From: Ruania alba
GTDB lineage: Bacteria > Actinomycetota > Actinomycetes > Actinomycetales > Beutenbergiaceae
Assembly (NCBI RefSeq): GCF_900105765.1
Contig: NZ_FNTX01000002.1
Span: 2,418,001-2,482,000, forward strand
DNA length: 64,000 nucleotides
Direction: 5' to 3'
Below are positions 1 through 64,000 of this stretch, piece after piece (the stretch's first letter is position 1; each line of letters begins with the position of its first letter). Both the position numbers and the translations under genes were made by a program. The notes beneath the pieces are model-generated. The model was not told the DNA's origin. It did not search any database and saw only the letters and a program-made list of their open reading frames with translations.

Positions 1-638
1 CCGGGGACCATCATCGGCAGGGCGATGGCGGTGAAGATCCGCACGTCGTTGGCCCCGTCGATCCGAGCCGCCTCCATCGTGTCGCTGGGGATCGCCGAGG
101 CGGCGTAGACCCGGGCGAGATAGATCCCGAACGGGGAGATCAGCGAGGGCAGCAGCACCGACCAGTAGGTGCCGGCCAACCCGATCTCGGACATCAGCAG
201 ATACTGCGGGATCGCCAGTGTGATGCCGGGCAGCAGCACCCCGCCGAGAATGGCGTAGAACACCGCCTGGCGGCCGGGGAAGGTGTACTTGGCGAGCGCG
301 AAGCCGGCCATCGTGGAGATCAGGGTGGAGGCTGCCGCACCGAAGCCGGCGAAGATCAGGCTGTTCAGCGCCCACTGCGGGAATTGACCGCCACCGTAGG
401 TGAACAGGTCTCGCAGGTTGTCCAGTAGGCCGGAGCCGGGGGCGAAGGTGAAGGTGGTGAACAGCTCGGCGTTCGACTTCGTCGAGGCGATCACCACCCA
501 GGCCACCGGCACCAGGCAGTAGAGGGCGCCGAGCAGCAGGACCAGGGTGGGCAGGACCCGGCGCGGGTGGGAGCGGGGCCGCGGTGCGGTGCTCGAGACC
601 GACCGGACCACCGGGCGTGCGGCGGTGCTGGTACTCAT
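1..638 (-). CDS. Carbohydrate ABC transporter permease (MalG type), C-terminus cut by window edge
   Basis: This is an inner-membrane subunit of a sugar ABC importer (binding-protein-dependent transport family, MalG/LacG-like). About 212 residues are visible. A basic N-terminus is followed by a first membrane segment and further hydrophobic stretches, and the visible part ends in the ATPase-contact loop EAARIDGANDVRIF. The ATG at 638 overlaps the stop of the upstream permease as ATGA, so the two are translationally coupled. It is the third gene of the operon after the binding protein and the first permease. No ATP-binding subunit is seen here; such transporters often share a MsiK-type ATPase encoded elsewhere. 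The family call is firm; the substrate is inferred from the adjacent glycosidases. Confidence 0.93.
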   Translation of the reverse strand, partial: MSTSTAARPVVRSVSSTAPRPRSHPRRVLPTLVLLLGALYCLVPVAWVVIASTKSNAELFTTFTFAPGSGLLDNLRDLFTYGGGQFPQWALNSLIFAGFGAAASTLISTMAGFALAKYTFPGRQAVFYAILGGVLLPGITLAIPQYLLMSEIGLAGTYWSVLLPSLISPFGIYLARVYAASAIPSDTMEAARIDGANDVRIFTAIALPMMVP

Positions 639-1570
639 CAGGCGGCTCCGAACGTGCGCTTCTGGGTGAGTCGGAGCAGCAGCACCGACACGATCAGGGT
701 GCCCAGCGCCAACACCACCGACGAGGCGGCGGCCAGGGACAGGTCATCGCGGACGAAGGCGTCGCGGTAGATCTTCATCAACGGCACCCACGTCTGGGAG
801 ATGGAGTTGGTCATCGGGCGCAAGGTGGTCGGCTCGCCGTACACCTGCAGGGTGCCGATCAGCGCGAACAGCCCGGTCAGCACGAGGGCGGGGCCGACGA
901 GCGGGATCTTGATCCGGTAGGCGATGTGCCACTCGTTCGCACCGTCGAGACGGGCCGCCTCGTACACCTCTCCGGGGATGCCACGCAACGAGGTGTACAG
1001 GATGATCATGTTGAAACCGACGCCGGTCCAGATCGCGATGTTTGCCACGGACGGGAACAACATGGCGCCGTCCAGCACAGCGATCGGATCGAGCCCGATC
1101 CGGCGCAGCACGTAGTTCAGCGGGCTGGTCGAGGGCAGGTACAGGAAACCCCACAGGAGCGAGGCGATCACTCCCGGCACGGCGTACGGGATGAAGATCG
1201 CGGTGCGCGCGAAGCGTGCGCCCGCCACCCGGGGGAGGTCGAGCAGCAGCGCGAAGGTGAGGGCGAGGCCAAGAGTGAGTGGCACGGCGATGAAGCCGTA
1301 GATCGCCAGGCGCCCGAATCCGGCCAGGAACTCGGGGTCAGTGAAGGTCGTGGCGTAGTTGGCGAAGCCGACCCAGGTCTCCTCCTGCACGCCGAACGGG
1401 CCGTCGCCGCTCACCCGTAACCCGCGGAAGCTCAGCACGATCGCGTACCCGATCGGGATCGCGAGGAAGGTGAGGTAGAGGATCCCGGCAGGCAGCAGGA
1501 AGCCGTAGGGGGCGACCCAGCGGTGGCGGATCCGGCGCCGGGTCGGTCTCGGTTCGGTAGCGGTGCTCAT
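638..1570 (-). CDS. Carbohydrate ABC transporter permease (MalF type)
   Basis: This is the first membrane subunit of the sugar importer, 310 residues with about six membrane segments. The cytoplasmic coupling loop reads EAARLDGANEWHIAYRIKIP, the usual EAA motif of MalF-type permeases. I start it at the ATG at 1570 (MSTATEPRPTRRR), because the longer frame upstream of it would run through the intercistronic hairpin and lacks family similarity. It lies 70 bases downstream of the binding-protein gene and overlaps the next permease by ATGA. The gap between binding protein and permease holds a strong stem-loop, which suggests lower expression of the permeases than of the binding protein. Confidence 0.93.
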   Translation of the reverse strand: MSTATEPRPTRRRIRHRWVAPYGFLLPAGILYLTFLAIPIGYAIVLSFRGLRVSGDGPFGVQEETWVGFANYATTFTDPEFLAGFGRLAIYGFIAVPLTLGLALTFALLLDLPRVAGARFARTAIFIPYAVPGVIASLLWGFLYLPSTSPLNYVLRRIGLDPIAVLDGAMLFPSVANIAIWTGVGFNMIILYTSLRGIPGEVYEAARLDGANEWHIAYRIKIPLVGPALVLTGLFALIGTLQVYGEPTTLRPMTNSISQTWVPLMKIYRDAFVRDDLSLAAASSVVLALGTLIVSVLLLRLTQKRTFGAA

Positions 1571-1593
1571 CGCACACGTGCTCCTTCGTCGAG

Positions 1594-1633
1594 CGGGTGC
1601 CGGCGAGGAGGACATGGCTCCCGCCGGCACCCG
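1594..1633 (-). terminator. Intercistronic stem-loop between binding protein and permease genes
   Basis: A 12-bp perfect stem (CGGGTGCCGGCG at 1594-1605 pairing with 1622-1633) is extended inside by a further 4 bp (1607-1610 with 1618-1621) across one bulged base. It starts 8 bases after the binding-protein stop. There is no T-run, so it is more likely a partial attenuator or an mRNA-stabilising 3' hairpin than a full terminator. The second sugar operon has an equivalent structure at 12296-12329. Confidence 0.7.
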
Positions 1634-1640
1634 GGGTGCG

Positions 1641-2945
1641 TCAGTTGGTGGTGACCGTGAAGCCAGCGGTCTCCATGTCCTCGACCACGACGTCCTGCGT
1701 CGCGGCCAGGGCCTCGCGCAGCGGCGTGCCGTTCTCGATGGCCGCGGACATGGCGTCCTGGAAGGCGCTCGAGGCGACGTTCACGTTCGGGCCCCAGCTG
1801 ATGTCGGGCACCGTGGTGGCCGCGATCTCCGCGGCGACCTCCCAGTAGTCGGACTGCTGCGGCATCAGCAGCGGCGGCTCGGAGTCGAGAGTGAGCTCCT
1901 GGCCGGTCAGCGAGGCCGGGTACTGACCCTGCTCGATCTGGATCGCGGCAGCTTCCTCGCTCGCGCCCATCCAGGCGGCGAACTCGGCGGCTGCCTCGGG
2001 GTACTCGGCCGAGGTGGTCACCACGACGGCGGAGCCACCCTGGAACGCGACCCCGGGATCGCCGTCGTTCCACTGCGGCAGGGGAGCCATCGCCCAGTCG
2101 CCGGCCATGGGTTCGGCCACCCCGTAGAGCACACCTGCCGCCCACAGCCCGGCGGGCCAGGAGAGGATCTCGCCGGAGTTCAGCGCCGCGTTCCACTCGG
2201 GCGTGAGCAGCGGCTCGGCGAGCACCAGGTCCCGATCAATCAGGTCCTGCCAGTAGTCGGCCACCTCCTGGGAGGCGGGGTCGTCGATTCCCACCGTCCA
2301 GGTGTCACCGTCCACGGACCACCACTCGCCCCCGGCCTGCTGGGCGAAGCCCGCGAAACCGCCGAACTCGGCCGGGGCGAAGGTGGTGATGTAGGCGTTC
2401 GGGTCGGCGGCGCGCACCTGCTCGGCAGCCTCGGCGAACTCCTCCCAGGTGGTCGGCACCTCGACGCCGAGCTCGTCGAAGCGGGCCTGGTTGTAGGTCA
2501 GGGCCATCGGGCCGGCATCCTGCGGGACCCCGTAGGTCGCACCGTCGAAGCTGGCCTGGCTCCACACCCCTGGGGCGTACTCGCTCTCCAGGTCGGTGGT
2601 GTGGGCGCTGATGTCCGCGGCCACGCCGGCCACGATCATCGCCGGCAGGGTGTTGTACTCCACGATCGCCACGTCCGGGGCGTTCTCCGCCCGGGTGGCG
2701 GTGACGAGCTTGGCGGAGGAGTCGGAACCGCCGCCGGCGTCGGTGTGCACCACTTGGATGTCCGGATGGGTCTCATTCCAGGCGTCCACCATGGGCTGCT
2801 GAGCGGTTCCCCAGGCCCAGTAGTCGATGGTGATCGGGCCGTCCGGGCTCGGTGCCTCGGCATTGCCGTCCGCTCCGGCTGAGCAGGCGGCCAGGGTCAG
2901 TCCTGCCACGGACAGGCCGGCGACGGCCAGGAGGTTCTTGCGCAT
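1641..2945 (-). CDS. Sugar ABC transporter substrate-binding lipoprotein
   Basis: This is the extracytoplasmic sugar-binding subunit of the importer, 434 residues, family 1 extracellular solute-binding protein (COG1653). It has a lipoprotein signal peptide with lipobox LAAC and Cys21 as the lipidation site, then an acidic spacer and a mature domain starting with ITIDYWAWGT. It is the first gene of the operon, followed by two permeases. Its promoter and LacI-type operator lie just upstream (3000-3054), so it is probably repressed by the LacI protein encoded at 3161-4192. The substrate is not visible from the sequence; the regulon also includes an alpha-xylosidase and a beta-glucosidase. Confidence 0.93.
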   Translation of the reverse strand: MRKNLLAVAGLSVAGLTLAACSAGADGNAEAPSPDGPITIDYWAWGTAQQPMVDAWNETHPDIQVVHTDAGGGSDSSAKLVTATRAENAPDVAIVEYNTLPAMIVAGVAADISAHTTDLESEYAPGVWSQASFDGATYGVPQDAGPMALTYNQARFDELGVEVPTTWEEFAEAAEQVRAADPNAYITTFAPAEFGGFAGFAQQAGGEWWSVDGDTWTVGIDDPASQEVADYWQDLIDRDLVLAEPLLTPEWNAALNSGEILSWPAGLWAAGVLYGVAEPMAGDWAMAPLPQWNDGDPGVAFQGGSAVVVTTSAEYPEAAAEFAAWMGASEEAAAIQIEQGQYPASLTGQELTLDSEPPLLMPQQSDYWEVAAEIAATTVPDISWGPNVNVASSAFQDAMSAAIENGTPLREALAATQDVVVEDMETAGFTVTTN

Positions 2946-2999
2946 GTCTCACATCTCCTTCGACGTGCTGGGATGAGGCGGGTGGCATCGTCGCACTAG

Positions 3000-3011
3000 C
3001 GAAGCGCTTCG
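3000..3011. promoter_or_regulatory. LacI-family operator (12-bp palindrome)
   Basis: CGAAGCGCTTCG is a perfect 12-bp palindrome with the central CG typical of LacI/GalR operators. It sits about 7-18 bases downstream of the expected transcription start of the promoter at 3025-3054 and 55 bases before the binding-protein start codon. The same core (GAAGCGCTTC) recurs at 4274-4283 in front of the alpha-xylosidase gene. Confidence 0.8.
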
Positions 3012-3024
3012 ATTGCTGCGTCCG

Positions 3025-3054
3025 ATCATGGACCGATGATCAGCCACCTGTCAA
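3025..3054 (-). promoter_or_regulatory. Sigma-70-type promoter of the sugar ABC operon
   Basis: On the minus strand a perfect -35 box TTGACA (3054-3049) is followed after 18 bases by CATGAT (3030-3025) as -10. The predicted start near 3018 leads straight into the LacI operator, consistent with repression by blocking initiation. Confidence 0.6.
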
Positions 3055-3160
3055 AAGGGGAAAGGATGCTTGGACCAGTGAGATGGCCGCACAAATGCGA
3101 TCTCGGCGCACCGGTGCGGGCGATGGCCGAAGCGGATCGAAGCGGTTGGTGGCCCCGGGG

Positions 3161-4192
3161 TCAGGCCAGCGGTGCGCTTGTGCTGGCGCGGTCGGTGAGT
3201 TCGGCGCGGACGAGGCGCGTCTCGGGGGCTCCCTCGCCACGGAGTGCGGCCACGGCCATCTCCACGGCCGTGGCGCCGATCGACTGTGCCGGGACGTCGA
3301 TCGAGCTGAGTGGAGCGGCCTGTTGCTCGGCGATGCTCGGTGGGCACACGGCGATCACGGAGATGTCCTGCGGGAGGCGGAGCTGCCTCTCGCGCAGGAC
3401 GTCCAGGACGCTGGGTAGCGCCGCTTCGTGGTGCACCACCAGTGCCGTGGCGCGATCCGGCCCGTCCAGTACGGGGGCGAGTGCCGTCGCCACGGCGTCA
3501 CGGCGGGCGGCCGTGGGGGCGATGCTGAACTGCGCGCCGGCGGCGGCCGACTGTTCGCTCAGTCCGCGCACCATGCGTTCGGCGAAGGACATCCGGCGCT
3601 CGAACGTCACCGATGGTGGGCCCACCATGGCGATCCGGCGATGCCCGTGCGCGGCCAGGTGCCGGATCGCCAGCCGTCCGGCACTCTCGAAGTCGAAGTC
3701 GACGCAACTCAGGCCGTGCGGATCGTCCGGCAGGCCGATCAGGATCGCCGGGGTCCGCGCTCGGGAGAGCGCCTCGATCCGGGGATCCTCCGCCTGGACG
3801 CTCATCGCGATGATCGCGTCCGCTGTCGAACCTGCCCAGACGCGCTCGGTCGCCGAGGGGTCGTCGTCGGTGACCAGCAGCACGTCATAGCCCAGGGCGC
3901 GCGCCCGTGGTGCGATCCCGGCGACGAACTGCATGAGCACGTTGACGTCGATGTCCGGCCGCAGCGCCTTCGTGCCAGGGGTGAGGGGGAGTGGCACCAT
4001 CAGTGCGAGCACGTTCGTGCGGGCCGAGGCAAGCGCACGGGCGCCGGCGTGCGGGTGATAGCCGAGCTCGGCGACGGCGGCCTGCACCTTGGCTCGCGTC
4101 GCGGCCGAGATGCGGCGCTTGCCGGAGAGGACGTAGGAGACCGTGGAGGTGGCGACGCCGGCGCGCTTGGCGACGTCATCGATCGTGGCCAT
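3161..4192 (-). CDS. LacI-family transcriptional regulator of the sugar/glycosidase genes
   Basis: This 343-residue protein begins with a LacI helix-turn-helix (IDDVAKRAGVATSTVSYVLSG, with the hinge-contacting region through residue 60) followed by a periplasmic-binding-protein-like effector domain. It lies between the sugar ABC operon (same strand, downstream) and the alpha-xylosidase gene (divergent). Two operators with the same palindromic core flank it, one before each target, so it is probably the local repressor and is relieved by an imported sugar. The operator at 4273-4284 is also upstream of its own start, which suggests autoregulation. Confidence 0.93.
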   Translation of the reverse strand: MATIDDVAKRAGVATSTVSYVLSGKRRISAATRAKVQAAVAELGYHPHAGARALASARTNVLALMVPLPLTPGTKALRPDIDVNVLMQFVAGIAPRARALGYDVLLVTDDDPSATERVWAGSTADAIIAMSVQAEDPRIEALSRARTPAILIGLPDDPHGLSCVDFDFESAGRLAIRHLAAHGHRRIAMVGPPSVTFERRMSFAERMVRGLSEQSAAAGAQFSIAPTAARRDAVATALAPVLDGPDRATALVVHHEAALPSVLDVLRERQLRLPQDISVIAVCPPSIAEQQAAPLSSIDVPAQSIGATAVEMAVAALRGEGAPETRLVRAELTDRASTSAPLA

Positions 4193-4226
4193 CCCTCGTC
4201 CTCCCAGTGCTGGTCGTGGCGCCGCG

Positions 4227-4256
4227 TTGCGATCTGCGTGACGTCGCCCCTACAGT
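4227..4256 (+). promoter_or_regulatory. Candidate promoter of the alpha-xylosidase gene
   Basis: TTGCGA (4227-4232) and TACAGT (4251-4256) are separated by 18 bases. The expected start near 4263 lies about 10 bases before the LacI operator, the same layout as on the divergent side. A second TACAGT at 4265-4270 is an alternative -10. Confidence 0.45.
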
Positions 4257-4272
4257 GCAGACCGTACAGTGT

Positions 4273-4284
4273 TGAAGCGCTTCG
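4273..4284. promoter_or_regulatory. LacI-family operator upstream of the alpha-xylosidase
   Basis: TGAAGCGCTTCG has the same 10-bp palindromic core as the operator at 3000-3011. It lies in the 152-bp divergent gap between the LacI-family gene and the GH31 gene, 61 bases before the GH31 start codon. Confidence 0.8.
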
Positions 4285-4344
4285 ACGGGTCGAGTCGAAT
4301 GCAACCCCGCTCCGCTATTCGAGCGCGAGCACAGGAAGGCGACG

Positions 4345-6639
4345 ATGAAGTTCACCGATGGCTACTGGCAGACGCTTCCGGGTGTGGAGATCCTCCGTCC
4401 CCGTGATGTGGAGTCGGTGGTCGACGGCGGGGATCACCTCCTCGTGTACGCCTCCACCGTGCCACTGCGTCATCGTGGCGACACGTTGAACCGGCCGATG
4501 ATCACGATCCGCGTGGATGCTCCGGCCGAGGGCGTGATCGGTGTGCGGATCGAGCATTTCCGCGGTGTGCGCGACCGTGGCCCGCACTTCGCGCTTGCTT
4601 CCACCGGTGCCGCCGCTGAGGTGCACCTCCCGGAGGGCGGGCCGGCCACGCTCACCTCCGGCGGGTTGACCGCCCGAGTGGCCACCGACGGTCCGTGGCG
4701 CCTGGAACTGGTGCGCGCCGACGGCTCCGTGCTCACCGAGTCGACAGACCGCGGTACCGCGGTGATCAGCACACCGGACGGACCATTCGTGCGTGAGCAG
4801 CACTCCCTCGGTATCGGCGAGCACCTGTACGGTCTCGGCGAACGGTTCGGCCCGCTGGTCAAGAACGGGCAGAGCATCGACGTCTGGAACGCCGACGGCG
4901 GGACGGCCTCGGAGCAGGCGTACAAGAACGTGCCGTTCCACCTCTCCGACCGCGGCTACGGCGTCTTCGTGGACCACCCCGAACGGGTCTCCTATGAGAT
5001 TGCCACCGAGGTCGCCTCCCGTACGCAGTTCTCCGTGGCCGGTCAGCACCTGCAGTACTACGTCATCGACGGGCCCGACCCGAAGGACGTGCTGCGTCGC
5101 TACACCGCGCTCACCGGCCGGCCTGCCGCGGTGCCCACCTGGTCCTACGGGTTGTGGCTGTCCACCTCGTTCACCACCGACTACGACGAGGCCACCGTCA
5201 CCTCCTTCATCGAGGGCATGGCCGAGCGTGACCTGCCGCTCTCGGTCTTCCACTTCGACTGCTTCTGGATGCGCCAGTTCCACTGGAGCGACTTCGTCTG
5301 GGACCCGGTGACCTTCCCGGATCCGGAAGGCATGCTTGCCCGGTTGCACGAACGCGACCTGAAGGTCTGCGTCTGGATCAACCCCTACATTGCCCAGCGC
5401 TCCCACCTGTTCGCCGAAGGCGCCGAGAAGGGCTATCTGGTCACGACGCCGTCGGGAGATGTGTGGCAGTGGGACATGTGGCAGGCCGGGATGGGCCTGG
5501 TGGACTTCACCAATCCCGACGCCTGGGCCTGGTACCAGGACAAGCTGCGGGTGCTGCTGCGCCAGGGCGTGGACGCCTTCAAGACCGACTTCGGCGAACG
5601 GATCCCCACCGACGTCCTCTGGCACGACGGCTCCGACCCGCAGCGGATGCACAACTACTACGCCCAGCTGTACAACCAGTGCGTCTTCGAGCTCCTCGAG
5701 GACGAGCGCGGCGCGGGCGATGCGGTGGTCTTCGCACGGTCCGCGACCGCCGGCGGCCAGCAGTTCCCGGTGCACTGGGGCGGCGACTGCGAGTCGACGT
5801 TCACCGCCATGGCAGAGTCCCTCCGCGGCGGACTGTCGCTGGCCGCCTCCGGTTTCGGCTTCTGGAGCCACGACATCGGCGGCTTCGAGGGCACCCCCGA
5901 CCCGGCCGTGTTCAAGCGCTGGGTGGCCTTCGGTCTGCTCTCCTCGCACAGCCGCCTGCACGGGTCGAGCTCGTACCGGGTGCCCTGGGCGTTCGACGAC
6001 GAAGCGGTCCACGTGACCCGGCGCTTCACCCACCTCAAGCACCGCCTGATGCCCTACCTCGCCCGCGCCGGGCAGTTCGCCTCGTCCGACGGGGTCCCGG
6101 TGATGCGCCCGATGATGCTGGACTTCCCCGGCGACCGGAGCGTGGTCGCCGCCGACACCCAGTACCTGCTCGGCGGCGACCTGCTGGTAGCCCCGGTGCT
6201 GCACGAGAGCACTGCCGAGTACTACGTCCCAGCGGGCACCTGGACCCAGGTGCTCACCGGCCAGACCGTGACCGGGCCGCGCTGGGTGCGTGAGGAGCAC
6301 GCGTTCGACTCGGTCCCGCTGCTCGCCCGGCCCGGCAGCGTCATCGCCTTCGGCTCCCGCACCGACCGGCCGGACTATGCCTACGCCGACGGTGTGGAAC
6401 TGCACGTCTTCGAGCCGGCTGACGGTTCCGAGCTGATCGTCGAGGTGCCCACGCCCGACGGCGCAGGGTGCGCTGCCGAGTTCACCGTGCGCCGGTCCGG
6501 GGACCTGATCGAGGCCACCCTCACCCGCGGATCCAGCCCGGCCTGGGCTCTGGTGCACCGCGGGGTGCGCTGCGAGGCCGACGGCGCCAGGGCGTCCATC
6601 GACCTGTCTGCCGAGATCGACCCCGGGAGCACCCGATGA
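4345..6639 (+). CDS. yicI: Alpha-xylosidase, glycoside hydrolase family 31 (YicI-like)
   Basis: This is a predicted cytoplasmic enzyme releasing alpha-linked xylose from xylosyl-glucose or xyloglucan oligosaccharides. It has 764 residues, close to E. coli YicI (772). The N-terminal beta domain carries the [10 protein letters not shown] motif. The catalytic barrel has the nucleophile in [13 protein letters not shown] (Asp415) and the acid/base in HWGGDC (Asp481). The stretch [10 protein letters not shown] after the nucleophile is typical of the alpha-xylosidase subgroup rather than alpha-glucosidases. There is no signal peptide, so the substrate must be imported. Its stop overlaps the start of the beta-glucosidase gene (ATGA). 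An alpha-glucosidase activity cannot be excluded from sequence alone. Confidence 0.88.
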
Positions 6640-8042
6640 CCCGCACCTTCCCACCCGACTTCGTCTGGGGCTCGGCCACGGCCGCCTACCAGGTGGAAGG
6701 AGCTGCGGCCGAGGGAGGTCGCGGCCCGTCCATCTGGGACGTCTTCTCCCACACCCCGGGCACCACGCTGAACGGTGATACCGGTGACGTGGCGATCGAC
6801 CACTACCACCGGATGCGTGCGGACGTCGCCCTGATGGCCGAGCTCGGCCTGGGCGCGTATCGCTTCTCGGTCTCCTGGCCGCGGGTGCAGCCCGGCGGGC
6901 GCGGAGAGCCGAACGCCGAGGGGCTGGCGTTCTACTCCGCCCTGGTCGATGCACTCGTGGAGCATGGCATCACCCCGGTGGTGACGCTCTACCACTGGGA
7001 CCTGCCGGCCGAGCTGCAGACCACCGGCGGGTGGACCAACCGGGAGAGCGCATACGCCTTCGCCGAGTACGCCCGGATCGTCGCCCGGGCGCTCGGTGAC
7101 CGCGTGCAGATGTGGACCACGCTGAACGAACCGTGGTGCGCCGCCTTCCTCGGCTATGCCTCCGGCGTGCACGCCCCGGGCATCACCGACCCGGTGGCGG
7201 CCCTGCAGGCCGCGCACCACCTCAACCTGGCACACGGCCTGGCTGCCACGGCGATCCGCGCCGAGCTCGGACCGGACACGAAGGTGTCGGTGACCCTGAA
7301 CACCCACGTGAACCGCCCGGCGGACCCAGACCACCCCGGTGACGTGGACGCCGTGCGGCGACTGGACGCCGTCGGGAATCGGATCTTCCTCGACCCGATG
7401 CTGCGCGGGCACTATCCGGACGACCTGCTCGCTGACGTCGCCCACCTCACCGACTTCTCCTTCGTGCACGAGGGCGACGCCGAGCTGATCTGTCAGCCGC
7501 TCGACCTGCTCGGGGTGAACTACTACTGCACCGGGGCGGCCCGCCAGTTCCGTGGCGGAGTGCGGGAGAGCTCGACTGCGCATGGCGACTCCGAGCACAG
7601 CCCGTGGGTCGGCGCGGACGACGTGGAGTTCCTCCCGATGCCGGGCCCGCACACCGCGATGGGGTGGAACATCGACCCGTCCGGGCTCGCCGAGCTGCTG
7701 CACCGGCTGCATGACGAGTACGGCGTGCCGCTGATGGTCACCGAGAACGGTGCCGCCTTCGACGACCGGGTGGGTGCCGATGGCACGGTGCACGACTCCG
7801 ACCGGATCGCCTACCTGCACGGCCACATCGACGCCGTCGGGCAGGCCCGGGAAGCCGGGGTGGACGTGCGCGGCTACTTCGTGTGGTCCCTCTTCGACAA
7901 CTTCGAGTGGGCCTACGGCTACGAGCGGCGGTTCGGGATCGTCCGGGTGGACTACGACACCCAGCAGCGGACCCGCAAGGACTCGGCGCACTGGTACGCG
8001 CGCCTGGTCGCGAGCGGGGAACTGCCGGTGCCGCAGAGTTGA
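6636..8042 (+). CDS. Beta-glucosidase, glycoside hydrolase family 1
   Basis: This is a 468-residue GH1 enzyme that hydrolyses beta-glucosides (or related beta-glycosides) in the cytoplasm. The start is the ATG at 6636 ([19 protein letters not shown]), which overlaps the GH31 stop; an in-frame longer start upstream lies inside the GH31 gene and is not needed. The acid/base is in TLNEPW (Glu165) and the nucleophile in VTENG (Glu370), and the family signature at the N-terminus is intact. Coupling to the alpha-xylosidase suggests alternating removal of xylose and glucose from a branched oligosaccharide. Control is probably by the LacI operator at 4273. Confidence 0.93.
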
Positions 8043-8075
8043 GGCGCCACGGTGTGGTCATCGGTGCCGGCGGGT

Positions 8076-8081
8076 GATACT
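8076..8081 (+). promoter_or_regulatory. -10 box placed for a leaderless transcript
   Basis: GATACT ends three to six bases before two GTG codons (8085 and 8088) that open the following gene. This spacing puts the transcription start at or next to the start codon. Confidence 0.4.
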
Positions 8082-8084
8082 GGG

Positions 8085-8393
8085 GTGGTGGTACGCCGGT
8101 CCCGGAAACGTCGTTACGACGAGCCTCATCCCGAGCTCGACGTGGAGGCCGTGCTGCGTGGCCGTCCGCGAGTGGAGTCAGGACCCGACGGCGGACGCTG
8201 GAACGTGCGCGAGGTGGCCGGCTCGGACAAGACCTACCGGTGCCCGGGATGCGAGCAGATGATCCCGGCAGGGGTCGGGCACGTGGTCGCCTGGGGCGAC
8301 GACCACCTCTTCGGTGCGGATGCGGCGCTCGCCGAACGGCGGCACTGGCACCGGGCATGCTGGCGGGCGCGGCACCGGCGCGGCCCACGCTGA
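8085..8393 (+). CDS. Small conserved protein with CxxC zinc-ribbon-like motif
   Basis: This 102-residue basic protein is of a kind widespread in actinobacteria but without known function. It has CPGC near the middle (TYRCPGCEQMIP) and a later HWHRACW, which together could bind one zinc ion. The N-terminus is arginine/lysine rich. I use the GTG at 8085 rather than an earlier ATG at 8052, because a -10-like GATACT at 8076-8081 makes a leaderless start at 8085 or 8088 likely. Its neighbours (glycosidase before, ligase after on the other strand) give no functional hint. Some genomes label it as an ATP/GTP-binding protein, but no P-loop is visible here. Confidence 0.7.
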   Translation: MVVRRSRKRRYDEPHPELDVEAVLRGRPRVESGPDGGRWNVREVAGSDKTYRCPGCEQMIPAGVGHVVAWGDDHLFGADAALAERRHWHRACWRARHRRGPR

Positions 8394-8398
8394 CGCCG

Positions 8399-9877
8399 TC
8401 AGGCGGGGACCTCCCAGGTGTGCACCGGCTCGTTGGAGTGCATCCCGTCGAGGTAGTGGCGCAGCATCTCGGTGAGCGCCTCGGTGCGGTCGAGCCCGCG
8501 GCGCTCCAGGGCGGCAACGGTCTCGGTCTGCCACCACGCCCCGTTCCGGCGCCACTTGCAGCGCCCCTCGATGATCGGCAGATAGCGATCGATCACGCTC
8601 GGGGAGACCCCGCGCAGCGCCAGCCCCTCCGCGGCCAGGGGCAGCAGGTGCCGCAGCACCAGCTCGTCCCAGGGCACCTCGCCATAGCCCGGCCAGTACA
8701 TCTGCGCCTCGACGCCGTCCCGCGCGCCGTTGGTGAAGTTGCCGTGGGCAGCGGCGAAGGAGATCCGGGTCCAAGCGGGGCGCTCCTCCCGGGCGAGCAT
8801 CTCCAACGCGCCGTAGTAGAAGGCGGCGTTCGCGAGGATGTCCACCACGGTCGGACCGGCAGGAAGCACCCGGTTCTCCACGCGCAGGTGTGCCTCGCCG
8901 TCGACCACGTCGTAGATCGGGCGATTCCACCGATATACCGTGCCGTTGTGCAGGCGTAGCTCCTGCAGGCGTGGCGTCCGCCCGGCCGCCAGCTCGGCCT
9001 CCGGGTCCTCGTCGGTGCACTCGGGCAGCAGCGCCGGGAAGAAACGCACGTTCTCTTCGAACAGGTCGAAGATCGAGGTGATCCACCCGTCGCCGAAGAA
9101 CACCGGCGGGCGGACGCCCTGGTTGCGCAGCTCGGGGGAGCGGGTGTCGGTGGCCTGCAGGAACAGCTCGGTGCGGGTCTCGGCCCACAGCTGCTTGCCG
9201 AACAGGTACGGCGAGTTCGCGCCGAGGGCGAGCTGCGGACCGGCGAGCAGCTGGGCGGCGTTCCAGTGTGCGGCGAACTCGTTCGGGGAGACCTGCAGGT
9301 GCAGCTGGACCGAGGTGCAGGCCGACTCCGGGGCGATCGTGCCGGTGGTCATCCGCAACGGCTCCGGTCCGGAGATGTCCAGATCGAGGTCCTCCCGGCG
9401 GGCGGCGAAGACAGCTTCCTCGAGGGCTTGGTAGCGCGGGTTGGCGCTCATCCAGTTGCCGGTCAGGTGCTCGGGGCGCAAGGTCGGCAGGATCCCGATC
9501 ATGGCGATCGCGATGCCGTGCTTCCCCGCCCGTTCCTCCGCGACGTTGAGGTGCTTGCGCAGCCGCTGTTCCAGCTCGAGCACCGACTCGCCAGGGAGTT
9601 CCGCCGGCGGCACGTTCAGCTCGATGTTGTACCGGGCGAGCTCGGTCTGGAAGGCAGGGTCGGCGATCTCGTCGAGCACCTGCGCGTTCCGCATCGCCGG
9701 CTGGTACTGGGCATCGACGAGGTTCAGCTCGATCTCGAGTCCGCTGCGCGAAGGTGCATCCGCGAAGTGGTGGCTGCCGAGCATGTCCTCGAATACGTCG
9801 AGGCAGCGCCGGACCTTCTCGCGATACCGCTGACGCTGTTCGCGGGAGAACGTGTGCGTGGTGATCTCATCGCCCAT
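8399..9877 (-). CDS. Glutamate-cysteine ligase family 2 (GCS2/YbdK-like) protein
   Basis: This is a predicted ATP-dependent carboxylate-amine ligase of the GCS2 family, 492 residues. The early SGLEIELNLVD matches the family's metal/ATP-binding acidic motif, and NIELNVPP and the later HGNFTNGARDG segment are also typical. Most actinobacteria make mycothiol, not glutathione, so the true product may not be gamma-glutamylcysteine; related proteins are annotated only by family. It stands alone on the minus strand between a small plus-strand gene (6 bases away, convergent) and an alpha/beta hydrolase gene (divergent). The start at 9877 gives MGDEITTHTFSREQRQRYR. Family call firm, substrate open. 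Confidence 0.85.
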   Translation of the reverse strand: MGDEITTHTFSREQRQRYREKVRRCLDVFEDMLGSHHFADAPSRSGLEIELNLVDAQYQPAMRNAQVLDEIADPAFQTELARYNIELNVPPAELPGESVLELEQRLRKHLNVAEERAGKHGIAIAMIGILPTLRPEHLTGNWMSANPRYQALEEAVFAARREDLDLDISGPEPLRMTTGTIAPESACTSVQLHLQVSPNEFAAHWNAAQLLAGPQLALGANSPYLFGKQLWAETRTELFLQATDTRSPELRNQGVRPPVFFGDGWITSIFDLFEENVRFFPALLPECTDEDPEAELAAGRTPRLQELRLHNGTVYRWNRPIYDVVDGEAHLRVENRVLPAGPTVVDILANAAFYYGALEMLAREERPAWTRISFAAAHGNFTNGARDGVEAQMYWPGYGEVPWDELVLRHLLPLAAEGLALRGVSPSVIDRYLPIIEGRCKWRRNGAWWQTETVAALERRGLDRTEALTEMLRHYLDGMHSNEPVHTWEVPA

Positions 9878-10089
9878 CGCGAGCTCCTCCAGGTCGGCGA
9901 TCGCCGTACGGCGTCCTCACATCCCACCACCCCGGTGGCTCGCCCGCCACCGATTCCAGGTGTGATCGACGGTGATGCGTCATGCCAGGGGCCTATTGCT
10001 CATGACTCGACGCATTCCCGTCGATCGGGTGCGGCCGTAGGTCGTGAGTAGGCTCGCGAGGACGAGACTGACGCGTGAGAGAGGCTGAC

Positions 10090-10851
10090 ATGCTGACCGT
10101 GAACGCCTACGGACCGACAGTGACCGAACCTCTGGTGCTGCTGCACGGGTTCCCGTTCGACTCCCGGATGTGGGCCGATGTGCTGGCCGCGATGCCCAGG
10201 GTGGGGGTGCTCACGATGGACGCACCCGGGTTCGGGAGGTCTGCGCCGATCGACGGTGGACTGGAGGACTATGCCGATGCTGTGGCCGAGACGCTGACCG
10301 CACGTGGTGTGCAGCGCGCCGTCGTGGCCGGGCTGTCGATGGGGGGATATGTGGCCCTGGCGCTCGCCGAGCGGCACCCCGACCGGCTGGCGGGTATCGG
10401 TCTGCTGGACACCAAGGCGCAGGCCGACCCGGAGCCGGCCCGGCAGAATCGGCTCCGGGTCGCCGACGCGGCGCTTGGACCGGAGGGTGCGGCGGCGGTG
10501 GCGCCGATGATCGACGTGCTGACCGCCCCGGGTGCACCAGCGCAGGTGCGCGCCACGGTGACCAGATGGCTGGAGGAGGCACCGCCGTCGGGAATCGCCT
10601 GGGGGCAGCGCGCCATGGCCGCGCGCCCCGATCGGCTCAATGTGCTCGACGGGCTCGACATCCCTGGGCTGGTGCTGCGGGGGAGCGACGATGCCACGGC
10701 CAGCGTGGCCGACCATGAGGCGATGTCACGTGCGCTCGGAACGGACGTGGTGCAGGTGGCCGGTGCGGGTCACATGAGCGCGGTGGAGGCGCCAGGTGCC
10801 GTGGCCGAGGCATTGTCAGACCTCGTGGCACGGGTGCGCCACACCGGCTGA
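10090..10851 (+). CDS. Alpha/beta hydrolase
   Basis: This 253-residue protein has the alpha/beta-hydrolase fold. LLHGFPFDS supplies the oxyanion hole, GLSMGGY carries the nucleophile Ser, and the C-terminal GAGHMSAVE carries the catalytic His. I start it at the ATG at 10090, preceded by GAGAGAGG at a good distance; a GTG at 10075 is in frame but has no ribosome site. A TAGGCT -10-like box lies near 10049. It resembles non-specific esterase/lactonase proteins, and its substrate cannot be read from sequence. The 212-bp region between it and the divergent ligase gene shows no other gene. Confidence 0.85.
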   Translation: MLTVNAYGPTVTEPLVLLHGFPFDSRMWADVLAAMPRVGVLTMDAPGFGRSAPIDGGLEDYADAVAETLTARGVQRAVVAGLSMGGYVALALAERHPDRLAGIGLLDTKAQADPEPARQNRLRVADAALGPEGAAAVAPMIDVLTAPGAPAQVRATVTRWLEEAPPSGIAWGQRAMAARPDRLNVLDGLDIPGLVLRGSDDATASVADHEAMSRALGTDVVQVAGAGHMSAVEAPGAVAEALSDLVARVRHTG

Positions 10852-10899
10852 AGTTGTCACCTGTGTCCGAGTTGTGATCGGACTATGTCAGGACAAACC

Positions 10900-10929
10900 T
10901 TGCGTTCATGCCGACATGTCGCTTATTGT
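10900..10929 (+). promoter_or_regulatory. Candidate promoter of the second sugar ABC operon
   Basis: TTGCGT (10900-10905) and TATTGT (10924-10929) are 18 bases apart, about 80 bases before the binding-protein start. The region also contains TGTCAGGACA (10886-10895, arms TGTC/GACA) and the 10-bp palindrome CGACATGTCG (10912-10921) between the two boxes, both possible regulator sites. Confidence 0.45.
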
Positions 10930-10932
10930 CCG

Positions 10933-10947
10933 AGGTAAACGCTTCCC
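10933..10947. promoter_or_regulatory. Imperfect LacI-type operator
   Basis: AGGTAAACGCTTCCC has a central CG and arms that match at five of seven positions, resembling LacI-family sites. It starts just downstream of the -10 box at 10924-10929. No LacI gene adjoins this operon, so the regulator would have to be encoded elsewhere, or be the LacI protein at 3161-4192 with lower affinity. Confidence 0.35.
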
Positions 10948-11006
10948 GTGTCACGAGTGCCCCCCTCCGGACGCCCTGACACACTCAACGATGAGAGGTA
11001 CTCCTC

Positions 11007-12290
11007 ATGAATCCCATTCTCGGTCGCCGTCAGGTGCTCGCCGGCGGACTCGCCTCAGGTGCCGCCGTGGTCGGTCTCTCCGCATGCGGCTCCGATGGTG
11101 GTGGCAGCGGCAGTGGCTCGGACGTGGGCACGCTGCAGTTCTACCTCTCCGGTGACGCCAACCAGGGTGGCGGCTACCAGCACATGGCCACCAAGTACGA
11201 AGAGGAGACCGGCGTCCGCATCGAGATCGTGGACGTGGCCAACGAGGACCTGCAGACGCGCCTGCGCAACGCCGCTCTTGCGGACGACCTGCCCGCGCTC
11301 GCCCGGCCGGGCGGCTTCGACCCGCAGTGGATGAACGCCTGCCGCGACCTCACCGAGATCGCCGAGTCGACCGGCGCGATGACCGACCTGTCCGTCATCG
11401 ACGAGTCCGGCCGGGTCCTGTCGTTGCCGAGCGACGTCACGGCCGTGGGCCTGTTCCTGAACAAGTCGCTCTTCGATGAGGCGGGCGAGAGCTACCCGCA
11501 GTCGCCGGAGGAGATCTGGACCTGGGACGAGTTCGTCGCCACCGTCAAGCGCGTGCAGGAAGCCGCCGGCGTCAGCTACGGCATGGTGATGGACCGGACC
11601 TCCCACCGGCTGAAGGCGTTCCTGTACGAGTTCGGCTCGGACGCCTTCCTGGCGGATGACAACAACGAGTACCAGACCAACGAGAACACCAAGCCGGCGC
11701 TGGAGTACTTCTACGGGCTGAACGACGACTCGTTCATGCCGCGCTCGGTCTGGCTCTCCGATGGTGACCCGAACGCCCTGTTCAAGAGCGGTGACGTAGT
11801 CTCCTATCTCTCCGGCTCCTGGCAGATCGCCGACTTCGCGGAGAACATCACCGACTTCGAGTGGGTCTCGGTCTACCTGCCCAAGCAGCCGGTGCGTGCC
11901 ACCAACTTCGGCAACGCCGCCAACATCGTGGTCTTCGAGGGCGACCAGGCCGACGCCGCCTACGACTTCATCAACTGGCTGTACCAGCCGGAGAACTACA
12001 CCGAGCTCAGCGAGACCTCCGGCTTCCTCCCGGCCGTGGAGGGGCTGACGATCGCCTACGAGAACCACCAGGAGTTCTTCGACCTCTACAACGCCGAGAT
12101 CGAGGCGTGCGACCCGATCGCGGGTGAGGTCAAGGCGCAGGAGCTCGTGCTCCAGTCCGAGGGGCTCCAGCTCGAGGGCGACCCGTTGCGCGACGAGGTC
12201 GTCAAGTACCTCAACGACGAGCAGGACGTGGACACCGCGATCCAGAGCATCAAGGACCAGCTCACGCAGGCGCTGACCTCGATCCGCTGA
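11007..12290 (+). CDS. Sugar ABC transporter substrate-binding lipoprotein (Tat-type signal)
   Basis: This is the extracytoplasmic binding subunit of a second sugar importer, 427 residues, family 1 solute-binding protein. The N-terminus has a twin arginine (GRRQVLAGG) and a lipobox LSAC with Cys27, so it is probably Tat-exported and lipidated, unlike the Sec-type binding protein at 1641-2945. It heads an operon with two permeases and a putative polysaccharide lyase. GAGAGG precedes the ATG at 11007. A strong 14-bp hairpin follows its stop and probably sets its expression above that of the permeases. The ligand may be an oligosaccharide released by the lyase. Confidence 0.93.
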   Translation: MNPILGRRQVLAGGLASGAAVVGLSACGSDGGGSGSGSDVGTLQFYLSGDANQGGGYQHMATKYEEETGVRIEIVDVANEDLQTRLRNAALADDLPALARPGGFDPQWMNACRDLTEIAESTGAMTDLSVIDESGRVLSLPSDVTAVGLFLNKSLFDEAGESYPQSPEEIWTWDEFVATVKRVQEAAGVSYGMVMDRTSHRLKAFLYEFGSDAFLADDNNEYQTNENTKPALEYFYGLNDDSFMPRSVWLSDGDPNALFKSGDVVSYLSGSWQIADFAENITDFEWVSVYLPKQPVRATNFGNAANIVVFEGDQADAAYDFINWLYQPENYTELSETSGFLPAVEGLTIAYENHQEFFDLYNAEIEACDPIAGEVKAQELVLQSEGLQLEGDPLRDEVVKYLNDEQDVDTAIQSIKDQLTQALTSIR

Positions 12291-12295
12291 CCGTT

Positions 12296-12329
12296 CGGGT
12301 GCGCCCGGCCGACGAGCCGGGCGCACCCG
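12296..12329 (+). terminator. Intercistronic stem-loop after the binding-protein gene
   Basis: A 14-bp perfect stem (CGGGTGCGCCCGGC at 12296-12309 pairing with 12316-12329) with a six-base loop lies 6 bases after the stop codon. It lacks a T-run and is followed within 25 bases by the permease start, so partial attenuation or 3' protection of the binding-protein mRNA is likelier than full termination. Confidence 0.7.
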
Positions 12330-12350
12330 GAGTCCATCCGAAGGAGCCCC

Positions 12351-13292
12351 ATGACTGCGTCCACCGCCGAGCCGGTTCAGCAGACCGCGCCGGTGCCCCC
12401 GCCTTCCCGACGTCGGCGTCGATCGATCCGCCGTGGTCAGACCCTCGCACCGCTGATCTTCATCGCCGCCGCCGTGGTGCTGTTCGCGCTGTTCTTCGTG
12501 TGGCCGGGCGTCTTCGGCTTCATCTACTCGCTCTCCGACTACCGCGGCTTCGGCAGCCCGGACATCATCGGGTTCGACAACTACACCCTGTTGTTCGGTG
12601 ATCCCGAGTTCTACAGCGCGCTCGGGCGGACCTTCCTCTTCGTCGGGCTCTCCGTGCCGCTGCACTATGCGATCCCGCTCGGTCTCGCGGTACTGCTCAC
12701 CACCAAGCTCGCCCGCGGTCAGACCGTGGCGCGCGCCGTCTTCTTTCTTCCCTGGCTCATCTCGCCGATCGTCAACGGTGTGATCTGGCGGTGGCTGTTC
12801 GGGGAGAACTTCGGCTTCTTCAACTACTTCCTGTCCCTCTTCGGGATCGGGCCGGTGCAGTGGCAGACCAACGGTGAGCTCGCTCTCGTGGTGGTGCTGA
12901 TCGCCGGGACCTGGGGTGGGACCGCGTTCACGATGCTGTTGTTCATCGCGGCCTTGCGAAACATCCCCCGGTCCTACCTGGAGGCGGCAGCCATCGACGG
13001 CGCCACCAGGGCCCAGCGCTTTTTCCGGATCACCATGCCGTTGCTGGCGCCGACGACGTTCCTGGTGGTCCTGCTGACCACGATCGGCGGCATGAAGGAG
13101 TTCGCGATGATCCAGGCGCTCAACGGCGGCGGTCCGGGTACCGAGAACGTGCTGATGGTGCAGTACATCTACCGGACCGGGTTCGAACGCGGGGACATCG
13201 GCTACGCCAGTGCAGCATCGATGGTGCTGATGCTGATCCTCATCGTGATCGCGCTGATCCAGATGCGCTTCGACCGGAAGGACGTCCAGTGA
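12351..13292 (+). CDS. Carbohydrate ABC transporter permease (MalF/UgpA type)
   Basis: This 313-residue membrane protein has about six transmembrane segments and a basic, proline-rich N-terminus. The coupling loop reads EAAAIDGATRAQRFFRITMP, the EAA motif that contacts the ATPase. AAGGAG lies just before the ATG. The gene overlaps the next permease by 4 bases. It is the second gene of the operon beginning at 11007. No ATPase gene is present in the operon, so a shared ATPase encoded elsewhere is implied. Confidence 0.93.
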   Translation: MTASTAEPVQQTAPVPPPSRRRRRSIRRGQTLAPLIFIAAAVVLFALFFVWPGVFGFIYSLSDYRGFGSPDIIGFDNYTLLFGDPEFYSALGRTFLFVGLSVPLHYAIPLGLAVLLTTKLARGQTVARAVFFLPWLISPIVNGVIWRWLFGENFGFFNYFLSLFGIGPVQWQTNGELALVVVLIAGTWGGTAFTMLLFIAALRNIPRSYLEAAAIDGATRAQRFFRITMPLLAPTTFLVVLLTTIGGMKEFAMIQALNGGGPGTENVLMVQYIYRTGFERGDIGYASAASMVLMLILIVIALIQMRFDRKDVQ

Positions 13293-14149
13293 GCTCGGTG
13301 ACGAAAGCGTCCGACCGTTCGGTGCGCCGGGAGAAGAAGCCCTCGGCCGCCCCGGCGACCGTGCTGCTGTGGGTGCTGGTGGCGATCTACGCCTTCCCGC
13401 TGCTGTGGTTCATCCTCAGCTCGTTCAAACCCGGTAGCGAGCTGTTCAGCCTGCCGCTGTCGATCCTCCCGGAGAACTGGACGGTCTCCGGATACGTGGA
13501 CGCCTGGAGCCGGTTCAACTTCGCCCGGTACTTCATGAACACCGGCATCGTGGCGGTGGTCACCACCGCGCTGACCGTGCTCGTCTCCTCGATGACCGGA
13601 TACGCGCTCGCCAAGTACAAGGCGTGGTGGCTGAACGTTTTCTTCATGTGCATCCTGGCCACCACGATGCTGCCGACCGAGGTCATCATGCCCTCGACCT
13701 TCGTGGTGATCCGCGACCTCGGCCTCTACGACTCCCTGCCAGGCATCATCATCCCCTCGATCGTCACCGCGACCGGTGTGTTCATGTTCCGGCAGTACTT
13801 CAAGACGGTGCCGGACGAGCTGCTCGAGGCTGCCCGGATCGACGGGGTGGGGGAGATCCGGACGTTCTTCTCGATCATGCTCCCGCTGGCGAAGCCGATG
13901 GCGGTGACCCTGGCGATCTTCTCGTTCCAGTGGCGCTGGAACGACTACATCTGGCCCCTGCTGGTGCTGAACGATCCGAACCAGTACACGCTGCAGATCG
14001 CGCTGCGCTCCATCGTGGGTGCGGACAACATCGACTGGTCGGTGCTGCTCTCGGCCTCGGTGATCTCGTTGCTGCCGATGATCATCCTGTTCCTGATATT
14101 CCAGCGTCAGATCATGAGCGCAGATATGAACTCCGGCTTGAAGGACTGA
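13289..14149 (+). CDS. Carbohydrate ABC transporter permease (MalG/UgpE type)
   Basis: This 286-residue partner permease has six predicted membrane segments and the EAA-type loop EAARIDGVGEIRTFFSIMLP. It starts at a GTG (13289) that overlaps the previous stop, so the two permeases are coupled. It is followed after 6 bases by the GTG of the putative lyase gene, whose ribosome site AAGGA lies inside this gene's last codons. Confidence 0.93.
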   Translation: MSSVTKASDRSVRREKKPSAAPATVLLWVLVAIYAFPLLWFILSSFKPGSELFSLPLSILPENWTVSGYVDAWSRFNFARYFMNTGIVAVVTTALTVLVSSMTGYALAKYKAWWLNVFFMCILATTMLPTEVIMPSTFVVIRDLGLYDSLPGIIIPSIVTATGVFMFRQYFKTVPDELLEAARIDGVGEIRTFFSIMLPLAKPMAVTLAIFSFQWRWNDYIWPLLVLNDPNQYTLQIALRSIVGADNIDWSVLLSASVISLLPMIILFLIFQRQIMSADMNSGLKD

Positions 14150-14155
14150 CCGCGC

Positions 14156-15829
14156 GTGCAGGGAGACGACCAGACGGTCTTCACCACCCAGGCCGTATCG
14201 GGTGCGGACGAGGTGCTGGCGGCACTGATCGACGGTGGCCCGGCCGCGGCGGCCGAGCGCGTGCGTGGTCATCGCGGTCTGATGGCGATGATCAAGGCCG
14301 CGGTGGTCTGTTCGCTGAGTCCGACCTCCCGGTGGTCCGGGCGGGACGAGCCACTCCGGGCGGCGTCGGGCTGGCTGACCGAGCTCGAGAATGCCCAGGG
14401 ACCGAGCGGGCTGTTCACCTCCGGTGACAACGTCGATTCCCCGCCGGACTCCAGCTTCACGCTGAACGACCTCGCCGTCGTGCACACGCTGCTCACTGGC
14501 CAGCGAGGATGGGAGGCGGTGCGCTCGGGGTTGGCCGAGGTCGCCTGCCGCGCCGCGGACGCCGTCCTGACCGGTGGCGTGCACACGCCGAACCATCGGT
14601 GGGAGATCGCCTCCGCCCTCGCCGGGTTGGCCCAGGTGCTCGGCGACGACCGGTGCACCGGGCGGGCTCGGCAGTGGCTCGCCGAGGGCGTGGATGTGGA
14701 CCCCGACGGCATCTACTCCGAACGGTCGGCGAACTATGCCGCGCACGTGTCCAACCCGTCGCTGCTCACGCTCGCCGATGCGCTGGGTGAGGACTCGCTG
14801 CGAGAGGTGGTGCACCGCAACCTGCACGCGATGATCGACCTCACCGACGCCGGCGAGGTGGAGACCGTGCACTCGCGCCGGCAGGACCAACGTCAGCGGT
14901 TCCCCATCGGTCCGTTCGCCATGCAGTGGCGCCGGTTCGCCGTGGCCGGGTGTCGGCGGTGCGCGCACGCCTGCGGGGCGGCGCAGACGGCGCCGGGCTT
15001 CGACCCGGTCGATGCGCTCGCCCAGCTGCTCGCCGAGCCGGCACTCGGAGCAGACGTGGAGACGGGACCACCGCCCGAGGTGAGGCGCACCTTCGAACTC
15101 GGGTTGCGCCGTCGGCGGGACGCGCAGCAGATGAGCACGGTCTACGCCGGCTCGGACGTGGCCCGTAGCGGGCGGATCGCCTCCGGTCTGGCCTGCAACC
15201 CCACCGTGCTGCGGTACCGCTACGGGGCGGCGCTGCTGGACTCGGTGCGCCTCTCCCGAGACTTCTTCGGTCTCGGGCCGTTCCGGCCGAGCCAGTGGCA
15301 GGAGATCGACGGCGGCCTGCTGCTGGTCGAGGAGCTCACTACCGGCTACTACCAGCCGCTGCCGCCGGACCAGCACCGCTTCGACGGCCGGTACGACCTC
15401 GAGTTCGAGGGCCGGTTCGCCGCGGCGATGAACTTCTCCCGGCGCCCGGTGGATACGGTCCGGCTGCGTACCGAGCTCGGTGTGCGCGAGGAGCCGGACG
15501 GTCTCCGGCTGGACCTGAGCTTCTCCGGGGCCGACGTGCCGTTCGCCGTCGAGGTCGCGTTTCGTGCCGGTGGCACGCTGACCGGCGGTCGTGACCTGGG
15601 CACCGGCGCGGTCGAGCTGGACGAGGGGCACGCCGCGTACCGGGTCGGTCGGGACGAGATCATCGTGGGGCCGGGCCACGGGAGCGGGCCGGACCGGCCG
15701 CCGGTGTACCACCCGGGGGAGGCCTACACCTTCCTCGGCGGCACCGACGCGCTCACCGGGCCGCGGGTCTACCTGACCGGACGTACGACGGAGTCGATGG
15801 CGGTGACGATCCGGGGGACGAGCGTCTAG
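14156..15829 (+). CDS. Putative polysaccharide lyase (alpha/alpha-toroid plus beta-sandwich)
   Basis: This 557-residue protein is not a recognised named enzyme. The first 300 or so residues look alpha-helical. They carry NHRW (Asn146, His147) and, further on, YSERSANYAAH (Tyr187, Glu189, Tyr194, His197), in the same order and a similar spacing as the catalytic Asn/His and Tyr of heparinase- and alginate-lyase-type toroid enzymes. Residues from about 330 on look like the beta-sandwich domain of those lyases. There is no signal peptide, so it would act on imported oligosaccharides. It is the last gene of the second sugar operon. The alternative is a non-catalytic or hydrolase relative. Confidence 0.5.
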   Translation: MQGDDQTVFTTQAVSGADEVLAALIDGGPAAAAERVRGHRGLMAMIKAAVVCSLSPTSRWSGRDEPLRAASGWLTELENAQGPSGLFTSGDNVDSPPDSSFTLNDLAVVHTLLTGQRGWEAVRSGLAEVACRAADAVLTGGVHTPNHRWEIASALAGLAQVLGDDRCTGRARQWLAEGVDVDPDGIYSERSANYAAHVSNPSLLTLADALGEDSLREVVHRNLHAMIDLTDAGEVETVHSRRQDQRQRFPIGPFAMQWRRFAVAGCRRCAHACGAAQTAPGFDPVDALAQLLAEPALGADVETGPPPEVRRTFELGLRRRRDAQQMSTVYAGSDVARSGRIASGLACNPTVLRYRYGAALLDSVRLSRDFFGLGPFRPSQWQEIDGGLLLVEELTTGYYQPLPPDQHRFDGRYDLEFEGRFAAAMNFSRRPVDTVRLRTELGVREEPDGLRLDLSFSGADVPFAVEVAFRAGGTLTGGRDLGTGAVELDEGHAAYRVGRDEIIVGPGHGSGPDRPPVYHPGEAYTFLGGTDALTGPRVYLTGRTTESMAVTIRGTSV

Positions 15830-15845
15830 TGCACGGCCAGGGCGA

Positions 15846-16271
15846 TCACTCGTCGCGCCAGCCGGGCAGCAACCGCTCCAGGGCGACCGGAAGGTCGATC
15901 GACTCGCCGTCCTTCCCGCCCGCTCCGAGTACCAGCGGGGGATCCTTGGGCGTGGGTGTGACCCCGCGCAATCGCTCCCACGGGGAGAGCGGTGCGGTGA
16001 GCACGTAGAACGCGCCGTCCGTCCCGACGGCGGCCGTTCCGTCGTTGCGCAGGTACCAGCCGCGTAGGGGGGTGCGTGCCTTACCCCGGCCGCCGTAGCC
16101 CTTTACCTCGAGCGCCTGGGGCGCCAGTCCGGCACGGCCGGCGGCGTCCGCGAACTCCTCCAGCAGTCGTTGTGCCCTGCTGCTCTCACTGGCTTTGCGG
16201 TTCGCGAGGCGTCGTTCGTGCTCGGCCGCGGCTTCGCGGCGTTGGCGCGCCCAGTCCTGCTCCGTGCTCAC
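15846..16271 (-). CDS. Conserved hypothetical protein
   Basis: This 141-residue protein has no recognised function. It opens with a charged helical segment (residues 1-45, Arg/Glu/Ala rich), followed by a compact domain with KGYGGRGKART and GWYLRNDGTAAVGTDG, perhaps a small beta-rich fold. I start it at the GTG at 16271; longer in-frame starts run into the acetyltransferase gene on the other strand and have an unlikely composition. It converges with the putative lyase gene, 16 bases apart, with no clear terminator between them. Confidence 0.7.
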   Translation of the reverse strand: MSTEQDWARQRREAAAEHERRLANRKASESSRAQRLLEEFADAAGRAGLAPQALEVKGYGGRGKARTPLRGWYLRNDGTAAVGTDGAFYVLTAPLSPWERLRGVTPTPKDPPLVLGAGGKDGESIDLPVALERLLPGWRDE

Positions 16272-16328
16272 CGCACCAGGGTACGTGCCCGCCCGCGTCG
16301 GCACGCGTGCCGGGTCGCCGGCGGCGTC

Positions 16329-16334
16329 TAGAGT
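16329..16334 (+). promoter_or_regulatory. -10 box for a probably leaderless acetyltransferase mRNA
   Basis: TAGAGT ends six bases before the ATG at 16341, which places the transcription start at the start codon. No ribosome-binding site precedes the ATG. Confidence 0.45.
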
Positions 16335-16340
16335 ACGGCC

Positions 16341-16820
16341 ATGACGACGGCACGGATCCGACCAGCGCACGCCGGGGACGCTGCCGCCCTGCACGCGCTG
16401 CACACCGCCACCTGGCGGGAGGCGTACGCCGATCTCCTGCCGGAGCACGTGTTCGAGGCACGCGAGCGGGACGGGCTGCCAGCCTGGGAGCACCGACTCA
16501 CCGATATGGCCGGCCCGTCGGTCTGGCTGGCTCATCGGGACGGTGAGCCGGTCGGGTTCGCGTGGGCGGAGGCAGCGGGGACGGGGCAGGTCCGGGCCCT
16601 CGAGCTCGCTGCACTGTATGTGCGCGCCAGCGAGTACGGGCAGGGGACGGCAGCGAACCTGCTCCAACTGGCCACCGGCGATGCCCCGTGCATGCTCTGG
16701 GTCGCGCAGGACAATCCGCGGGCCTTGGCGTTCTATCGCAAACACGGCTTCGAGGCCGACGGTGCCGCACGCCGCGTCGACGCGTGGGGCAACCTTGCTG
16801 TGGTGCGGATGGTCCGCTAG
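16341..16820 (+). CDS. GNAT-family N-acetyltransferase
   Basis: This 159-residue protein has the GNAT fold: the N-terminal IRPAHAGDAAALHALH, a central beta strand LELAALYVRASEYGQGTAANLL that includes the acetyl-CoA pyrophosphate loop, and the C-terminal NPRALAFYRKHGFEADG. It transfers an acetyl group to an unknown small molecule or protein. A -10-like TAGAGT six bases before the ATG and the absence of a ribosome site suggest a leaderless mRNA. It is divergent from the hypothetical gene at 15846 and convergent with the coiled-coil gene at 16858. Confidence 0.88.
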   Translation: MTTARIRPAHAGDAAALHALHTATWREAYADLLPEHVFEARERDGLPAWEHRLTDMAGPSVWLAHRDGEPVGFAWAEAAGTGQVRALELAALYVRASEYGQGTAANLLQLATGDAPCMLWVAQDNPRALAFYRKHGFEADGAARRVDAWGNLAVVRMVR

Positions 16821-16857
16821 CCGGGCGCGCGATCCGGCCTTGGACGACCCGGCCGGC

Positions 16858-18348
16858 TCAGTCCTTGACCTGGTCGAGCACCTGGGTGTCGTCGTTCGAC
16901 CCCGCGTCCTCGCTCGACTCGGTCTGGTCAGGTTCGGTCTGGTCGGCTGCCTCCGCGGGAGACTCGTCGGTCTCCTCCACGTCCTGTGACGGATCCGCAT
17001 CGTCGGTGGCCTCGGTGGCCTCGGTGTCGTGCGCCTCGTCTGGTTGCTCCTGCGAACCGTTCTCGTCGGTGTCGTCCTCTGGAGCGGCCAGGTCCGCGGC
17101 TTCGGCCACCTGGCCGGAGCCGAGGAGGGCGCGCAGCTCATCGAGATACCCGGTGATGGACTCACGCTGCCGGTTCAGGTCGTCCACCTGCCGCTGCGCC
17201 GTGCGCCGCTCACGGTCGGTCTGCGCCGACGTGTCGCTACGCAACCGATCGGCGTTCTCCCGCGCCTCGCGGGTGATCCGCTCGGCGCTGGACTGGGCAT
17301 CGGTAAGGATCTCCTCCGCCTGTGCTTCGGCCGCGGAACGTACCTCCTCAGCCTTCGCCAGCGCCTCGGCCACCCGGGCCTCGGCATCCTGGGCGTGAGC
17401 CTGCGCATCAGCGATCATGGCGTCGGTGTCGGCCTTGGCCTGCGTGTGCATCTGCGCGTCGGCCTCCTCCGAGGCGGCTCGACGTGCGGCGACCTCGAGC
17501 TCGGCCGTCTCGCGCATGTCGGCCACCGACCGGCGGATCTCATCCGCTTCGGCGTTCGCCGTCCGCAGGATCTCGGCCGCCTGCTCCTCCGCTTCGCTGA
17601 TGGTCGCCGTAGCCGTGCGCTGGGCGTCCGCACGCAGTGACTCGGCGTCGGCCTTGGCACGCTCGCGCAGCTCGGTGGCCTCAGTCTCGCTGGTGGCCTT
17701 CAGCTCCCGGGCGTCACGTTCGGAGCCCACCTTGAGCTCGGCCACCTCCTGCTCGGCCGTGGCACGGAGCGTGCCGAGCTCGCGCTCCAGGCTCGCGTGC
17801 CGTTCGCTCTGCTCGGTGGCTGAGACGCTGGCGATCCGAGCGGCCTCCCGCTCCGCGGAGCCGACCAGCTCTTCGGCCTTGCGCTGCGCTGCGAGCAGAA
17901 CTCCCTCGGCCTTGCTGGTGGCCCGCTGGGTGGTGCTGTCGGCGTCCCGGCGTGCGTTCGAGAGCCGCTCGGCCGCCTCGTTCTCCGCCTGGGAGGACAG
18001 TTCGGCGGCACCGGCCTCGGCTCGTTCGAGGAGCTCCTTGGCCTGCAGGTTCGCCTGCGTGACGACGTCGCTGGACTGCTCCTCTGCCGAACGCAGTAGG
18101 TGCTCGATCCGGGCGCCCAGACCGGCGTAGCTCGGCTTCTCCGCCTCACGGAGCTGTGCCTGAGCATCGGCCAGCTCACCCGACACCTGCATCACGGAAC
18201 CATCCAGGGATTCCACCTGCGTGCGGACCTCGGCCAGCTTGCGCTCGCCGTCGGCGACCTTGCGTTCGAGGGAATGGATGTACTGATCGACCTGCGCACG
18301 GTCATAGCCGCGCATCACTACCGGAAAGGTCGACGCGTCGTCAGCCAC
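16858..18348 (-). CDS. DivIVA-domain coiled-coil protein
   Basis: This 496-residue cytoskeleton-like protein starts with a short DivIVA-type membrane-binding region (FPVVMRGYDRAQVDQYIHSLE, residues 8-28). A very long Ala/Glu/Arg coiled coil follows (about 40-390), and then an acidic Asp/Glu-rich tail. It resembles actinobacterial polar-growth and septum scaffold proteins, though it is not Wag31 itself (usually shorter, with a different head). GGAG precedes the GTG at 18348. It is divergent from a two-span membrane protein that also has a long acidic cytoplasmic tail, which hints at a common role at the envelope. The exact function is inferred. Confidence 0.8.
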   Translation of the reverse strand: MADDASTFPVVMRGYDRAQVDQYIHSLERKVADGERKLAEVRTQVESLDGSVMQVSGELADAQAQLREAEKPSYAGLGARIEHLLRSAEEQSSDVVTQANLQAKELLERAEAGAAELSSQAENEAAERLSNARRDADSTTQRATSKAEGVLLAAQRKAEELVGSAEREAARIASVSATEQSERHASLERELGTLRATAEQEVAELKVGSERDARELKATSETEATELRERAKADAESLRADAQRTATATISEAEEQAAEILRTANAEADEIRRSVADMRETAELEVAARRAASEEADAQMHTQAKADTDAMIADAQAHAQDAEARVAEALAKAEEVRSAAEAQAEEILTDAQSSAERITREARENADRLRSDTSAQTDRERRTAQRQVDDLNRQRESITGYLDELRALLGSGQVAEAADLAAPEDDTDENGSQEQPDEAHDTEATEATDDADPSQDVEETDESPAEAADQTEPDQTESSEDAGSNDDTQVLDQVKD

Positions 18349-18520
18349 ACCAGTCTCCTGCCTGTGTCGGGTGCTCGAAGAGTCCAGGACAGCGTATCGG
18401 TACCCATTGAGGCGCGGATGTGTCTCGCGTCACCTCCTGTCCCAGATCACGGAATGGTCACGTACCCTGGGAGGCTGTCGACGACACCGCTCGACCACGA
18501 CCAGAAGGGGTGGCCCGCTC

Positions 18521-20152
18521 GTGCTTGGAAGGATCTTCGCGGTCCTGCTCATCGTGCTGGGGCTCGGCACGGCAGGTGCAGGTATCGCCTCGGGCACCGT
18601 CTGGCGCCCTGACGAGGTGGTCACCGCCACCCTGCCGCAGGACCCGGAGGTTCCCGTCGTCCTCGCGCCCGGGCACGTACTGGCCACGGTGAACCCGGAC
18701 GTCACCGTCACCGTGTCTGCCGCCGACGGTGAGACACCGGTGGTCCTCGCGATGGGTCGGACAGCCGACGTGCGCGCCTGGGTCGCGGACGCGCCCGCCG
18801 TCGAGATCACCGGGCTGACCGATTGGGAGACGCTCTCGGTCGAGCAGGTGACCGCTGATCCGACCGAGGAGCCGAGCGAGGACGCGTCGGCCGATCCGTC
18901 CGAGTCGCCTTCCGACGATGCCGAGGGCGCCGAGAGCGAGAGCAGTGATGCCGAGACCGCCGACGAGGGCGCCGAGGCTGAGGCCGAGATGCCGACCGTT
19001 CCCGATCCTCGTGGCTCGGACCTGTGGATCGAGGAGCTCAGCGACACCGGCGAGCTCACGTATGAGTGGTCGCAGGTCGAGGGTGACTGGCTGATGCTGG
19101 TGGCCACCGACGGCTCCACCCCGGCGCCGACGGTCTCGCTCACCTGGGAGCGTGAGGTGACCACACCGTTGATGGTGCCCGGGATCATCGTCGGCGGTGT
19201 GTTGTTCCTGATCGGTCTGGTGTGGCTGGTGATCCTGCTGCTGATGGCCCGGGAGGAGAAGCAGGCCCGACGCCGTGCGGCCGAGTCAGAGGCCGAGGAC
19301 GCGGCGCCGGCGATGGTGTCGACGGTCGCCGAGGACGGCACCCCGTTGACCCGCCGTCAGTTGCGGGAGGCCGCTCGTGCCGCGGAGGAGCAGCAGCGCA
19401 CCGGAGCGATCGCCGTGACCGAGGACGCGGACCCCAGGGAGGACGGATCCACTGAGGACACGGACACCACCGAGGACACGGACACCACCGAGGACGGAGC
19501 GACGGACCTGGCGGCCTGGGTCAACGCCGGCCGGAAGGACGCAGCGCCGGACGACGAAGGGTCCCACGGCGAGGACGCGTTGCCTGAGCACGCCAGCAGC
19601 GATTCCACCGAGGATGCCGATTCCGGCGACGGCGAGACAGAGAGCGACACCCGCGACAGTCTCGATGAGGACAGGTCCACGGCCGACGCTCCGGACTCAG
19701 ATGCGCTGAGCGCCGCCTCGGCAGATGACGCTCCGACCGATGGTGCCGAGGTCGATGACGCCGACCCGTCCGGGACCAAGGAGGACACGCCACGCCGCCG
19801 GTGGTGGCAGTTCGGTCGGTCCCGGCACACGGGCGATGCGGACGAGCACCACGTCACGGAAGAGAGCGGCTCCGCAGGACTCGGTGACTTCTCCACCTGG
19901 GGGGCGCCGACGATCGGGGCCGCCGCCGCTGAGAGGAGCGCCGCAGCGGGTGAGCGCGTGGACACGCCACGTGAGTCGTCCGAGACCGAGGACGGCGCTG
20001 CCGATCCGGGAGCCACGACGGACTCGCCGGAGGAGCACAACCCGCAGGCGTCCGGAGCCTCGTGGCGGCAGACCTGGGGCCTGCACCGGGCTGCGCCCGA
20101 GACGCAGCCGGAGGAGACACCCACCGACGGAGACGAGGAGGACCAGCGATGA
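18521..20152 (+). CDS. Two-span membrane protein with long acidic cytoplasmic tail
   Basis: This 543-residue protein is of unknown function. Residues 1-25 form a signal or first membrane segment. Residues 30-200 are predicted outside the cell and include a Ser/Glu/Asp-rich linker. A second strong membrane span (PGIIVGGVLFLIGLVWLVIL) follows near residue 215. The rest is cytoplasmic, very acidic and disordered-looking, with LTRRQLREAARAAEEQQ, a motif common in actinobacterial envelope proteins, and a basic RRRWWQFGRSRH patch. I start it at the GTG at 18521 behind AGAAGGGG, because upstream residues look untranslated. Its stop overlaps the start of a lipoprotein gene. Confidence 0.72.
   Translation: MLGRIFAVLLIVLGLGTAGAGIASGTVWRPDEVVTATLPQDPEVPVVLAPGHVLATVNPDVTVTVSAADGETPVVLAMGRTADVRAWVADAPAVEITGLTDWETLSVEQVTADPTEEPSEDASADPSESPSDDAEGAESESSDAETADEGAEAEAEMPTVPDPRGSDLWIEELSDTGELTYEWSQVEGDWLMLVATDGSTPAPTVSLTWEREVTTPLMVPGIIVGGVLFLIGLVWLVILLLMAREEKQARRRAAESEAEDAAPAMVSTVAEDGTPLTRRQLREAARAAEEQQRTGAIAVTEDADPREDGSTEDTDTTEDTDTTEDGATDLAAWVNAGRKDAAPDDEGSHGEDALPEHASSDSTEDADSGDGETESDTRDSLDEDRSTADAPDSDALSAASADDAPTDGAEVDDADPSGTKEDTPRRRWWQFGRSRHTGDADEHHVTEESGSAGLGDFSTWGAPTIGAAAAERSAAAGERVDTPRESSETEDGAADPGATTDSPEEHNPQASGASWRQTWGLHRAAPETQPEETPTDGDEEDQR
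19454..19489 (+). repeat. 18-bp in-frame tandem repeat
   Basis: The 18-base unit beginning GAGGACACGGACACCACC occurs twice in tandem with a partial third copy, encoding EDTDTT repeats in the acidic tail of the membrane protein. Such repeats can change copy number by slippage without breaking the frame. Confidence 0.8.
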
Positions 20153-21177
20153 GTCGTCGACGCCGGATGACCGGGATCACCGCGCTGCTCGCCGCGGCGG
20201 GGATGCTGACCGCGTGCGCGATCGAGATCCCCGAGCCTCAGGAGCCGCCGGAGCAGACCGAGACGTTGCCCGTGCTCGACGAGCCCCGGCTGGAGCGCCT
20301 CCTCGCTGAGCTTGGCGAGGACATCGCCGCGGCGGACGAGGAGCAGGACGCTGAGCTGCTGGCCGGCCGGATGGAGGATCCGGCGCTCTCGGTGCGCGAG
20401 GCGGAGTACGCGCTCGCGGCTGCGACGGCTGACACCGATCAGTCCTACACCCCGCAGCCCTTGACCGCCGAGACGCAGGTGGAGATCGTGGCGGTGACCG
20501 ACACCTGGCCGCGCACGGTGATGGTCGTCACCGAGATCCCGGACGAGTCCAATGTGCCGCTGCTGGTCACCCTGGAGCAGGAGACGCCGCGAGACCAGTA
20601 CCGGATGCACAGTTGGGTGCGGCTGCTCCCGGGAGTCGAGATGCCGGAGACCGCTGTCCCGTCCGTGGGAAGCGCGCCGGTGCCGCTGGACGCTGAGGGC
20701 TACGTGTATACACCGCAGGAAGCGTTGGATGCCTACGCACAGCTGCTCGGCGACCGCGACGAGGAGGGGACCATCGGTGACACCTTCGTCGAGGACCCGT
20801 TCCGTGAGCTGGTGACCGAGCAGCTGGACAGCTTCGACTTCGACGAGGCCGGTGAGTTCAGCCACAACACCACCGCACCAGGGGATGACATCCTCACCCT
20901 TGCGACAGCCGCCGGCGGCTATCTCGTGGTCGGTGCGATGAACACGCAGTACACGTTCACCAAGACCGTCGAGGGATCTGAGCTGAGTCTGGGCGGTGAG
21001 ATCGCGGCGCTCGACCCCGAAGACGGTGAGGTGTCCGAGGACGGTGAGTCGCTGAACGCGCGGTATCGCCTCATGGTCGCCCTGCACGTGCCCGCTGAGG
21101 CCGAGGACGCACAGGTGACCGTTGTCGGTGCGGAGCGGGTGCTCACCGAGGTGAGTCACGCAGACGCCGACGAGTGA
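20149..21177 (+). CDS. Secreted lipoprotein of unknown function
   Basis: This 342-residue protein starts at the ATG overlapping the previous stop (ATGA). It has a very basic N-terminus (MSRRRR), a hydrophobic stretch and the lipobox LTAC with Cys23. The mature part is acidic, with no motif I recognise; residues 100-300 look mixed alpha/beta. Translational coupling to the membrane protein upstream suggests the two form an envelope complex. The next gene, a YbbN-like co-chaperone, has its own -10 box and is not clearly part of this unit. Confidence 0.75.
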   Translation: MSRRRRMTGITALLAAAGMLTACAIEIPEPQEPPEQTETLPVLDEPRLERLLAELGEDIAAADEEQDAELLAGRMEDPALSVREAEYALAAATADTDQSYTPQPLTAETQVEIVAVTDTWPRTVMVVTEIPDESNVPLLVTLEQETPRDQYRMHSWVRLLPGVEMPETAVPSVGSAPVPLDAEGYVYTPQEALDAYAQLLGDRDEEGTIGDTFVEDPFRELVTEQLDSFDFDEAGEFSHNTTAPGDDILTLATAAGGYLVVGAMNTQYTFTKTVEGSELSLGGEIAALDPEDGEVSEDGESLNARYRLMVALHVPAEAEDAQVTVVGAERVLTEVSHADADE

Positions 21178-21198
21178 TCGGCGACCTCTCGTACGAAC

Positions 21199-21204
21199 TA
21201 GGAT
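21199..21204 (+). promoter_or_regulatory. -10 box for leaderless ybbN-like mRNA
   Basis: TAGGAT ends seven bases before the ATG at 21212 and no ribosome-binding site is seen, so the transcript is probably leaderless. I find no convincing -35 box. Confidence 0.5.
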
Positions 21205-21211
21205 CAACCCC

Positions 21212-22132
21212 ATGAGTCAGCCATCGAACCCGGTCAACCTGCACGGCGCCGTGGACCTCTCCTCGATCGCCGCCCCGAAGCCCCCCGCTCCCTCGGAGAG
21301 CACACCGGACGGGCTGGTGGTCGACGTCAGCGAGGCCACCTTCAACGATGTGGTCCAGCAGTCCATGACCGTGCCGGTCGTGGTCATGCTCTGGCAGGTC
21401 GGAGAGGGACAGAGCATCCAGCTCAACCCCACCATGGAAGCGCTCGCCACCGAGTACGGCGGGAAGTTCCTCCTGGCCCGCGTGGACGTGGCGGCGAACC
21501 CGCGGATCGCTCAGGTGTTCCAGGTGCAGTCGGTTCCGACCGTGCTGGCCGTGATCAAGGGCCAGCCGCTGCCGCTGTTCCAGGGGTCGCACGCTGCCGA
21601 CCAGTTGCGCCCGGTGCTCGACCAGGTCCTGCAGGCTGCCCAGGAGAACGGCGTGACCGGGACGGTGGAGGTCGCCGAGAACGATGCGGAGGACGCCGAG
21701 CCGGCCGAGCCCCCGTTGCCGCCGCACATCCAGGCTGCCTACGACGCGATCGAGGCCGATGACCTCGATGGTGCGGCCGCAGCGTTCCAGCAGGGGCTCG
21801 ACGAGAACCCGCGGGACGAGGAGGCTGCTGCCGGGCTGGCGCAGGTGGAGCTGCTCCGCCGGATCGCCGGTCTGGACCCGCAGCAGGTGCTCACCGCGGC
21901 GAGCGAGGCTGCCGCCGGTGACGTCGCAGCGCACCTTCCGGCCGCTGACATCGAGGTGGCCTCCGGCAAGCTCGCCGAGGGATTCGCCCGGCTGATCGGC
22001 GTCATCCGGGTGACCGCCGGGGATGACCGCGATGCGGCCCGGACCCGCCTGCTGGAACTCTTCCAGCTCGCCCCGCACGATGCACCTGAGGTCGTCAAGG
22101 CACGCCGCGACCTCGCGGTCGCGCTCTACTGA
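21212..22132 (+). CDS. ybbN: YbbN/CnoX-like co-chaperone (thioredoxin-like plus TPR)
   Basis: This 306-residue cytoplasmic protein has a thioredoxin-like domain (about 35-150; VVDVSEATFNDVV, then FLLARVDVAANPRIAQVFQV and VPTVLAVIKG) and a C-terminal helical TPR-type region (about 175-306; FQQGLDENPRDEEAAAGLAQVELL). The redox CxxC is absent: the active-site position reads LWQVGEGQSIQ. It therefore acts as a holdase or adaptor rather than an oxidoreductase, as in other actinobacterial relatives. It converges with the maltokinase-GlgB gene, and a large palindrome lies in the gap. Confidence 0.85.
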   Translation: MSQPSNPVNLHGAVDLSSIAAPKPPAPSESTPDGLVVDVSEATFNDVVQQSMTVPVVVMLWQVGEGQSIQLNPTMEALATEYGGKFLLARVDVAANPRIAQVFQVQSVPTVLAVIKGQPLPLFQGSHAADQLRPVLDQVLQAAQENGVTGTVEVAENDAEDAEPAEPPLPPHIQAAYDAIEADDLDGAAAAFQQGLDENPRDEEAAAGLAQVELLRRIAGLDPQQVLTAASEAAAGDVAAHLPAADIEVASGKLAEGFARLIGVIRVTAGDDRDAARTRLLELFQLAPHDAPEVVKARRDLAVALY

Positions 22133-22140
22133 GTCCGACC

Positions 22141-22188
22141 ACCCAGCACTCACCTCACCCAGCACTCACCTCACCCAGCACCCACTCG
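22141..22188. repeat. 16-bp direct tandem repeats
   Basis: ACCCAGCACTCACCTC occurs twice in perfect tandem (22141-22156, 22157-22172), followed by a diverged third copy to 22188. It starts 9 bases after the YbbN-like gene and just before the long palindrome. It is non-coding in any plausible frame. Confidence 0.85.
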
Positions 22189-22207
22189 ACCGGGCACCGA
22201 CACCACA

Positions 22208-22265
22208 GCGAGTGCGGCTGATCTCGCTCATATCCCGGGATATGAGCGAAATCAGCCGCACTCGC
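22208..22265. repeat. 58-bp near-perfect palindrome in the convergent gap
   Basis: Two 29-base arms meet without a loop at CCC|GGG (centre 22236/22237). 28 of 29 positions pair; the only mismatch is C22223 against A22250. Arm ends read GCGAGTGCGG and CCGCACTCGC. It lies between the 3' ends of the YbbN-like gene and the GlgB fusion gene. It could serve as a bidirectional terminator, although there is no T-run, or be a dispersed palindromic repeat unit. Confidence 0.9.
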
Positions 22266-22297
22266 GTCAGGGGAGGGGCGTCAGGAGGACGAGTGCG

Positions 22298-25200
22298 TCA
22301 GGGGGTGGGCGTCGGGCGTAGGAAGGTGACGCCGAGTGGGGGCACCCGCAGCACGATCGACTCCGAGCGACCGTGCCACGGCACCTCCTCGGCCGTCAGC
22401 GGGCCGGTGTTGACTACCCCACTGCCGCCGAAGTCGGTGTGGTCGGTGTTCAGCACCTCCTCCCACGTGCCTGCTTGCGGGACGGCCACCCGGTAGTCCT
22501 CGTGCGCGGTGCCGGAGAAGTTCGCCACCACCAGGAGCTGCTCACCGGCGCCTCGGCGCAGGTACGCGAGCACGTTGTGGTCGCCGTCGTTGGCCTCGAT
22601 CCACTCGAACCCGCTGGGTGAGAAGTCGTCCGCCCAGAGCGCGGGGGAGGCGGTGTAGAGCAGGTTGAGCTGGCGCAGCATCAGCCGCACCCCGGCGTGC
22701 GAGGGCGTGTCGCTGAGCCCCCAGTCGAGGGACCGGGCCTCGGCCCACTCGGTGTTCTGCGCGAACTCACCACCCATGAACAGCAGGTTCTTGCCCGGAT
22801 GGGACCACTGGTAGGCCAGCAGCAGCCGCACCCCGGCGAGCTTGGCCCACAGGTCACCGGGCATCCGCTCCCACAGGGATCCCTTGCCGTGCACGACCTC
22901 GTCGTGGCTGAGGGGGAGCACGAACTGCTCGGAGAAGGCGTACACGAGGGAGAACGTGAGCTCGCCGTGGTGGTAGCGCCGATTGATCGGCTCCTCCGCC
23001 AGGTAGCGCAGCGTGTCGTTCATCCAGCCCATGTTCCACTTCAGACCGAAACCGAGGCCCCCGTGCTCGGTGGGTGTGGTCACCCCGGGCCAGGCGGTGG
23101 ACTCCTCGGCGATCATCATCGTGCCGGGCGCTACCCGGTAGGCGGTCGCGTTCGTCTCCTGGAGGAACTGGATCGCCTCCAGGTTCTCCCGCCCGCCGCG
23201 CACGTTGGGCCGCCACTGGCCCGGTTCGCGGGAGTAGTCGAGGTAGAGCATCGAGGCCACGGCGTCCACCCGGAGCGCGTCCACGTGGAACTCGGTGAGC
23301 CAGTACAGCGCGTTCGCCACGAGGAAGTTGCGCACCTCGTTGCGTCCGAAGTTGAACACGTACGTGCCCCAGTCCAGCTGCTCCCCGCGCAGCGGGTCCG
23401 GGTCCTCGTACAGAGCGGTGCCGTCGAACCGGGCGAGCGCCCAGGCGTCCTTCGGGAAGTGTGCCGGCACCCAGTCCACGATCACGCCGATCCCGGCCTG
23501 GTGCAGCGCGTCGACGAGGTGCCGGAACTCGTCGGGGCTGCCGAAGCGGGAGGTCGGGGCGTAGTAAGAGGTCACCTGGTAGCCCCAGGAGCCGCCGAAC
23601 GGGTGCTCGGCCACCGGGAGCAACTCCACGTGGGTGAAGCCCATCCAGCTGACGTACTCCACGAGCTGCTCGGCGAGCTCGGTGTAGGACAGCCCTTGCC
23701 GCCAGGAGCCGAGGTGCACCTCGTACACGCTCATCGGGCCCTGGTGCGGATCGGACGACGCCCGGCTGTCCATCCAGGTCTGGTCGGCCCAGGTGTACCC
23801 GGACTCGTCCACGACGGAGGCCGTCGCGGGCGGGATCTCGGTGGCTCGGGCCATCGGGTCGGCCTTGGTGTGCCAGGAACCGTCGGTGTGGCAGATCTCG
23901 TACTTGTACCGCTCACCCGGACCCACCTCGGGCAGGAAGATCTCCCACACGCCGCTGGACCCGAGTGAGCGCATCGCGCTGCCGCGCCCGTCCCAGTGGT
24001 TGAAGTCGCCGACTACCCGGACGGCGCGTGCGTTGGGTGCCCAGACCGCGAACGAGGTCCCGACGACGTCCCCCAGGCTGGATGGGTAGCGACGCACCTG
24101 GGCGCCGAGCACCTTCCAGAGCTCCTCGTGCCGCCCCTCGGAGATGAGGTGCTGGTCCATCTCACCGAGGGTGGGCAGGAAGCGGTACGGGTCGTCGGTG
24201 AGAACCTCTCCGCCGGCGTAGGTGGCCAGCACACGATAGTCGGGGATCTCCTCGGCAGTCAGGGCCACGGTCCAGATCCCGCCCCACTCGTGGGTGGCCG
24301 GATGGTCGCCGGCGACGGTGCGTATGGTGACGGCGGTGGCCAGGTGCCGCACGGTTCGGATCGTGACCACGCCGTCGGCCAGGTGCGGTCCCAGGACGTC
24401 GTGCGGGGCGAAGTGTGCTCCCTCGGAGAGTGCCTGCAGCACTTGGTCGTCGGTCGGGGCGGGGCTCGCACCCGCCGGGGTCGCAGGCGCGGGTGTGGGG
24501 GTGTCGTTCTCTCTCATGGCCTGCTCCTCGATGATTCGCCGGATGCCACCCAGGGGGATCGACAGCCAGTCGGGGCGGTTCTGTTGTTCGTAGACGGCTT
24601 CGTAGAGTGCCTTGTCGAGCTCGAGGGCGCGCAGGACCACCGGATCGGCGTCCCCGCCCTCGCGGCGGTATCCCTCGATGAGGGCCTCGCGGGCGTCCTC
24701 GGTCCATCGTGGGTCGCCGGCTGGGCCGACGGCGGCCGCGTAGTCGATGGAGCGGAGCATCCCGGCCAGGTCGCGCAGCGGGTGGTCCGGGGCGCGGCGT
24801 TCGGCGAGGGGGCGCAATGGCTCACCCTCGAAGTCCAGCAGGAACCACTCCTCCGGCCCACGCAGCGCCTGGCCCAGGTGCAGGTCACCGTGAATGCGCT
24901 GGTCCGGCGGGAGGGGCCGTGAGGTGACGGCGGAGATCACCTGTTCCACGCCGTCGGCCCATTCGCTCAGTGCTGGGACGGCGGTGAGTGCCCATCGGGC
25001 GCGGGCGCGCAGCGCATCGGCCAGGTCGGCCGGCTGATCGCGCACCGGCAGCGCCTCGCGCAGGGCGGTGTGCATGGCCCCGGTGCACCGGCCCAGCTCC
25101 CGGGCGAGGTCGGCGAACGAGCGGGCTTCGCGCGCGTGCTCGCAGGCGAGCTCGAAGCCGTCCCGGGCATCGGGGACGAATGCCGACAGCACGCCCAGGT

Positions 25201-25822
25201 CACCAGCCTGTGATCCGTCCGGCGTCCCGGTGCCGTGCGGGGACGGCCACCGACCGGAGAGCCAGCCGAGTGGTTCGGGCACCTGACGCCATCGGGCGCC
25301 GTGCAGGGCGCGGGTGATCTCGATCTCGGGATTCGGGCCCGGTGCGAGCACGCGAAAGACCTTCAGGATCGCCGACCGGTCGCCGTCGACGGCGGGGATA
25401 CGGATGGAGGTGTTGGACTGCTCGCCGGTGTGCACCTGCCCGGCGGTCGGGTCCAGGTCAGGCAGGGCGAGGCTCGGGTGTTCAGGCGTGGCGGCGGCGG
25501 CCAGCCAGGCGCGCAGGAAGGCCGGGTGGTGCGGTCCGTCCACCAGCACCGAGTCCGTGCCCACGGCGGCGATCTGCCCCGGGAGCGGTTCGTCCTCCCG
25601 GCGGGCCACCACGAGGGGGACCTGGAGGACGGCGGTGCCGCTGTCGCGCTCCAGGGCCAGCAGCACCACGGTGCAGGCCCCCTCGTCCTCCGGATCGGGG
25701 AGGTCGAGAGTGGTGAGGATGCGCAGGTCGGCGTCGGTCGCGTCCTTGGCGGGGAACCAGCGCGCCTGCCGTACCCACGGGGTGAGCAGATCCAGGAGTA
25801 GGGATCCGTCGGTCGCCGTCAT
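22298..25822 (-). CDS. glgB: Maltokinase fused to 1,4-alpha-glucan branching enzyme GlgB
   Basis: This single 1174-codon frame contains two enzymes of the TreS-Mak-GlgE pathway. Residues 1-435 are maltokinase, with the kinase motifs [10 protein letters not shown] and LLDFEGEP, making maltose 1-phosphate from maltose and ATP. Residues 436-1174 are a full-length GH13 branching enzyme, with a CBM48-like region, [10 protein letters not shown] (nucleophile Asp853), [10 protein letters not shown] and [12 protein letters not shown]. The boundary is Met436, preceded in the DNA by GAGGAG at a perfect distance, so a free GlgB could also be made. The gene overlaps the treS stop by ATGA and ends in a convergent gap with a large palindrome. 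Both domains look intact. Confidence 0.93.
24517..24529 (-). promoter_or_regulatory. Internal ribosome-binding site and start for a free GlgB
   Basis: On the minus strand GAGGAG (24529-24524) is followed after six bases by ATG (24517-24515), in frame and exactly at the maltokinase/GlgB boundary. It looks like the original glgB start kept after loss of the maltokinase stop codon. It would yield a 739-residue GlgB, a normal length for the enzyme. Confidence 0.6.
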
Positions 25823-27591
25823 CGGCTCACCACCTGCAACCAGAAGAAATCGCGGGAGCCGAGCGTCAGCACGGCGGTCCCGTCCGTCCGCTCAGCGTGG
25901 TCCGGATCCTCCGCCGGGGCGTCCTCGTCCGCCGCGGAAGCTGCGGTCTGCACAGCGGGGAAGTTCTCGCCTCCGAACACGTCCACCAGAGCGGCGCCGG
26001 CCAACCCGGGCAGCGCGATCGTCGCCGATCGCGGGGTGGCAGCGAGGTTCGCCACGCACAGGATGGTCTCGCCGTCGGCGCCCTCGTCCGTGCGCAGGAA
26101 CGCCAGGACGGCGTCATTGTCGGTCTGCAGCGGGACGTAGGCGCCGGTGCCGAACACCGGGTGAGCACGCCGCACCTCGAGGATGCCGCGCACCCAGTGC
26201 AGCAGGGAGGTGGGGATCGCCAGTTGTGCCTCTACGTTCAGCTGGTGGTAGCTGTTCGTGAGGTTCTGCACCACGGGGAGGTACAGCCGACCCGGGTCCG
26301 TGGCGGCGGAGAAGCCCGCGTTGCGGTCCGGGTCCCACTGCATCGGGGTCCGGACGGCGTCCCGGTCCGGGAGCCAGATGTTGTCGCCCATCCCGAGCTC
26401 GTCGCCGTAGTACAGGCAGGGGCTGCCCGGGAGGGAGAGGAGCAGTGCGTGCGCCAGTTCGATCTCGGCTCGCGAGTTGTCCAGCAGTGGCGCCAGCCGA
26501 CGGCGGATGCCCACGTTCGCACGCATCCGCGGGTCGGGGGCGTACCAGCCGTACATGGCGGCCCGTTCCTCGGTGGAGACCATCTCCAGGGTGAGCTCGT
26601 CGTGGTTGCGCAAGAACGTGCCCCACTGCGCCTCGGCCGGGATCTGCGGGGTGTCGGCGAGGATCTGGATAATGCTGCGTGCGGACTGCTCGCGCAGGGA
26701 GTAGAAGATCCGGGGCATCACCGGGAAGTGGAAGCACATGTGACACTCCGGGGCGTCCGCGGTGCCGAAGTACTCCACCACTTCGTGCGGCCACTGGTTC
26801 GCCTCGGCGAGCATCAGGCGTCCGGGGAACTCCTCGTCCACCATCGCCCGTACCTGGGCGAGGAAGGTATGCGTGGCGGGGAGGTTCTCGGAGTTGGTGC
26901 CCTCCTCCTCGAACAGGTAGGGCACCGCGTCCAGCCGGAAGCCGTCAACCCCCGTGCGCATCCAGAACCGGACCACCTCGAACATTGCTTCCCGCACCCG
27001 TGGGTTCTCGAAGTTCAGGTCCGGCTGGTGGGAGAAGAACCGGTGCCAGAAGTACTGCCGGCGCACGGGGTCGAAGGTCCAGTTGGAGACCTCGGTATCG
27101 ACGAAGATGATGCGCGCGTCGCCGTACTGCTCCGGATCGTCGCCCCAGACGTAGAAGTCACCGTACGGGCCGGTGGGGTTGGAGCGGGAGGATTGGAACC
27201 ACGGGTGCTGGTCGCTGGTGTGGTTCATCACCAGGTCGATGATCACTCGGATGCCGCGGGCGTGCGCGGACTCCATCAGCTCGGCGAAGTCCTCGATGGA
27301 CCCGTACTCGGCAGCCACCGCGGTGTAGTCGGAGACGTCGTAGCCGCCGTCGCGCAGTGGGGAGGGGTAGAACGGTGGCAGCCAGAGGCAGTCCACCCCG
27401 AGCCACTGCAGGTAGTCGAGCCGGTTGATGAGCCCACGCAGATCACCGGTGCCGCTGCCGTCGGAGTCGGAGAACGCGCGCAGCAGCACCTCGTAGAACA
27501 CGGCGGTCTTGTACCACTGCGGGTCCTCGCTCAGACCCGGGCGCGGCCCGCCCGCGAGGGCCAGCCGTCCGCGGCTGCCGGGGGAGGTCAC
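25819..27591 (-). CDS. treS: Trehalose synthase (maltose alpha-D-glucosyltransferase)
   Basis: TreS interconverts trehalose and maltose in the cytoplasm and feeds maltose to maltokinase. It has 590 residues and belongs to GH13_16. The N-terminal [20 protein letters not shown] is diagnostic, followed by [17 protein letters not shown], the nucleophile in [10 protein letters not shown], the acid/base in LAEANQWP, and [12 protein letters not shown] start it at the GTG at 27591, which overlaps the glgE stop (GTGA); longer frames upstream lie inside glgE. Its own stop overlaps the start of the maltokinase-GlgB gene. This tight coupling matches the pathway TreS, Mak, GlgE, GlgB. Confidence 0.93.
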
Positions 27592-29608
27592 TGGGAGCTC
27601 ACCTGGATGATGTGCGCGCATCGCCCGAACGGGTCGAGTCGGACGAACGGCTCCTTCGACCACGCGTAGGTCTCCCCGGTGAGGCGGTCGTGGGCGGTGA
27701 ATTCGCTCCGACCGGTCAAGCCCAGCGCTGCCAGGTCGAGCTCGATGACCGACTCCCGGGTGGTGTAGGGATCCAGGGTGACCACCACGATCACCGTGTC
27801 CGCCCGCCCGGTGGGGGACAGGTGCGCCGGCAGGTGGCGGGAGAAGCAGAAGATCGCGTCGTCGGTGGTGGGATGCACCGTGAGGTTGCGCAGCCGTTGC
27901 AGCGCTGGGTGCTCGCGGCGCACCGTGTTCAGCAGTCGGAGCAGGTCGGTCAGTCCGTGCTGGCGGGCGGCCGCGTCCCAGTCGCGCGGCTTGTACTCGT
28001 ACTTCTCGTTGTCGATCTGCTCCTGCGCGCCGGGTCGGGCCACGTGCTCGGCCAGCTCGTATCCGGAGTAGATGCCCCACGTGGGCGAGCCGGTGGCGGC
28101 CAGCACAGCGCGGATCGCGAACGCCGAGGCGCCTCCCTGCTGCATATAGGGGGTCAGGATGTCGTGCGTGGTGGGCCAGAAGCTGGGCCGCATCACCGCC
28201 GCTGCGTCCCCGCTCACCTCGGTGAAGTACTCGGCCAGCTCGGCCTTCGTGTTCCGCCAGGTGAAGTAGGTGTAGGACTGGTGGAAGCCCACCGCCGCCA
28301 GGGTGCGCATCATTGCGGGCCGGGTGAACGCCTCGGAGAGGAAGATCACCTCGGGGTGCGCTGCCCCGATCTCGGCGAGCAGGCGCTCCCAGAACGGCAG
28401 CGGCTTCGTGTGCGGGTTGTCCACCCGGAACGCGGTGACCCCGTGGTCGATCCACAGCTGCAGCATGTCCCGGATCGCGACGTAGATGCCCTCGGGGTCG
28501 TTGTCGAAGTTCAGCGGGTAGATGTCCTGGTACTTCTTCGGCGGATTCTCCGCGTACGCGATCGACCCGTCCGCACGCGTGGTGAACCACTCCGGGTGCT
28601 CGGACACCCACGGGTGATCGGGGGAGGCCTGCAGCGCGATGTCCAGAGCCACCTCGAGGCCCAGCTCGCGGGCGCGGGCGACGAAGTCGTCGAAGTCGTC
28701 GAAGTCACCCAGGTCCTGGTGGATCGCATCATGGCCGCCATCGGCGGCGCCGATCCCGTACGGGAGCCTGGGTCTCCCTCGAGCGCCTCGAGCGTGTTGT
28801 TGCGGCCCTTGCGGTTCGTGGTCCCGATCGGGTGGATCGGGGTGAGGTAGACGATGTCGAACCCCATCTGCGCGATCGAGGGGAGCCGATGCGCTGCCGT
28901 GCGCAGGGTGCCGGAGATCCACCGGCCGGTGTCCGGGTCCTGGAAGGCGCCCTCGGAGCGGGGGAACATCTCGTACCACGAGCCGTACAGGGCGCGCTCG
29001 CGGTGCACCACCAGCGGATAGGTGGCCGAGGGGGAGACGTCGTCACGCAGTGGTGCGGCGGCCAGGGTGGCTCGCACCTCGGGCGAGGTGGCCACGGCCA
29101 GACGGGCCAGTGGCGGGCGGGAGGTGTCGCGCAGGGCGAGGACGGCCTCCCGGAGCACGCGAACGCCGTCGGGGGTGGCGGACACCTCCACCTCGGTCAG
29201 AGCACGCTCGAGCACCAGCGCGCCCTCGGTGAGCATCAGCTCGGTGTCGACGCCGGCGTGCACCTTCAGCTCAGCATCGTGGCTCCACGTGCCGTACGGG
29301 TCCGACCAGCCCTCCACCCGGAACCCCCAGGTGCCGACGGCGTCCGGCACCAGCCACGCCTCGTACACGTCGTTGCCGGGGGAGACGTCCTCCATCGGTG
29401 CGCTCGAGTGATCGTGTCCGTCCGGGCCGACCAGGACGGCGGTGGCGGCCACGGCATCGTGCCCCTCGCGGAACACCGTGGCCCGGACCGGAATGGCCTC
29501 GCCGACGACAGCTTTGGTGGGCCAGCGGCCGTTCTCGACGGTGGGGCCGACCTCGATGACGGGGATCCGGCCGATCGGGGTCGCGGGGGTGGGGACTGGA
29601 ATGCTCAC
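27588..29608 (-). pseudogene. glgE: glgE (maltose-1-phosphate maltosyltransferase), split by a one-base frameshift
   Basis: GlgE adds maltosyl units from maltose 1-phosphate to alpha-1,4-glucan. The first frame runs from the GTG at 29608 and is GlgE-like down to EALEGDPGS. After that the homologous sequence (PYGIGAADGGHDAIHQDL) continues in another frame to the stop at 27588. The break is at the three-G run 28762-28764, where one base is missing. The downstream part keeps the catalytic residues ([19 protein letters not shown]) and looks well conserved. Repaired, the protein would be about 673 residues, a normal length. The first fragment alone would end at 28511 with about 85 out-of-frame residues. 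This may be a true mutation or a sequencing error in a GC-rich palindrome. Confidence 0.85.
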
Positions 29609-29740
29609 GGACTCGAACCTACCCAGATGAGAGCCCGTACACATCTGGGATTGGCACTCGGTTCGTGACGTGATCAGGTCGTGACCGGCCACATCGCTGT
29701 AACGCATTCTGAAAAATACAGAAACGCCTACTCAGTGGCC

Positions 29741-29746
29741 TATGCT
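29741..29746 (+). promoter_or_regulatory. -10 box for leaderless glgP mRNA
   Basis: TATGCT ends seven bases before the GTG at 29754. The ATG inside this box (29742) is in frame but is more likely part of the promoter, because relatives of the protein begin at the GTG position. Confidence 0.45.
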
Positions 29747-29753
29747 GCCTCGC

Positions 29754-32357
29754 GTGAGAGCTATCCGACGATTCACCGTCCGCACCGTGCTGCCCGAGGC
29801 GCTCGCGGCCCTGGACGACCTCGCACTGAACCTGCGCTGGTCGTGGCACGCACCCACCCGGGAGCTGTTCGCCTCGATCGACCCCGAACGATGGGGTGAC
29901 GTGCACGGCGACCCGGTCCGGTTCCTCGGCGGGCTCTCCCCGGAGCGGCTCGCCGAGCTGGCCGCCGATGCCGAGTTCGTGGCCCGGCTGAACGGCCTCG
30001 CCGACGACCTGCACCGATACCGCAGCGAGGACCGGTGGTACCAGGACGAGGCGCAGCGGCGTGTGGCTGCCGGCGAACCGGCACTGCCGTCCTCGATCGC
30101 CTACTTCTCCGCCGAGTTCGGGATCACCGCCGCGCTGCCGCAGTACTCCGGCGGCCTCGGCATCCTGGCCGGTGACCATCTGAAGAGCGCCTCCGACCTG
30201 GGCGCGCCGATCATCGGCCTCGGCCTCCTTTACGGCGCCGGCTACTTCCGCCAGTTCCTCACCCGGGACGGCTGGCAGCACGAGACCTACCCGTTGCTCG
30301 ACCCGGACAACCTCCCGCTGACGCTGCTGCGCGAAGGTGACGGGACGCCGTCGAGGATCAGCCTGCCCCTGCCCGGCGGCCGGGTGCTGCACGCACAGAT
30401 CTGGCGGGCCGACGTCGGGCGGGTGCCGTTGCTGCTGCTCGACTCCAACGTGCCGGAGAACGACGACCTCGCCCGCCGGGTGACGGACCGTCTCTACGGC
30501 GGGACCAGCGAGCACCGGCTGCACCAGGAGCTGCTGCTGGGCATGGGCGGAGTGAAGGCACTGCGGGTGCATGCCCGGCTCACTGGTACGCCCGAACCCG
30601 AGGTGTACCACTGCAACGAGGGTCACGCCGGCTTCCTCGGGATCGAACGGATCCGGGAGCTGATCGAGCGCGCCGGTCTGTCCTTCGCCGCGGCCACCGA
30701 GGCGGTGCGGGCCGGGACCGTGTTCACCACGCACACCCCCGTGCCGGCCGGGATCGACCGCTTCGGCGCCGACCTGGTGGCCGAGCACTTCGGCGGCGGG
30801 AACGAACTGCCCGGGATCGGCGTCGAGGACGTGCTCGCGCTGGGACGTGAGTCCTACGACGGCGGTGACCCGGCTGTGTTCAACATGGCCGTGATGGGGC
30901 TGCGGCTCGCGAAGAAGGCCAACGGGGTGGCCCAGCTGCACGGACGGGTCTCCCGCGGCATGTTCGCTCACCTGTGGCCCGGATTCGACACCAGTGAGGT
31001 GCCGATCACCTCGATCACCAATGGTGTGCACGGCGACACCTGGACCGACCCGTCGTTCGTGCGGGCGCAGACCGAGGCCTTCACTCCCGACGAGCTCGCG
31101 TCCGGTGCCGGCTGGTACAAGTCCGAGGGAGGGATCGACAACACCACCCTGTGGGAGCTGCGCCGGCAGATGCGCTCGCGGCTGGTGGCCGACGCCCGGG
31201 TGCGGGTGCGCAAGTCCTGGCTCAAGCGGGGCGCGTCACCGGCCGAGCTGGGCTGGGTGGATGGCGTGCTGGACCCGGACGTGCTCACGATTGGCTTCGC
31301 CCGCCGGGTGCCGACCTACAAGCGGTTGACGCTGATGCTGCGGGACACCGACAGGCTGCGGCGGCTGCTCACCGACCCCGAGCGGCCCGTGCAGATCGTG
31401 GTGGCCGGCAAGTCCCACCCTGCCGACGAGCAGGGCATCCGGCTGATCCAGAAGCTCGTGCAGTTCGCCGACAGCGAGGACGTGCGTGAGCGCATCGTCT
31501 TCCTGCCGAACTACGACATCGAGATGGCGCAGACCCTCTATCCGGGCTGTGACGTGTGGCTGAACAACCCGTTGCGGCCGTTGGAGGCGTGCGGGACCTC
31601 CGGGATGAAGGCCGCGCTGAACGGTTCCCTCAACCTGTCCATCCTGGACGGCTGGTGGGACGAGATGTTCGACGGCGAGAATGGCTGGGCGATCCCCACC
31701 GCCGACGGTGTGGACGATCCGGAGCGTCGCGACGACCTGGAGTCCGCGGCTCTGTACGACCTGCTGGAGAACACCGTGGCACCGCGGTTCTACGACCGCA
31801 CCGACGGGTTGCCGGTGCACTGGCTGGAGAACGTGCGGCACACCCTCGCCACGCTCGGGCCGAAGGTGCAGGCCACCCGGATGGTGCGCGACTACATCAC
31901 CGAGCTGTACACGCCGACGGCTGAGTTCTACCGGGCGTTGGGCGGCGGCGACGGTGCTGACCGATCGGCGGCCCCGGCGCTCGCGGACTGGAAGGCACAG
32001 GTGCACCAGGCGTGGCCCGGTGTACGGGTGGAGCACGTGGAATCCGAGGACGTGCACGACGTCGTCAAGGTCGGCGACCGGGTGACCCTCAAGGCGTTCG
32101 TGGCGCTCGGGTCCCTGCGGCCCGAGGACGTCGAGGTGCAGGTGAACTACGGCCGGGTCGGTGAGGACGACGAGCTGGACGAGTTCGGCACCGCCGAGCT
32201 GGCCCTGACCGACACCTACGAAGGCGGGCGCTACCAGTTCTCCCGGGCGTTCACGCTGGCTCAGTCCGGACCCTTCGGCTACGCGGTGCGGATCGTGCCG
32301 CGGCACCCGGCACTGGCTGGTGCGACCGAACTGGGGCTGGTGGCTGCGGCGTCCTGA
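29754..32357 (+). CDS. glgP: Alpha-glucan phosphorylase
   Basis: GlgP removes glucose 1-phosphate from alpha-1,4-glucan chains using phosphate and pyridoxal phosphate. It has 867 residues of the shorter actinobacterial type (COG0058), beginning AIRRFTVRTVLPEAL. The PLP lysine is in GTSGMKAALNGS (Lys619), and VPTYKRLTLMLRD and NYDIEMAQ support the family. I choose the GTG at 29754 over the ATG at 29742 because the family's N-terminus matches from there and a -10 box (TATGCT) covers the earlier ATG. It is divergent from glgE across a 145-bp gap and provides the breakdown arm opposed to GlgE/GlgB. Confidence 0.93.
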   Translation: MRAIRRFTVRTVLPEALAALDDLALNLRWSWHAPTRELFASIDPERWGDVHGDPVRFLGGLSPERLAELAADAEFVARLNGLADDLHRYRSEDRWYQDEAQRRVAAGEPALPSSIAYFSAEFGITAALPQYSGGLGILAGDHLKSASDLGAPIIGLGLLYGAGYFRQFLTRDGWQHETYPLLDPDNLPLTLLREGDGTPSRISLPLPGGRVLHAQIWRADVGRVPLLLLDSNVPENDDLARRVTDRLYGGTSEHRLHQELLLGMGGVKALRVHARLTGTPEPEVYHCNEGHAGFLGIERIRELIERAGLSFAAATEAVRAGTVFTTHTPVPAGIDRFGADLVAEHFGGGNELPGIGVEDVLALGRESYDGGDPAVFNMAVMGLRLAKKANGVAQLHGRVSRGMFAHLWPGFDTSEVPITSITNGVHGDTWTDPSFVRAQTEAFTPDELASGAGWYKSEGGIDNTTLWELRRQMRSRLVADARVRVRKSWLKRGASPAELGWVDGVLDPDVLTIGFARRVPTYKRLTLMLRDTDRLRRLLTDPERPVQIVVAGKSHPADEQGIRLIQKLVQFADSEDVRERIVFLPNYDIEMAQTLYPGCDVWLNNPLRPLEACGTSGMKAALNGSLNLSILDGWWDEMFDGENGWAIPTADGVDDPERRDDLESAALYDLLENTVAPRFYDRTDGLPVHWLENVRHTLATLGPKVQATRMVRDYITELYTPTAEFYRALGGGDGADRSAAPALADWKAQVHQAWPGVRVEHVESEDVHDVVKVGDRVTLKAFVALGSLRPEDVEVQVNYGRVGEDDELDEFGTAELALTDTYEGGRYQFSRAFTLAQSGPFGYAVRIVPRHPALAGATELGLVAAAS

Positions 32358-32445
32358 GAGAGTGCGCTTCAGGCGTCGCACATGCGCCTCGGTATCCCTC
32401 GGGCGCCCCTCGTGGCCGGCCGTTGCCTCCCTGCTCCCGTGCTAG

Positions 32446-32461
32446 TGTGATTTAGATCACC
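32446..32461. promoter_or_regulatory. CRP/GlxR-like operator
   Basis: TGTGATTTAGATCACC matches the cAMP-receptor-protein consensus TGTGA-N6-TCACA at nine of ten defined positions. It overlaps a TAGTGT -10-like box (32443-32448) and lies 29 bases before a small ATG frame, so it could repress or activate that unit. Confidence 0.6.
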
Positions 32462-32473
32462 TCAACTGAGGTG
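32458..32473. repeat. 7-bp inverted repeat overlapping the CRP-like site
   Basis: CACCTCA and TGAGGTG are perfect inverted copies separated by two bases. The left arm shares its first four bases with the right half of the CRP-like site, so binding of a second regulator here would compete with CRP binding. Confidence 0.45.
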
Positions 32474-32489
32474 GGGGCGGGAGAGCAAC

Positions 32490-32567
32490 ATGGTGGGTGA
32501 ACTGGCATCCGCGTTGCGCGAATCGGCTGGAGATCCGAGTCTACGACGCCGACAATTCATCGGTTAG
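32490..32567 (+). CDS. Possible 25-residue peptide
   Basis: An ATG preceded by GGGCGGGAGAG opens a 25-codon frame (MVGELASALRES, ending in RRRQFIG) that stops at TAG. The next frame begins immediately after, in the same phase. It could be a small regulatory or leader peptide, or the head of a gene broken by the TAG. No family is recognised. Support is only the ribosome site and the upstream CRP-like promoter region. Confidence 0.25.
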   Translation: MVGELASALRESAGDPSLRRRQFIG

Positions 32568-32747
32568 GTGCCTGTGATGCAACAACGGGCCATTCATCAT
32601 CGAATGTGTTCGACTGCACGACGTGCGGCTAAGGTCGGCCTCGGGTTCGTGATCACTATTACTGCAGTCGCTTTCGGTTCCTCTGGGGACCTCGCCCATA
32701 GTCTTCTCGTCGCAGGTGTTCCCGGGCTGGTGGGTGCGGGGGCATGA
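32568..32747 (+). CDS. Possible small exported or membrane protein (59 residues)
   Basis: This frame starts at a GTG directly after the preceding TAG, or at the ATG at 32577. It reads a basic start (QQRAIHHRMCSTARRAAK), one hydrophobic segment (VGLGFVITITAVAFG), then SSGDLAHS and a short Gly/Val/Ala tail. The pattern is that of a signal peptide or single membrane span. Its GC content is below that of neighbouring genes. It might be the tail of a gene interrupted by TAG, or chance. Confidence 0.25.
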   Translation: MPVMQQRAIHHRMCSTARRAAKVGLGFVITITAVAFGSSGDLAHSLLVAGVPGLVGAGA

Positions 32748-32802
32748 CGGCCCTGTTCCAGTATGTAGGTCCGCACGGGAACCTCGGGAAGCGTCCAACG
32801 GA

Positions 32803-33927
32803 TTAATACACCATCTGCATCGCCCGGCGGACCTCATCGAGGGTCTCTCCGGCGATCTGGCTGGCACGCTCGTTGCCGCGGCGCAGCACCTCGTCCACAG
32901 CGCTCGGATCCGCCTCGAGCTCCCGGCGACGCTCGCGAATGGGGCGCAGGTGCTCGTTCACGGCCTCGGTGACGAACTTTTTCAGGCCGCCGCCCCCGCC
33001 ATCGCCGATCTCGGCGGCGATCTCGACCGGGTCGCGCCCGGTCATCTCGGCCGCGATAAGCAGCAGGTTCGCCACCTCGGGGCGCCCGTCCGGGTCGTAG
33101 GTGATGGTCCGGTCCGAGTCGGTGACGGCCCTCTTGAGCTGCTTGGCGGTCTCGTCCTCGGTCATCGCCAGCTCGATGGTGTTGCGCCGCGACTTCGACA
33201 TCTTCTGCCCGTCCACCCCGAGCACGTTCGTGGCCTGGGTGAGCAGCGCGTCCGGGGACGGGAAGATCGACTTCCCGCCGGCGTAGCGTTCGTTGAACCG
33301 CCGCGCGATCACCCGAGTGAGCTCCAGGTGCGGCAGTTGGTCCTTGCCCACCGGCACCAGGTTCCCCTTGCAGAACAGGATGTCCGCGGCCTGGTGCACC
33401 GGGTAGGTGAGCAGCAGCCCGCTCATCGGCCGCCCGCCGCTGGCCTCGAACTCGGCCTTCACCGTGGGGTTGCGCCGCAGCTCGGAATCGGTCACCAGGG
33501 AGAGGAACGGCAGCATCAGCTGGTTCAGGGCGGGCACGGCCGAGTGCGCGAAGATCGTCGTCCGTGCCGGGTCGATCCCGATCGCCAGGTAGTCGGTGAC
33601 CAAGTCACGCACCCGCTGGGCGATCGGGCCGGCGTCGTCCCGGTCGGTGATCACCTGGTAGTCGGCCACCAGCAGCATCGTCTCCACGCCGAGGTTCTGC
33701 AGCCGTACCCGGTTGCGCAGGGTGCCCAGGTAGTGGCCCAGGTGTAGTCGTCCGGTGGGCCGGTCCCCGGTGAGTACCCGGAACCCGGTCGGGTCGGCGG
33801 CCAGCTGGGCCTCGATGTCGGCGCTGCGTCCGACCGCGGTGGCCAGCGACCGGTCAGCGGTTGCTTCGGTGCTCAGCTCGTCGGCATCGGCGGACACGGA
33901 CTCGGCGGGGGAGACGTCGGAACTCAC
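32803..33927 (-). CDS. trpS: Tryptophanyl-tRNA synthetase
   Basis: This class I synthetase charges tRNA-Trp with tryptophan. It has 374 residues. The HIGH-type motif is HLGH (residues 62-65, within GDRPTGRLHLGHY) and the second signature is the canonical KMSKS (242-246). The N-terminal 45 residues are an acidic, Ser-rich extension not needed for the core fold, so the true start might be later, but the ATG at 33927 is the first plausible one. It lies on the minus strand, 28 bases downstream of the flavoprotein dehydrogenase gene, and converges with glgP. Confidence 0.93.
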   Translation of the reverse strand: MSSDVSPAESVSADADELSTEATADRSLATAVGRSADIEAQLAADPTGFRVLTGDRPTGRLHLGHYLGTLRNRVRLQNLGVETMLLVADYQVITDRDDAGPIAQRVRDLVTDYLAIGIDPARTTIFAHSAVPALNQLMLPFLSLVTDSELRRNPTVKAEFEASGGRPMSGLLLTYPVHQAADILFCKGNLVPVGKDQLPHLELTRVIARRFNERYAGGKSIFPSPDALLTQATNVLGVDGQKMSKSRRNTIELAMTEDETAKQLKRAVTDSDRTITYDPDGRPEVANLLLIAAEMTGRDPVEIAAEIGDGGGGGLKKFVTEAVNEHLRPIRERRRELEADPSAVDEVLRRGNERASQIAGETLDEVRRAMQMVY

Positions 33928-33954
33928 CGGCCCATCCTATGAGCACCGGCGCCG

Positions 33955-35610
33955 TCAGATCGCCTCGCCGGCGACCTTCCCGCTGAACAGGCACCCGCCG
34001 AGGAAGGTGCCTTCGAGGGCTCGGTGCCCGTGGATGCCACCGCCACCGAACCCGGCCGCTTCCCCGACGGCGTACAGCCCGGGGAGCACGGTGCCGTCGC
34101 CACGCAGCACGCGAGCCTGGCCGTCGGTGTGCAGACCGCCGAGGCTCTTGCGGGTGAGCACGCGCAACCTGACGGCGAGCAACGGGCCGTCCTTGATAGT
34201 GGTCAGCGGCCGTGGGGGCGCCACCCGCATCCGCTTGTCGACGATGTAGCGGCGGGCATGGTGGATCGCCGTCACCTGCGGGTCCTTGCCCAGTCCCGTG
34301 CGCACCTGCGCGTCCCGTGCGTCGATCAGGGCGGCCAGGGCGGCGGGGTCGATCTGGTTGGTGCCTACGAGGGCGTTCATCCCGTGGGCCAGTTCGGTCG
34401 GGTCGTGGCCCCAGACGAAGTCCGGGGAACGACGGGCGAACTCGGCCAGCGGTCCGGCGGCTCCGGGCAGCACCCGCTGAGCGAGGAGCCGGGGGTCCTT
34501 CTCGGTGAGGTCGGGGTTCAGGTCGGAACCGGAGAGGGCGAACTCGGTCTCCATGATGGCCTTGTTCAGCACAAACCAAGAATGCTGGTGTTGATGCCCG
34601 GTCACGTGCCGCAGCGCACCGTGGGCGTCGAATCCTGGGAACAGTGGCGGGGGCAGCCGTACACCGTCGGCGTCCAGCCACAGCGAGCTCGGCCCGGGCA
34701 GGATTCGGACCCCGTGCCGGCGCCACACCGGCGAGTGCATCTCGATGCCCTCCGGGTAGTGCCACATCCGGTCGTTGTGCACCTGCGCGGCTCCGACGTC
34801 GCCTGCGATCCGGATGCCGCTGCCGTCGGTGCTCTCCGGAACCCCGGAGAGCAGCTCGTCCGGCAGCCGACCCGCCTCGGCAGGCCAGGCGGCCCGGACC
34901 GTGTCATGGTCGCCGCCCATGCCGCCGGTGGCCAGCACCACGGCACCGGCGGAGAGCTCGACCGTGCCGATCACCTCCCGGCCGGAGAGTTCACCGCGAC
35001 GCACCTCCGAGGGCTCCAACTGATCCACACGGACCCCCGTCACGACGCCATCAGTGGTCACCAGGGAGGTGACCCGGTGCCGGAGCCGGACCTCCAGCAG
35101 CCCTTCCTCGCGCGCCTCCCGGGCCGCGGTCAGGAACGGGGCCAGCACACCGGGCCCGGTGCCCCAGGTGACGTGGAAGCGGGGCACGCTGTTGCCGTGG
35201 CCACCGGCCGGGTACCCGCCGCGCTCGGCCCACTGCACGAGCGGGAACCAGCGCACTCCTTTGCCGTGCAGCCAGGAGCGCATCGGCCCGGACGCGAACT
35301 CCACGAATCGCTGCGCCCAGGTGTAGCCCTGAGCGTCGGGCCCCTCGCCGCGGTCCGCCCCGGCTGCGAAGTCAGCGGCGCCGACCCAGTCGGCGAAGGC
35401 GAGGCCGGCGTTGTCGCGCACGCCGAGGCGGCGCTGCTCGGGGGAGTCCACCAGGAACAGGCCCCCGAAGCTCCAGTGCGCCTGGCCGCCGAGCGAGGCC
35501 GCCGGTTCGGCATCGAGCAGCAGCACCCGCTCCCCGCGACGTGTCAGTTCGGTGGCGGTGACCAGCCCGGCCAGGCCGGCCCCGACGACGATGACGTCAG
35601 TGTCAGTCAT
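33955..35610 (-). CDS. FAD-binding dehydrogenase (fumarate reductase/ketosteroid dehydrogenase family)
   Basis: This 551-residue flavoprotein starts with the dinucleotide-binding motif VIVVGAGLAGLVTATELTRRG followed by LLDAEPAASLGGQA. The C-terminus has the second FAD contact GLYAVGEAAGFGGGGIHGHRALEGTFLGGC. It belongs to the COG3573-type FAD-binding dehydrogenases related to KstD and fumarate reductase flavoproteins; the substrate is unknown. It lies in a run of minus-strand genes, 39 bases downstream of peptidase E. Whether it takes part in the peptide cluster nearby is not clear. Confidence 0.85.
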   Translation of the reverse strand: MTDTDVIVVGAGLAGLVTATELTRRGERVLLLDAEPAASLGGQAHWSFGGLFLVDSPEQRRLGVRDNAGLAFADWVGAADFAAGADRGEGPDAQGYTWAQRFVEFASGPMRSWLHGKGVRWFPLVQWAERGGYPAGGHGNSVPRFHVTWGTGPGVLAPFLTAAREAREEGLLEVRLRHRVTSLVTTDGVVTGVRVDQLEPSEVRRGELSGREVIGTVELSAGAVVLATGGMGGDHDTVRAAWPAEAGRLPDELLSGVPESTDGSGIRIAGDVGAAQVHNDRMWHYPEGIEMHSPVWRRHGVRILPGPSSLWLDADGVRLPPPLFPGFDAHGALRHVTGHQHQHSWFVLNKAIMETEFALSGSDLNPDLTEKDPRLLAQRVLPGAAGPLAEFARRSPDFVWGHDPTELAHGMNALVGTNQIDPAALAALIDARDAQVRTGLGKDPQVTAIHHARRYIVDKRMRVAPPRPLTTIKDGPLLAVRLRVLTRKSLGGLHTDGQARVLRGDGTVLPGLYAVGEAAGFGGGGIHGHRALEGTFLGGCLFSGKVAGEAI

Positions 35611-35649
35611 GCTCAGCAGCCTAGCGGGAGACGCCGGACCGACCGAGCT

Positions 35650-36357
35650 TCAGGAACTGCTGAGCATGGTGCTGAGGTCGGTCCCGACCGGGATTTCCTG
35701 CGGTGAGGAGCCGCGCGAGAACAGCCGCCCACCCGCCGGGGTCCCGCCGAGGTGCAGACGGTTGCCGTCGCGCCGCAACCAGGTTCCTTCGCGCAGCCCG
35801 AGAACCGGGCCGGGATTCTCCTCCAGGTACTGCAGGATGCGCAGCTCACGGGTCTCGCCCTGGTGGCGGGACGAGGGGTCCGGGTCGAGATAATGGGGGT
35901 TGATCTGGAACGGGACCAGCCCGAGCGTGTCGAACGTGGGCGGCTGCACGATTGGCATGTCGTTGGTGGTGCGCAGGCTCGGGCACGCCACATTCGTGCC
36001 GGCGCTGGATCCCAGATACGGGATGCCTGCGGCGACCGCGGACCGGATCGGGTCGATCAGGCCGTGCCGGTGCAGGGCGTCCACCAGCCGGAAGGTGTTC
36101 CCGCCACCGACGAAGATGAGCTCGGCCGCCGCGATCGCCCCTGGCGCGTCATCGGCCTCGTGCAGCCCGGTCACCGAGAACCCGGACGGTGCCAGGGCCG
36201 CAGCGACCTGCGCGGTGTAGGACGCATGATCGGCGAGCGCGAACGGGACGAACAGGATTTCCCGCGCCTCGCCCGCGACCGAGTGGATCTCCTCAAGCGC
36301 GTGCTCGAGGTAGCCGCGACCGGGTGCGGTGGAGTTGGACAGCAGCAGCAGAGTCAT
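35650..36357 (-). CDS. pepE: Peptidase E (alpha-aspartyl dipeptidase), family S51
   Basis: PepE is a cytoplasmic serine peptidase that in Salmonella cleaves N-terminal Asp-Xaa dipeptides. This protein has 235 residues. It begins LLLLSNST, a typical family start, and has FVGGGNTFRL and the nucleophile in GSSAGTNV (Ser118), followed by INPHYLDPDP. Its start overlaps the stop of the IclR regulator gene, so the two are co-transcribed. The regulator is divergent from the peptide-transport operon, which suggests that PepE degrades peptides imported by that system. Confidence 0.9.
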   Translation of the reverse strand: MTLLLLSNSTAPGRGYLEHALEEIHSVAGEAREILFVPFALADHASYTAQVAAALAPSGFSVTGLHEADDAPGAIAAAELIFVGGGNTFRLVDALHRHGLIDPIRSAVAAGIPYLGSSAGTNVACPSLRTTNDMPIVQPPTFDTLGLVPFQINPHYLDPDPSSRHQGETRELRILQYLEENPGPVLGLREGTWLRRDGNRLHLGGTPAGGRLFSRGSSPQEIPVGTDLSTMLSSS

Positions 36358-37187
36358 CGGGATCCCCTTCGTGTGATGGTCGGGCGGCGTCGGCGCACAG
36401 CAGCGCTGTTCTGGCCGAGTAGGTCGGTGAGCTCGAGGCTGGCGGAGAGCAGCCGGGGGAGATGGTCGGCCAGGGTGGTACCCGGGTGCTCGACGACGGA
36501 CTGTCCCACGGTGAGTGACCCGACGGGCCGTCGGCCCAGCATCACAGGGACGGCGAGTGCACGGGTGTTCTCGTCGTACTCACCCTCCGAGGAGGCGTAC
36601 CCGAGGCGTTCGGTCTCGGCGAACCGCTCCTCGAGAGCGTGCACATCCACCTCGGTGCGATCGGTGAACCGGCCCATCGGCCGCCCCCACAGCAGGGCCC
36701 GGCGTTCGGTCGGACCGATGAACGCGAAATAGGCACGGGACGTCGCGCCGGCATGCGCGGGATACAGGTCACCGACCAGCGCCGAGCTGCGCAGCGGGCC
36801 GTCGGAGCCGTCGGCGGCAGCGACGCACCGCACGTGCGTGCCGTCCGGGATCGCGAACGCCGCGGCGGCCCCGGTGTCCTCTGCGAGGCGCAGCACCACC
36901 GGGTCGGCGAGCCGCGCGAGCCCGCCGGTGCGCTCCCAGAGCAGCGCCATCCGCCACATGGTCGGACCGAGCGTGTAGCGGCGGGTGTCCGGATCCGCGC
37001 GCAGGAAGCCACGGGCGGCCAGCGCCGCGAGCAGTCGCTGCGCGGTCGACTTGTCGAGCGAGAACTCCTCGGCCAGCTCCGTCACAGACCACTGCGTCCG
37101 GCGCTCGGAGTAGGAGAGCAGCACCTGCAGGGCGCGGTCCACGGTCTGCAACGGGGACCGCCGCCGGTCCTCGGCCGTGGCGTTCAT
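36354..37187 (-). CDS. IclR-family transcriptional regulator
   Basis: This 277-residue regulator has an N-terminal winged helix-turn-helix (about residues 12-75; VTELAEEFSLDKSTAQRLLAAL) and the C-terminal effector domain of the IclR family. It is transcribed away from the peptide ABC operon across a 175-bp gap that contains two 14-bp direct repeats 20 bp apart. It overlaps pepE by 4 bases. The layout makes it the probable regulator of both the pepE side and the transporter operon. The inducer is unknown and is presumably a peptide product. Confidence 0.9.
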   Translation of the reverse strand: MNATAEDRRRSPLQTVDRALQVLLSYSERRTQWSVTELAEEFSLDKSTAQRLLAALAARGFLRADPDTRRYTLGPTMWRMALLWERTGGLARLADPVVLRLAEDTGAAAAFAIPDGTHVRCVAAADGSDGPLRSSALVGDLYPAHAGATSRAYFAFIGPTERRALLWGRPMGRFTDRTEVDVHALEERFAETERLGYASSEGEYDENTRALAVPVMLGRRPVGSLTVGQSVVEHPGTTLADHLPRLLSASLELTDLLGQNSAAVRRRRPTITRRGSR

Positions 37188-37246
37188 CTCGTCCCTTCGT
37201 TCGGTCGCCTCACCGTAGCAGCGCGAAGGTCACAGACTGATGTTGT

Positions 37247-37280
37247 GGTGCAGATAGTGAGATGAGGTTGCAGAAAATGA
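37247..37280. promoter_or_regulatory. 14-bp direct repeats, candidate IclR-type binding site
   Basis: GGTGCAGATAGTGA (37247-37260) and GTTGCAGAAAATGA (37267-37280) match at 11 of 14 positions and start exactly 20 bp apart, about two helical turns, so a dimer-of-dimers could bind one face. They lie in the gap between the IclR gene and the peptide permease gene, 60-116 bases from either start. Confidence 0.5.
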
Positions 37281-37362
37281 CCTATTGGATGGACGCTCGC
37301 TCTCACGTGGTGCCCGAGTGCCGGACGCAATGTCCGCTGAGTGAGATGGGAGGTGTGGTGCC

Positions 37363-38370
37363 GTGCCGTACGTCCTTCGCCGGATCGCCTCGATGATCCC
37401 CGCGCTGCTGGGCGTGATCGTGTGCATCTTCCTCATCACGCGGGTGCTCCCCGGTGACCCCGCCCGCACGTTCGCGGGGGAGCAGGCCGCACCGAGCGTC
37501 GTGGAGCAGGTGCGGCGGGAAATGGGCCTGGACCTTCCACTGTGGGAACAGTTCCTGCGATACGTGGCCGACCTGCTGCGCGGTGACCTCGGCTTTTCCT
37601 GGCACACCGGCCGCACGGTCGTCGAGGAGTTCACGATCCGGCTCCCCGCCACTGTCGAGCTCAGCCTCGCGGCCCTCGTCATCGCGCTCCTGATCGGAGT
37701 CCCGGTCGGGATCATCAGCGCCACGCGGCGGGACCGGCCGATCGATCACATCAGCCGCGTGCTCTCCCTCGTTGGCGCGTCGATGCCGCTGTTCTGGCTC
37801 GGGTTGATGGTGATCTACCTGTTCTACGGCCAGCTCGGGTGGGAGCCCGCACCGCTCGGTCGCGTCGACTCCGGGGTCAATCCGCCGACCTCCATCACGG
37901 GGCTGTACGTGATCGACTCCCTGCTCACCGGGGACACGGTCGCGTTGCGATCCTCACTGGCACATCTGATCTGGCCGGCCATGGTGCTGGCCACCGGGAG
38001 CACCGCGATCATCGCCCGGATGACCCGGTCGGCGATGCTCGAGGTGATCGATCAGGACTACATCCGCACCGCACGCTCGAAGGGTCTGCCCCCGCTCACC
38101 GTCGTCGTCAAGCACGCGCTGAAGAATGCCGCCCCGGTGACCATGACCGTGGTGGGTCTGCAGTTCGGGCAGCTGCTCGGCGGTGCGGTGATCACCGAGA
38201 CCATCTTCACCTGGCCGGGGCTCGGCTCCTACGTGACCGACGCGGTGCTGGCGACCGACTACGCCCCCGTCCAGGCTTTCACACTGCTGGCCGCCGTCGT
38301 CTACCTCGTGGTGAACCTCCTGGTGGACCTGATCAACGGCGTGCTCGACCCGAGGACGACCCATGCGTGA
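37363..38370 (+). CDS. dppB: Peptide ABC transporter permease (DppB type)
   Basis: This 335-residue inner-membrane subunit belongs to an oligopeptide/nickel-type ABC importer. It has the usual N-terminal membrane segment (YVLRRIASMIPALLGVIVCIF), a GDL-containing periplasmic region (RYVADLLRGDLGFSW) and the cytoplasmic loop DYIRTARSKGLPP that contacts the ATPases. It starts at a GTG behind GGGAGG and overlaps dppC by 8 bases. It is the first gene of a seven-gene operon and lies beside the IclR regulator on the opposite strand. Confidence 0.92.
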   Translation: MPYVLRRIASMIPALLGVIVCIFLITRVLPGDPARTFAGEQAAPSVVEQVRREMGLDLPLWEQFLRYVADLLRGDLGFSWHTGRTVVEEFTIRLPATVELSLAALVIALLIGVPVGIISATRRDRPIDHISRVLSLVGASMPLFWLGLMVIYLFYGQLGWEPAPLGRVDSGVNPPTSITGLYVIDSLLTGDTVALRSSLAHLIWPAMVLATGSTAIIARMTRSAMLEVIDQDYIRTARSKGLPPLTVVVKHALKNAAPVTMTVVGLQFGQLLGGAVITETIFTWPGLGSYVTDAVLATDYAPVQAFTLLAAVVYLVVNLLVDLINGVLDPRTTHA

Positions 38371-39277
38371 GCCGACCAGCGACGGGCAGACGACCACCAC
38401 CGAGGCACCGGCCTCCGGCGCGGGGCCGCGCACGGAGCGCCCCACCACGGCGTGGCGCCTCCTGCTGCGCAACCGGATCGCCGTCGTCGGGCTCGGATTC
38501 GTGGTGCTGTGGACCATCGGCGCGCTCTTGGTACCTCTCAGCCCGTACGGTGCCTCGCAGACCAACGCTGGCCCGCTGCTCAGCCCTCCCGGTGCCGACC
38601 ACCTGTTCGGCACCGACAACTTCGGGCGGGACATCCTTACCCGGGTGCTCGCCGGCGGGCAGGTCTCCCTGTGGACCGGTCTGCTCGCCGTGGGCATCTC
38701 GTTCGTGATCGGGGTGCCGCTGGGCGGGCTGTCCGGGTTCATCGGCGGCCGGTTCGGCAACATCGTGATGCGTGTGATGGACGTGCTCCTCGCCTTCCCG
38801 CCGCTCGTGCTCGCCATGGCGATCGCGGCGAGCCTCGGTGCCGGGATGAGCAGCGCGATGGTCGCCGTCGGTATCGTCGGGATCCCCGAGTTCGCCCGGA
38901 TCATGTACAGCCAGACGGTCTCCCTGCGGGAGCGGGACTTCGTGGAGGCCGGGCACGCGATCGGACTGCCGCGGATGACCATCTTCTCCCGGCACGTGGT
39001 GCCCAACGCGCTCGCCCCCATCCTGGTCCGCGCCACGCTCGGCATGGGCTACGCGATCCTCACGGCCGCCTCGCTCAGCTTCATCGGCCTCGGTGCCCAG
39101 CCGCCGCTGGCCGAGTGGGGCGTGATGATCTCCGACGGGCGCGGCTACATCATCAGCGGCGAGTGGTGGATGACGGCGTTCCCCGGCCTGGCCATCGCCA
39201 CGTCCATCCTCGGCTTCAACCTGCTCGGCGACGGTCTGCGGGACGTACTCGATCCACGCCTGCGCACCAGCCGATGA
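38363..39277 (+). CDS. dppC: Peptide ABC transporter permease (DppC type)
   Basis: This 304-residue partner permease has a disordered N-terminal stretch, then LLRNRIAVVGLGFVVLW as its first span, the DppC hallmark HLFGTDNFGRDILTRVLAGG, and the ATPase-contact loop DFVEAGHAIGLPRM. It is co-translated with dppB. The binding-protein gene follows 32 bases later. Length and motifs are normal. Confidence 0.92.
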   Translation: MREPTSDGQTTTTEAPASGAGPRTERPTTAWRLLLRNRIAVVGLGFVVLWTIGALLVPLSPYGASQTNAGPLLSPPGADHLFGTDNFGRDILTRVLAGGQVSLWTGLLAVGISFVIGVPLGGLSGFIGGRFGNIVMRVMDVLLAFPPLVLAMAIAASLGAGMSSAMVAVGIVGIPEFARIMYSQTVSLRERDFVEAGHAIGLPRMTIFSRHVVPNALAPILVRATLGMGYAILTAASLSFIGLGAQPPLAEWGVMISDGRGYIISGEWWMTAFPGLAIATSILGFNLLGDGLRDVLDPRLRTSR

Positions 39278-39309
39278 ACGACCTCTACCCCCACCCGAAT
39301 GGAGCAACG

Positions 39310-40887
39310 ATGAAACGCCATGCAGTGACGCTGGCCGTCGGAACCGCGCTGGTGCTCAGCGCCTGCGGTGCCAACGCCAACTCGAACGACGGCGACGCAG
39401 ACGGTGCCGGTACCGCTACCGACACCCTGACCGTCGCCTACTCCGAGGGCGGGACCACGCTCGACCCGGCGATCGCCAGCGACGTCACCTCCGACACCTT
39501 CGTGCTGGCCGCCTACGACCAGCTCGTCACCTATGCCCGCACCGAGACCGACGGCCAGTTCGAGGCCGACACGTCCGAGATCGAGCCGATGCTCGCGGAG
39601 AGCTGGGACGTCTCCGAGGACGACACCCGGTACACCTTCCACCTGCGTGAGGGCGCGACCTTCCACGACGGCAGCGACCTGACCGCCGAGGACGTGGACG
39701 CCACGTTCGACTACATCGCCTCCTCCTCGAACGCCTCGTTCCTGTACGGGATGGCCGGGATCGACGACGTCCAGGCCATCGACGAGTACACGGTGCAGAT
39801 CGACCTCACCGCCCCGAACCACCTGTTCCTGCAGATCCTTCCGATGTACTCGTTCTCGATCATCAACATGGACCTCGTCGAGGAGAACGGCGGTACCGAC
39901 TGGCTGGCGAGCAACACCGCCGGGTCCGGCCCGTACACCGTGGACTCCTGGGACCCGGCTTCCGAAGCGGTGCTCTCCCGCAACGACGACTACTGGGGCG
40001 AGGCGCCTGCCCTGCGTCAGGTGACGATGAAGTTCATCGGGGAGGCCTCCAACCGCGTGCAGCTGCTGCAGAACGGTGAGGTGGACGTCGCCCTGGAGGT
40101 GCCGCCGAAGGACGTGGAGTCCCTCGACGCAGTCGACGGTGTGACGATCGACTCGCGCGCGAGCAACAAGATCCTCTACTTCGCGATGAACAACGCGATC
40201 GAGCCGTTCGACGACCCGCTGGTGCGCCAGGCGATCTCCTACGCCATCCCGTACGAGAACCTCATCAGCGACGTGATGATGGGCCAGGCCTCGCCGATGC
40301 ACTCCTCGGTGGCCAGCTCCACGCCGGGCTGGACCGACGCCGGGTACGGCTACTCCCACGATCTCGACAGGGCTCGTGAGCTCCTCGAGGAGGCTGGCTA
40401 CCCGGACGGCTTCGAGTTCGACTTCACCCTCGGCTCCGGCTTCCAGGACTGGGCCGACGACGCAGTGCTGATCCAGGCCGAGCTGGCCGAGATCGGCGTC
40501 ACGATGAACATCGAGAACATGGCCCGCCCCCAGTTCCTGGACGCTCTCGCCACTGGTGAGGTGCAGTCCTACATCAGCCGGTGGACCTCCTTCGTGAACG
40601 ACCCGGGCTACCACCTGGGCCTGCTGCTCACCGAGGACGGCACCAGCAACTACGTCAACTACCGCAACGACGAGGTGAACGACCTGTGGGAGCAGGCCGC
40701 CACTGAGCCGGACGCGGACATCCGTGCGGACCTGTACGGGCAGATGCAGGAGATCATCTCCACCGAGGCGCCCTGGGCCTATCTGTACGAGTACAACATC
40801 GTGGTCGCCCACCGGGACGGCGTGGAGGGCTACACCTCCTACCCGGACGGCATCATCCGGTTCTTCCAGATGAGCCGCACGGCCTGA
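39310..40887 (+). CDS. Peptide ABC transporter substrate-binding lipoprotein (family 5)
   Basis: This 525-residue extracytoplasmic binding protein belongs to the DppA/OppA family. The start is the ATG at 39310 (MKRHAVTLAV) with lipobox LSAC and Cys19. The mature domain has the family patterns LTVAYSEGGTTLDPA, LAESWDVSEDDTRYTFHLREG and FNDPLVRQAISY-like FDDPLVRQAISYAIP. GGAG lies before the start. It captures the transported peptide or opine-like ligand; which one is not visible. It is the third gene of the operon, followed after 40 bases by an M20 peptidase. Confidence 0.92.
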   Translation: MKRHAVTLAVGTALVLSACGANANSNDGDADGAGTATDTLTVAYSEGGTTLDPAIASDVTSDTFVLAAYDQLVTYARTETDGQFEADTSEIEPMLAESWDVSEDDTRYTFHLREGATFHDGSDLTAEDVDATFDYIASSSNASFLYGMAGIDDVQAIDEYTVQIDLTAPNHLFLQILPMYSFSIINMDLVEENGGTDWLASNTAGSGPYTVDSWDPASEAVLSRNDDYWGEAPALRQVTMKFIGEASNRVQLLQNGEVDVALEVPPKDVESLDAVDGVTIDSRASNKILYFAMNNAIEPFDDPLVRQAISYAIPYENLISDVMMGQASPMHSSVASSTPGWTDAGYGYSHDLDRARELLEEAGYPDGFEFDFTLGSGFQDWADDAVLIQAELAEIGVTMNIENMARPQFLDALATGEVQSYISRWTSFVNDPGYHLGLLLTEDGTSNYVNYRNDEVNDLWEQAATEPDADIRADLYGQMQEIISTEAPWAYLYEYNIVVAHRDGVEGYTSYPDGIIRFFQMSRTA

Positions 40888-40927
40888 GCCCGGCACCACG
40901 CGCGACACCTACCCGAAGGAGCACCCG

Positions 40928-42247
40928 TTGACCACCGTGCAGCAGTGGGAACAGATCGTCCTCGACGAGATCGACCGCACCAGCGAGGACCTGCTGGCCC
41001 TGGCCGGAGATCTCATCCGCATCCCGAGCGAGAACCCGCCCGGTGACTGCACCGAGGTGGCCGGGTACGTCGCCGGGTACCTGCGCGAGGCGGGGCTCGA
41101 GGTGGAGGTGCTCGATGCGGGTGAAGGGCGCCTCAACGTGCTCTCCCGCATCGAGCAGCCCACGACGGCGGAGCTCGCCCCGGACGGGCGACGTCACCTC
41201 GTGCTGGCCGGGCACCACGACGTCGTCCCGGTGGGGGACAACTCCCGCTGGACGTTCCCTCCCTTCGCGGGGGACGTCGTCGACGGATACCTGCGTGGGC
41301 GCGGCGCCAGCGACATGAAGGCAGGGCTCGCCGGGACGCTGTTCACGGCGGCCCTGCTGCATCGCCTCCGGGTACCGCTGGCCGGGACCCTCTCGCTGGC
41401 CTCCGTGGCCGACGAGGAGACCGGCGGGCCGCTGGGCGCGCACTGGGTGCTGGAGAACGGTCACCTGGACGGGGCCACCGGTGCCGTGATCGCTGAACCG
41501 GCCGAGCGCACGCACCCCACGATCGGGCAGAAGGGCAGCAACTGGTTCCGGCTCACGATCTCCGGCCGACCCGGGCACGGCAGCCTGCAACCGCTGCACG
41601 GGGAGAACGCGAACCTGCTCGCCGCCAAGGCGATCCTCGCGCTGCAGGGACTGTGGGAGATGACTCCGGACGCGCCGCCGGAGGTGCGGGAGCTGATCGA
41701 GTCCTCGAAGGTCTTCGCCGAGGAGCGGGAGGGCTATCAGGCCGGCATCTCGGCGGTGTTCGAGCACGTGACCGTCAACATCGGCACCGTGCACGGCGGT
41801 TCGTCCACGAACGTGGTGTCCGACGCGTGCGTGGTGGAGGTGGACACCCGGGTGCCGATCGGGCTGACCCGGGCCCAGGTGCTCGCCGAGGTGCGCCGCC
41901 TGCTCGCCGAGGCAGGCGTGCAGGCCGAGATCGAGGAGATCGGCTTCCGCAGCGAGCCGAACTGGACCCTCCCGGACGACCCGGTGGTTGCCACCCTCGT
42001 GGATGCGCTCGGTGAACTCAGTGGCGATCCGGAGACCGCCGGGGTGCTGCAGTGGGCCTCCTCGGACGCCCGGACGTTCCGGAGCCACGGGATCCCCGTG
42101 CTGCAGTACGGCCCCGCCGAGCTCGCCACCATCCACGGGTTCGACGAGCGGGCGCCGGTGGAGTCGGTGATCCTCGCCGCGAAGACCTATGCCCTGACGA
42201 CGTTGCGTTATCTCGGAGTGCGCGCGGACGACCGATCCGCCGTCTGA
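40928..42247 (+). CDS. M20-family metallopeptidase (ArgE/DapE-like)
   Basis: This 439-residue zinc-dependent amidohydrolase or peptidase carries the metal and catalytic motifs AGHHDVVP, GRGASDMKAG and DEETGGPLG, and the dimerisation domain with GRPGHGSLQP. It starts at a TTG, with AAGGAG six to seven bases upstream; no ATG or GTG fits. No signal peptide is present, so it acts on imported substrate in the cytoplasm, removing acyl or amino-acid groups. It belongs to the peptide-transport operon. The exact substrate (acetyl-amino acid, succinyl-diaminopimelate or a dipeptide) cannot be told. Confidence 0.88.
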   Translation: MTTVQQWEQIVLDEIDRTSEDLLALAGDLIRIPSENPPGDCTEVAGYVAGYLREAGLEVEVLDAGEGRLNVLSRIEQPTTAELAPDGRRHLVLAGHHDVVPVGDNSRWTFPPFAGDVVDGYLRGRGASDMKAGLAGTLFTAALLHRLRVPLAGTLSLASVADEETGGPLGAHWVLENGHLDGATGAVIAEPAERTHPTIGQKGSNWFRLTISGRPGHGSLQPLHGENANLLAAKAILALQGLWEMTPDAPPEVRELIESSKVFAEEREGYQAGISAVFEHVTVNIGTVHGGSSTNVVSDACVVEVDTRVPIGLTRAQVLAEVRRLLAEAGVQAEIEEIGFRSEPNWTLPDDPVVATLVDALGELSGDPETAGVLQWASSDARTFRSHGIPVLQYGPAELATIHGFDERAPVESVILAAKTYALTTLRYLGVRADDRSAV

Positions 42248-42271
42248 ACCATCGATACGAAGGAAAGATCA

Positions 42272-43222
42272 TTGCTCAAGGACGTCCTGACCATCCTCGA
42301 CCTGCTGGACAGCCCCAGCGCCGACGGGGAGACCGTCGCCGCGCACCTGCGCACGCTGACCCCGGCGGATTCCGGCTGCACGATCGAGTCCGAACGTGTG
42401 GCCGGTGAGGACGGGTCGACCGACTTCGTCACCGTCACCATCCCCGGGACGCGCGGCCGGCAGTCCGGGGGAGAGGCGCCGACCCTCGGTGTCGTGGGCC
42501 GGCTCGGCGGCGTCGGCGCACGTCCGGAGCTGATCGGCTACGTCTCCGACGGTGACGGGGCCACCGCCGCCCTGGCGGCCGCGGCACGACTGCTGACCAT
42601 GCACACCCGCGGGGATCGGCTGCCCGGTGACGTGATCGTCTCCACCCACGTGTGCGCGTGGGCGCCGACCCAGCCGCACGACCCGGTGCCGTTCATGTCC
42701 TCCCCGGTGAACGTCCACACGATGAACGCCCAGGAGGTCAAGCCGGAGATGGAGGCGATCCTCTCCATCGACACCACCAAGGGGAACCGGGTGATCAACC
42801 ACCGCGGGGTGGCGATCTCACCGACGGTGCGGCAGGGCTACATCCTGCCGGTCAGCCCCGACCTGATCTCCGTGCTGGAGACCGTCTCCGGTGAGCCCGC
42901 CGAGGTGTTCGCCCTCTCCACCCAGGACATCACCCCGTACGGCAATGGACTGGACCACATCAACTCGATCCTCCAGCCCGCTGTGGTCGCGACCGGCCCG
43001 GTGGTAGGGGTCGCCCTCACCACGGTGACAGCGGTCGCCGGGTGCGCGACCGGCGCCAGCCATGAGACCGACATCGCCCTGGCAGCCCGGTTCTGCATCG
43101 AGGTGGCCAAGGGTTACGGCGCCGGCACCGTGAGCCTGCACGACGAGCCCGCCTTCGCCGAACTGACCCGCCGGTACGGGTCGGCGGAGCACCTGCAGAC
43201 CCTGGGCGTCCAGCACGCCTGA
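42272..43222 (+). CDS. DUF1177 family protein
   Basis: This 316-residue protein is of unknown function, matching the DUF1177 family by its overall pattern (start LKDVLTILDLLDSP, central ILSIDTTKGNRVINHRGVAI). Conserved His, Asp and Asn residues (THVCAWAP, NVHTMNAQ, GASHETDIA) could bind a metal or be catalytic, which would fit an amidohydrolase or peptidase-like role. It starts at a TTG behind AAGGAAAG, the second TTG start in a row. Its position between an M20 peptidase and the transporter ATPase supports a role in handling the imported compound. Function undescribed. Confidence 0.82.
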   Translation: MLKDVLTILDLLDSPSADGETVAAHLRTLTPADSGCTIESERVAGEDGSTDFVTVTIPGTRGRQSGGEAPTLGVVGRLGGVGARPELIGYVSDGDGATAALAAAARLLTMHTRGDRLPGDVIVSTHVCAWAPTQPHDPVPFMSSPVNVHTMNAQEVKPEMEAILSIDTTKGNRVINHRGVAISPTVRQGYILPVSPDLISVLETVSGEPAEVFALSTQDITPYGNGLDHINSILQPAVVATGPVVGVALTTVTAVAGCATGASHETDIALAARFCIEVAKGYGAGTVSLHDEPAFAELTRRYGSAEHLQTLGVQHA

Positions 43223-43245
43223 CCTTCCTCCCCACAGGAGCCCCC

Positions 43246-45030
43246 ATGGACACGCCCACCCCCACCGCCACGGACGATCTGCTCGTGGTGGAGGACCTCT
43301 CGGTACGGATCGATACCTCGCGCGGTCCGATCGACCCGGTCCAGCACGTGAACCTGCGCATCCCACGCGGCGGATCGCTCGGCCTGGTGGGGGAGTCCGG
43401 GAGCGGGAAGTCGGTGACGGCGATGAGCATCACCCGGCTGCTGCCGCGCCGGAACGTGCATCTGACCAGTGGGCGGATCCTGCTGGAGGGCCGTGACCTG
43501 AGCACGCTCAGCGAACGGCAGCTGCGCGGCGTGCGCGGCGGCCAGGTGGCCACGATCTTCCAGGAGCCGATGACGGCCCTGAACCCCGTGTTCACCATCG
43601 GGAACCAGATGGCCGAACCGCTGCGCCGGCACATGGGGATGGGACGCCGTGCCGCGCGGGACCGGTCCCGCGAGCTGCTGGACATGGTGGGCATCCGGGA
43701 GAGCGCGCGGGTGCTGGACAGTTACCCGCACCAACTCTCCGGTGGGATGCGGCAGCGGGCGATGATCGCGATGGCGATGTCGTGCGAACCGGCGCTGTTG
43801 ATCGCTGACGAACCCACCACGGCCCTGGACGTGACCACCCAGCTGCAGATCCTCGATCTGATCCTCGACCTGCAGGCCGACCACGGCACCGCCGTGCTGC
43901 TGATCACGCACGACCTCGGTGTGGTGGCGCAGACCTGTGACGAGGTCGCCGTGATGTACGACGGCCGGATCCAGGAGACCGCGGGCGTGGCGGACCTGTT
44001 CGCCCGCCCGCAGGCGGAGTACACCAAGCGGCTGCTCAGCTTCATGCCTGAGGGGCGTGGCCGGGTCGCGGACGCGCTGCACCTGGACGAGCCCACTCCT
44101 GTGGACGAGCCAGCCCCTCCCGCCGAGCAGCCCGGGGACGATCCGCAGGATGCGGACAACGGCGCACCCGCCCTGCTGCAGGTGCGGGACCTGGTGAAGA
44201 CGTTTCCCGGGCGCCGGGTCGGCGGACGCCGGTCCGAGCCCGTGCATGCGGTGCGCGGGGTGAGCTTCACCGTGCCCCGGGGCAACACGGTGGCCATCGT
44301 GGGCGAGTCCGGGTCCGGGAAGTCGACCACCGGCCGGGCACTCCTGCGGCTGCACGAGCCCACCTCCGGGTCGGTCACCTTCGACGGGCAGGACCTGCTC
44401 GGTCTCGACGACGCCGCCATGCGGCAGATGCGCGCACGCATGCAGATCGTCTTCCAGGACACGTACGCTTCGCTCGACCCGCGCTGGTTGATCGGCAAGA
44501 CGCTGGCCGAGCCGCTGCGCCTGCACACCGAGATGACCGCCGCGCAGATCGAGGAACGGATCGCCGAGGTACTCACCCTGGTGGGCCTGGAGCCGGCGCA
44601 CGCGGACCGGTTCCCGCACGAGTTCTCCGGCGGGCAACGCCAGCGGATCGGGATCGCCCGCGCCCTGCTGCTCGACCCGGACCTGGTGGTCTGCGACGAA
44701 CCCGTCTCCGCGCTGGACGTGTCGGTGCAGGCGCAGGTCCTGGACCTGATGAAGGACCTGCAAGACCGGCTCGGACTCACCTACGTGTTCATCTCGCACG
44801 ACCTGTCCGTGGTGGAGATGATGGCCGACCACGTGGTGGTGATGAGTCACGGGCAGGTCGTCGAGCAGGGCAGCACCGAGCAGATCTTCACCGCGGCGCG
44901 CCACCCGTACACCCGTGCGCTGCTCGCCGCCGTGCCGGTCACCGACCCGAGCCAGCGACACAACCGCAGCCAGCGCCGCGAGATCGTCGAACGCGGGATC
45001 GCCGCCGCCGGTGACGGGCAGGCCGCCTGA
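43246..45030 (+). CDS. Fused peptide ABC transporter ATPase (DppD-DppF)
   Basis: This 594-residue cytoplasmic protein contains two complete ABC ATPase domains, where many operons have two genes. Domain 1 has Walker A GESGSGKS (residues 49-56) and signature LSGGMRQRAMIAMA. Domain 2, from about residue 310, has GESGSGKSTTG and FSGGQRQRIGIARA. Each has its oligopeptide-type C-terminal segment. An acidic proline-rich linker joins them. It powers the DppBC permeases encoded upstream. The stop overlaps the AroM gene start (TGATG). Confidence 0.93.
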   Translation: MDTPTPTATDDLLVVEDLSVRIDTSRGPIDPVQHVNLRIPRGGSLGLVGESGSGKSVTAMSITRLLPRRNVHLTSGRILLEGRDLSTLSERQLRGVRGGQVATIFQEPMTALNPVFTIGNQMAEPLRRHMGMGRRAARDRSRELLDMVGIRESARVLDSYPHQLSGGMRQRAMIAMAMSCEPALLIADEPTTALDVTTQLQILDLILDLQADHGTAVLLITHDLGVVAQTCDEVAVMYDGRIQETAGVADLFARPQAEYTKRLLSFMPEGRGRVADALHLDEPTPVDEPAPPAEQPGDDPQDADNGAPALLQVRDLVKTFPGRRVGGRRSEPVHAVRGVSFTVPRGNTVAIVGESGSGKSTTGRALLRLHEPTSGSVTFDGQDLLGLDDAAMRQMRARMQIVFQDTYASLDPRWLIGKTLAEPLRLHTEMTAAQIEERIAEVLTLVGLEPAHADRFPHEFSGGQRQRIGIARALLLDPDLVVCDEPVSALDVSVQAQVLDLMKDLQDRLGLTYVFISHDLSVVEMMADHVVVMSHGQVVEQGSTEQIFTAARHPYTRALLAAVPVTDPSQRHNRSQRREIVERGIAAAGDGQAA

Positions 45031-45710
45031 TGACGGCGCGCCTCGGCATGGTCACCATCGGTCAGTCCCCGCGGGTGGACCTCACCGGAGACATCGCGGA
45101 CGTGCTCACGGTGCCCACCCTGGAGCACGGCGCCCTGGACGGTCTGGACGCCGCGGCGATCGCCCGACTGGCGCCGTCGCCGGGCGAGCCGGTGCTCACC
45201 AGTCGCCTCGCCGATGGCAGCTCGGTGGTGCTGACGCACCGCCGGCTGATGCCGCACCTGCGCACGGCGGTGCAGCGGTGCGTCGACGACGGTGCGCGTG
45301 CGGTGCTGGTGCTGTGCACGGGGGACCTGGATCACGTCGACGCGAGCGTGCCGGTGCTGCATGCCGAAGCCCTAGCGCACGCCGCCGTGGCAGGTCTGCT
45401 GGGTGACGGCGCCGACGGACCTCGGCTGGGGGTCGTCTCCCCGCTGCCCGACCAGAGCGAGGCGTCCGCGGCGCGCTGGCACCGCGCCCTCGGCCGGGAG
45501 GTGCTCGTCACCGCCGCGAACCCCTACACCGACTCCGCCGAGGTGGTCGGCGCGGCCGCCGACCGACTGGCCGCTGCTGGTGCCGACTGGGTCTTCCTGG
45601 ACTGCATCGGCTACACCGAGGCGATGCGCCGCGGCGCACGCAGCGGGGTGCGTGTGCTGCTGGCGCGCAGCATCGCCGCCCGGCTGGCGGTCGAGGCGGT
45701 CACCGCCTGA
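45030..45710 (+). CDS. aroM: AroM family protein
   Basis: This 226-residue protein belongs to the AroM family, named after an E. coli gene of unknown function. It has the typical start LGMVTIGQSPRVDL, the middle AVLVLCTGD, and a later LGVVSPLPDQ and DWVFLDCIGYTEAMR. The pattern recalls aspartate/glutamate racemase-like folds with two conserved Cys (in CTGD and DCIGYT) that could be catalytic. It is the last gene of the peptide operon, coupled to the ATPase. A racemase or epimerase role is speculation. It converges with glgX with one base between them. Confidence 0.85.
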   Translation: MTARLGMVTIGQSPRVDLTGDIADVLTVPTLEHGALDGLDAAAIARLAPSPGEPVLTSRLADGSSVVLTHRRLMPHLRTAVQRCVDDGARAVLVLCTGDLDHVDASVPVLHAEALAHAAVAGLLGDGADGPRLGVVSPLPDQSEASAARWHRALGREVLVTAANPYTDSAEVVGAAADRLAAAGADWVFLDCIGYTEAMRRGARSGVRVLLARSIAARLAVEAVTA

Positions 45711-45711
45711 C

Positions 45712-47919
45712 TCAGCTGCTCAGGTACAGCCGGGTGCTCAGCTCGGGTACCTCGACCGTGCTGCCGGCGTCGGTGAGCTGTTCCGCAGGGACGTCCTCGG
45801 GCCGTTCCCGGGCCGAGTCCCAGACCAGCGTGAACTCCTCAGCTGCGGCACTGGTCAGGGTCACCCGCACCGGGTTCGCCGCACCGTTGATCACCAGCAG
45901 CGCGTCGCGGCCACCATCGGAGTCCGAGCGGTACATCTGCAGCACCCGGCGGTGCGGGTCGTGCCAGCGCTGCGCCGTCATCTGCCCGCCGTGCTCGTCG
46001 TACCAGGCGAGCACCGGGTGCGGGTCGTGCGGGTCCGGGGTGTGGAACCCGACCGGTCGCAACGCGGCGTGCTCGTATCGCAGCGTGAGCAGGTGGGCGG
46101 TGGTCGCGAGCAGGTCCTCCTGCCAGGACTCGAGTGTCCAGTCCACCCACACCGCGGCGTCGTCACGGCAGTAGGCGTTGTTGTTCCCGTGCTGTGTGCG
46201 CCCGAGCTCGTCACCGGCGGTGAGCATGGGCGTGCCGGAGCCGAGCAGCAGGGTGCCGAGGATGTTGCGCATCGTGCGGCGCCGGTGGGCGAGCACCTCG
46301 GCTTCGTCTGTGGGGCCCTCCACTCCGTGGTTCCAGGAGATGTTGTGGTCGCTGCCGTCCCGGTTGTCCTCACCGTTGGGCTCGTTGTGCTTGACGTCGT
46401 AGGCCACCAGGTCGGCCAGGGTGAACCCGTCGTGGGCGGTCACGTAGTTGATCGACGCGCCTGGTCCGCGCCCGTCCGGGGCGGGCAGATGGGCGAACAG
46501 GTCGGCGGACCCGGACAGTCGCGTGGCGAGGTCCCGCAGGTCGTTCAGCTCGGCGTCGCCGTGCACCGCGGTGGCTGCGTCGGTGATCCAGAACGTACGC
46601 ACCGCGTCGCGGAACTTGTCGTTCCACTCCGCCAACGGGGCCGGGAACTGACCGGTGCGCCACCCGTCCGGGCCGATGTCCCACGGTTCGGCGATGAGTT
46701 TCAGCGGGGCCAGGTCCGGGTCGCATCCCAGCGCCACGAGGAACGGGTGGTCGGGGTCGAAGTGCCGTTCGCGGCGCCCCAGGGTCACCGCCAGGTCGAA
46801 CCGGAACCCATCCACCCCCACCACCTGACTCCAGTACCGCAGCGAGTCCAGCGTCATCCGCACCACCTCGCGGTTGCGGAAGTCCAAGGAGTTCCCGCAT
46901 CCGGTCACGTCCAGATAGCCGGCGTGGCCAGGGCCCTCGTGCAGGTAGTACCCGGCGTTGTCCAGGCCGCGCCAGGAGAGCATCGGTCCGTCCAGCCCGC
47001 CCTCACAGGTGTGGTTGTAGACGACGTCGAGGATCACCTCCAGGCCCACTTCGTGCAGCAGCTCCACCATCCCCCGGACCTCGGCGAGCACGGCGGCCGG
47101 ACCGGCGTCCTGTGCTTCCTGGGTGGCGTAGGAGGGTTCCGGGGCGAAGAAGGACAGGGTGTTGTATCCCCAGTAATTTGTCGCCCCACGCAGCGTGAGC
47201 GCCGGTTCGTCGACCTTGGCGTGGATCGGGAGTAATTCGACGGCGGTCACCCCCAGGGTCTTCAGGTACGCCAGGGTCTCGGGGTGTGCCAGGCCCGCGT
47301 AGGTGCCGCGCAGGTGCTCGGGTACGCCCGGTAGCGTCATGGTGAGGCCCCGCACGTGCGCCTCGTACAGCACCGTGCGTGCCCAGGGGGTGCGGGGCCG
47401 TGGCACCGCACCGGCGAAGGCGTCCTCGACCACGACGCCGAGCGGCACGTGCCGGGCGTTGTCCCGCGCATCGGGCCGGTTGATCCCCTCCCTGGGCTGC
47501 AGCGAGTCGTCCACGGGATGACCGAAGACCTCGGGACCCAGCCGGAGTGCGCGTGTGGTGGCGCGTGCGTAGGGGTCCAGGAGCACCTTGTTCGGGTTGT
47601 GCAGCAGGCCGTGCGCCGGGTCCCACCGGCCGTGCACCCGCAGCCCGTACGCCTGCCCGGCGCGTACCCCGGGCACGTGCCCGGACCAGCGTCCGAGCCG
47701 ACCGCGGTGCAGCCGCACGCGCCGTTCGGACCAGGCATCGGTCTCGATGTCGTCGAACAGGCAGAGGTCGACGGCGCTCGCGTGCGGGGCGTGCACCAGC
47801 ACGTCCGCTCCGTCTCCGGCGAGGTGGACGCCGAAGGCGTCCGGCTCGGGGTCGAGCCTGACGGCGTTGCTCACCTCGGTCCGGGCGGGGGTCAGCATTG
47901 CGGGGGAAGAAGGGGTCAC
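45712..47919 (-). CDS. glgX: Glycogen debranching enzyme GlgX
   Basis: GlgX hydrolyses alpha-1,6 branch stubs in glycogen after phosphorylase has shortened the chains. It has about 735 residues, GH13_11. The N-terminal beta domain (LLHNPNKVLLDPYARA) precedes the barrel with DVVYNHTCEGG, the nucleophile in GFRFDLAVTLGR, the acid/base in LIAEPWDIGPDGW and VTAHDGFTLADLV. I use the GTG at 47919; an ATG at 47898 is equally possible, as neither has a ribosome site. It lies apart from the main glycogen block, convergent with aroM and divergent from etfB. Confidence 0.92.
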   Translation of the reverse strand: MTPSSPAMLTPARTEVSNAVRLDPEPDAFGVHLAGDGADVLVHAPHASAVDLCLFDDIETDAWSERRVRLHRGRLGRWSGHVPGVRAGQAYGLRVHGRWDPAHGLLHNPNKVLLDPYARATTRALRLGPEVFGHPVDDSLQPREGINRPDARDNARHVPLGVVVEDAFAGAVPRPRTPWARTVLYEAHVRGLTMTLPGVPEHLRGTYAGLAHPETLAYLKTLGVTAVELLPIHAKVDEPALTLRGATNYWGYNTLSFFAPEPSYATQEAQDAGPAAVLAEVRGMVELLHEVGLEVILDVVYNHTCEGGLDGPMLSWRGLDNAGYYLHEGPGHAGYLDVTGCGNSLDFRNREVVRMTLDSLRYWSQVVGVDGFRFDLAVTLGRRERHFDPDHPFLVALGCDPDLAPLKLIAEPWDIGPDGWRTGQFPAPLAEWNDKFRDAVRTFWITDAATAVHGDAELNDLRDLATRLSGSADLFAHLPAPDGRGPGASINYVTAHDGFTLADLVAYDVKHNEPNGEDNRDGSDHNISWNHGVEGPTDEAEVLAHRRRTMRNILGTLLLGSGTPMLTAGDELGRTQHGNNNAYCRDDAAVWVDWTLESWQEDLLATTAHLLTLRYEHAALRPVGFHTPDPHDPHPVLAWYDEHGGQMTAQRWHDPHRRVLQMYRSDSDGGRDALLVINGAANPVRVTLTSAAAEEFTLVWDSARERPEDVPAEQLTDAGSTVEVPELSTRLYLSS

Positions 47920-47968
47920 ATTGTGGTCCACGATCGGGGGATGGTGCCGCCTGCCCCTCTGGCAGTGG

Positions 47969-47974
47969 CAGGCT
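47969..47974 (+). promoter_or_regulatory. -10-like box before etfB
   Basis: CAGGCT ends six bases before the ATG at 47981, the spacing seen at other presumably leaderless genes in this window. No ribosome-binding site is visible. Confidence 0.3.
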
Positions 47975-47980
47975 GGGCGT

Positions 47981-48769
47981 ATGCGAATCGTAGTGTGCGT
48001 GAAGCATGTGCCGGACCTGGATTCCGTGCGTGGGTTCGACGCTGAGGGTCGAACCGTACGCAGCACGGCCGACGGCACGCTGAACGAGGTGGACGAGAAT
48101 GCCGTCGAGGCGGCCCTCACGTTGCGCGATGGCGGGGGTGAGGATGCCGAGGTGATCGCGCTCACAGTCGGCCCGCCGAGTGCGGTGGACGCGGTGCGGC
48201 GCGCCCTGCAGATGGGCGCGGACCGTGGTATCCACATCAGCGACGACGCGCTCGTCGGTGCCGACTATGCCGCGACTGCGGCGGTGCTCGCCGCCGCAGT
48301 GCGCCACGCGGGCGGCGTGGATGCTGTGGTGACGGGGATGGCTGCACTGGACGGCCTCGGTGCGGTCGTGCCGTCGCTGCTGGCGGCCGAGCTCGGTCTG
48401 CCGCAGCTCACCGTGGCGCACGAGGTGTCCTGCTCGGGCCCCCCTGATCATGTCGTCACGATCCAGCGTGACGTGGCCGGTGCCACGGAGACCTGGCGTG
48501 CCCCGCTGCCGGTGGTGCTCTCGGTGACCGATGTGGCGAACAGCCCGCGGCTGCCGAAGATGAAGGAGATGCTGGCGGCTCGCAGCAAGGAGGTGGCCAC
48601 CCTGACTCTCGACGATCTCGGTGTCGCTGCCGCCGACGTGGCGCCGCGGACCGAGGTACTCAGCGCCACCGAGCGGCCCCCACACCCGGGACCGGAGTTG
48701 GTTACCGACGACGACGGCGAGGGCGGACGCAAGCTCGCCGAGTACCTGATCTCCGGAGGGCTGATCTGA
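47981..48769 (+). CDS. etfB: Electron transfer flavoprotein beta subunit
   Basis: EtfB pairs with EtfA to carry electrons from acyl-CoA or amino-acid dehydrogenases to the respiratory chain. It has 262 residues, starting MRIVVCVKHVPDLDSV, a typical beginning for the subunit. VDAVVTGMAALDGLGAVVP lines the AMP/FAD site, and the C-terminal DDDGEGGRKLAEYLISGGLI matches the family. I choose the ATG at 47981; earlier in-frame codons overlap glgX. The stop overlaps the etfA start (ATGA). No dehydrogenase partner or ETF-quinone oxidoreductase lies nearby. Confidence 0.92.
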   Translation: MRIVVCVKHVPDLDSVRGFDAEGRTVRSTADGTLNEVDENAVEAALTLRDGGGEDAEVIALTVGPPSAVDAVRRALQMGADRGIHISDDALVGADYAATAAVLAAAVRHAGGVDAVVTGMAALDGLGAVVPSLLAAELGLPQLTVAHEVSCSGPPDHVVTIQRDVAGATETWRAPLPVVLSVTDVANSPRLPKMKEMLAARSKEVATLTLDDLGVAAADVAPRTEVLSATERPPHPGPELVTDDDGEGGRKLAEYLISGGLI

Positions 48770-49746
48770 TGACCACTGAGCTGACACCGACCGTGCTCGT
48801 CTACCTCGACGGTGACCCGACCCGGGCCGCCGCGCTCGAGGCGATCACCCTGGGCCGGGAGCTGGGGGACGTCGTCGCCGCCACCGCGGAGCCACCGACG
48901 GAGGCGACCCGGGAGACCCTCGGTCAGTACGGCGTCACCCGGGTGCTGCGCCTGGATGCCGGCGAGACGGACCTGAGGCTACCGGCCGTCGTCGGGCAGG
49001 CCGTGGCTGCCGCCGCGGAGGAGATCGACGCGACCGCGGTGCTGCTCACCTCCTCCTTCGTGACGAAGGAGATCGCCGCGCACGCGGCGCACCACCTGCG
49101 CGCAGGCCTGCTGGTGGACGTGGGCAGTCTGCACCTGCACGACGGACGGCTCGCCGGCGACAAGCGGGTGTTCGGCGGCACCTGGGACACCTCCTGCGCG
49201 GTCACCACCGCCCGGGGCGTGGCCACGGTGCGCCCGAACGCGGTGGTGCCCGAGCCTGCGCCACGGCCGGCTTCGGCTGAGCCGGGCGTGCTGACGGTGA
49301 GCGTGACCACCCCGGCGGGTCTGGAGCTGGTCGGCCGTGAGGTGCACGAGTCCGACGCCGACTCACGGCCCTCGCTCGCCGAAGCCGCGATCGTGGTCGC
49401 CGGCGGGCGCGGCACGTTCGGCGACTTCGACCCCGTGAACGAGCTGGCGGATGCGCTCGGCGCCGCCGTGGGCACCACGCGCGACTGCGTCGACGAGGGC
49501 TGGCTCGGGCACGACGCACAGGTGGGGCAAACCGGCGTGACCGTGGCGCCGCGGCTGTACATCGGCGCCGGGATCAGTGGCGCCCCGCACCACATCGGTG
49601 GCATGTCCGCCTCCGGCACCATCGTGGCAGTGAACATCGACGCCGAGGCGCCGCTGGTGGAGATGGCCGACTTCGCGGTGGTGGGAGACCTGGCCTCGGT
49701 GCTCACCGACGCCGCCGAGGCGATCCGTGCCCACCGAGGCGGCTGA
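48769..49746 (+). CDS. etfA: Electron transfer flavoprotein alpha subunit
   Basis: This is a 325-residue alpha subunit. The N-terminal half is the EtfA/B-like Rossmann domain. The C-terminal FAD-binding domain has VVAGGRGTFGDFDPVNELADALG, YIGAGISGAPHHIGGM and IVAVNIDAEAPLVEMADFAVVGDL, the latter being the family signature. It overlaps the following kinase gene by 20 bases in another frame, which is a long overlap but supported by that gene's GTG start. Confidence 0.93.
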   Translation: MTTELTPTVLVYLDGDPTRAAALEAITLGRELGDVVAATAEPPTEATRETLGQYGVTRVLRLDAGETDLRLPAVVGQAVAAAAEEIDATAVLLTSSFVTKEIAAHAAHHLRAGLLVDVGSLHLHDGRLAGDKRVFGGTWDTSCAVTTARGVATVRPNAVVPEPAPRPASAEPGVLTVSVTTPAGLELVGREVHESDADSRPSLAEAAIVVAGGRGTFGDFDPVNELADALGAAVGTTRDCVDEGWLGHDAQVGQTGVTVAPRLYIGAGISGAPHHIGGMSASGTIVAVNIDAEAPLVEMADFAVVGDLASVLTDAAEAIRAHRGG

Positions 49747-50692
49747 GCCCCGCCGCCGGCTCACCTGGGACCAGCTTCCCGACGGCGTCGGTGCGCTGAT
49801 CACCGAACGCACCGGCCCGGTGCGCTCGGCGGTGAGCCAGGAGGGCGGGTACAGCCCCGGCATGGCATCCGTGCTCACGACGGCGCACGGCCGGCTGTTC
49901 GTGAAGGTCGCCTCCGCACGCCAGAACGCCCACAGCGTGGAGCTGTACCGCAAGGAGGCAGCGGTTTCCGTGGCGTTGCGGGCGGTCCGCAACGAGGTGC
50001 CGGCTCCCGCGTACCGGTGGTCCGTGGAGACCGAGATCGGCGACGACACCTGGGTGGTGCTCGCCTTCGACGCCGCGGACGGGCCCGGTCCACGTATCCC
50101 GTGGCAGCCGGCGGAGCTCACCGAGGCGCTCGACCTGGTGGCCGCGGTCGGCCAGGTACCGGCTCCTGACGATCCGGCGATCCAGCCGCTGGCCGAGATG
50201 GTCTTCGACGAGTGGCACACCGTCTCCTCCGACGACGAGGTACGCCGTCGGGTGCTCGCCCTGGACTCCAGCGGATGGCTGGCTCCCCGGGTGGCCGACC
50301 TGGCAGCGCTGGCCGACCGGTGGCCGGAGGCCACGGACGGGACCTCTCTCGTGCACCACGACCTGCGCGCGGACAACATGGTGCGCGCCGGCGGGCGGCT
50401 GCTTGCCGTGGACTGGCCGCACGCGCGGCGGGGCGCGCCGTGGGTGGACCTGCTCGGGATGATGCCGAGCCTGGCGCTGGAGGGCGGCGGCGACCCCGAG
50501 GAGGTGTTCACCGCTCATCCGGTGGGTGCCGCCGCCGATCCGGACGCGGTGACGGTGGCGATCGCGGCGCTGACCGGCATGTTCCTGGAGCGATCTGTGC
50601 AGCCGCCGCCTCCGGGGATCCCGCACGTGCGAGCGTTCCAACGGGACCAGGGGCTGGTCGGGCTGCGGTGGCTGCAGGGGCGGATGTCATGA
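49727..50692 (+). CDS. APH-fold phosphotransferase
   Basis: This 321-residue protein has the aminoglycoside-phosphotransferase/choline-kinase fold. The catalytic motif is SLVHHDLRADNM and the metal motif AVDWPHARRG. The N-terminal lobe has RLFVKVAS with the ATP-contacting Lys. Family members phosphorylate antibiotics, homoserine, choline or sugars, and the substrate cannot be read here. It is translated within the etfA 3' end and followed after 44 bases by a rifampin-phosphotransferase-like gene, so the two may form a small unit. Confidence 0.82.
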   Translation: MPTEAAEPRRRLTWDQLPDGVGALITERTGPVRSAVSQEGGYSPGMASVLTTAHGRLFVKVASARQNAHSVELYRKEAAVSVALRAVRNEVPAPAYRWSVETEIGDDTWVVLAFDAADGPGPRIPWQPAELTEALDLVAAVGQVPAPDDPAIQPLAEMVFDEWHTVSSDDEVRRRVLALDSSGWLAPRVADLAALADRWPEATDGTSLVHHDLRADNMVRAGGRLLAVDWPHARRGAPWVDLLGMMPSLALEGGGDPEEVFTAHPVGAAADPDAVTVAIAALTGMFLERSVQPPPPGIPHVRAFQRDQGLVGLRWLQGRMS

Positions 50693-50736
50693 GGCGGTGA
50701 TGAACTGTCCCGTGACGGGCGCGAGGAGGATGCACG

Positions 50737-53148
50737 ATGACCGTGATCGGACTGGCCGACCTCGATCCGGACCGGATCGACCTGGTCGGCGGCAAGGCAG
50801 CGGGTCTGGGCGCCCTGATCCGTGCGGGCGAGCGGGTTCCGGACGGCTTCTGCCTCACCACCGCCGCGGAGGGTCGCCTCCCGGCCGAGGAGGTGGCGGC
50901 GGCCTACGCTGCGCTCGGTGACGACGTCCCGGTCGCGGTCCGTTCCAGCGCCACCGCAGAGGACCTGCCCTGGGCGAGCTTCGCCGGCCAGCAGGACACC
51001 GTGCTGGGCGTGCGGGGCGGACCGGCGCTGCTGGCGGCGATCGAGACCTGCTGGGCGTCGTTGCACACGGACCGCGCGGTGGCCTATCGCCGCACCCAGG
51101 GAATCGCCGACGCACAGATGGCGGTGGTGGTGCAGCGGATGGTCGCCCCGCAGGCCGCCGGGGTGCTGTTCACCGCGAACCCGATCACCGGGAGCAGGTC
51201 GGAGATGGTCGTCGATGCCGCTCCCGGACTCGGTACCGCCGTGGTCGACGGGAACGTCGAGACCGACCATTACGTGCTGGGCCACGATCAGCCTGCCGAT
51301 CCCGGCGGTTGCCTCGACGCCGACCAGCTGTCACGGCTGCGGGCAGCCGGGGAACGGGTGCAACGCCGGTTCGGATCCCCGCAGGACATCGAGTGGGCGT
51401 TCGACACCGACGGCACCTTGTGGTTGCTGCAGTCCCGCGCCATCACCAGCCTGTTCCCGGTGCCCGACCCGGCCGACGACGGACCGCACGTGTACATGGA
51501 GGCCGGGCACATGCAGGGCATGCTCCGCCCGTTGACGCCGATGGGACAGTCCGTGCTGCAGGACGTGACGAGCCGGTGGTTCGAGGCGTTCGGCGCCAAG
51601 CCAGGGACGGGCAGCACCATGGTCACCTACATCGGCGGCCGCATGTATATCGACCTGACCGCCTTCGTGCGCAGCGCATCGATGCGCTCGCGGCTACCGG
51701 CCATGATGGCCATGTACGGACCACGGACCGTCCGCGGGATGGAGTGGGTGTGCGAGCAGTCGCAGTTCGCGCCGCGGCGCGGCCGGCCGGTAGCGGTAGG
51801 GACGGTGCTGCGGATCACTGCACGGATGCTGCCGACCATCGTGGGTGGACTCATTAATGGCATTCGTTCGCCGGAACAGAGCGCACGTCGCACGCTGGCA
51901 GCGATCGACGAGGTCCGCGAGGCGTGCGCGGAACCCGAGGGCCTGCACACGCCGGAGGACCGACTGGACGTCGCCGAGGACGTACATGTGCGGATGCTCG
52001 CCGGCCCGATGATGGAGTCCCTGAGCCCGCTGTGGGCGGCGATGATCTGCCAGCAGGTCGCTGCCGGTCTGCTCGAACCGATCGCCGACGAGTCCGACGT
52101 GGCGGCCGTGATGCGTGGCGCCCCGCACAACGTCACCACGCAGATGGACCTTGCCCTGTGGCAGCTGGCCGACGAGGCGCGCGAGCACCGGGATCTGCTG
52201 ACCGGGACCCCGAGTGAGGAGCTGGCCAGGCGCTACCAGGAGGGAACGCTGCCGGACATCGGCCTGGACGAGTTCCTCGCGGCCTACGGTCATCGCACCG
52301 CGGCGGAGATCGACGTCGGAGTGCCGCGCTGGGAGGAGGATCCCGCGCCACTGTTCGACGTGCTGGCCGGGTACCTGCAACTGACCGACACGAACCAGGC
52401 ACCGGAGGTGCGGTTCCGTCGTGCTGGCGCTGAGGCGAATGCGGCCCTCGGTGCCCTGATGTGGCGGGCCCGCCGGACCGGGCCGGTGCGTGCCGCGATC
52501 GCCGGCCTGCTGCTACGCCGGGCCAGGGCGTTGATCGGGCTACGTGAGCTGCCGAAGTTCCTCTGGCTGTTCGCCTTGCGACAGGTACGCCGACAGCTGC
52601 TCGCGGTCGGGGCGACCCTCGCCGACCGCGGCCTGCTGGACTCGGACGCGGACGTGATGTTCCTCGACCTGGCCGAGGTGCGCTCCGCCGTCGGGCAGGG
52701 CGTCGACCACCGGGACCAGGTGCGCGAGCGCACGCTGACCTATCACCGTGAGCTGCGCCGTCGGCAGGTGCCCGGCCTGCTGCTCTCGGACGGGACGGAC
52801 GTGGAGGCGGTGCTGCCGCGGCCGGAGTCGACCGATGGTCTCACCGGGATGGGCGCGGCCCCGGGGACGGCGACCGGACGGGCCCGGGTGATCCGCGATC
52901 CGCGTGGGGCACGCATCGAACCGGGGGAGATCCTCGTGGCACCCACCACCGACCCCGGGTGGACGCCGCTGTTCATGACGGCGGCCGGTCTGGTCACCGA
53001 GACCGGGTCACCGATGGCGCACGGGCCCACGGTGGCGCGCGAGTACGGCATCCCGGCGGTGATCTGCGTGCGGGACGCCACCATCGAGATCAGCACCGGC
53101 GATCTGATCACGATCGACGGCGCCGCCGGGGTGGTCCGGATCGGTTAG
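50737..53148 (+). CDS. PEP-synthase/rifampin-phosphotransferase-like enzyme
   Basis: This 803-residue protein has the three-domain layout of PEP synthase and rifampin phosphotransferase. The order is an ATP-grasp domain (GGKAAGLGAL, VRSSATAEDLPWASFAGQQDTV, VAPQAAGVLFTANPITG), a long central substrate domain, and a C-terminal swivelling domain with the phospho-His in GSPMAHGPTVAREYG (His762). The C-terminal PEP-binding barrel of true PEP synthase is absent, as in rifampin phosphotransferases (usually about 870 residues). The rifampin-associated promoter element known upstream of such genes is not seen. The product may inactivate rifamycin-like compounds or phosphorylate another alcohol. Confidence 0.82.
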   Translation: MTVIGLADLDPDRIDLVGGKAAGLGALIRAGERVPDGFCLTTAAEGRLPAEEVAAAYAALGDDVPVAVRSSATAEDLPWASFAGQQDTVLGVRGGPALLAAIETCWASLHTDRAVAYRRTQGIADAQMAVVVQRMVAPQAAGVLFTANPITGSRSEMVVDAAPGLGTAVVDGNVETDHYVLGHDQPADPGGCLDADQLSRLRAAGERVQRRFGSPQDIEWAFDTDGTLWLLQSRAITSLFPVPDPADDGPHVYMEAGHMQGMLRPLTPMGQSVLQDVTSRWFEAFGAKPGTGSTMVTYIGGRMYIDLTAFVRSASMRSRLPAMMAMYGPRTVRGMEWVCEQSQFAPRRGRPVAVGTVLRITARMLPTIVGGLINGIRSPEQSARRTLAAIDEVREACAEPEGLHTPEDRLDVAEDVHVRMLAGPMMESLSPLWAAMICQQVAAGLLEPIADESDVAAVMRGAPHNVTTQMDLALWQLADEAREHRDLLTGTPSEELARRYQEGTLPDIGLDEFLAAYGHRTAAEIDVGVPRWEEDPAPLFDVLAGYLQLTDTNQAPEVRFRRAGAEANAALGALMWRARRTGPVRAAIAGLLLRRARALIGLRELPKFLWLFALRQVRRQLLAVGATLADRGLLDSDADVMFLDLAEVRSAVGQGVDHRDQVRERTLTYHRELRRRQVPGLLLSDGTDVEAVLPRPESTDGLTGMGAAPGTATGRARVIRDPRGARIEPGEILVAPTTDPGWTPLFMTAAGLVTETGSPMAHGPTVAREYGIPAVICVRDATIEISTGDLITIDGAAGVVRIG

Positions 53149-53345
53149 CCGCTGAACGCGCCCATGGTCAGGGCCGCGAAGAGGGCGAGCGCGATCGTCA
53201 ACACGATGATCGCTCCGACGATCACAACGGCCTGCACCAGGCAGTTGTGCGAGCGCCCCCCGCCGGACGGGCGCGGTGGCCGCCACTGGTGGTGAGGCGG
53301 ATACGGCGAAGGGCGTCGTCGCGGTCGGCGGCCCGGGCGGTTCAT
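53145..53345 (-). CDS. Small single-span membrane protein
   Basis: This 66-residue protein has an Arg/Pro-rich cytoplasmic head (RPGRRPRRRPSPYPPHH) and one strong membrane segment (VQAVVIVGAIIVLTIALALF) near the C-terminus. GGAGG at a good distance before the ATG at 53345 supports translation. It overlaps the stop of the large plus-strand gene by 4 bases and lies 22 bases downstream of the purine permease gene, so it may be co-transcribed with it. Function unknown. Confidence 0.6.
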   Translation of the reverse strand: MNRPGRRPRRRPSPYPPHHQWRPPRPSGGGRSHNCLVQAVVIVGAIIVLTIALALFAALTMGAFSG

Positions 53346-53367
53346 GATCCTCCGAGTCTCGCACCAG

Positions 53368-54699
53368 TCAGGCGAGGGTGGTGAAGTAGTACACCAGCGG
53401 CACCAGCAGGATCCACAGCCCGCCCGGAACCGACCGCGCCTCGCCGGAGAGAACCTTCACCACCACATAGGCGACGATGCCCGCGGAGATGCCGGTGCCG
53501 ATGTTGAACGTGAAGATCGTCACCACCACGGCCAGGAACGCCGGGAGCGCCTCGGACAGGTCCGTCATGTCGATCTCCCGCAGCGGAGCAAGCATGAGCA
53601 GCCCGACGAGGATGAGCACCGGCGCGGTGGCCTGGCTCGGGATCATCAGGGCGAGTGGGGTGAACAGCAACGTGGCGAGGAAGAGGGCACCGGTGGTGAT
53701 CGACGTCAGGCCGGTGCGGCCGCCGGCCTCCACCCCGGAGGTGGACTCGACGTAGGTCGTCATCACCGGCACTGCGACGAGCGACCCGGCCACGGTGCTG
53801 ATGCTGTCCACCAGGAACGGCTTGTTGATCTCCGGGAAGTTGCCGTCCGAGTCCAGGAAGTTGCCGCGGCTGCCGACGGCGAACAGGGTGCCGAAGGTGG
53901 AGAAGAAGTCGGAGACGAACAGCGCGAAGATGAACGGGAAGAAGCTCAGCTTCAACGCTCCGAGGATGTCGATCCCGAAGGCCACCTCTCCCAGGCCGGT
54001 GGGGGCCTGCCACAGGGTGTCCGGCACGGTGGTGACACCCATCGGGATACCGATGATCGTGGTGGCCACGATCGCGATGAGGAGGCCACCGGGCACCTTG
54101 CGCAGGTGCAGGCCGAGCACCAGCGCCAAGCCGATCAGGGTCAGGATCGCTTCCGGCGACCCGAGGTCTCCGACCACGAGCGCATTCGAGGACTCGCTCG
54201 CCTGGGAGAGTCCACCGCTGCGGAACCCGATGAAGCAGATGAACAGTCCGACGCCGGCGCCGATGGCGAGCTTGATCGCCTTGGGCATCATGGACGAGAT
54301 CGCTTCGCGCAGCTTCAGTACGGTGAGCAGCACGAACACGAGGCCGCTGATGAAGACCATCCCCATGCTGGTCTGCCACGGGATCCCCTCCACGGCGCCG
54401 AGGGTGAAGGCGATGAAGGCCACCGACCCGAGGCCCGGGGCGAGCGCCAGCGGCCGGTTGGTGACGATCCCCATCGCCAGGGTGGACAGTGCAGCCATCA
54501 CGATGATGGCGACAGTGACCGGCCCGCGAGGCACACCACCCTCGGCGAGGATCCCGGGGACCACCGCGAGGACGTACGCCATCGTGGCGAAGGTGGTGAA
54601 CCCGGCGATCAGCTCGATCCGCAGGGACGACCCTCGCTGCTGGATCCGGAACCACCGCTCCAGGGCGCGTGGCCGAGCGGTGGGGGTGTCGGTGCTCAT
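53368..54699 (-). CDS. Purine permease, NCS2/AzgA type
   Basis: This 443-residue membrane transporter has 12-14 hydrophobic segments and belongs to the AzgA-like branch of NCS2 (adenine, hypoxanthine, guanine uptake by proton symport). Motifs include AGFTTFATMAYVLAVVPGIL, LALAPGLGSVAF and ESTSGVEAGGRTGLTS. I start it at the ATG at 54699 (MSTDTPTARP); a longer frame begins 30 bases upstream but inside the promoter region. It is divergent from adenosine deaminase, which fits a purine salvage pair. Promoter boxes are at 54733-54762. Confidence 0.92.
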   Translation of the reverse strand: MSTDTPTARPRALERWFRIQQRGSSLRIELIAGFTTFATMAYVLAVVPGILAEGGVPRGPVTVAIIVMAALSTLAMGIVTNRPLALAPGLGSVAFIAFTLGAVEGIPWQTSMGMVFISGLVFVLLTVLKLREAISSMMPKAIKLAIGAGVGLFICFIGFRSGGLSQASESSNALVVGDLGSPEAILTLIGLALVLGLHLRKVPGGLLIAIVATTIIGIPMGVTTVPDTLWQAPTGLGEVAFGIDILGALKLSFFPFIFALFVSDFFSTFGTLFAVGSRGNFLDSDGNFPEINKPFLVDSISTVAGSLVAVPVMTTYVESTSGVEAGGRTGLTSITTGALFLATLLFTPLALMIPSQATAPVLILVGLLMLAPLREIDMTDLSEALPAFLAVVVTIFTFNIGTGISAGIVAYVVVKVLSGEARSVPGGLWILLVPLVYYFTTLA

Positions 54700-54732
54700 G
54701 TGCGGCTCCAGGCGAGGCGATAGGACCATCGG

Positions 54733-54762
54733 AGTATCCAGCGATGGTCACCGGCAGGTCAA
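54733..54762 (-). promoter_or_regulatory. Promoter of the purine permease gene
   Basis: On the minus strand TTGACC (54762-54757) and GATACT (54738-54733) are separated by 18 bases, followed by the ATG at 54699. Boxes match sigma-70 consensus at five and four of six positions. Confidence 0.55.
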
Positions 54763-54780
54763 AGCCGGCCACTCGGTGGT

Positions 54781-54809
54781 TTGACGCAGGACCTTGCGAT
54801 CGCTTGAGT
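54781..54809 (+). promoter_or_regulatory. Candidate promoter of the adenosine deaminase gene
   Basis: A strong -35 TTGACG (54781-54786) is followed after 17 bases by a weak -10 TTGAGT (54804-54809). The start codon lies 34 bases further on, behind GAGGAG. Confidence 0.4.
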
Positions 54810-54843
54810 GGGCAGGTCGATCCGACCGAGACGAGGAGTCCCG

Positions 54844-55872
54844 ATGCCCACTCTGGCCGAGTTCTGCGAGCGTGTCCCCAAGGCGGAGGTGCACTGCCAC
54901 TTCGTGGGCGCGATCCCGGCCGAGGTGGCGTGGCGGATCGCCGCCCGCAACGACGTGCCGCTGCCGGCCGACGGGCCAGCCACCCTGTACCGGTTCGACA
55001 ACTTCCACCAGTTCATCGACCGCTACATGACGGTGGCGACCGCCCTGCGCCGGCCGGCGGACTTCGCCGAGGCGGTCTACGCCGTCCTGCAGGACGGGGC
55101 CGAGCACGGGAACGTGCGCTACCGCGAGCTGTTCTTCAACCCGACCGACCACCACCACGCGAGCTATCCGGACATGCTCACCGGCCTGCTGGACGGGATC
55201 GCCGCCGCCGAGACCGACCTGGGGGTGCGGTGCCGGCTGGTGCCGTCGATCAACCGCATGCAGTCGCCGCAGATCGGTGTGCAGATGGTGGAGCAGGTGG
55301 TGGCGCACCGGCGGGACGAGGTGATCGGGATCGGTCTGGACGCCTCCGAGCCGGCGGGCCCACCCGAGCTGTTCGCCGAGGCGTTCGCGATCGCGGGACG
55401 TGCCGGGCTGCGCCGCACCGCGCATGCGTGTGAGGACTACGCCGGCCTGGACGGTGGGCCGCCGCGGAACGCGACCACCTGCCTGGACCTGCTCGGCTGT
55501 GACCGGCTCGACCACGGCTACAACATCCTCGCCGACGAAGCGGTGGTGCAGCGGTGCCGCGACGCCGGTGTGCCGTTCACCTGCTGCCTGCCGGGATCGA
55601 ACCCGGTGCTGCGTCCGGCGCGGATCGAGAGCATCCGCACGATGCTGGAGCTCGGGCTGCCGGTGAGCCTGCACAGCGACGACCCGGCGATGCACGGGGC
55701 AAACCCGGGAGAGGTGTATACGTTTGCTGCCGAGGTGCTCGGGCTCGGTATCGCGGAGGTCGGTGCACTCGCCCTGGCTGCGGTGGATGCTACGTGGCTG
55801 GACGACACCGAGCGGAGCGCGCTGCGGTCCGAGTTCCAGGCGGAGATCGACAGACTCGCCGGCGAGCGTTGA
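54844..55872 (+). CDS. add: Adenosine deaminase family protein
   Basis: This 342-residue zinc enzyme converts adenosine to inosine, or a related purine. The N-terminal metal motif is EVHCHFVGAI instead of the usual HxHLDGS form, with both His kept. The later motifs include THACEDY-like TAHACEDYAG, CCLPGSNPVL and the catalytic/zinc HSDDPAMHG (Asp279, Asp280). The start at 54844 follows GAGGAG. Its partner is the divergent purine permease. The altered first motif leaves room for adenine or another aminohydrolase activity. Confidence 0.85.
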   Translation: MPTLAEFCERVPKAEVHCHFVGAIPAEVAWRIAARNDVPLPADGPATLYRFDNFHQFIDRYMTVATALRRPADFAEAVYAVLQDGAEHGNVRYRELFFNPTDHHHASYPDMLTGLLDGIAAAETDLGVRCRLVPSINRMQSPQIGVQMVEQVVAHRRDEVIGIGLDASEPAGPPELFAEAFAIAGRAGLRRTAHACEDYAGLDGGPPRNATTCLDLLGCDRLDHGYNILADEAVVQRCRDAGVPFTCCLPGSNPVLRPARIESIRTMLELGLPVSLHSDDPAMHGANPGEVYTFAAEVLGLGIAEVGALALAAVDATWLDDTERSALRSEFQAEIDRLAGER

Positions 55873-55892
55873 CCGGCGTGCGTTGAGCGGGG

Positions 55893-57524
55893 TCAGCGGG
55901 GGAGCTCGAACCGGACCAGCTCGTCGAAACCCAGGGAAGCGAGCGTGTCGTCCTCGATGACCTGCAAGTACAGCCCGGAGAAGTTCCTGCGCTCCCACAG
56001 CACCTCACCGGTCGCCGGATCGATGCCCAGCAGCGGAAAGGAGTCCGTGACCAGGATGTCGCCGACGGCGAACACGTCCGAGATGTAGCCGCGCTCGGTG
56101 AGGTCGAGCTGCCAGCGCAGCGCATCGGCGTCTGGTTCCAGCCCGATCAGGGTTTCTTCGCCGCGCACGGTGTAGTGCTGCGGCGATCCGCCGGCCGTCG
56201 GGGGCAGCTGCATGTTCGTGAACCCGCCGCTCTGGGGGCGCAGGGTGATCACGGTGCCCTCGGCCTGGGGTGTCTCCCAGTCGACGGCCATCACCTGACC
56301 CTGGGAGTCCAGGGCCACCGGCCTCGCGGGGGAGGTGTCCGGCGGGATCGCCAGGTCCAGGTGCGGCAGCGTCCACGCCGGCGACCCGTCCAGCTCGTGC
56401 CGCACGATCCCGTCGTCGGTGGCGCAGTAGTAGTGGTCCACGCTCGCCGTAGCGCGGCGGCACGCGTGCGCCACGACGTCCCCGGTGGCGGTGTCGATCA
56501 CGGCGGCGCCGGGAGTGGACCAGAGCAGCACGTGCGGACCCTCGAGCTCACGCCATCGAGCCCGCTCCATCTGCGGGTCGGGGCTCTCCTCGCCCTGCAT
56601 CTCCTCCTGCAGGAAGGTGTCGAAGAGCAGCTCGGAGTTCTCGACGTCGGCCAGGTCGACCTGCCAGCCGAGGGCGCCGTCGGGCTCGATCAGGGTGACC
56701 ATCGCGTGCGGTGCCTCTCCCTCCAGCTCACCCACCACGAGCAGTCCCGCCTCGGTGAACCGCACCATGCGCGCGGAACCGATCGCCGTCGTCTGCCAGT
56801 CCTGGGCGATCTCACCGGTGGCGACGTCGATGACCATGCCGGACCATCCGCCGTCGGCGCGGTACAGGCACCCGACCTGCCCGTCCACGGCCTCGATCCC
56901 GCACAGGCCGGCGGCGAGGTCGTGCTGCCACAGGGTGGCTCCGGACTGCGGGTCCACACCCACGACGGTGCTGGCGCTGCGGGCGTCGGCCGGTCCGGCG
57001 AGCACCACCCAGGCCTCCTCGGTCGCGATGAACGGGGGCCCGGTGAACGCGCCATCGGCACCGATGAGGAACTCGGCCGCGTCATCACTGCCGGTTGCCT
57101 CGGGCGGGGTGATGATCCACGCGTTCTCGAGGTCGGGGGTGGGCTCGGGGGTGGGTGCTGGGTCGGCGGTGCTACCGGAGTCGTCGTCGGTGAGGGCGTT
57201 GAAGACGGCCATGGCAGCGACGGCGACGCCGATGATGACAATCCGAAGGAGCGGTCGTTTCTTCCGGGGCGGCTTCGCCGGGGTGTAGCTGAGATACGGG
57301 TTCGGCGCCGGTGCCTGATTCGGTTCCCACCGGGGTGGGGTGTTCGGTGGGGGTGGCGGCTGTGGGCTGTGCGCCTGGTACGGGTTGGGTGACGGATGAT
57401 CGGCGGTGCCGGGAGTCGGTTCGCTGCCGTACGGCCCACCAGAGTAGGGAGTCGATGCCGGGGCGCCTGCATCTGGCGCGGGCGCGTGCGGGTAGTCCTC
57501 GCCGATCTCGTCCTCGCGTGCCAC
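55893..57524 (-). CDS. Membrane-anchored PQQ-like beta-propeller protein
   Basis: This 543-residue protein has a disordered Pro-rich cytoplasmic head (residues 1-85), a basic KPPRKKRP patch, one membrane segment (LLRIVIIGVAVAAMAVF, about 92-108) and an outer domain. That domain has repeated beta-propeller elements of the PQQ/quinoprotein type (GVDPQSGATLWQHDL, GLEPDADALRWQLDL, GIDPATGEVLWERR). Such proteins often act as envelope scaffolds or sensors. The GTG start at 57524 is used. It is divergent from the cysteine desulfurase gene, and function beyond fold is unknown. Confidence 0.78.
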   Translation of the reverse strand: MAREDEIGEDYPHAPAPDAGAPASTPYSGGPYGSEPTPGTADHPSPNPYQAHSPQPPPPPNTPPRWEPNQAPAPNPYLSYTPAKPPRKKRPLLRIVIIGVAVAAMAVFNALTDDDSGSTADPAPTPEPTPDLENAWIITPPEATGSDDAAEFLIGADGAFTGPPFIATEEAWVVLAGPADARSASTVVGVDPQSGATLWQHDLAAGLCGIEAVDGQVGCLYRADGGWSGMVIDVATGEIAQDWQTTAIGSARMVRFTEAGLLVVGELEGEAPHAMVTLIEPDGALGWQVDLADVENSELLFDTFLQEEMQGEESPDPQMERARWRELEGPHVLLWSTPGAAVIDTATGDVVAHACRRATASVDHYYCATDDGIVRHELDGSPAWTLPHLDLAIPPDTSPARPVALDSQGQVMAVDWETPQAEGTVITLRPQSGGFTNMQLPPTAGGSPQHYTVRGEETLIGLEPDADALRWQLDLTERGYISDVFAVGDILVTDSFPLLGIDPATGEVLWERRNFSGLYLQVIEDDTLASLGFDELVRFELPR

Positions 57525-57593
57525 GCGCCCGTCCTCTCGCTCTCGCCCTGCTGGCCTGGAGGCTACTCGCCCCGGCCCTGGGATCTCGGCTCG

Positions 57594-57599
57594 TAGACT
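57594..57599 (+). promoter_or_regulatory. -10 box for leaderless cysteine desulfurase mRNA
   Basis: TAGACT ends eight bases before the GTG at 57608. GGGGAG in between is too close to the start codon to act as a normal ribosome site, so a leaderless transcript is likely. Confidence 0.45.
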
Positions 57600-57607
57600 G
57601 GGGAGTT

Positions 57608-58807
57608 GTGACCACCTATCTCGATCATGCGGCGACCACTGCGGTGCGTCCGGCCGCTGCTGCTGCCTTCGCGGAGGCGCTCGAGCAGGTCGGGAACCCG
57701 TCGTCGCTGCACGCGTCCGGCCGGACGGCGCGTCGGTTGGTGGAGGAAGCCCGGGAGTCGATTGCCGCGGACCTTGGTGCGCACCCGACCGAGGTGGTCT
57801 TCACCGCGGGCGGAACCGAGGCGGACAACCTCGCTGTGCAGGGGATCTGGCGGGCCCGGGCCACCGGTGAGCGGCGTGGTCTGGTGATTTCCGCCGTCGA
57901 GCATCCCGCCGTGCTGGAACCGGCCCAATGGTTGGCGGCGCACGAGTCAGCACAACTGGTCGAGGTGGGCGTGGACGCGGCCGGCCGGATCGACTTGAGC
58001 GAGCTGGAGGCGGCCGTGGACGAGCGGTCCGCGATGGTCTCGGTGATGTGGGCAAACAACGAGGTCGGCACGATCCAGCCGGTCGATCGGGTGGTGGAGA
58101 TCGCCGCGCGTGCCGGGGTGGCGGTGCACAGCGACGCCGTACAGGCACCTGCGCAGGTCCCGGTGGACTTCGCTGCCTCCGGTCTGGACGCCGTGTCGAT
58201 CTCCGGTCACAAGCTCGGCGCCCCGATCGGGATCGGTGCCTTGCTGGCTCGCCGGGAGCTGGGTCTGACCCCGGTGCTGCACGGCGGTGGGCAGGAACGG
58301 TCAGTGCGATCCGGGACGGTACCGGTGCCGGGCATCCGGGCATTCGCGGTGGCTCTGCACGAGGCCGTCACAGCTCGGGAGGCCGAGGCCGTGCGCCTTC
58401 GTGATCTGCAGGAGCGGATCATCGACGGCGTGCTCGCCCGGGTGCCGGACGTGCACCTGCGTGGGGCGCCGGCGGGCGTGGGCCGGCTTCCCGGTAACAC
58501 GCACTTCAGTGTGCCGGGAGCAGATGCGGACGCACTGTTGTTCGCCCTTGACGCCGCCGGCGTGTGTGCTTCGTCCGGTTCGGCGTGCACGGCGGGGGTG
58601 CAGCAGCCCTCGCACGTGCTGGCCGCGATGGGAGATGACGACGGCGCAGCCCGCTCCGGTCTGCGCCTCACCCTGGGCTGGACCTCGGGGGAGAACGACG
58701 TGGACGCGCTGTTGGCGGCGTTGCCGACGGCGGTGCAGCAGGCACGTGCGGCATTCCGGCCACGGCGTGCGCACACGGGTGCGATTGACAGGAAGGTGGG
58801 TGCCTGA
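57608..58807 (+). CDS. Cysteine desulfurase (NifS/IscS family)
   Basis: This PLP enzyme takes sulfur from cysteine and passes it, as a persulfide, to acceptors. It has 399 residues. It begins [10 protein letters not shown], has the PLP lysine in [10 protein letters not shown] (Lys202) and the active-site loop Cys in [10 protein letters not shown] (Cys327). The start is the GTG at 57608, matched by the family N-terminus. Its stop overlaps the start of mnmA, a tRNA thiolase that needs this sulfur, so it is the probable dedicated donor. A separate SUF-type enzyme for iron-sulfur clusters would lie elsewhere. Confidence 0.93.
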
Positions 58808-59925
58808 TGCGGGTACTGGCAGCACTCTCCGGTGGAGTGGACTCGGCGGTGGCGGCGGCGCGGGCCGTCGATGCCGGACATGACGTGGTGGGCGTGCACA
58901 TGGCGCTGAGCCGGTCCCGTGCCCAGCACCGGAACGGCTCGCGTGGGTGTTGCTCGATCGAGGATGCCTCGGACGCGCGCCGTGCGGCGGACGTGCTGGG
59001 GATCCCGTACTACGTGTGGGATCTCTCCGAGGAGTTCGAGGACACGGTGGTGGCGGACTTCCTGTCCGAGTACGCGGCGGGGCGCACGCCGAACCCGTGC
59101 GTGCGCTGCAATCAGCACATCAAGTTCGATGCGCTGCTGGACCGCGGGTTGGCACTCGGTTTCGATGCCGTGGCAACGGGGCACTACGCGCGGATCGTGG
59201 ACGTGCCGGACGCTGAGGGCGGCGCGCGGCGGGAACTGCACCGCGCTGAGGATGCCGCAAAGGACCAGTCGTATGTGCTCGCCGTGATGGGGGCCGACCG
59301 GCTGGCACGTTCGATGTTTCCGCTGGGTGATGCGGCGAGCAAGGACGAGGTTCGTGCGGAGGCAGCTGAGCGGGGTTTGAGTGTGTCGGTGAAGCCGGAC
59401 TCCTACGACATCTGCTTCGTGGCCGACGGTGACACGCAGGGATTTCTGCGGGAGCGACTCGGGGCCGCGCCCGGTGAGGTGGTGGACGCCGACGGCGACG
59501 TGGTCGGCGAGCACGACGGGGCGTACGCCTACACGGTGGGGCAGCGCCGGGGGCTGGGGCTGAACCGGCCGGCGGCCGACGGGAAGCCGCGGTACGTGCT
59601 CGAGGTGGATCCGGCAGCGAACCGCGTGGTGGTGGGGCCGAGCGAGCTGCTCTCGGTGACTGAGATCAGCGCCGGTGAGGTCACCTGGCTGGCCGAGGAC
59701 GTGCCGGCCGGGGAGTGGACCGAGGTGAGTGTGCAGGTGCGTGCGCACGGAGACCCGGTGCCCGCTCGCGTGCTGCTCCAGGACGGCCGGCTGTTCACGG
59801 AGCTGGCATCGCCGCTGCGGGGGATTGCGCCGGGGCAGTCGATCGTGGTCTATCAGGGCAGCCGGGTGCTGGGGCAGGGCAACATCGTCAAGGCGGGGCG
59901 AGGGGCTGCGCTGAGCCGCGCGTGA
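58807..59925 (+). CDS. mnmA: tRNA-specific 2-thiouridylase MnmA
   Basis: MnmA thiolates U34 of tRNA-Lys, -Glu and -Gln using ATP and sulfur from a desulfurase. It has 372 residues. It starts with the PP-loop [11 protein letters not shown], has the catalytic Cys in NPCVRCN (Cys98) and the second Cys in YDICFV (Cys203), followed by the typical [10 protein letters not shown] and the C-terminal beta domain. It is coupled to the cysteine desulfurase by TGATG. It converges with the HNH gene, and the 96-bp gap holds only a 12-bp palindrome (59981-59992). Confidence 0.94.
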
Positions 59926-60021
59926 CCTGCTCGGCTTGATGGGCTCTGACCGGATTGGCTGCTCGAGACATGCCGAGGTCCCCGTCGACGGGTGGTGTCG
60001 GCGGGGTTCGGGGCGGGGTGG

Positions 60022-61707
60022 TCAGTCTGGTGGTGGGTCGGTGTGGCCGGGCGGGTTTGGGCGCGGTGGATCCGTGACCGTTTCGCTGCGTGGCTGGTCG
60101 TGTCTGCTTTCGGGCGGACTGCCGCCACGAGGGCTGCTCCGCCCGTTTCGCGCCCCCACGCTGGTGCCGGCGGTGGGGATGGGATACGTGCCGGCGGGCG
60201 TGACCAGGTACTGCACACCATCGGGTGCGGCCCAGTAATACACGCCCGGGGTGATCATCGAATACGACCACCCGGTATGGGTTTTCGCCCGGTGGTGACG
60301 GCGGCACAAGGCGGCCATATTCGCCGAACTGGTTCGGCCGCCGCGGTCGAAGGGAACACTATGATCCTGATCGGCGGAACGAGCGGAGCGGTGGCAATAG
60401 GGGAACCGGCACCGTCCGTCACGAAGAATGATCTGTTCACGCAGTGTCGGGCTGGCCTCATACGTGGTGGCATCGGTATGTCCGGCCAGGTCGATCACGG
60501 GGCGCACCAGTATTCGGCCGGCGGTGGCGCACCAGTGGCGAATCTGTTCCTTCGAGACCGGTGATTTGGTGTTTTCGCACCGGCCCACGATCCCGGATCC
60601 GAACACGCTCCCGATATCGTCCGCACCGGCAATGGTCTCGTCATTGAGGGCATCGGCGGGCAGGTGGAGGTAGAGCATCACGGTCCGACCCATCCCACCA
60701 GTTACACCAGTCGCCCCCACGATGCTGGTCCCGGTCGTGGTGGTCGCTCCTGCGCCACTGCTGGCAACTCTTTCACTGCCGCCCTCACCGCTGTCGGGGA
60801 TGGGGAGTGTGGTGTGTCCGCGGGCGAGGTCGCCGATGGCGATGGAGCGGCGCACATTCTCACTGGTGCCGGGCAGGAACCCTGCCAGCGCACGTGCTTG
60901 GTCGGTCACCGCAGCCTCGAGGTCCAGCGCGTCAGCGAGGTCGAGGCCGCCCTCGACCCGCACCACCGACCCCACACCCAATCCCAGTCCCGGTGCCGCG
61001 GTGGTGCCTGCCTCATCGAGACGGATATCGAAATGGCGCCCCTCCCGGGCGGCTTCCTCGTCCCTGGCAGCCTGCTCAGGATCAAAAGACACCATCGCGG
61101 CGGTCACGGTCCGCTCAATCTGCGCGACCGTGCAGGTTCCGATCGTCCACGCCACCTGGGCGTCTACCCAGGCGGCACCGGCGAACGGGAGTCTCTTGCT
61201 CATCTGGGTCACTGTCCGGGCCCGGTGGATGCTGACCTGCCCGGCCCGTACCCGGGACCACAACTGGGGTAACCGGTAGGCCAGTTCCACGATGGCGCCC
61301 ACATAGGCCAGGGCGGCCTCGTTCGACTGCCCCAACGCCGTCGCCAACCGAGTGAACTCCAGGTCCGAGACCAATGGGGCACCATCCCCAGCCAGGCGCA
61401 TCGGCTGCGCAGTTCCCGGCAACCCCTCATGTTCGCCCGGCAACCCGGCCCGCTCCAGCGTCTCCGGTAGTCCGGCGTGCTCGTCCGGAACCGGTAGGCC
61501 CGCGTGTTCGTCCGGGTCGAACACCGGTCCACCAGCCGTGGTGTCCATGGTGGCCGGGTCGATCGCCCGCTCACCCACCCACGCCACCACCAGCTCGGCA
61601 CGCTCGACATCGACCGCCCGAGCCGTGGTGACGTTCTCCCGGAGGGCAGCCAGCACCGCATTCCCGGCCGGGGCCGAGAATGCGGTACCGGTAGCTGTCG
61701 AGGTCAT
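60022..61707 (-). CDS. DUF222/HNH endonuclease domain protein (13E12-like)
   Basis: This 561-residue protein has an N-terminal DUF222 region (about 1-350) and a C-terminal HNH nuclease motif (CRFPYCHRSARSADQDHSVPFDRGG ending in LCRRHH, quoted in part). The family is abundant and multi-copy in actinobacteria and resembles the mycobacterial 13E12 repeat proteins; its role is uncertain. Between residues 60 and 100 there are five degenerate copies of an EHAGLP-type unit. The last 60 residues are low-complexity Pro/Arg-rich. A short relic of a second copy of its 5' end lies just upstream (61865-61971). Confidence 0.87.
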   Translation of the reverse strand: MTSTATGTAFSAPAGNAVLAALRENVTTARAVDVERAELVVAWVGERAIDPATMDTTAGGPVFDPDEHAGLPVPDEHAGLPETLERAGLPGEHEGLPGTAQPMRLAGDGAPLVSDLEFTRLATALGQSNEAALAYVGAIVELAYRLPQLWSRVRAGQVSIHRARTVTQMSKRLPFAGAAWVDAQVAWTIGTCTVAQIERTVTAAMVSFDPEQAARDEEAAREGRHFDIRLDEAGTTAAPGLGLGVGSVVRVEGGLDLADALDLEAAVTDQARALAGFLPGTSENVRRSIAIGDLARGHTTLPIPDSGEGGSERVASSGAGATTTTGTSIVGATGVTGGMGRTVMLYLHLPADALNDETIAGADDIGSVFGSGIVGRCENTKSPVSKEQIRHWCATAGRILVRPVIDLAGHTDATTYEASPTLREQIILRDGRCRFPYCHRSARSADQDHSVPFDRGGRTSSANMAALCRRHHRAKTHTGWSYSMITPGVYYWAAPDGVQYLVTPAGTYPIPTAGTSVGARNGRSSPRGGSPPESRHDQPRSETVTDPPRPNPPGHTDPPPD

Positions 61708-61864
61708 GGCTTTATTCTCCCAGAAGGCACCGACAATGCGCCGGACAGCATCGGCACCTGTGGAAAACTCTCGCTGTGAGTACTCAGCATTTCCGGGGAG
61801 AAGGAAAATCGGATGGGGGATCCGTTGACCCGCGGCTCATGAGGACCGCGTCGCGCAGGACGTG

Positions 61865-61971
61865 CCTTGTTCTCGGCTGGGTCCAAGAATGCGGAATACG
61901 TGGCTGCCGAACTCATGCCTCTAGTCTTCCAGCAACCACTGACAAATGACCCGCCGATCACTAGTCCTGTG
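61865..61971 (-). pseudogene. Remnant of the 5' end of a second DUF222/HNH gene
   Basis: On the minus strand, the stretch around the ATG at 61916 reads MSSAATYSAFLDPAENKA, closely matching MTSTATGTAFSAPAGNAV at the start of the intact HNH gene. The similarity extends some 50 bases upstream of both start codons (CCAG..CA.TGACA pattern, then CCTGTGGA). After about 18 codons the match ends. It looks like what is left after recombination or deletion between two tandem copies. Confidence 0.65.
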
Positions 61972-62092
61972 GACAAGTCATGCCGACGCCATCGACGGTG
62001 GACGTCGGAGGGTGACTGTCACATCTTCAATAGTGGGCGAGATCGACGTGCCTGGCCGGTTGAAGGCTCAGCCGATACCGGATGGTGCGGAG

Positions 62093-62530
62093 TCAGACGC
62101 GTCGCCGGCAGGAGAATCGCTCAACACCTGGGTACTTCTCACCCAGGCTGACCACCTCGATACCGCACCGCCGATAGAACCCCACGCCGTCCGAATCGGT
62201 CTCGGCGAGCAACCACGGACCGCCCACCAGGTGCGACAGGCGATCGATCAGGTCCCTACCCAAGCCTTGGCGTCGGCAGTCCTGGGCGACGGCGATCGCA
62301 CGGATGGTCCATCCTTCCTCGCTGGGTCCACCTGCCACCACAGCGACCGGTGCGTCCCTTTCGAGAACCCAGACCGTGGAGGTGGCGAGCAGTCGCCGTG
62401 CCGTCTCGTCGGAGGCAGGTCCGGAGCCACCGACGGCAGGACGAAGGAGGGCGAGTGTCACCGGCTCCGGGACCACGTCAGCGGCACGCAGGTGCACGGT
62501 GCGTCTATCCCCGTACATCACCGGAAGCAC
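62093..62530 (-). CDS. GNAT-family N-acetyltransferase
   Basis: This 145-residue acetyltransferase has the acetyl-CoA binding motif RRQGLGRDLIDRL after the IRAIAVAQDC strand, and the C-terminal DGVGFYRRCGIEVVSLGEKYPG. It starts at a GTG (62530) with GGAGCAGGGA upstream; an internal ATG at 62518 is possible. It lies 16 bases downstream of the drug exporter gene on the same strand and may be co-transcribed. Substrate unknown; a role in resistance is possible but unproven. Confidence 0.85.
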   Translation of the reverse strand: MLPVMYGDRRTVHLRAADVVPEPVTLALLRPAVGGSGPASDETARRLLATSTVWVLERDAPVAVVAGGPSEEGWTIRAIAVAQDCRRQGLGRDLIDRLSHLVGGPWLLAETDSDGVGFYRRCGIEVVSLGEKYPGVERFSCRRRV

Positions 62531-62546
62531 CGTCCCTGCTCCATCG

Positions 62547-63785
62547 CTACGCCTCGTTGGCTGCCATGGTCCCCGGCCTCGATCGGTGCCAGCGCCACAG
62601 CGCCATCGCCAGCAGCGCGTACGCCAAGCTCGTCAGCGCCAGGTGGAGCAGGGAATCAGCGACCACCGGGATGATGATTCCCGCGAGGATGGCGTTGCCG
62701 AACAGCGTGCCGAACGCGCCCAGCGATGCCGCGGCACCGCGGTCGTCCGGCGCCTGGTCCAGGATCTCCAGGTTCAGCACCGGGAACATCGTGCCCACGG
62801 CCGTCGCTGCGATCGGGGGAGCGATCATCGCCCATGGCAGCGACGGCTGCCACGCCACGATGAGCACGTTCACAACGACCGTCACGAGCGCGAACGTCAT
62901 GGCGATGTCGATGAGCCGGCGCCGCGGCACCCGGTCCGCGGTACGCCCGGAGATAAACGCGCCCACCATGATCCCGCCGATCAACGGCACGAACAGGACC
63001 CAGAAGTCTCGCTCACCCAAGCCCAGCAGGTCTACCACGATGATCGGAGCTGCGGCGATATACGTGAACTGGGCGCCGAACGTGCAGGCGGTGAGCAGCG
63101 CAAGCCGGACCACCGCACCGCGTGTGGCTACCCGGACCACCGCGCGCACCACGGAGGGCGGATTGAGGGGGCGACGCTCCGCCGTCGGGAGTGTCTCGGG
63201 CAGCACCACGCCCACCAGCACGGCCATGACCACCCCGTACCCGGCGATGGACCAGAAGATGCTCTGCCACGGCCCGATGCTGAGCAGCCAACCACCCACG
63301 ACGGGAGCGATCGCAGGCGCCACCGAGAAGATCATCATCACGTTCGACATCAGCCGTTGTGCGGCCGATCCGGAGAACAGGTCACGGATCACCACACGAC
63401 TGACGATGGTGGCCGCACCGGCGAATCCGCCTTGCAGCAACCGGCCCGCCAGCAATACGGGAAGTGATGGTGCCAGGGCACACATGATGCTCGCCATGGT
63501 GAACCCGATCAGACCAGCGATCATCACCGGTTTGCGCCCCATCGCATCCGAGATCGGTCCGTGGAAGATGCTCATCACGGCGAAGGAGAGCAGGTACAGG
63601 CTCGTCACCTGCTGCATCGCAGCCGTGTCTGCCCGGAACTGGCCGCCCATCTGCTCGAACGCCGGGAAGATCGTGTCGATCGTGAACGGACCGATCATCG
63701 CCAGGCCGGCGAGCACGATGGTGAACAGGAGGCCGACTCGTTCGGGCGACGGGGGCCGGGAACTCTCGGGAGGGTTCCGGCTCAT
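62547..63785 (-). CDS. MFS drug efflux transporter, Bcr/CflA type
   Basis: This proton-coupled exporter has 412 residues and twelve membrane segments. The loop between helices 2 and 3 has the MFS signature GPISDAMGRKPVMIAG. The first helix (IVLAGLAMIGPFTIDTIFPA) and RLLQGGFAGAATIVSRVVIRDLF are typical of the Bcr/CflA family (bicyclomycin, chloramphenicol and other drugs). GGAGG precedes the ATG at 63785; an adjacent GTG at 63788 is the alternative. The following acetyltransferase gene suggests a small detoxification unit. Confidence 0.9.
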   Translation of the reverse strand: MSRNPPESSRPPSPERVGLLFTIVLAGLAMIGPFTIDTIFPAFEQMGGQFRADTAAMQQVTSLYLLSFAVMSIFHGPISDAMGRKPVMIAGLIGFTMASIMCALAPSLPVLLAGRLLQGGFAGAATIVSRVVIRDLFSGSAAQRLMSNVMMIFSVAPAIAPVVGGWLLSIGPWQSIFWSIAGYGVVMAVLVGVVLPETLPTAERRPLNPPSVVRAVVRVATRGAVVRLALLTACTFGAQFTYIAAAPIIVVDLLGLGERDFWVLFVPLIGGIMVGAFISGRTADRVPRRRLIDIAMTFALVTVVVNVLIVAWQPSLPWAMIAPPIAATAVGTMFPVLNLEILDQAPDDRGAAASLGAFGTLFGNAILAGIIIPVVADSLLHLALTSLAYALLAMALWRWHRSRPGTMAANEA

Positions 63786-63820
63786 CACCCCTCCATCACA
63801 TCACACCTGGCGGAAACCCT

Positions 63821-64000
63821 TTACAGCGGGATGCCGTGCGCACCGACCAACCACGCGGCCCCGCCCACCAAGACTGCTGCAGCCACGACGAACCAGACGA
63901 CGCCGACAGCGGGCTTGAGTGCGCGCACACGGGAACGGCCGATCCCACCGGTGACGAGAGCCACGACGAACATCGCCGCCGTCACGAGAGCGCTGATCGC
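63821..64000 (-). CDS. C-terminal end of a membrane protein (partial)
   Basis: Only the last 59 codons are in the window. They encode two hydrophobic segments (ALVTAAMFVVALVTGGIG and VGVVWFVVAAAVLVGGAAW) joined by a basic loop (RSRVRALKP), ending HGIPL. The frame is open to the window edge. The protein family cannot be named from this part. It lies upstream of the drug exporter on the same strand, 35 bases away. Confidence 0.65.
   Translation of the reverse strand, partial: AISALVTAAMFVVALVTGGIGRSRVRALKPAVGVVWFVVAAAVLVGGAAWLVGAHGIPL

Follow-up and report, generated by a model that had tools for sequence, protein, structure and literature searches.

A long palindrome between converging genes of Ruania alba belongs to a REP-like family of gene-end hairpins that probably helps to end or trim messages

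The DNA analysed here, a 64,000-nt (64-kb) stretch of the Ruania alba genome that we call the window (the genome itself, 4.83 Mb in two contigs, is referred to as G000), carries a long palindrome between two converging genes (Table 1), which were called with a home-made codon-usage script. The nearest named relative found at the locus is Ruania rhizosphaerae, whose thioredoxin-like protein is 76% identical to that of the window and whose junction sequence, as far as it was shown, equals that of G006, a genome assigned to the genus of G000.

Table 1. Features of the palindrome junction, in window coordinates, and examples of a second palindrome family
Feature	Position	Strand	Remarks
Converging gene 1: thioredoxin (PF00085) + TPR_20 protein	21212..22132	+	stop-to-palindrome gap 75 nt
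C-rich stretch for rightward transcripts	22139..22186	+	CCACCCAGCACTCACCTCACCCAGC...
Third box	22194..22200	-	TCGGTGC on - strand (family consensus CGAGTGC); 8 nt beyond hairpin foot
Palindrome, perfect class, 28/29 paired	22208..22265	.	58 bp; family core CGAGTGC...GCACTCG = 22209-22264
Left arm	22208..22236	+	repeat search; ends in ATATCCC; carries the sole mismatch (GATCTCG)
Hairpin tip	22226..22247	.	GCTCATATCCCGGGATATGAGC; matches family motif CTCA-N5-YGRGATAT on both strands, both of them putatively used
Right arm	22237..22265	-	repeat search; GGGATATGAGCGAAATCAGCCGCACTCGC on + strand
C-rich, G-poor leader of leftward (glgB) transcripts	22266..22282	-	GTCAGGGGAGGGGCGTC on + strand
Converging gene 2: maltokinase N-cap + GlgB branching-enzyme domains	22298..25822	-	palindrome-to-stop gap 32 nt
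Second-family examples	L172-L191		e.g. L173:1450-1570

The first-pass annotation had described a loopless 58-bp palindrome with 28 of 29 positions paired and no T-run, and all of this held: a repeat search of the 64-kb window returned two arms of 29 nt each, 97% complementary with 0 nt between them, and a terminator scan of positions 21900-22500 found no hairpin followed by a T-run. Centred on ATATCCCGGGATAT, the palindrome ranks first among those reported by the search of the window; the runner-up of 29 nt is 72% complementary. From base composition alone, about 1e-9 loopless palindromes this well paired (28 of 29 or better) would be expected in 64 kb. As RNA, a 76-nt stretch around the palindrome folds at -52.2 kcal/mol (shuffled sequences, -22.05 +/- 3.21; 0 of 200 as stable). 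The short word CGAGTGCGG is not overused, occurring three times in the window against 2.5 expected. Rfam matches at 21000-24000 were all far under their gathering scores, and 22150-22330 had no match in the phage and plasmid collections.

Membership in a dispersed repeat family, also suggested by that annotation, was borne out when a genome search with the palindrome found dozens of related places. A covariance model made from 29 places in G000 and run on 39 genomes gave at least 43 sites in G000 and at least 44 in G002, a second genome of the same genus; copies were counted once per place, chosen by hand among the matches listed, and the 43 and 44 together are the 87 listed copies discussed below. 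Among the matches listed, G006 has one copy, G008 (another genus) 55 with both strands counted, and three genomes of genus g4 two to six each, with none in the other 32 of the 39 genomes at E <= 0.001. Five draft contigs of G008 (C404, C193, C511, C60 and C430) end about 100 bases or less from a copy, so that the palindromes may break assembly. In the open-access literature that was searched, we found no account of such repeats in this bacterial group.

The typical copy is asymmetric, a quasi-palindrome of 56 nt. In the sense direction the consensus opens with a C-rich leader and CGCGAGTGCGG, which a variable stretch separates from TCTCGCTCA; after five further variable bases comes YGAGATAT. 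Three variable positions lead on to CGA, and a stretch that varies in part leads to GCACTCG; eight variable bases later the consensus closes with CGAGTGC. The core alignment of the 87 listed copies is almost ungapped, its gap columns stemming from two rows, and core bases 7, 21, 22, 29 and 31, the tip included, are invariant in all 87. Copy 3709193, with a one-base deletion that shifts its register and leaves 6 of 28 pairs, was retained in the set; site C2:983579 of the first list is represented later as 983543. Eight copies were folded, three of them as sequences a few bases short at one foot: for six no shuffle was as stable, and for L039 and L025 6 and 36 of 200 were. The third box (window 22194-22215, and in other copies) could pair with the adjoining arm, in competition with the main stem. 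When the right arm and third box were treated as a second hairpin, 61 of 500 shuffles did as well in paired cells, 20 of 500 in covariation score and 50 of 500 in double changes; matched changes in this pairing occur at two loci, C2:2184005 and C1:141454.

Copies lie mostly 3' of genes. A sense-strand stop codon lies upstream of 71 of the 87 listed copies, at a median distance of 17 nt, and where a stop is found on one side only it is on the sense side in 41 copies and on the antisense side in 5 (p 4e-8); a further 30 copies are flanked by two stops and 11 by none. By their neighbours, 30 listed copies fall between converging genes, 42 between same-direction genes, 9 between diverging genes and 5 inside predicted genes, with 1 undetermined. 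The leader, taken as the 12 nt upstream of the copies, averages 61% C and 9% G, against 36% C and 36% G in the 30 nt that follow 14 other stops of the window (33% and 37% in a 12-nt stretch), a control that excludes both stops of the palindrome junction. Strong hairpins after stop codons are what a canonical intrinsic terminator would supply, but we consider this reading very improbable: the hairpin is there and the U-tract is not, since 84 of the 87 listed copies have three or fewer T in the 10 nt past the hairpin and the terminator scan was negative. Nor, to our knowledge, are a conserved tip and a fixed length features of canonical intrinsic terminators.

Symmetry within the family has two peaks, with 84 of the 87 listed copies pairing at 22 or fewer of 28 positions, three pairing at 27-28 and none at 23-26. 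The three perfect copies (the window's, C1:535113 and C2:2417660) are all in G000; the copies of G008 are also split, between 25-28 and 18-21 pairs. The centre of the perfect copies reads ATATC[CT]CG[AG]GATAT, with small departures in G008, as might result if the tip motif CTCA-N5-YGRGATAT were demanded on both strands. To pair with its right arm, the left arm of the window copy, GATCTCG at the mismatch, would have to read GATTTCG; in G000 both remaining perfect copies have GATTTCG...CGAAATC. The earlier proposal that the single mismatch reflects copying and slight drift thus stands in so far as the mismatch departs from two perfect sister copies, but is weakened by the asymmetric copies, in which C is the commonest base at that place (59 of 84).

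A set of 13 distinct perfect copies, drawn from two genera, took in those with 25 or more of 28 pairs, each identical core being represented once; six asymmetric G008 copies were omitted, and L138, L139 and L068 (identical to L133; L068 seems to be the same contig as L138) and L141 (identical to L140) were dropped. In this set 11 pairs have both sides changed, 98.1% of positions are paired against 87.1 in shuffles, and 36 double changes stand against 11.1, though the set was selected for symmetry, so that the pairing is partly built in and the strong covariation is in large part a result of that selection. The perfect copies have diversified while remaining symmetrical. By contrast, the stem middle of the 84 asymmetric copies shows no significant covariation (57.0% paired, 55.5 +/- 1.4 when shuffled, 164 of 1000 as high), and all 87 listed copies taken over all pairs show slightly more double changes than shuffles do (60, with 49.1 +/- 5.9 when shuffled and 20 of 500 as high). 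Perfect copies therefore look as if one arm had been copied from the other, and asymmetric ones resemble assemblies of sequence boxes. Two predictions about symmetry failed. Copies with stops on both sides are no more symmetrical than others (17.1 vs 17.1 of 28 among asymmetric copies, p 0.73), and perfect copies are not confined to places between converging genes, where two of the three in G000 are found, along with one of the eight classable in G008, whose contigs are short and gene calls weak. The exception in G000, at C2:2417674-2417732 and 268 bp to the left of the window start, lies between same-direction genes that we take to encode an ABC permease and a glycosidase, presumably in a single sugar-transport operon.

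The family is not the only hairpin at gene ends in these genomes. A second palindrome family, GCCGAGCGCAACC.TGTGCGGCGTT...AACGCCGCACA.GGTTGCGCTCGGC, was matched 71 times in G000 and 13 times in G002 when both strands are counted, and not at all in seven other genomes searched; 13 of 26 copies lie between same-direction genes, 10 between converging and 1 between diverging genes, with 2 inside predicted genes, and the core is 54 nt long in 22 of the 26, with box-like conservation. Unrelated long hairpins occupy the C1:535113 junction in G004, G006 and G005 (L194, L195 and L197), where they come after the ortholog of the gene to the left of C1:535113, and others follow the thioredoxin-like gene in G010 and in Occultella. 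By eye, the G004 and G006 hairpins differ by one compensated base pair. The similar box pattern in the second family, together with the fixed, nearly ungapped length, the five bases (tip included) that never vary among the 87 listed copies, the lack of covariation in the asymmetric ones and a third CGAGTGC box 8 nt away, would suit a double-stranded DNA site for a sequence-specific protein (a roadblock, nucleoid or recombination factor), the hairpin then being incidental to nested inverted boxes. We regard such a site as quite unlikely, because the C-rich leader and an orientation that is fixed relative to the upstream gene suggest reading at the RNA level, and because pairing is maintained across genera whose middle boxes are different; the search for a candidate protein covered Y1 transposases.

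Most copies appear to be old. Rather than a single copy without conservation, G000 has at least 43 sites, and 34 of the 43 listed can be paired with a G002 copy beside an orthologous gene; the pairing was done by hand on the basis of BLASTP comparisons of adjacent genes, 10 pairs rest on one gene, and the partner of C1:141454 was taken as 3501861 or 3501935, which is the same junction either way. Boxes are 91.5% and spacers 63.4% identical within the 34 pairs, against 87.6% and 38.4% in randomly matched copies, where it should be noted that box positions were picked from the same alignment and that the model favours well-kept boxes. The higher identity of the ortholog pairs indicates shared ancestry at the site. 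Boxes have changed about four times less than spacers since G000 and G002 split, which, with 34 of 43 sites common to both, argues that the majority of copies are of long standing and under constraint at their sites. One site, at the least, seems to go back further: the G006 copy (L123:2032-2105) lies at a glycerol-3-phosphate dehydrogenase/FGGY kinase junction that also holds copies in G000 (C2:884303) and G002 (88217), which would place it before the separation of these three species. Selection, which the first-pass annotation had offered as one reason for the survival of the palindrome, is thus upheld for the boxes of the family in these pairs, but not for the window copy individually.

The window copy itself is likely, from such sequence comparisons, to have arrived recently, as had also been suggested. 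Its junction is without the palindrome in G002 and in six other genomes of the genus (G001 and G003-G007), the genes nearly abutting in five of these six; the C1:535113 junction has no palindrome in G002 and G001, and the C2:2417660 junction none in G001, G002, G004 and G006. All three perfect copies of G000 fall among the 9 of 43 listed sites that are absent from G002 (hypergeometric 0.0068, post hoc). What tells against recent arrival is that the corresponding G002 junctions (L149, L193 and L205) each keep one outer half-box, CACTCG or CGAGTG, so that deletions may have removed copies from G002, or half-boxes may be places where copies arise; such half-boxes occur at about 0.7 per kb in the window, and those in the G002 gaps may be deletion scars, preferred targets or chance. 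In G008 a perfect palindrome of the same family follows the thioredoxin-like gene, which may have been gained separately or may preserve an old state that was lost in other genomes.

Dispersed copies, perfect ones at sites empty in relatives, a 56-nt perfect core that is identical on three G008 contigs, and a patchy distribution (5 of 24 family genomes matched at E <= 1e-7) are also what a selfish short mobile repeat of the REP or MITE type would leave, one that lands after genes as a harmless site and has no host function. We think this possible, if unlikely. The nearly fixed orientation relative to the gene, the sharing of sites with G002 and the better-kept boxes speak against it. At the three perfect-copy junctions, compared by eye with those of relatives, the flanks have diverged too far for a target-site duplication to be read. 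Mobility by a RAYT, as in REPs, was rejected: the Y1 transposase profile (Y1_Tnp, PF01797) matched 2 of the 39 genomes, G008 and G037, with no match in G000 or G002, and the two G008 matches resemble IS605 TnpA and have no family-model match near them. The gene beside one of the two is, we presume, TnpB-like.

On balance, and with moderate confidence, we favour the interpretation that the repeat is a REP-like family of gene 3'-end hairpins, that the window copy serves as a two-way version between converging genes, and that its symmetry stems from fold-back copying. Position, direction, leader and the presence of other long hairpins at the junctions of relatives suggest a part in forming transcript 3' ends, and the repeat probably helps to end or trim gene messages. 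A transcript leaving the gene would cross the short C-rich, G-poor leader and then the 56-nt hairpin with its conserved tip, CTCA-N5-YGAGATAT, which would most likely terminate the transcript or set and protect its 3' end; Rho might load at the C-rich leader, the hairpin then marking the end point, or the hairpin might act alone. Since the tip of the window copy is identical on both strands and the copy lies between converging genes, it could act on both converging transcripts. Its near-perfect symmetry most likely arose through fold-back (quasi-palindrome) copying, in which one arm serves as template for the other, and is maintained in the same way. Two observations sit uneasily with a 3'-end hairpin: in a plain RNA stem covariation would be expected, and it is instead the sequence, tip included, that is conserved; furthermore, 11 of the 87 listed copies have no stop on either side and 5 lie within predicted genes.

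The conserved tip suggests that the sequence is read by something. A more specific proposal, which we put forward tentatively and think doubtful, is a gene-end module consisting of a C-rich loading tract and a fixed-length hairpin, read in its sequence by a dedicated factor (a Rho partner, an RNA-binding protein or a nuclease), the perfect palindrome being the signal placed on both strands by fold-back copying. If so, recognisable repeat families would serve as labels of gene ends, with one family replaced by another at the same junctions in different species. The way in which GC-rich actinobacteria terminate transcription in the absence of strong U-tracts is an unsettled question, for which the family provides ready test material at known gene ends: its orientation is fixed, its leader is defined, and symmetrical as well as asymmetrical versions occur naturally. 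Related species carry different hairpins at one gene junction. The family may also record the fold-back copying that keeps long hairpins perfect.

Among known systems, the closest in distribution are the REP elements of the GTAG and CGTC super-families, which the available parts of Di Nocera 2013 (PMC3733652) describe as dispersed extragenic palindromes of 20-40 bp, mostly downstream of coding regions and between unidirectional or converging genes, with CGTC REPs lacking a dedicated transposase; its main text, as available, has no word beginning with 'Actino'. As far as that account goes, the Ruania family is likewise dispersed, palindromic, extragenic and mostly 3' of genes (5 of the 87 listed copies are inside predicted genes), and like the CGTC REPs it has no dedicated transposase match. 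Unlike the REPs described there, it has a core of 56 nt (58 bp in the window copy), a C-rich leader and a genome without a Y1 transposase (RAYT) match, and the tags are found infrequently near the foot on either side, GTAG in 1 of the 87 listed copies (its complement in 1) and CGTC in 16 (complement in 17). With tag, size and RAYT all at variance, we file the family as REP-like rather than as REP.

A second comparison is with the Streptomyces terminators mapped by Term-seq (PMC12207403), which the portion of that report at hand presents as long stable hairpins with few Us and covariation in the hairpin consensus. The Ruania hairpins similarly combine a stable stem shortly past the stop codon with few Us in a GC-rich actinobacterium; they differ in that their boxes are conserved and their asymmetric copies do not covary, the Streptomyces terminators not being described, in that portion, as copies of one repeat. 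For symmetry, the nearest parallel is with quasi-palindrome template-switch products (PMC8794818; also PMC7202029), in which, according to the first of these papers, arms are made identical, multi-base changes are compensated and perfect stems arise from imperfect ones. Fold-back copying in Ruania differs from the products of PMC8794818, as presented there, in being read from 13 symmetry-chosen sequences and from the gap between the symmetry classes, but the perfect Ruania copies resemble those products in their identical arms and compensated changes.
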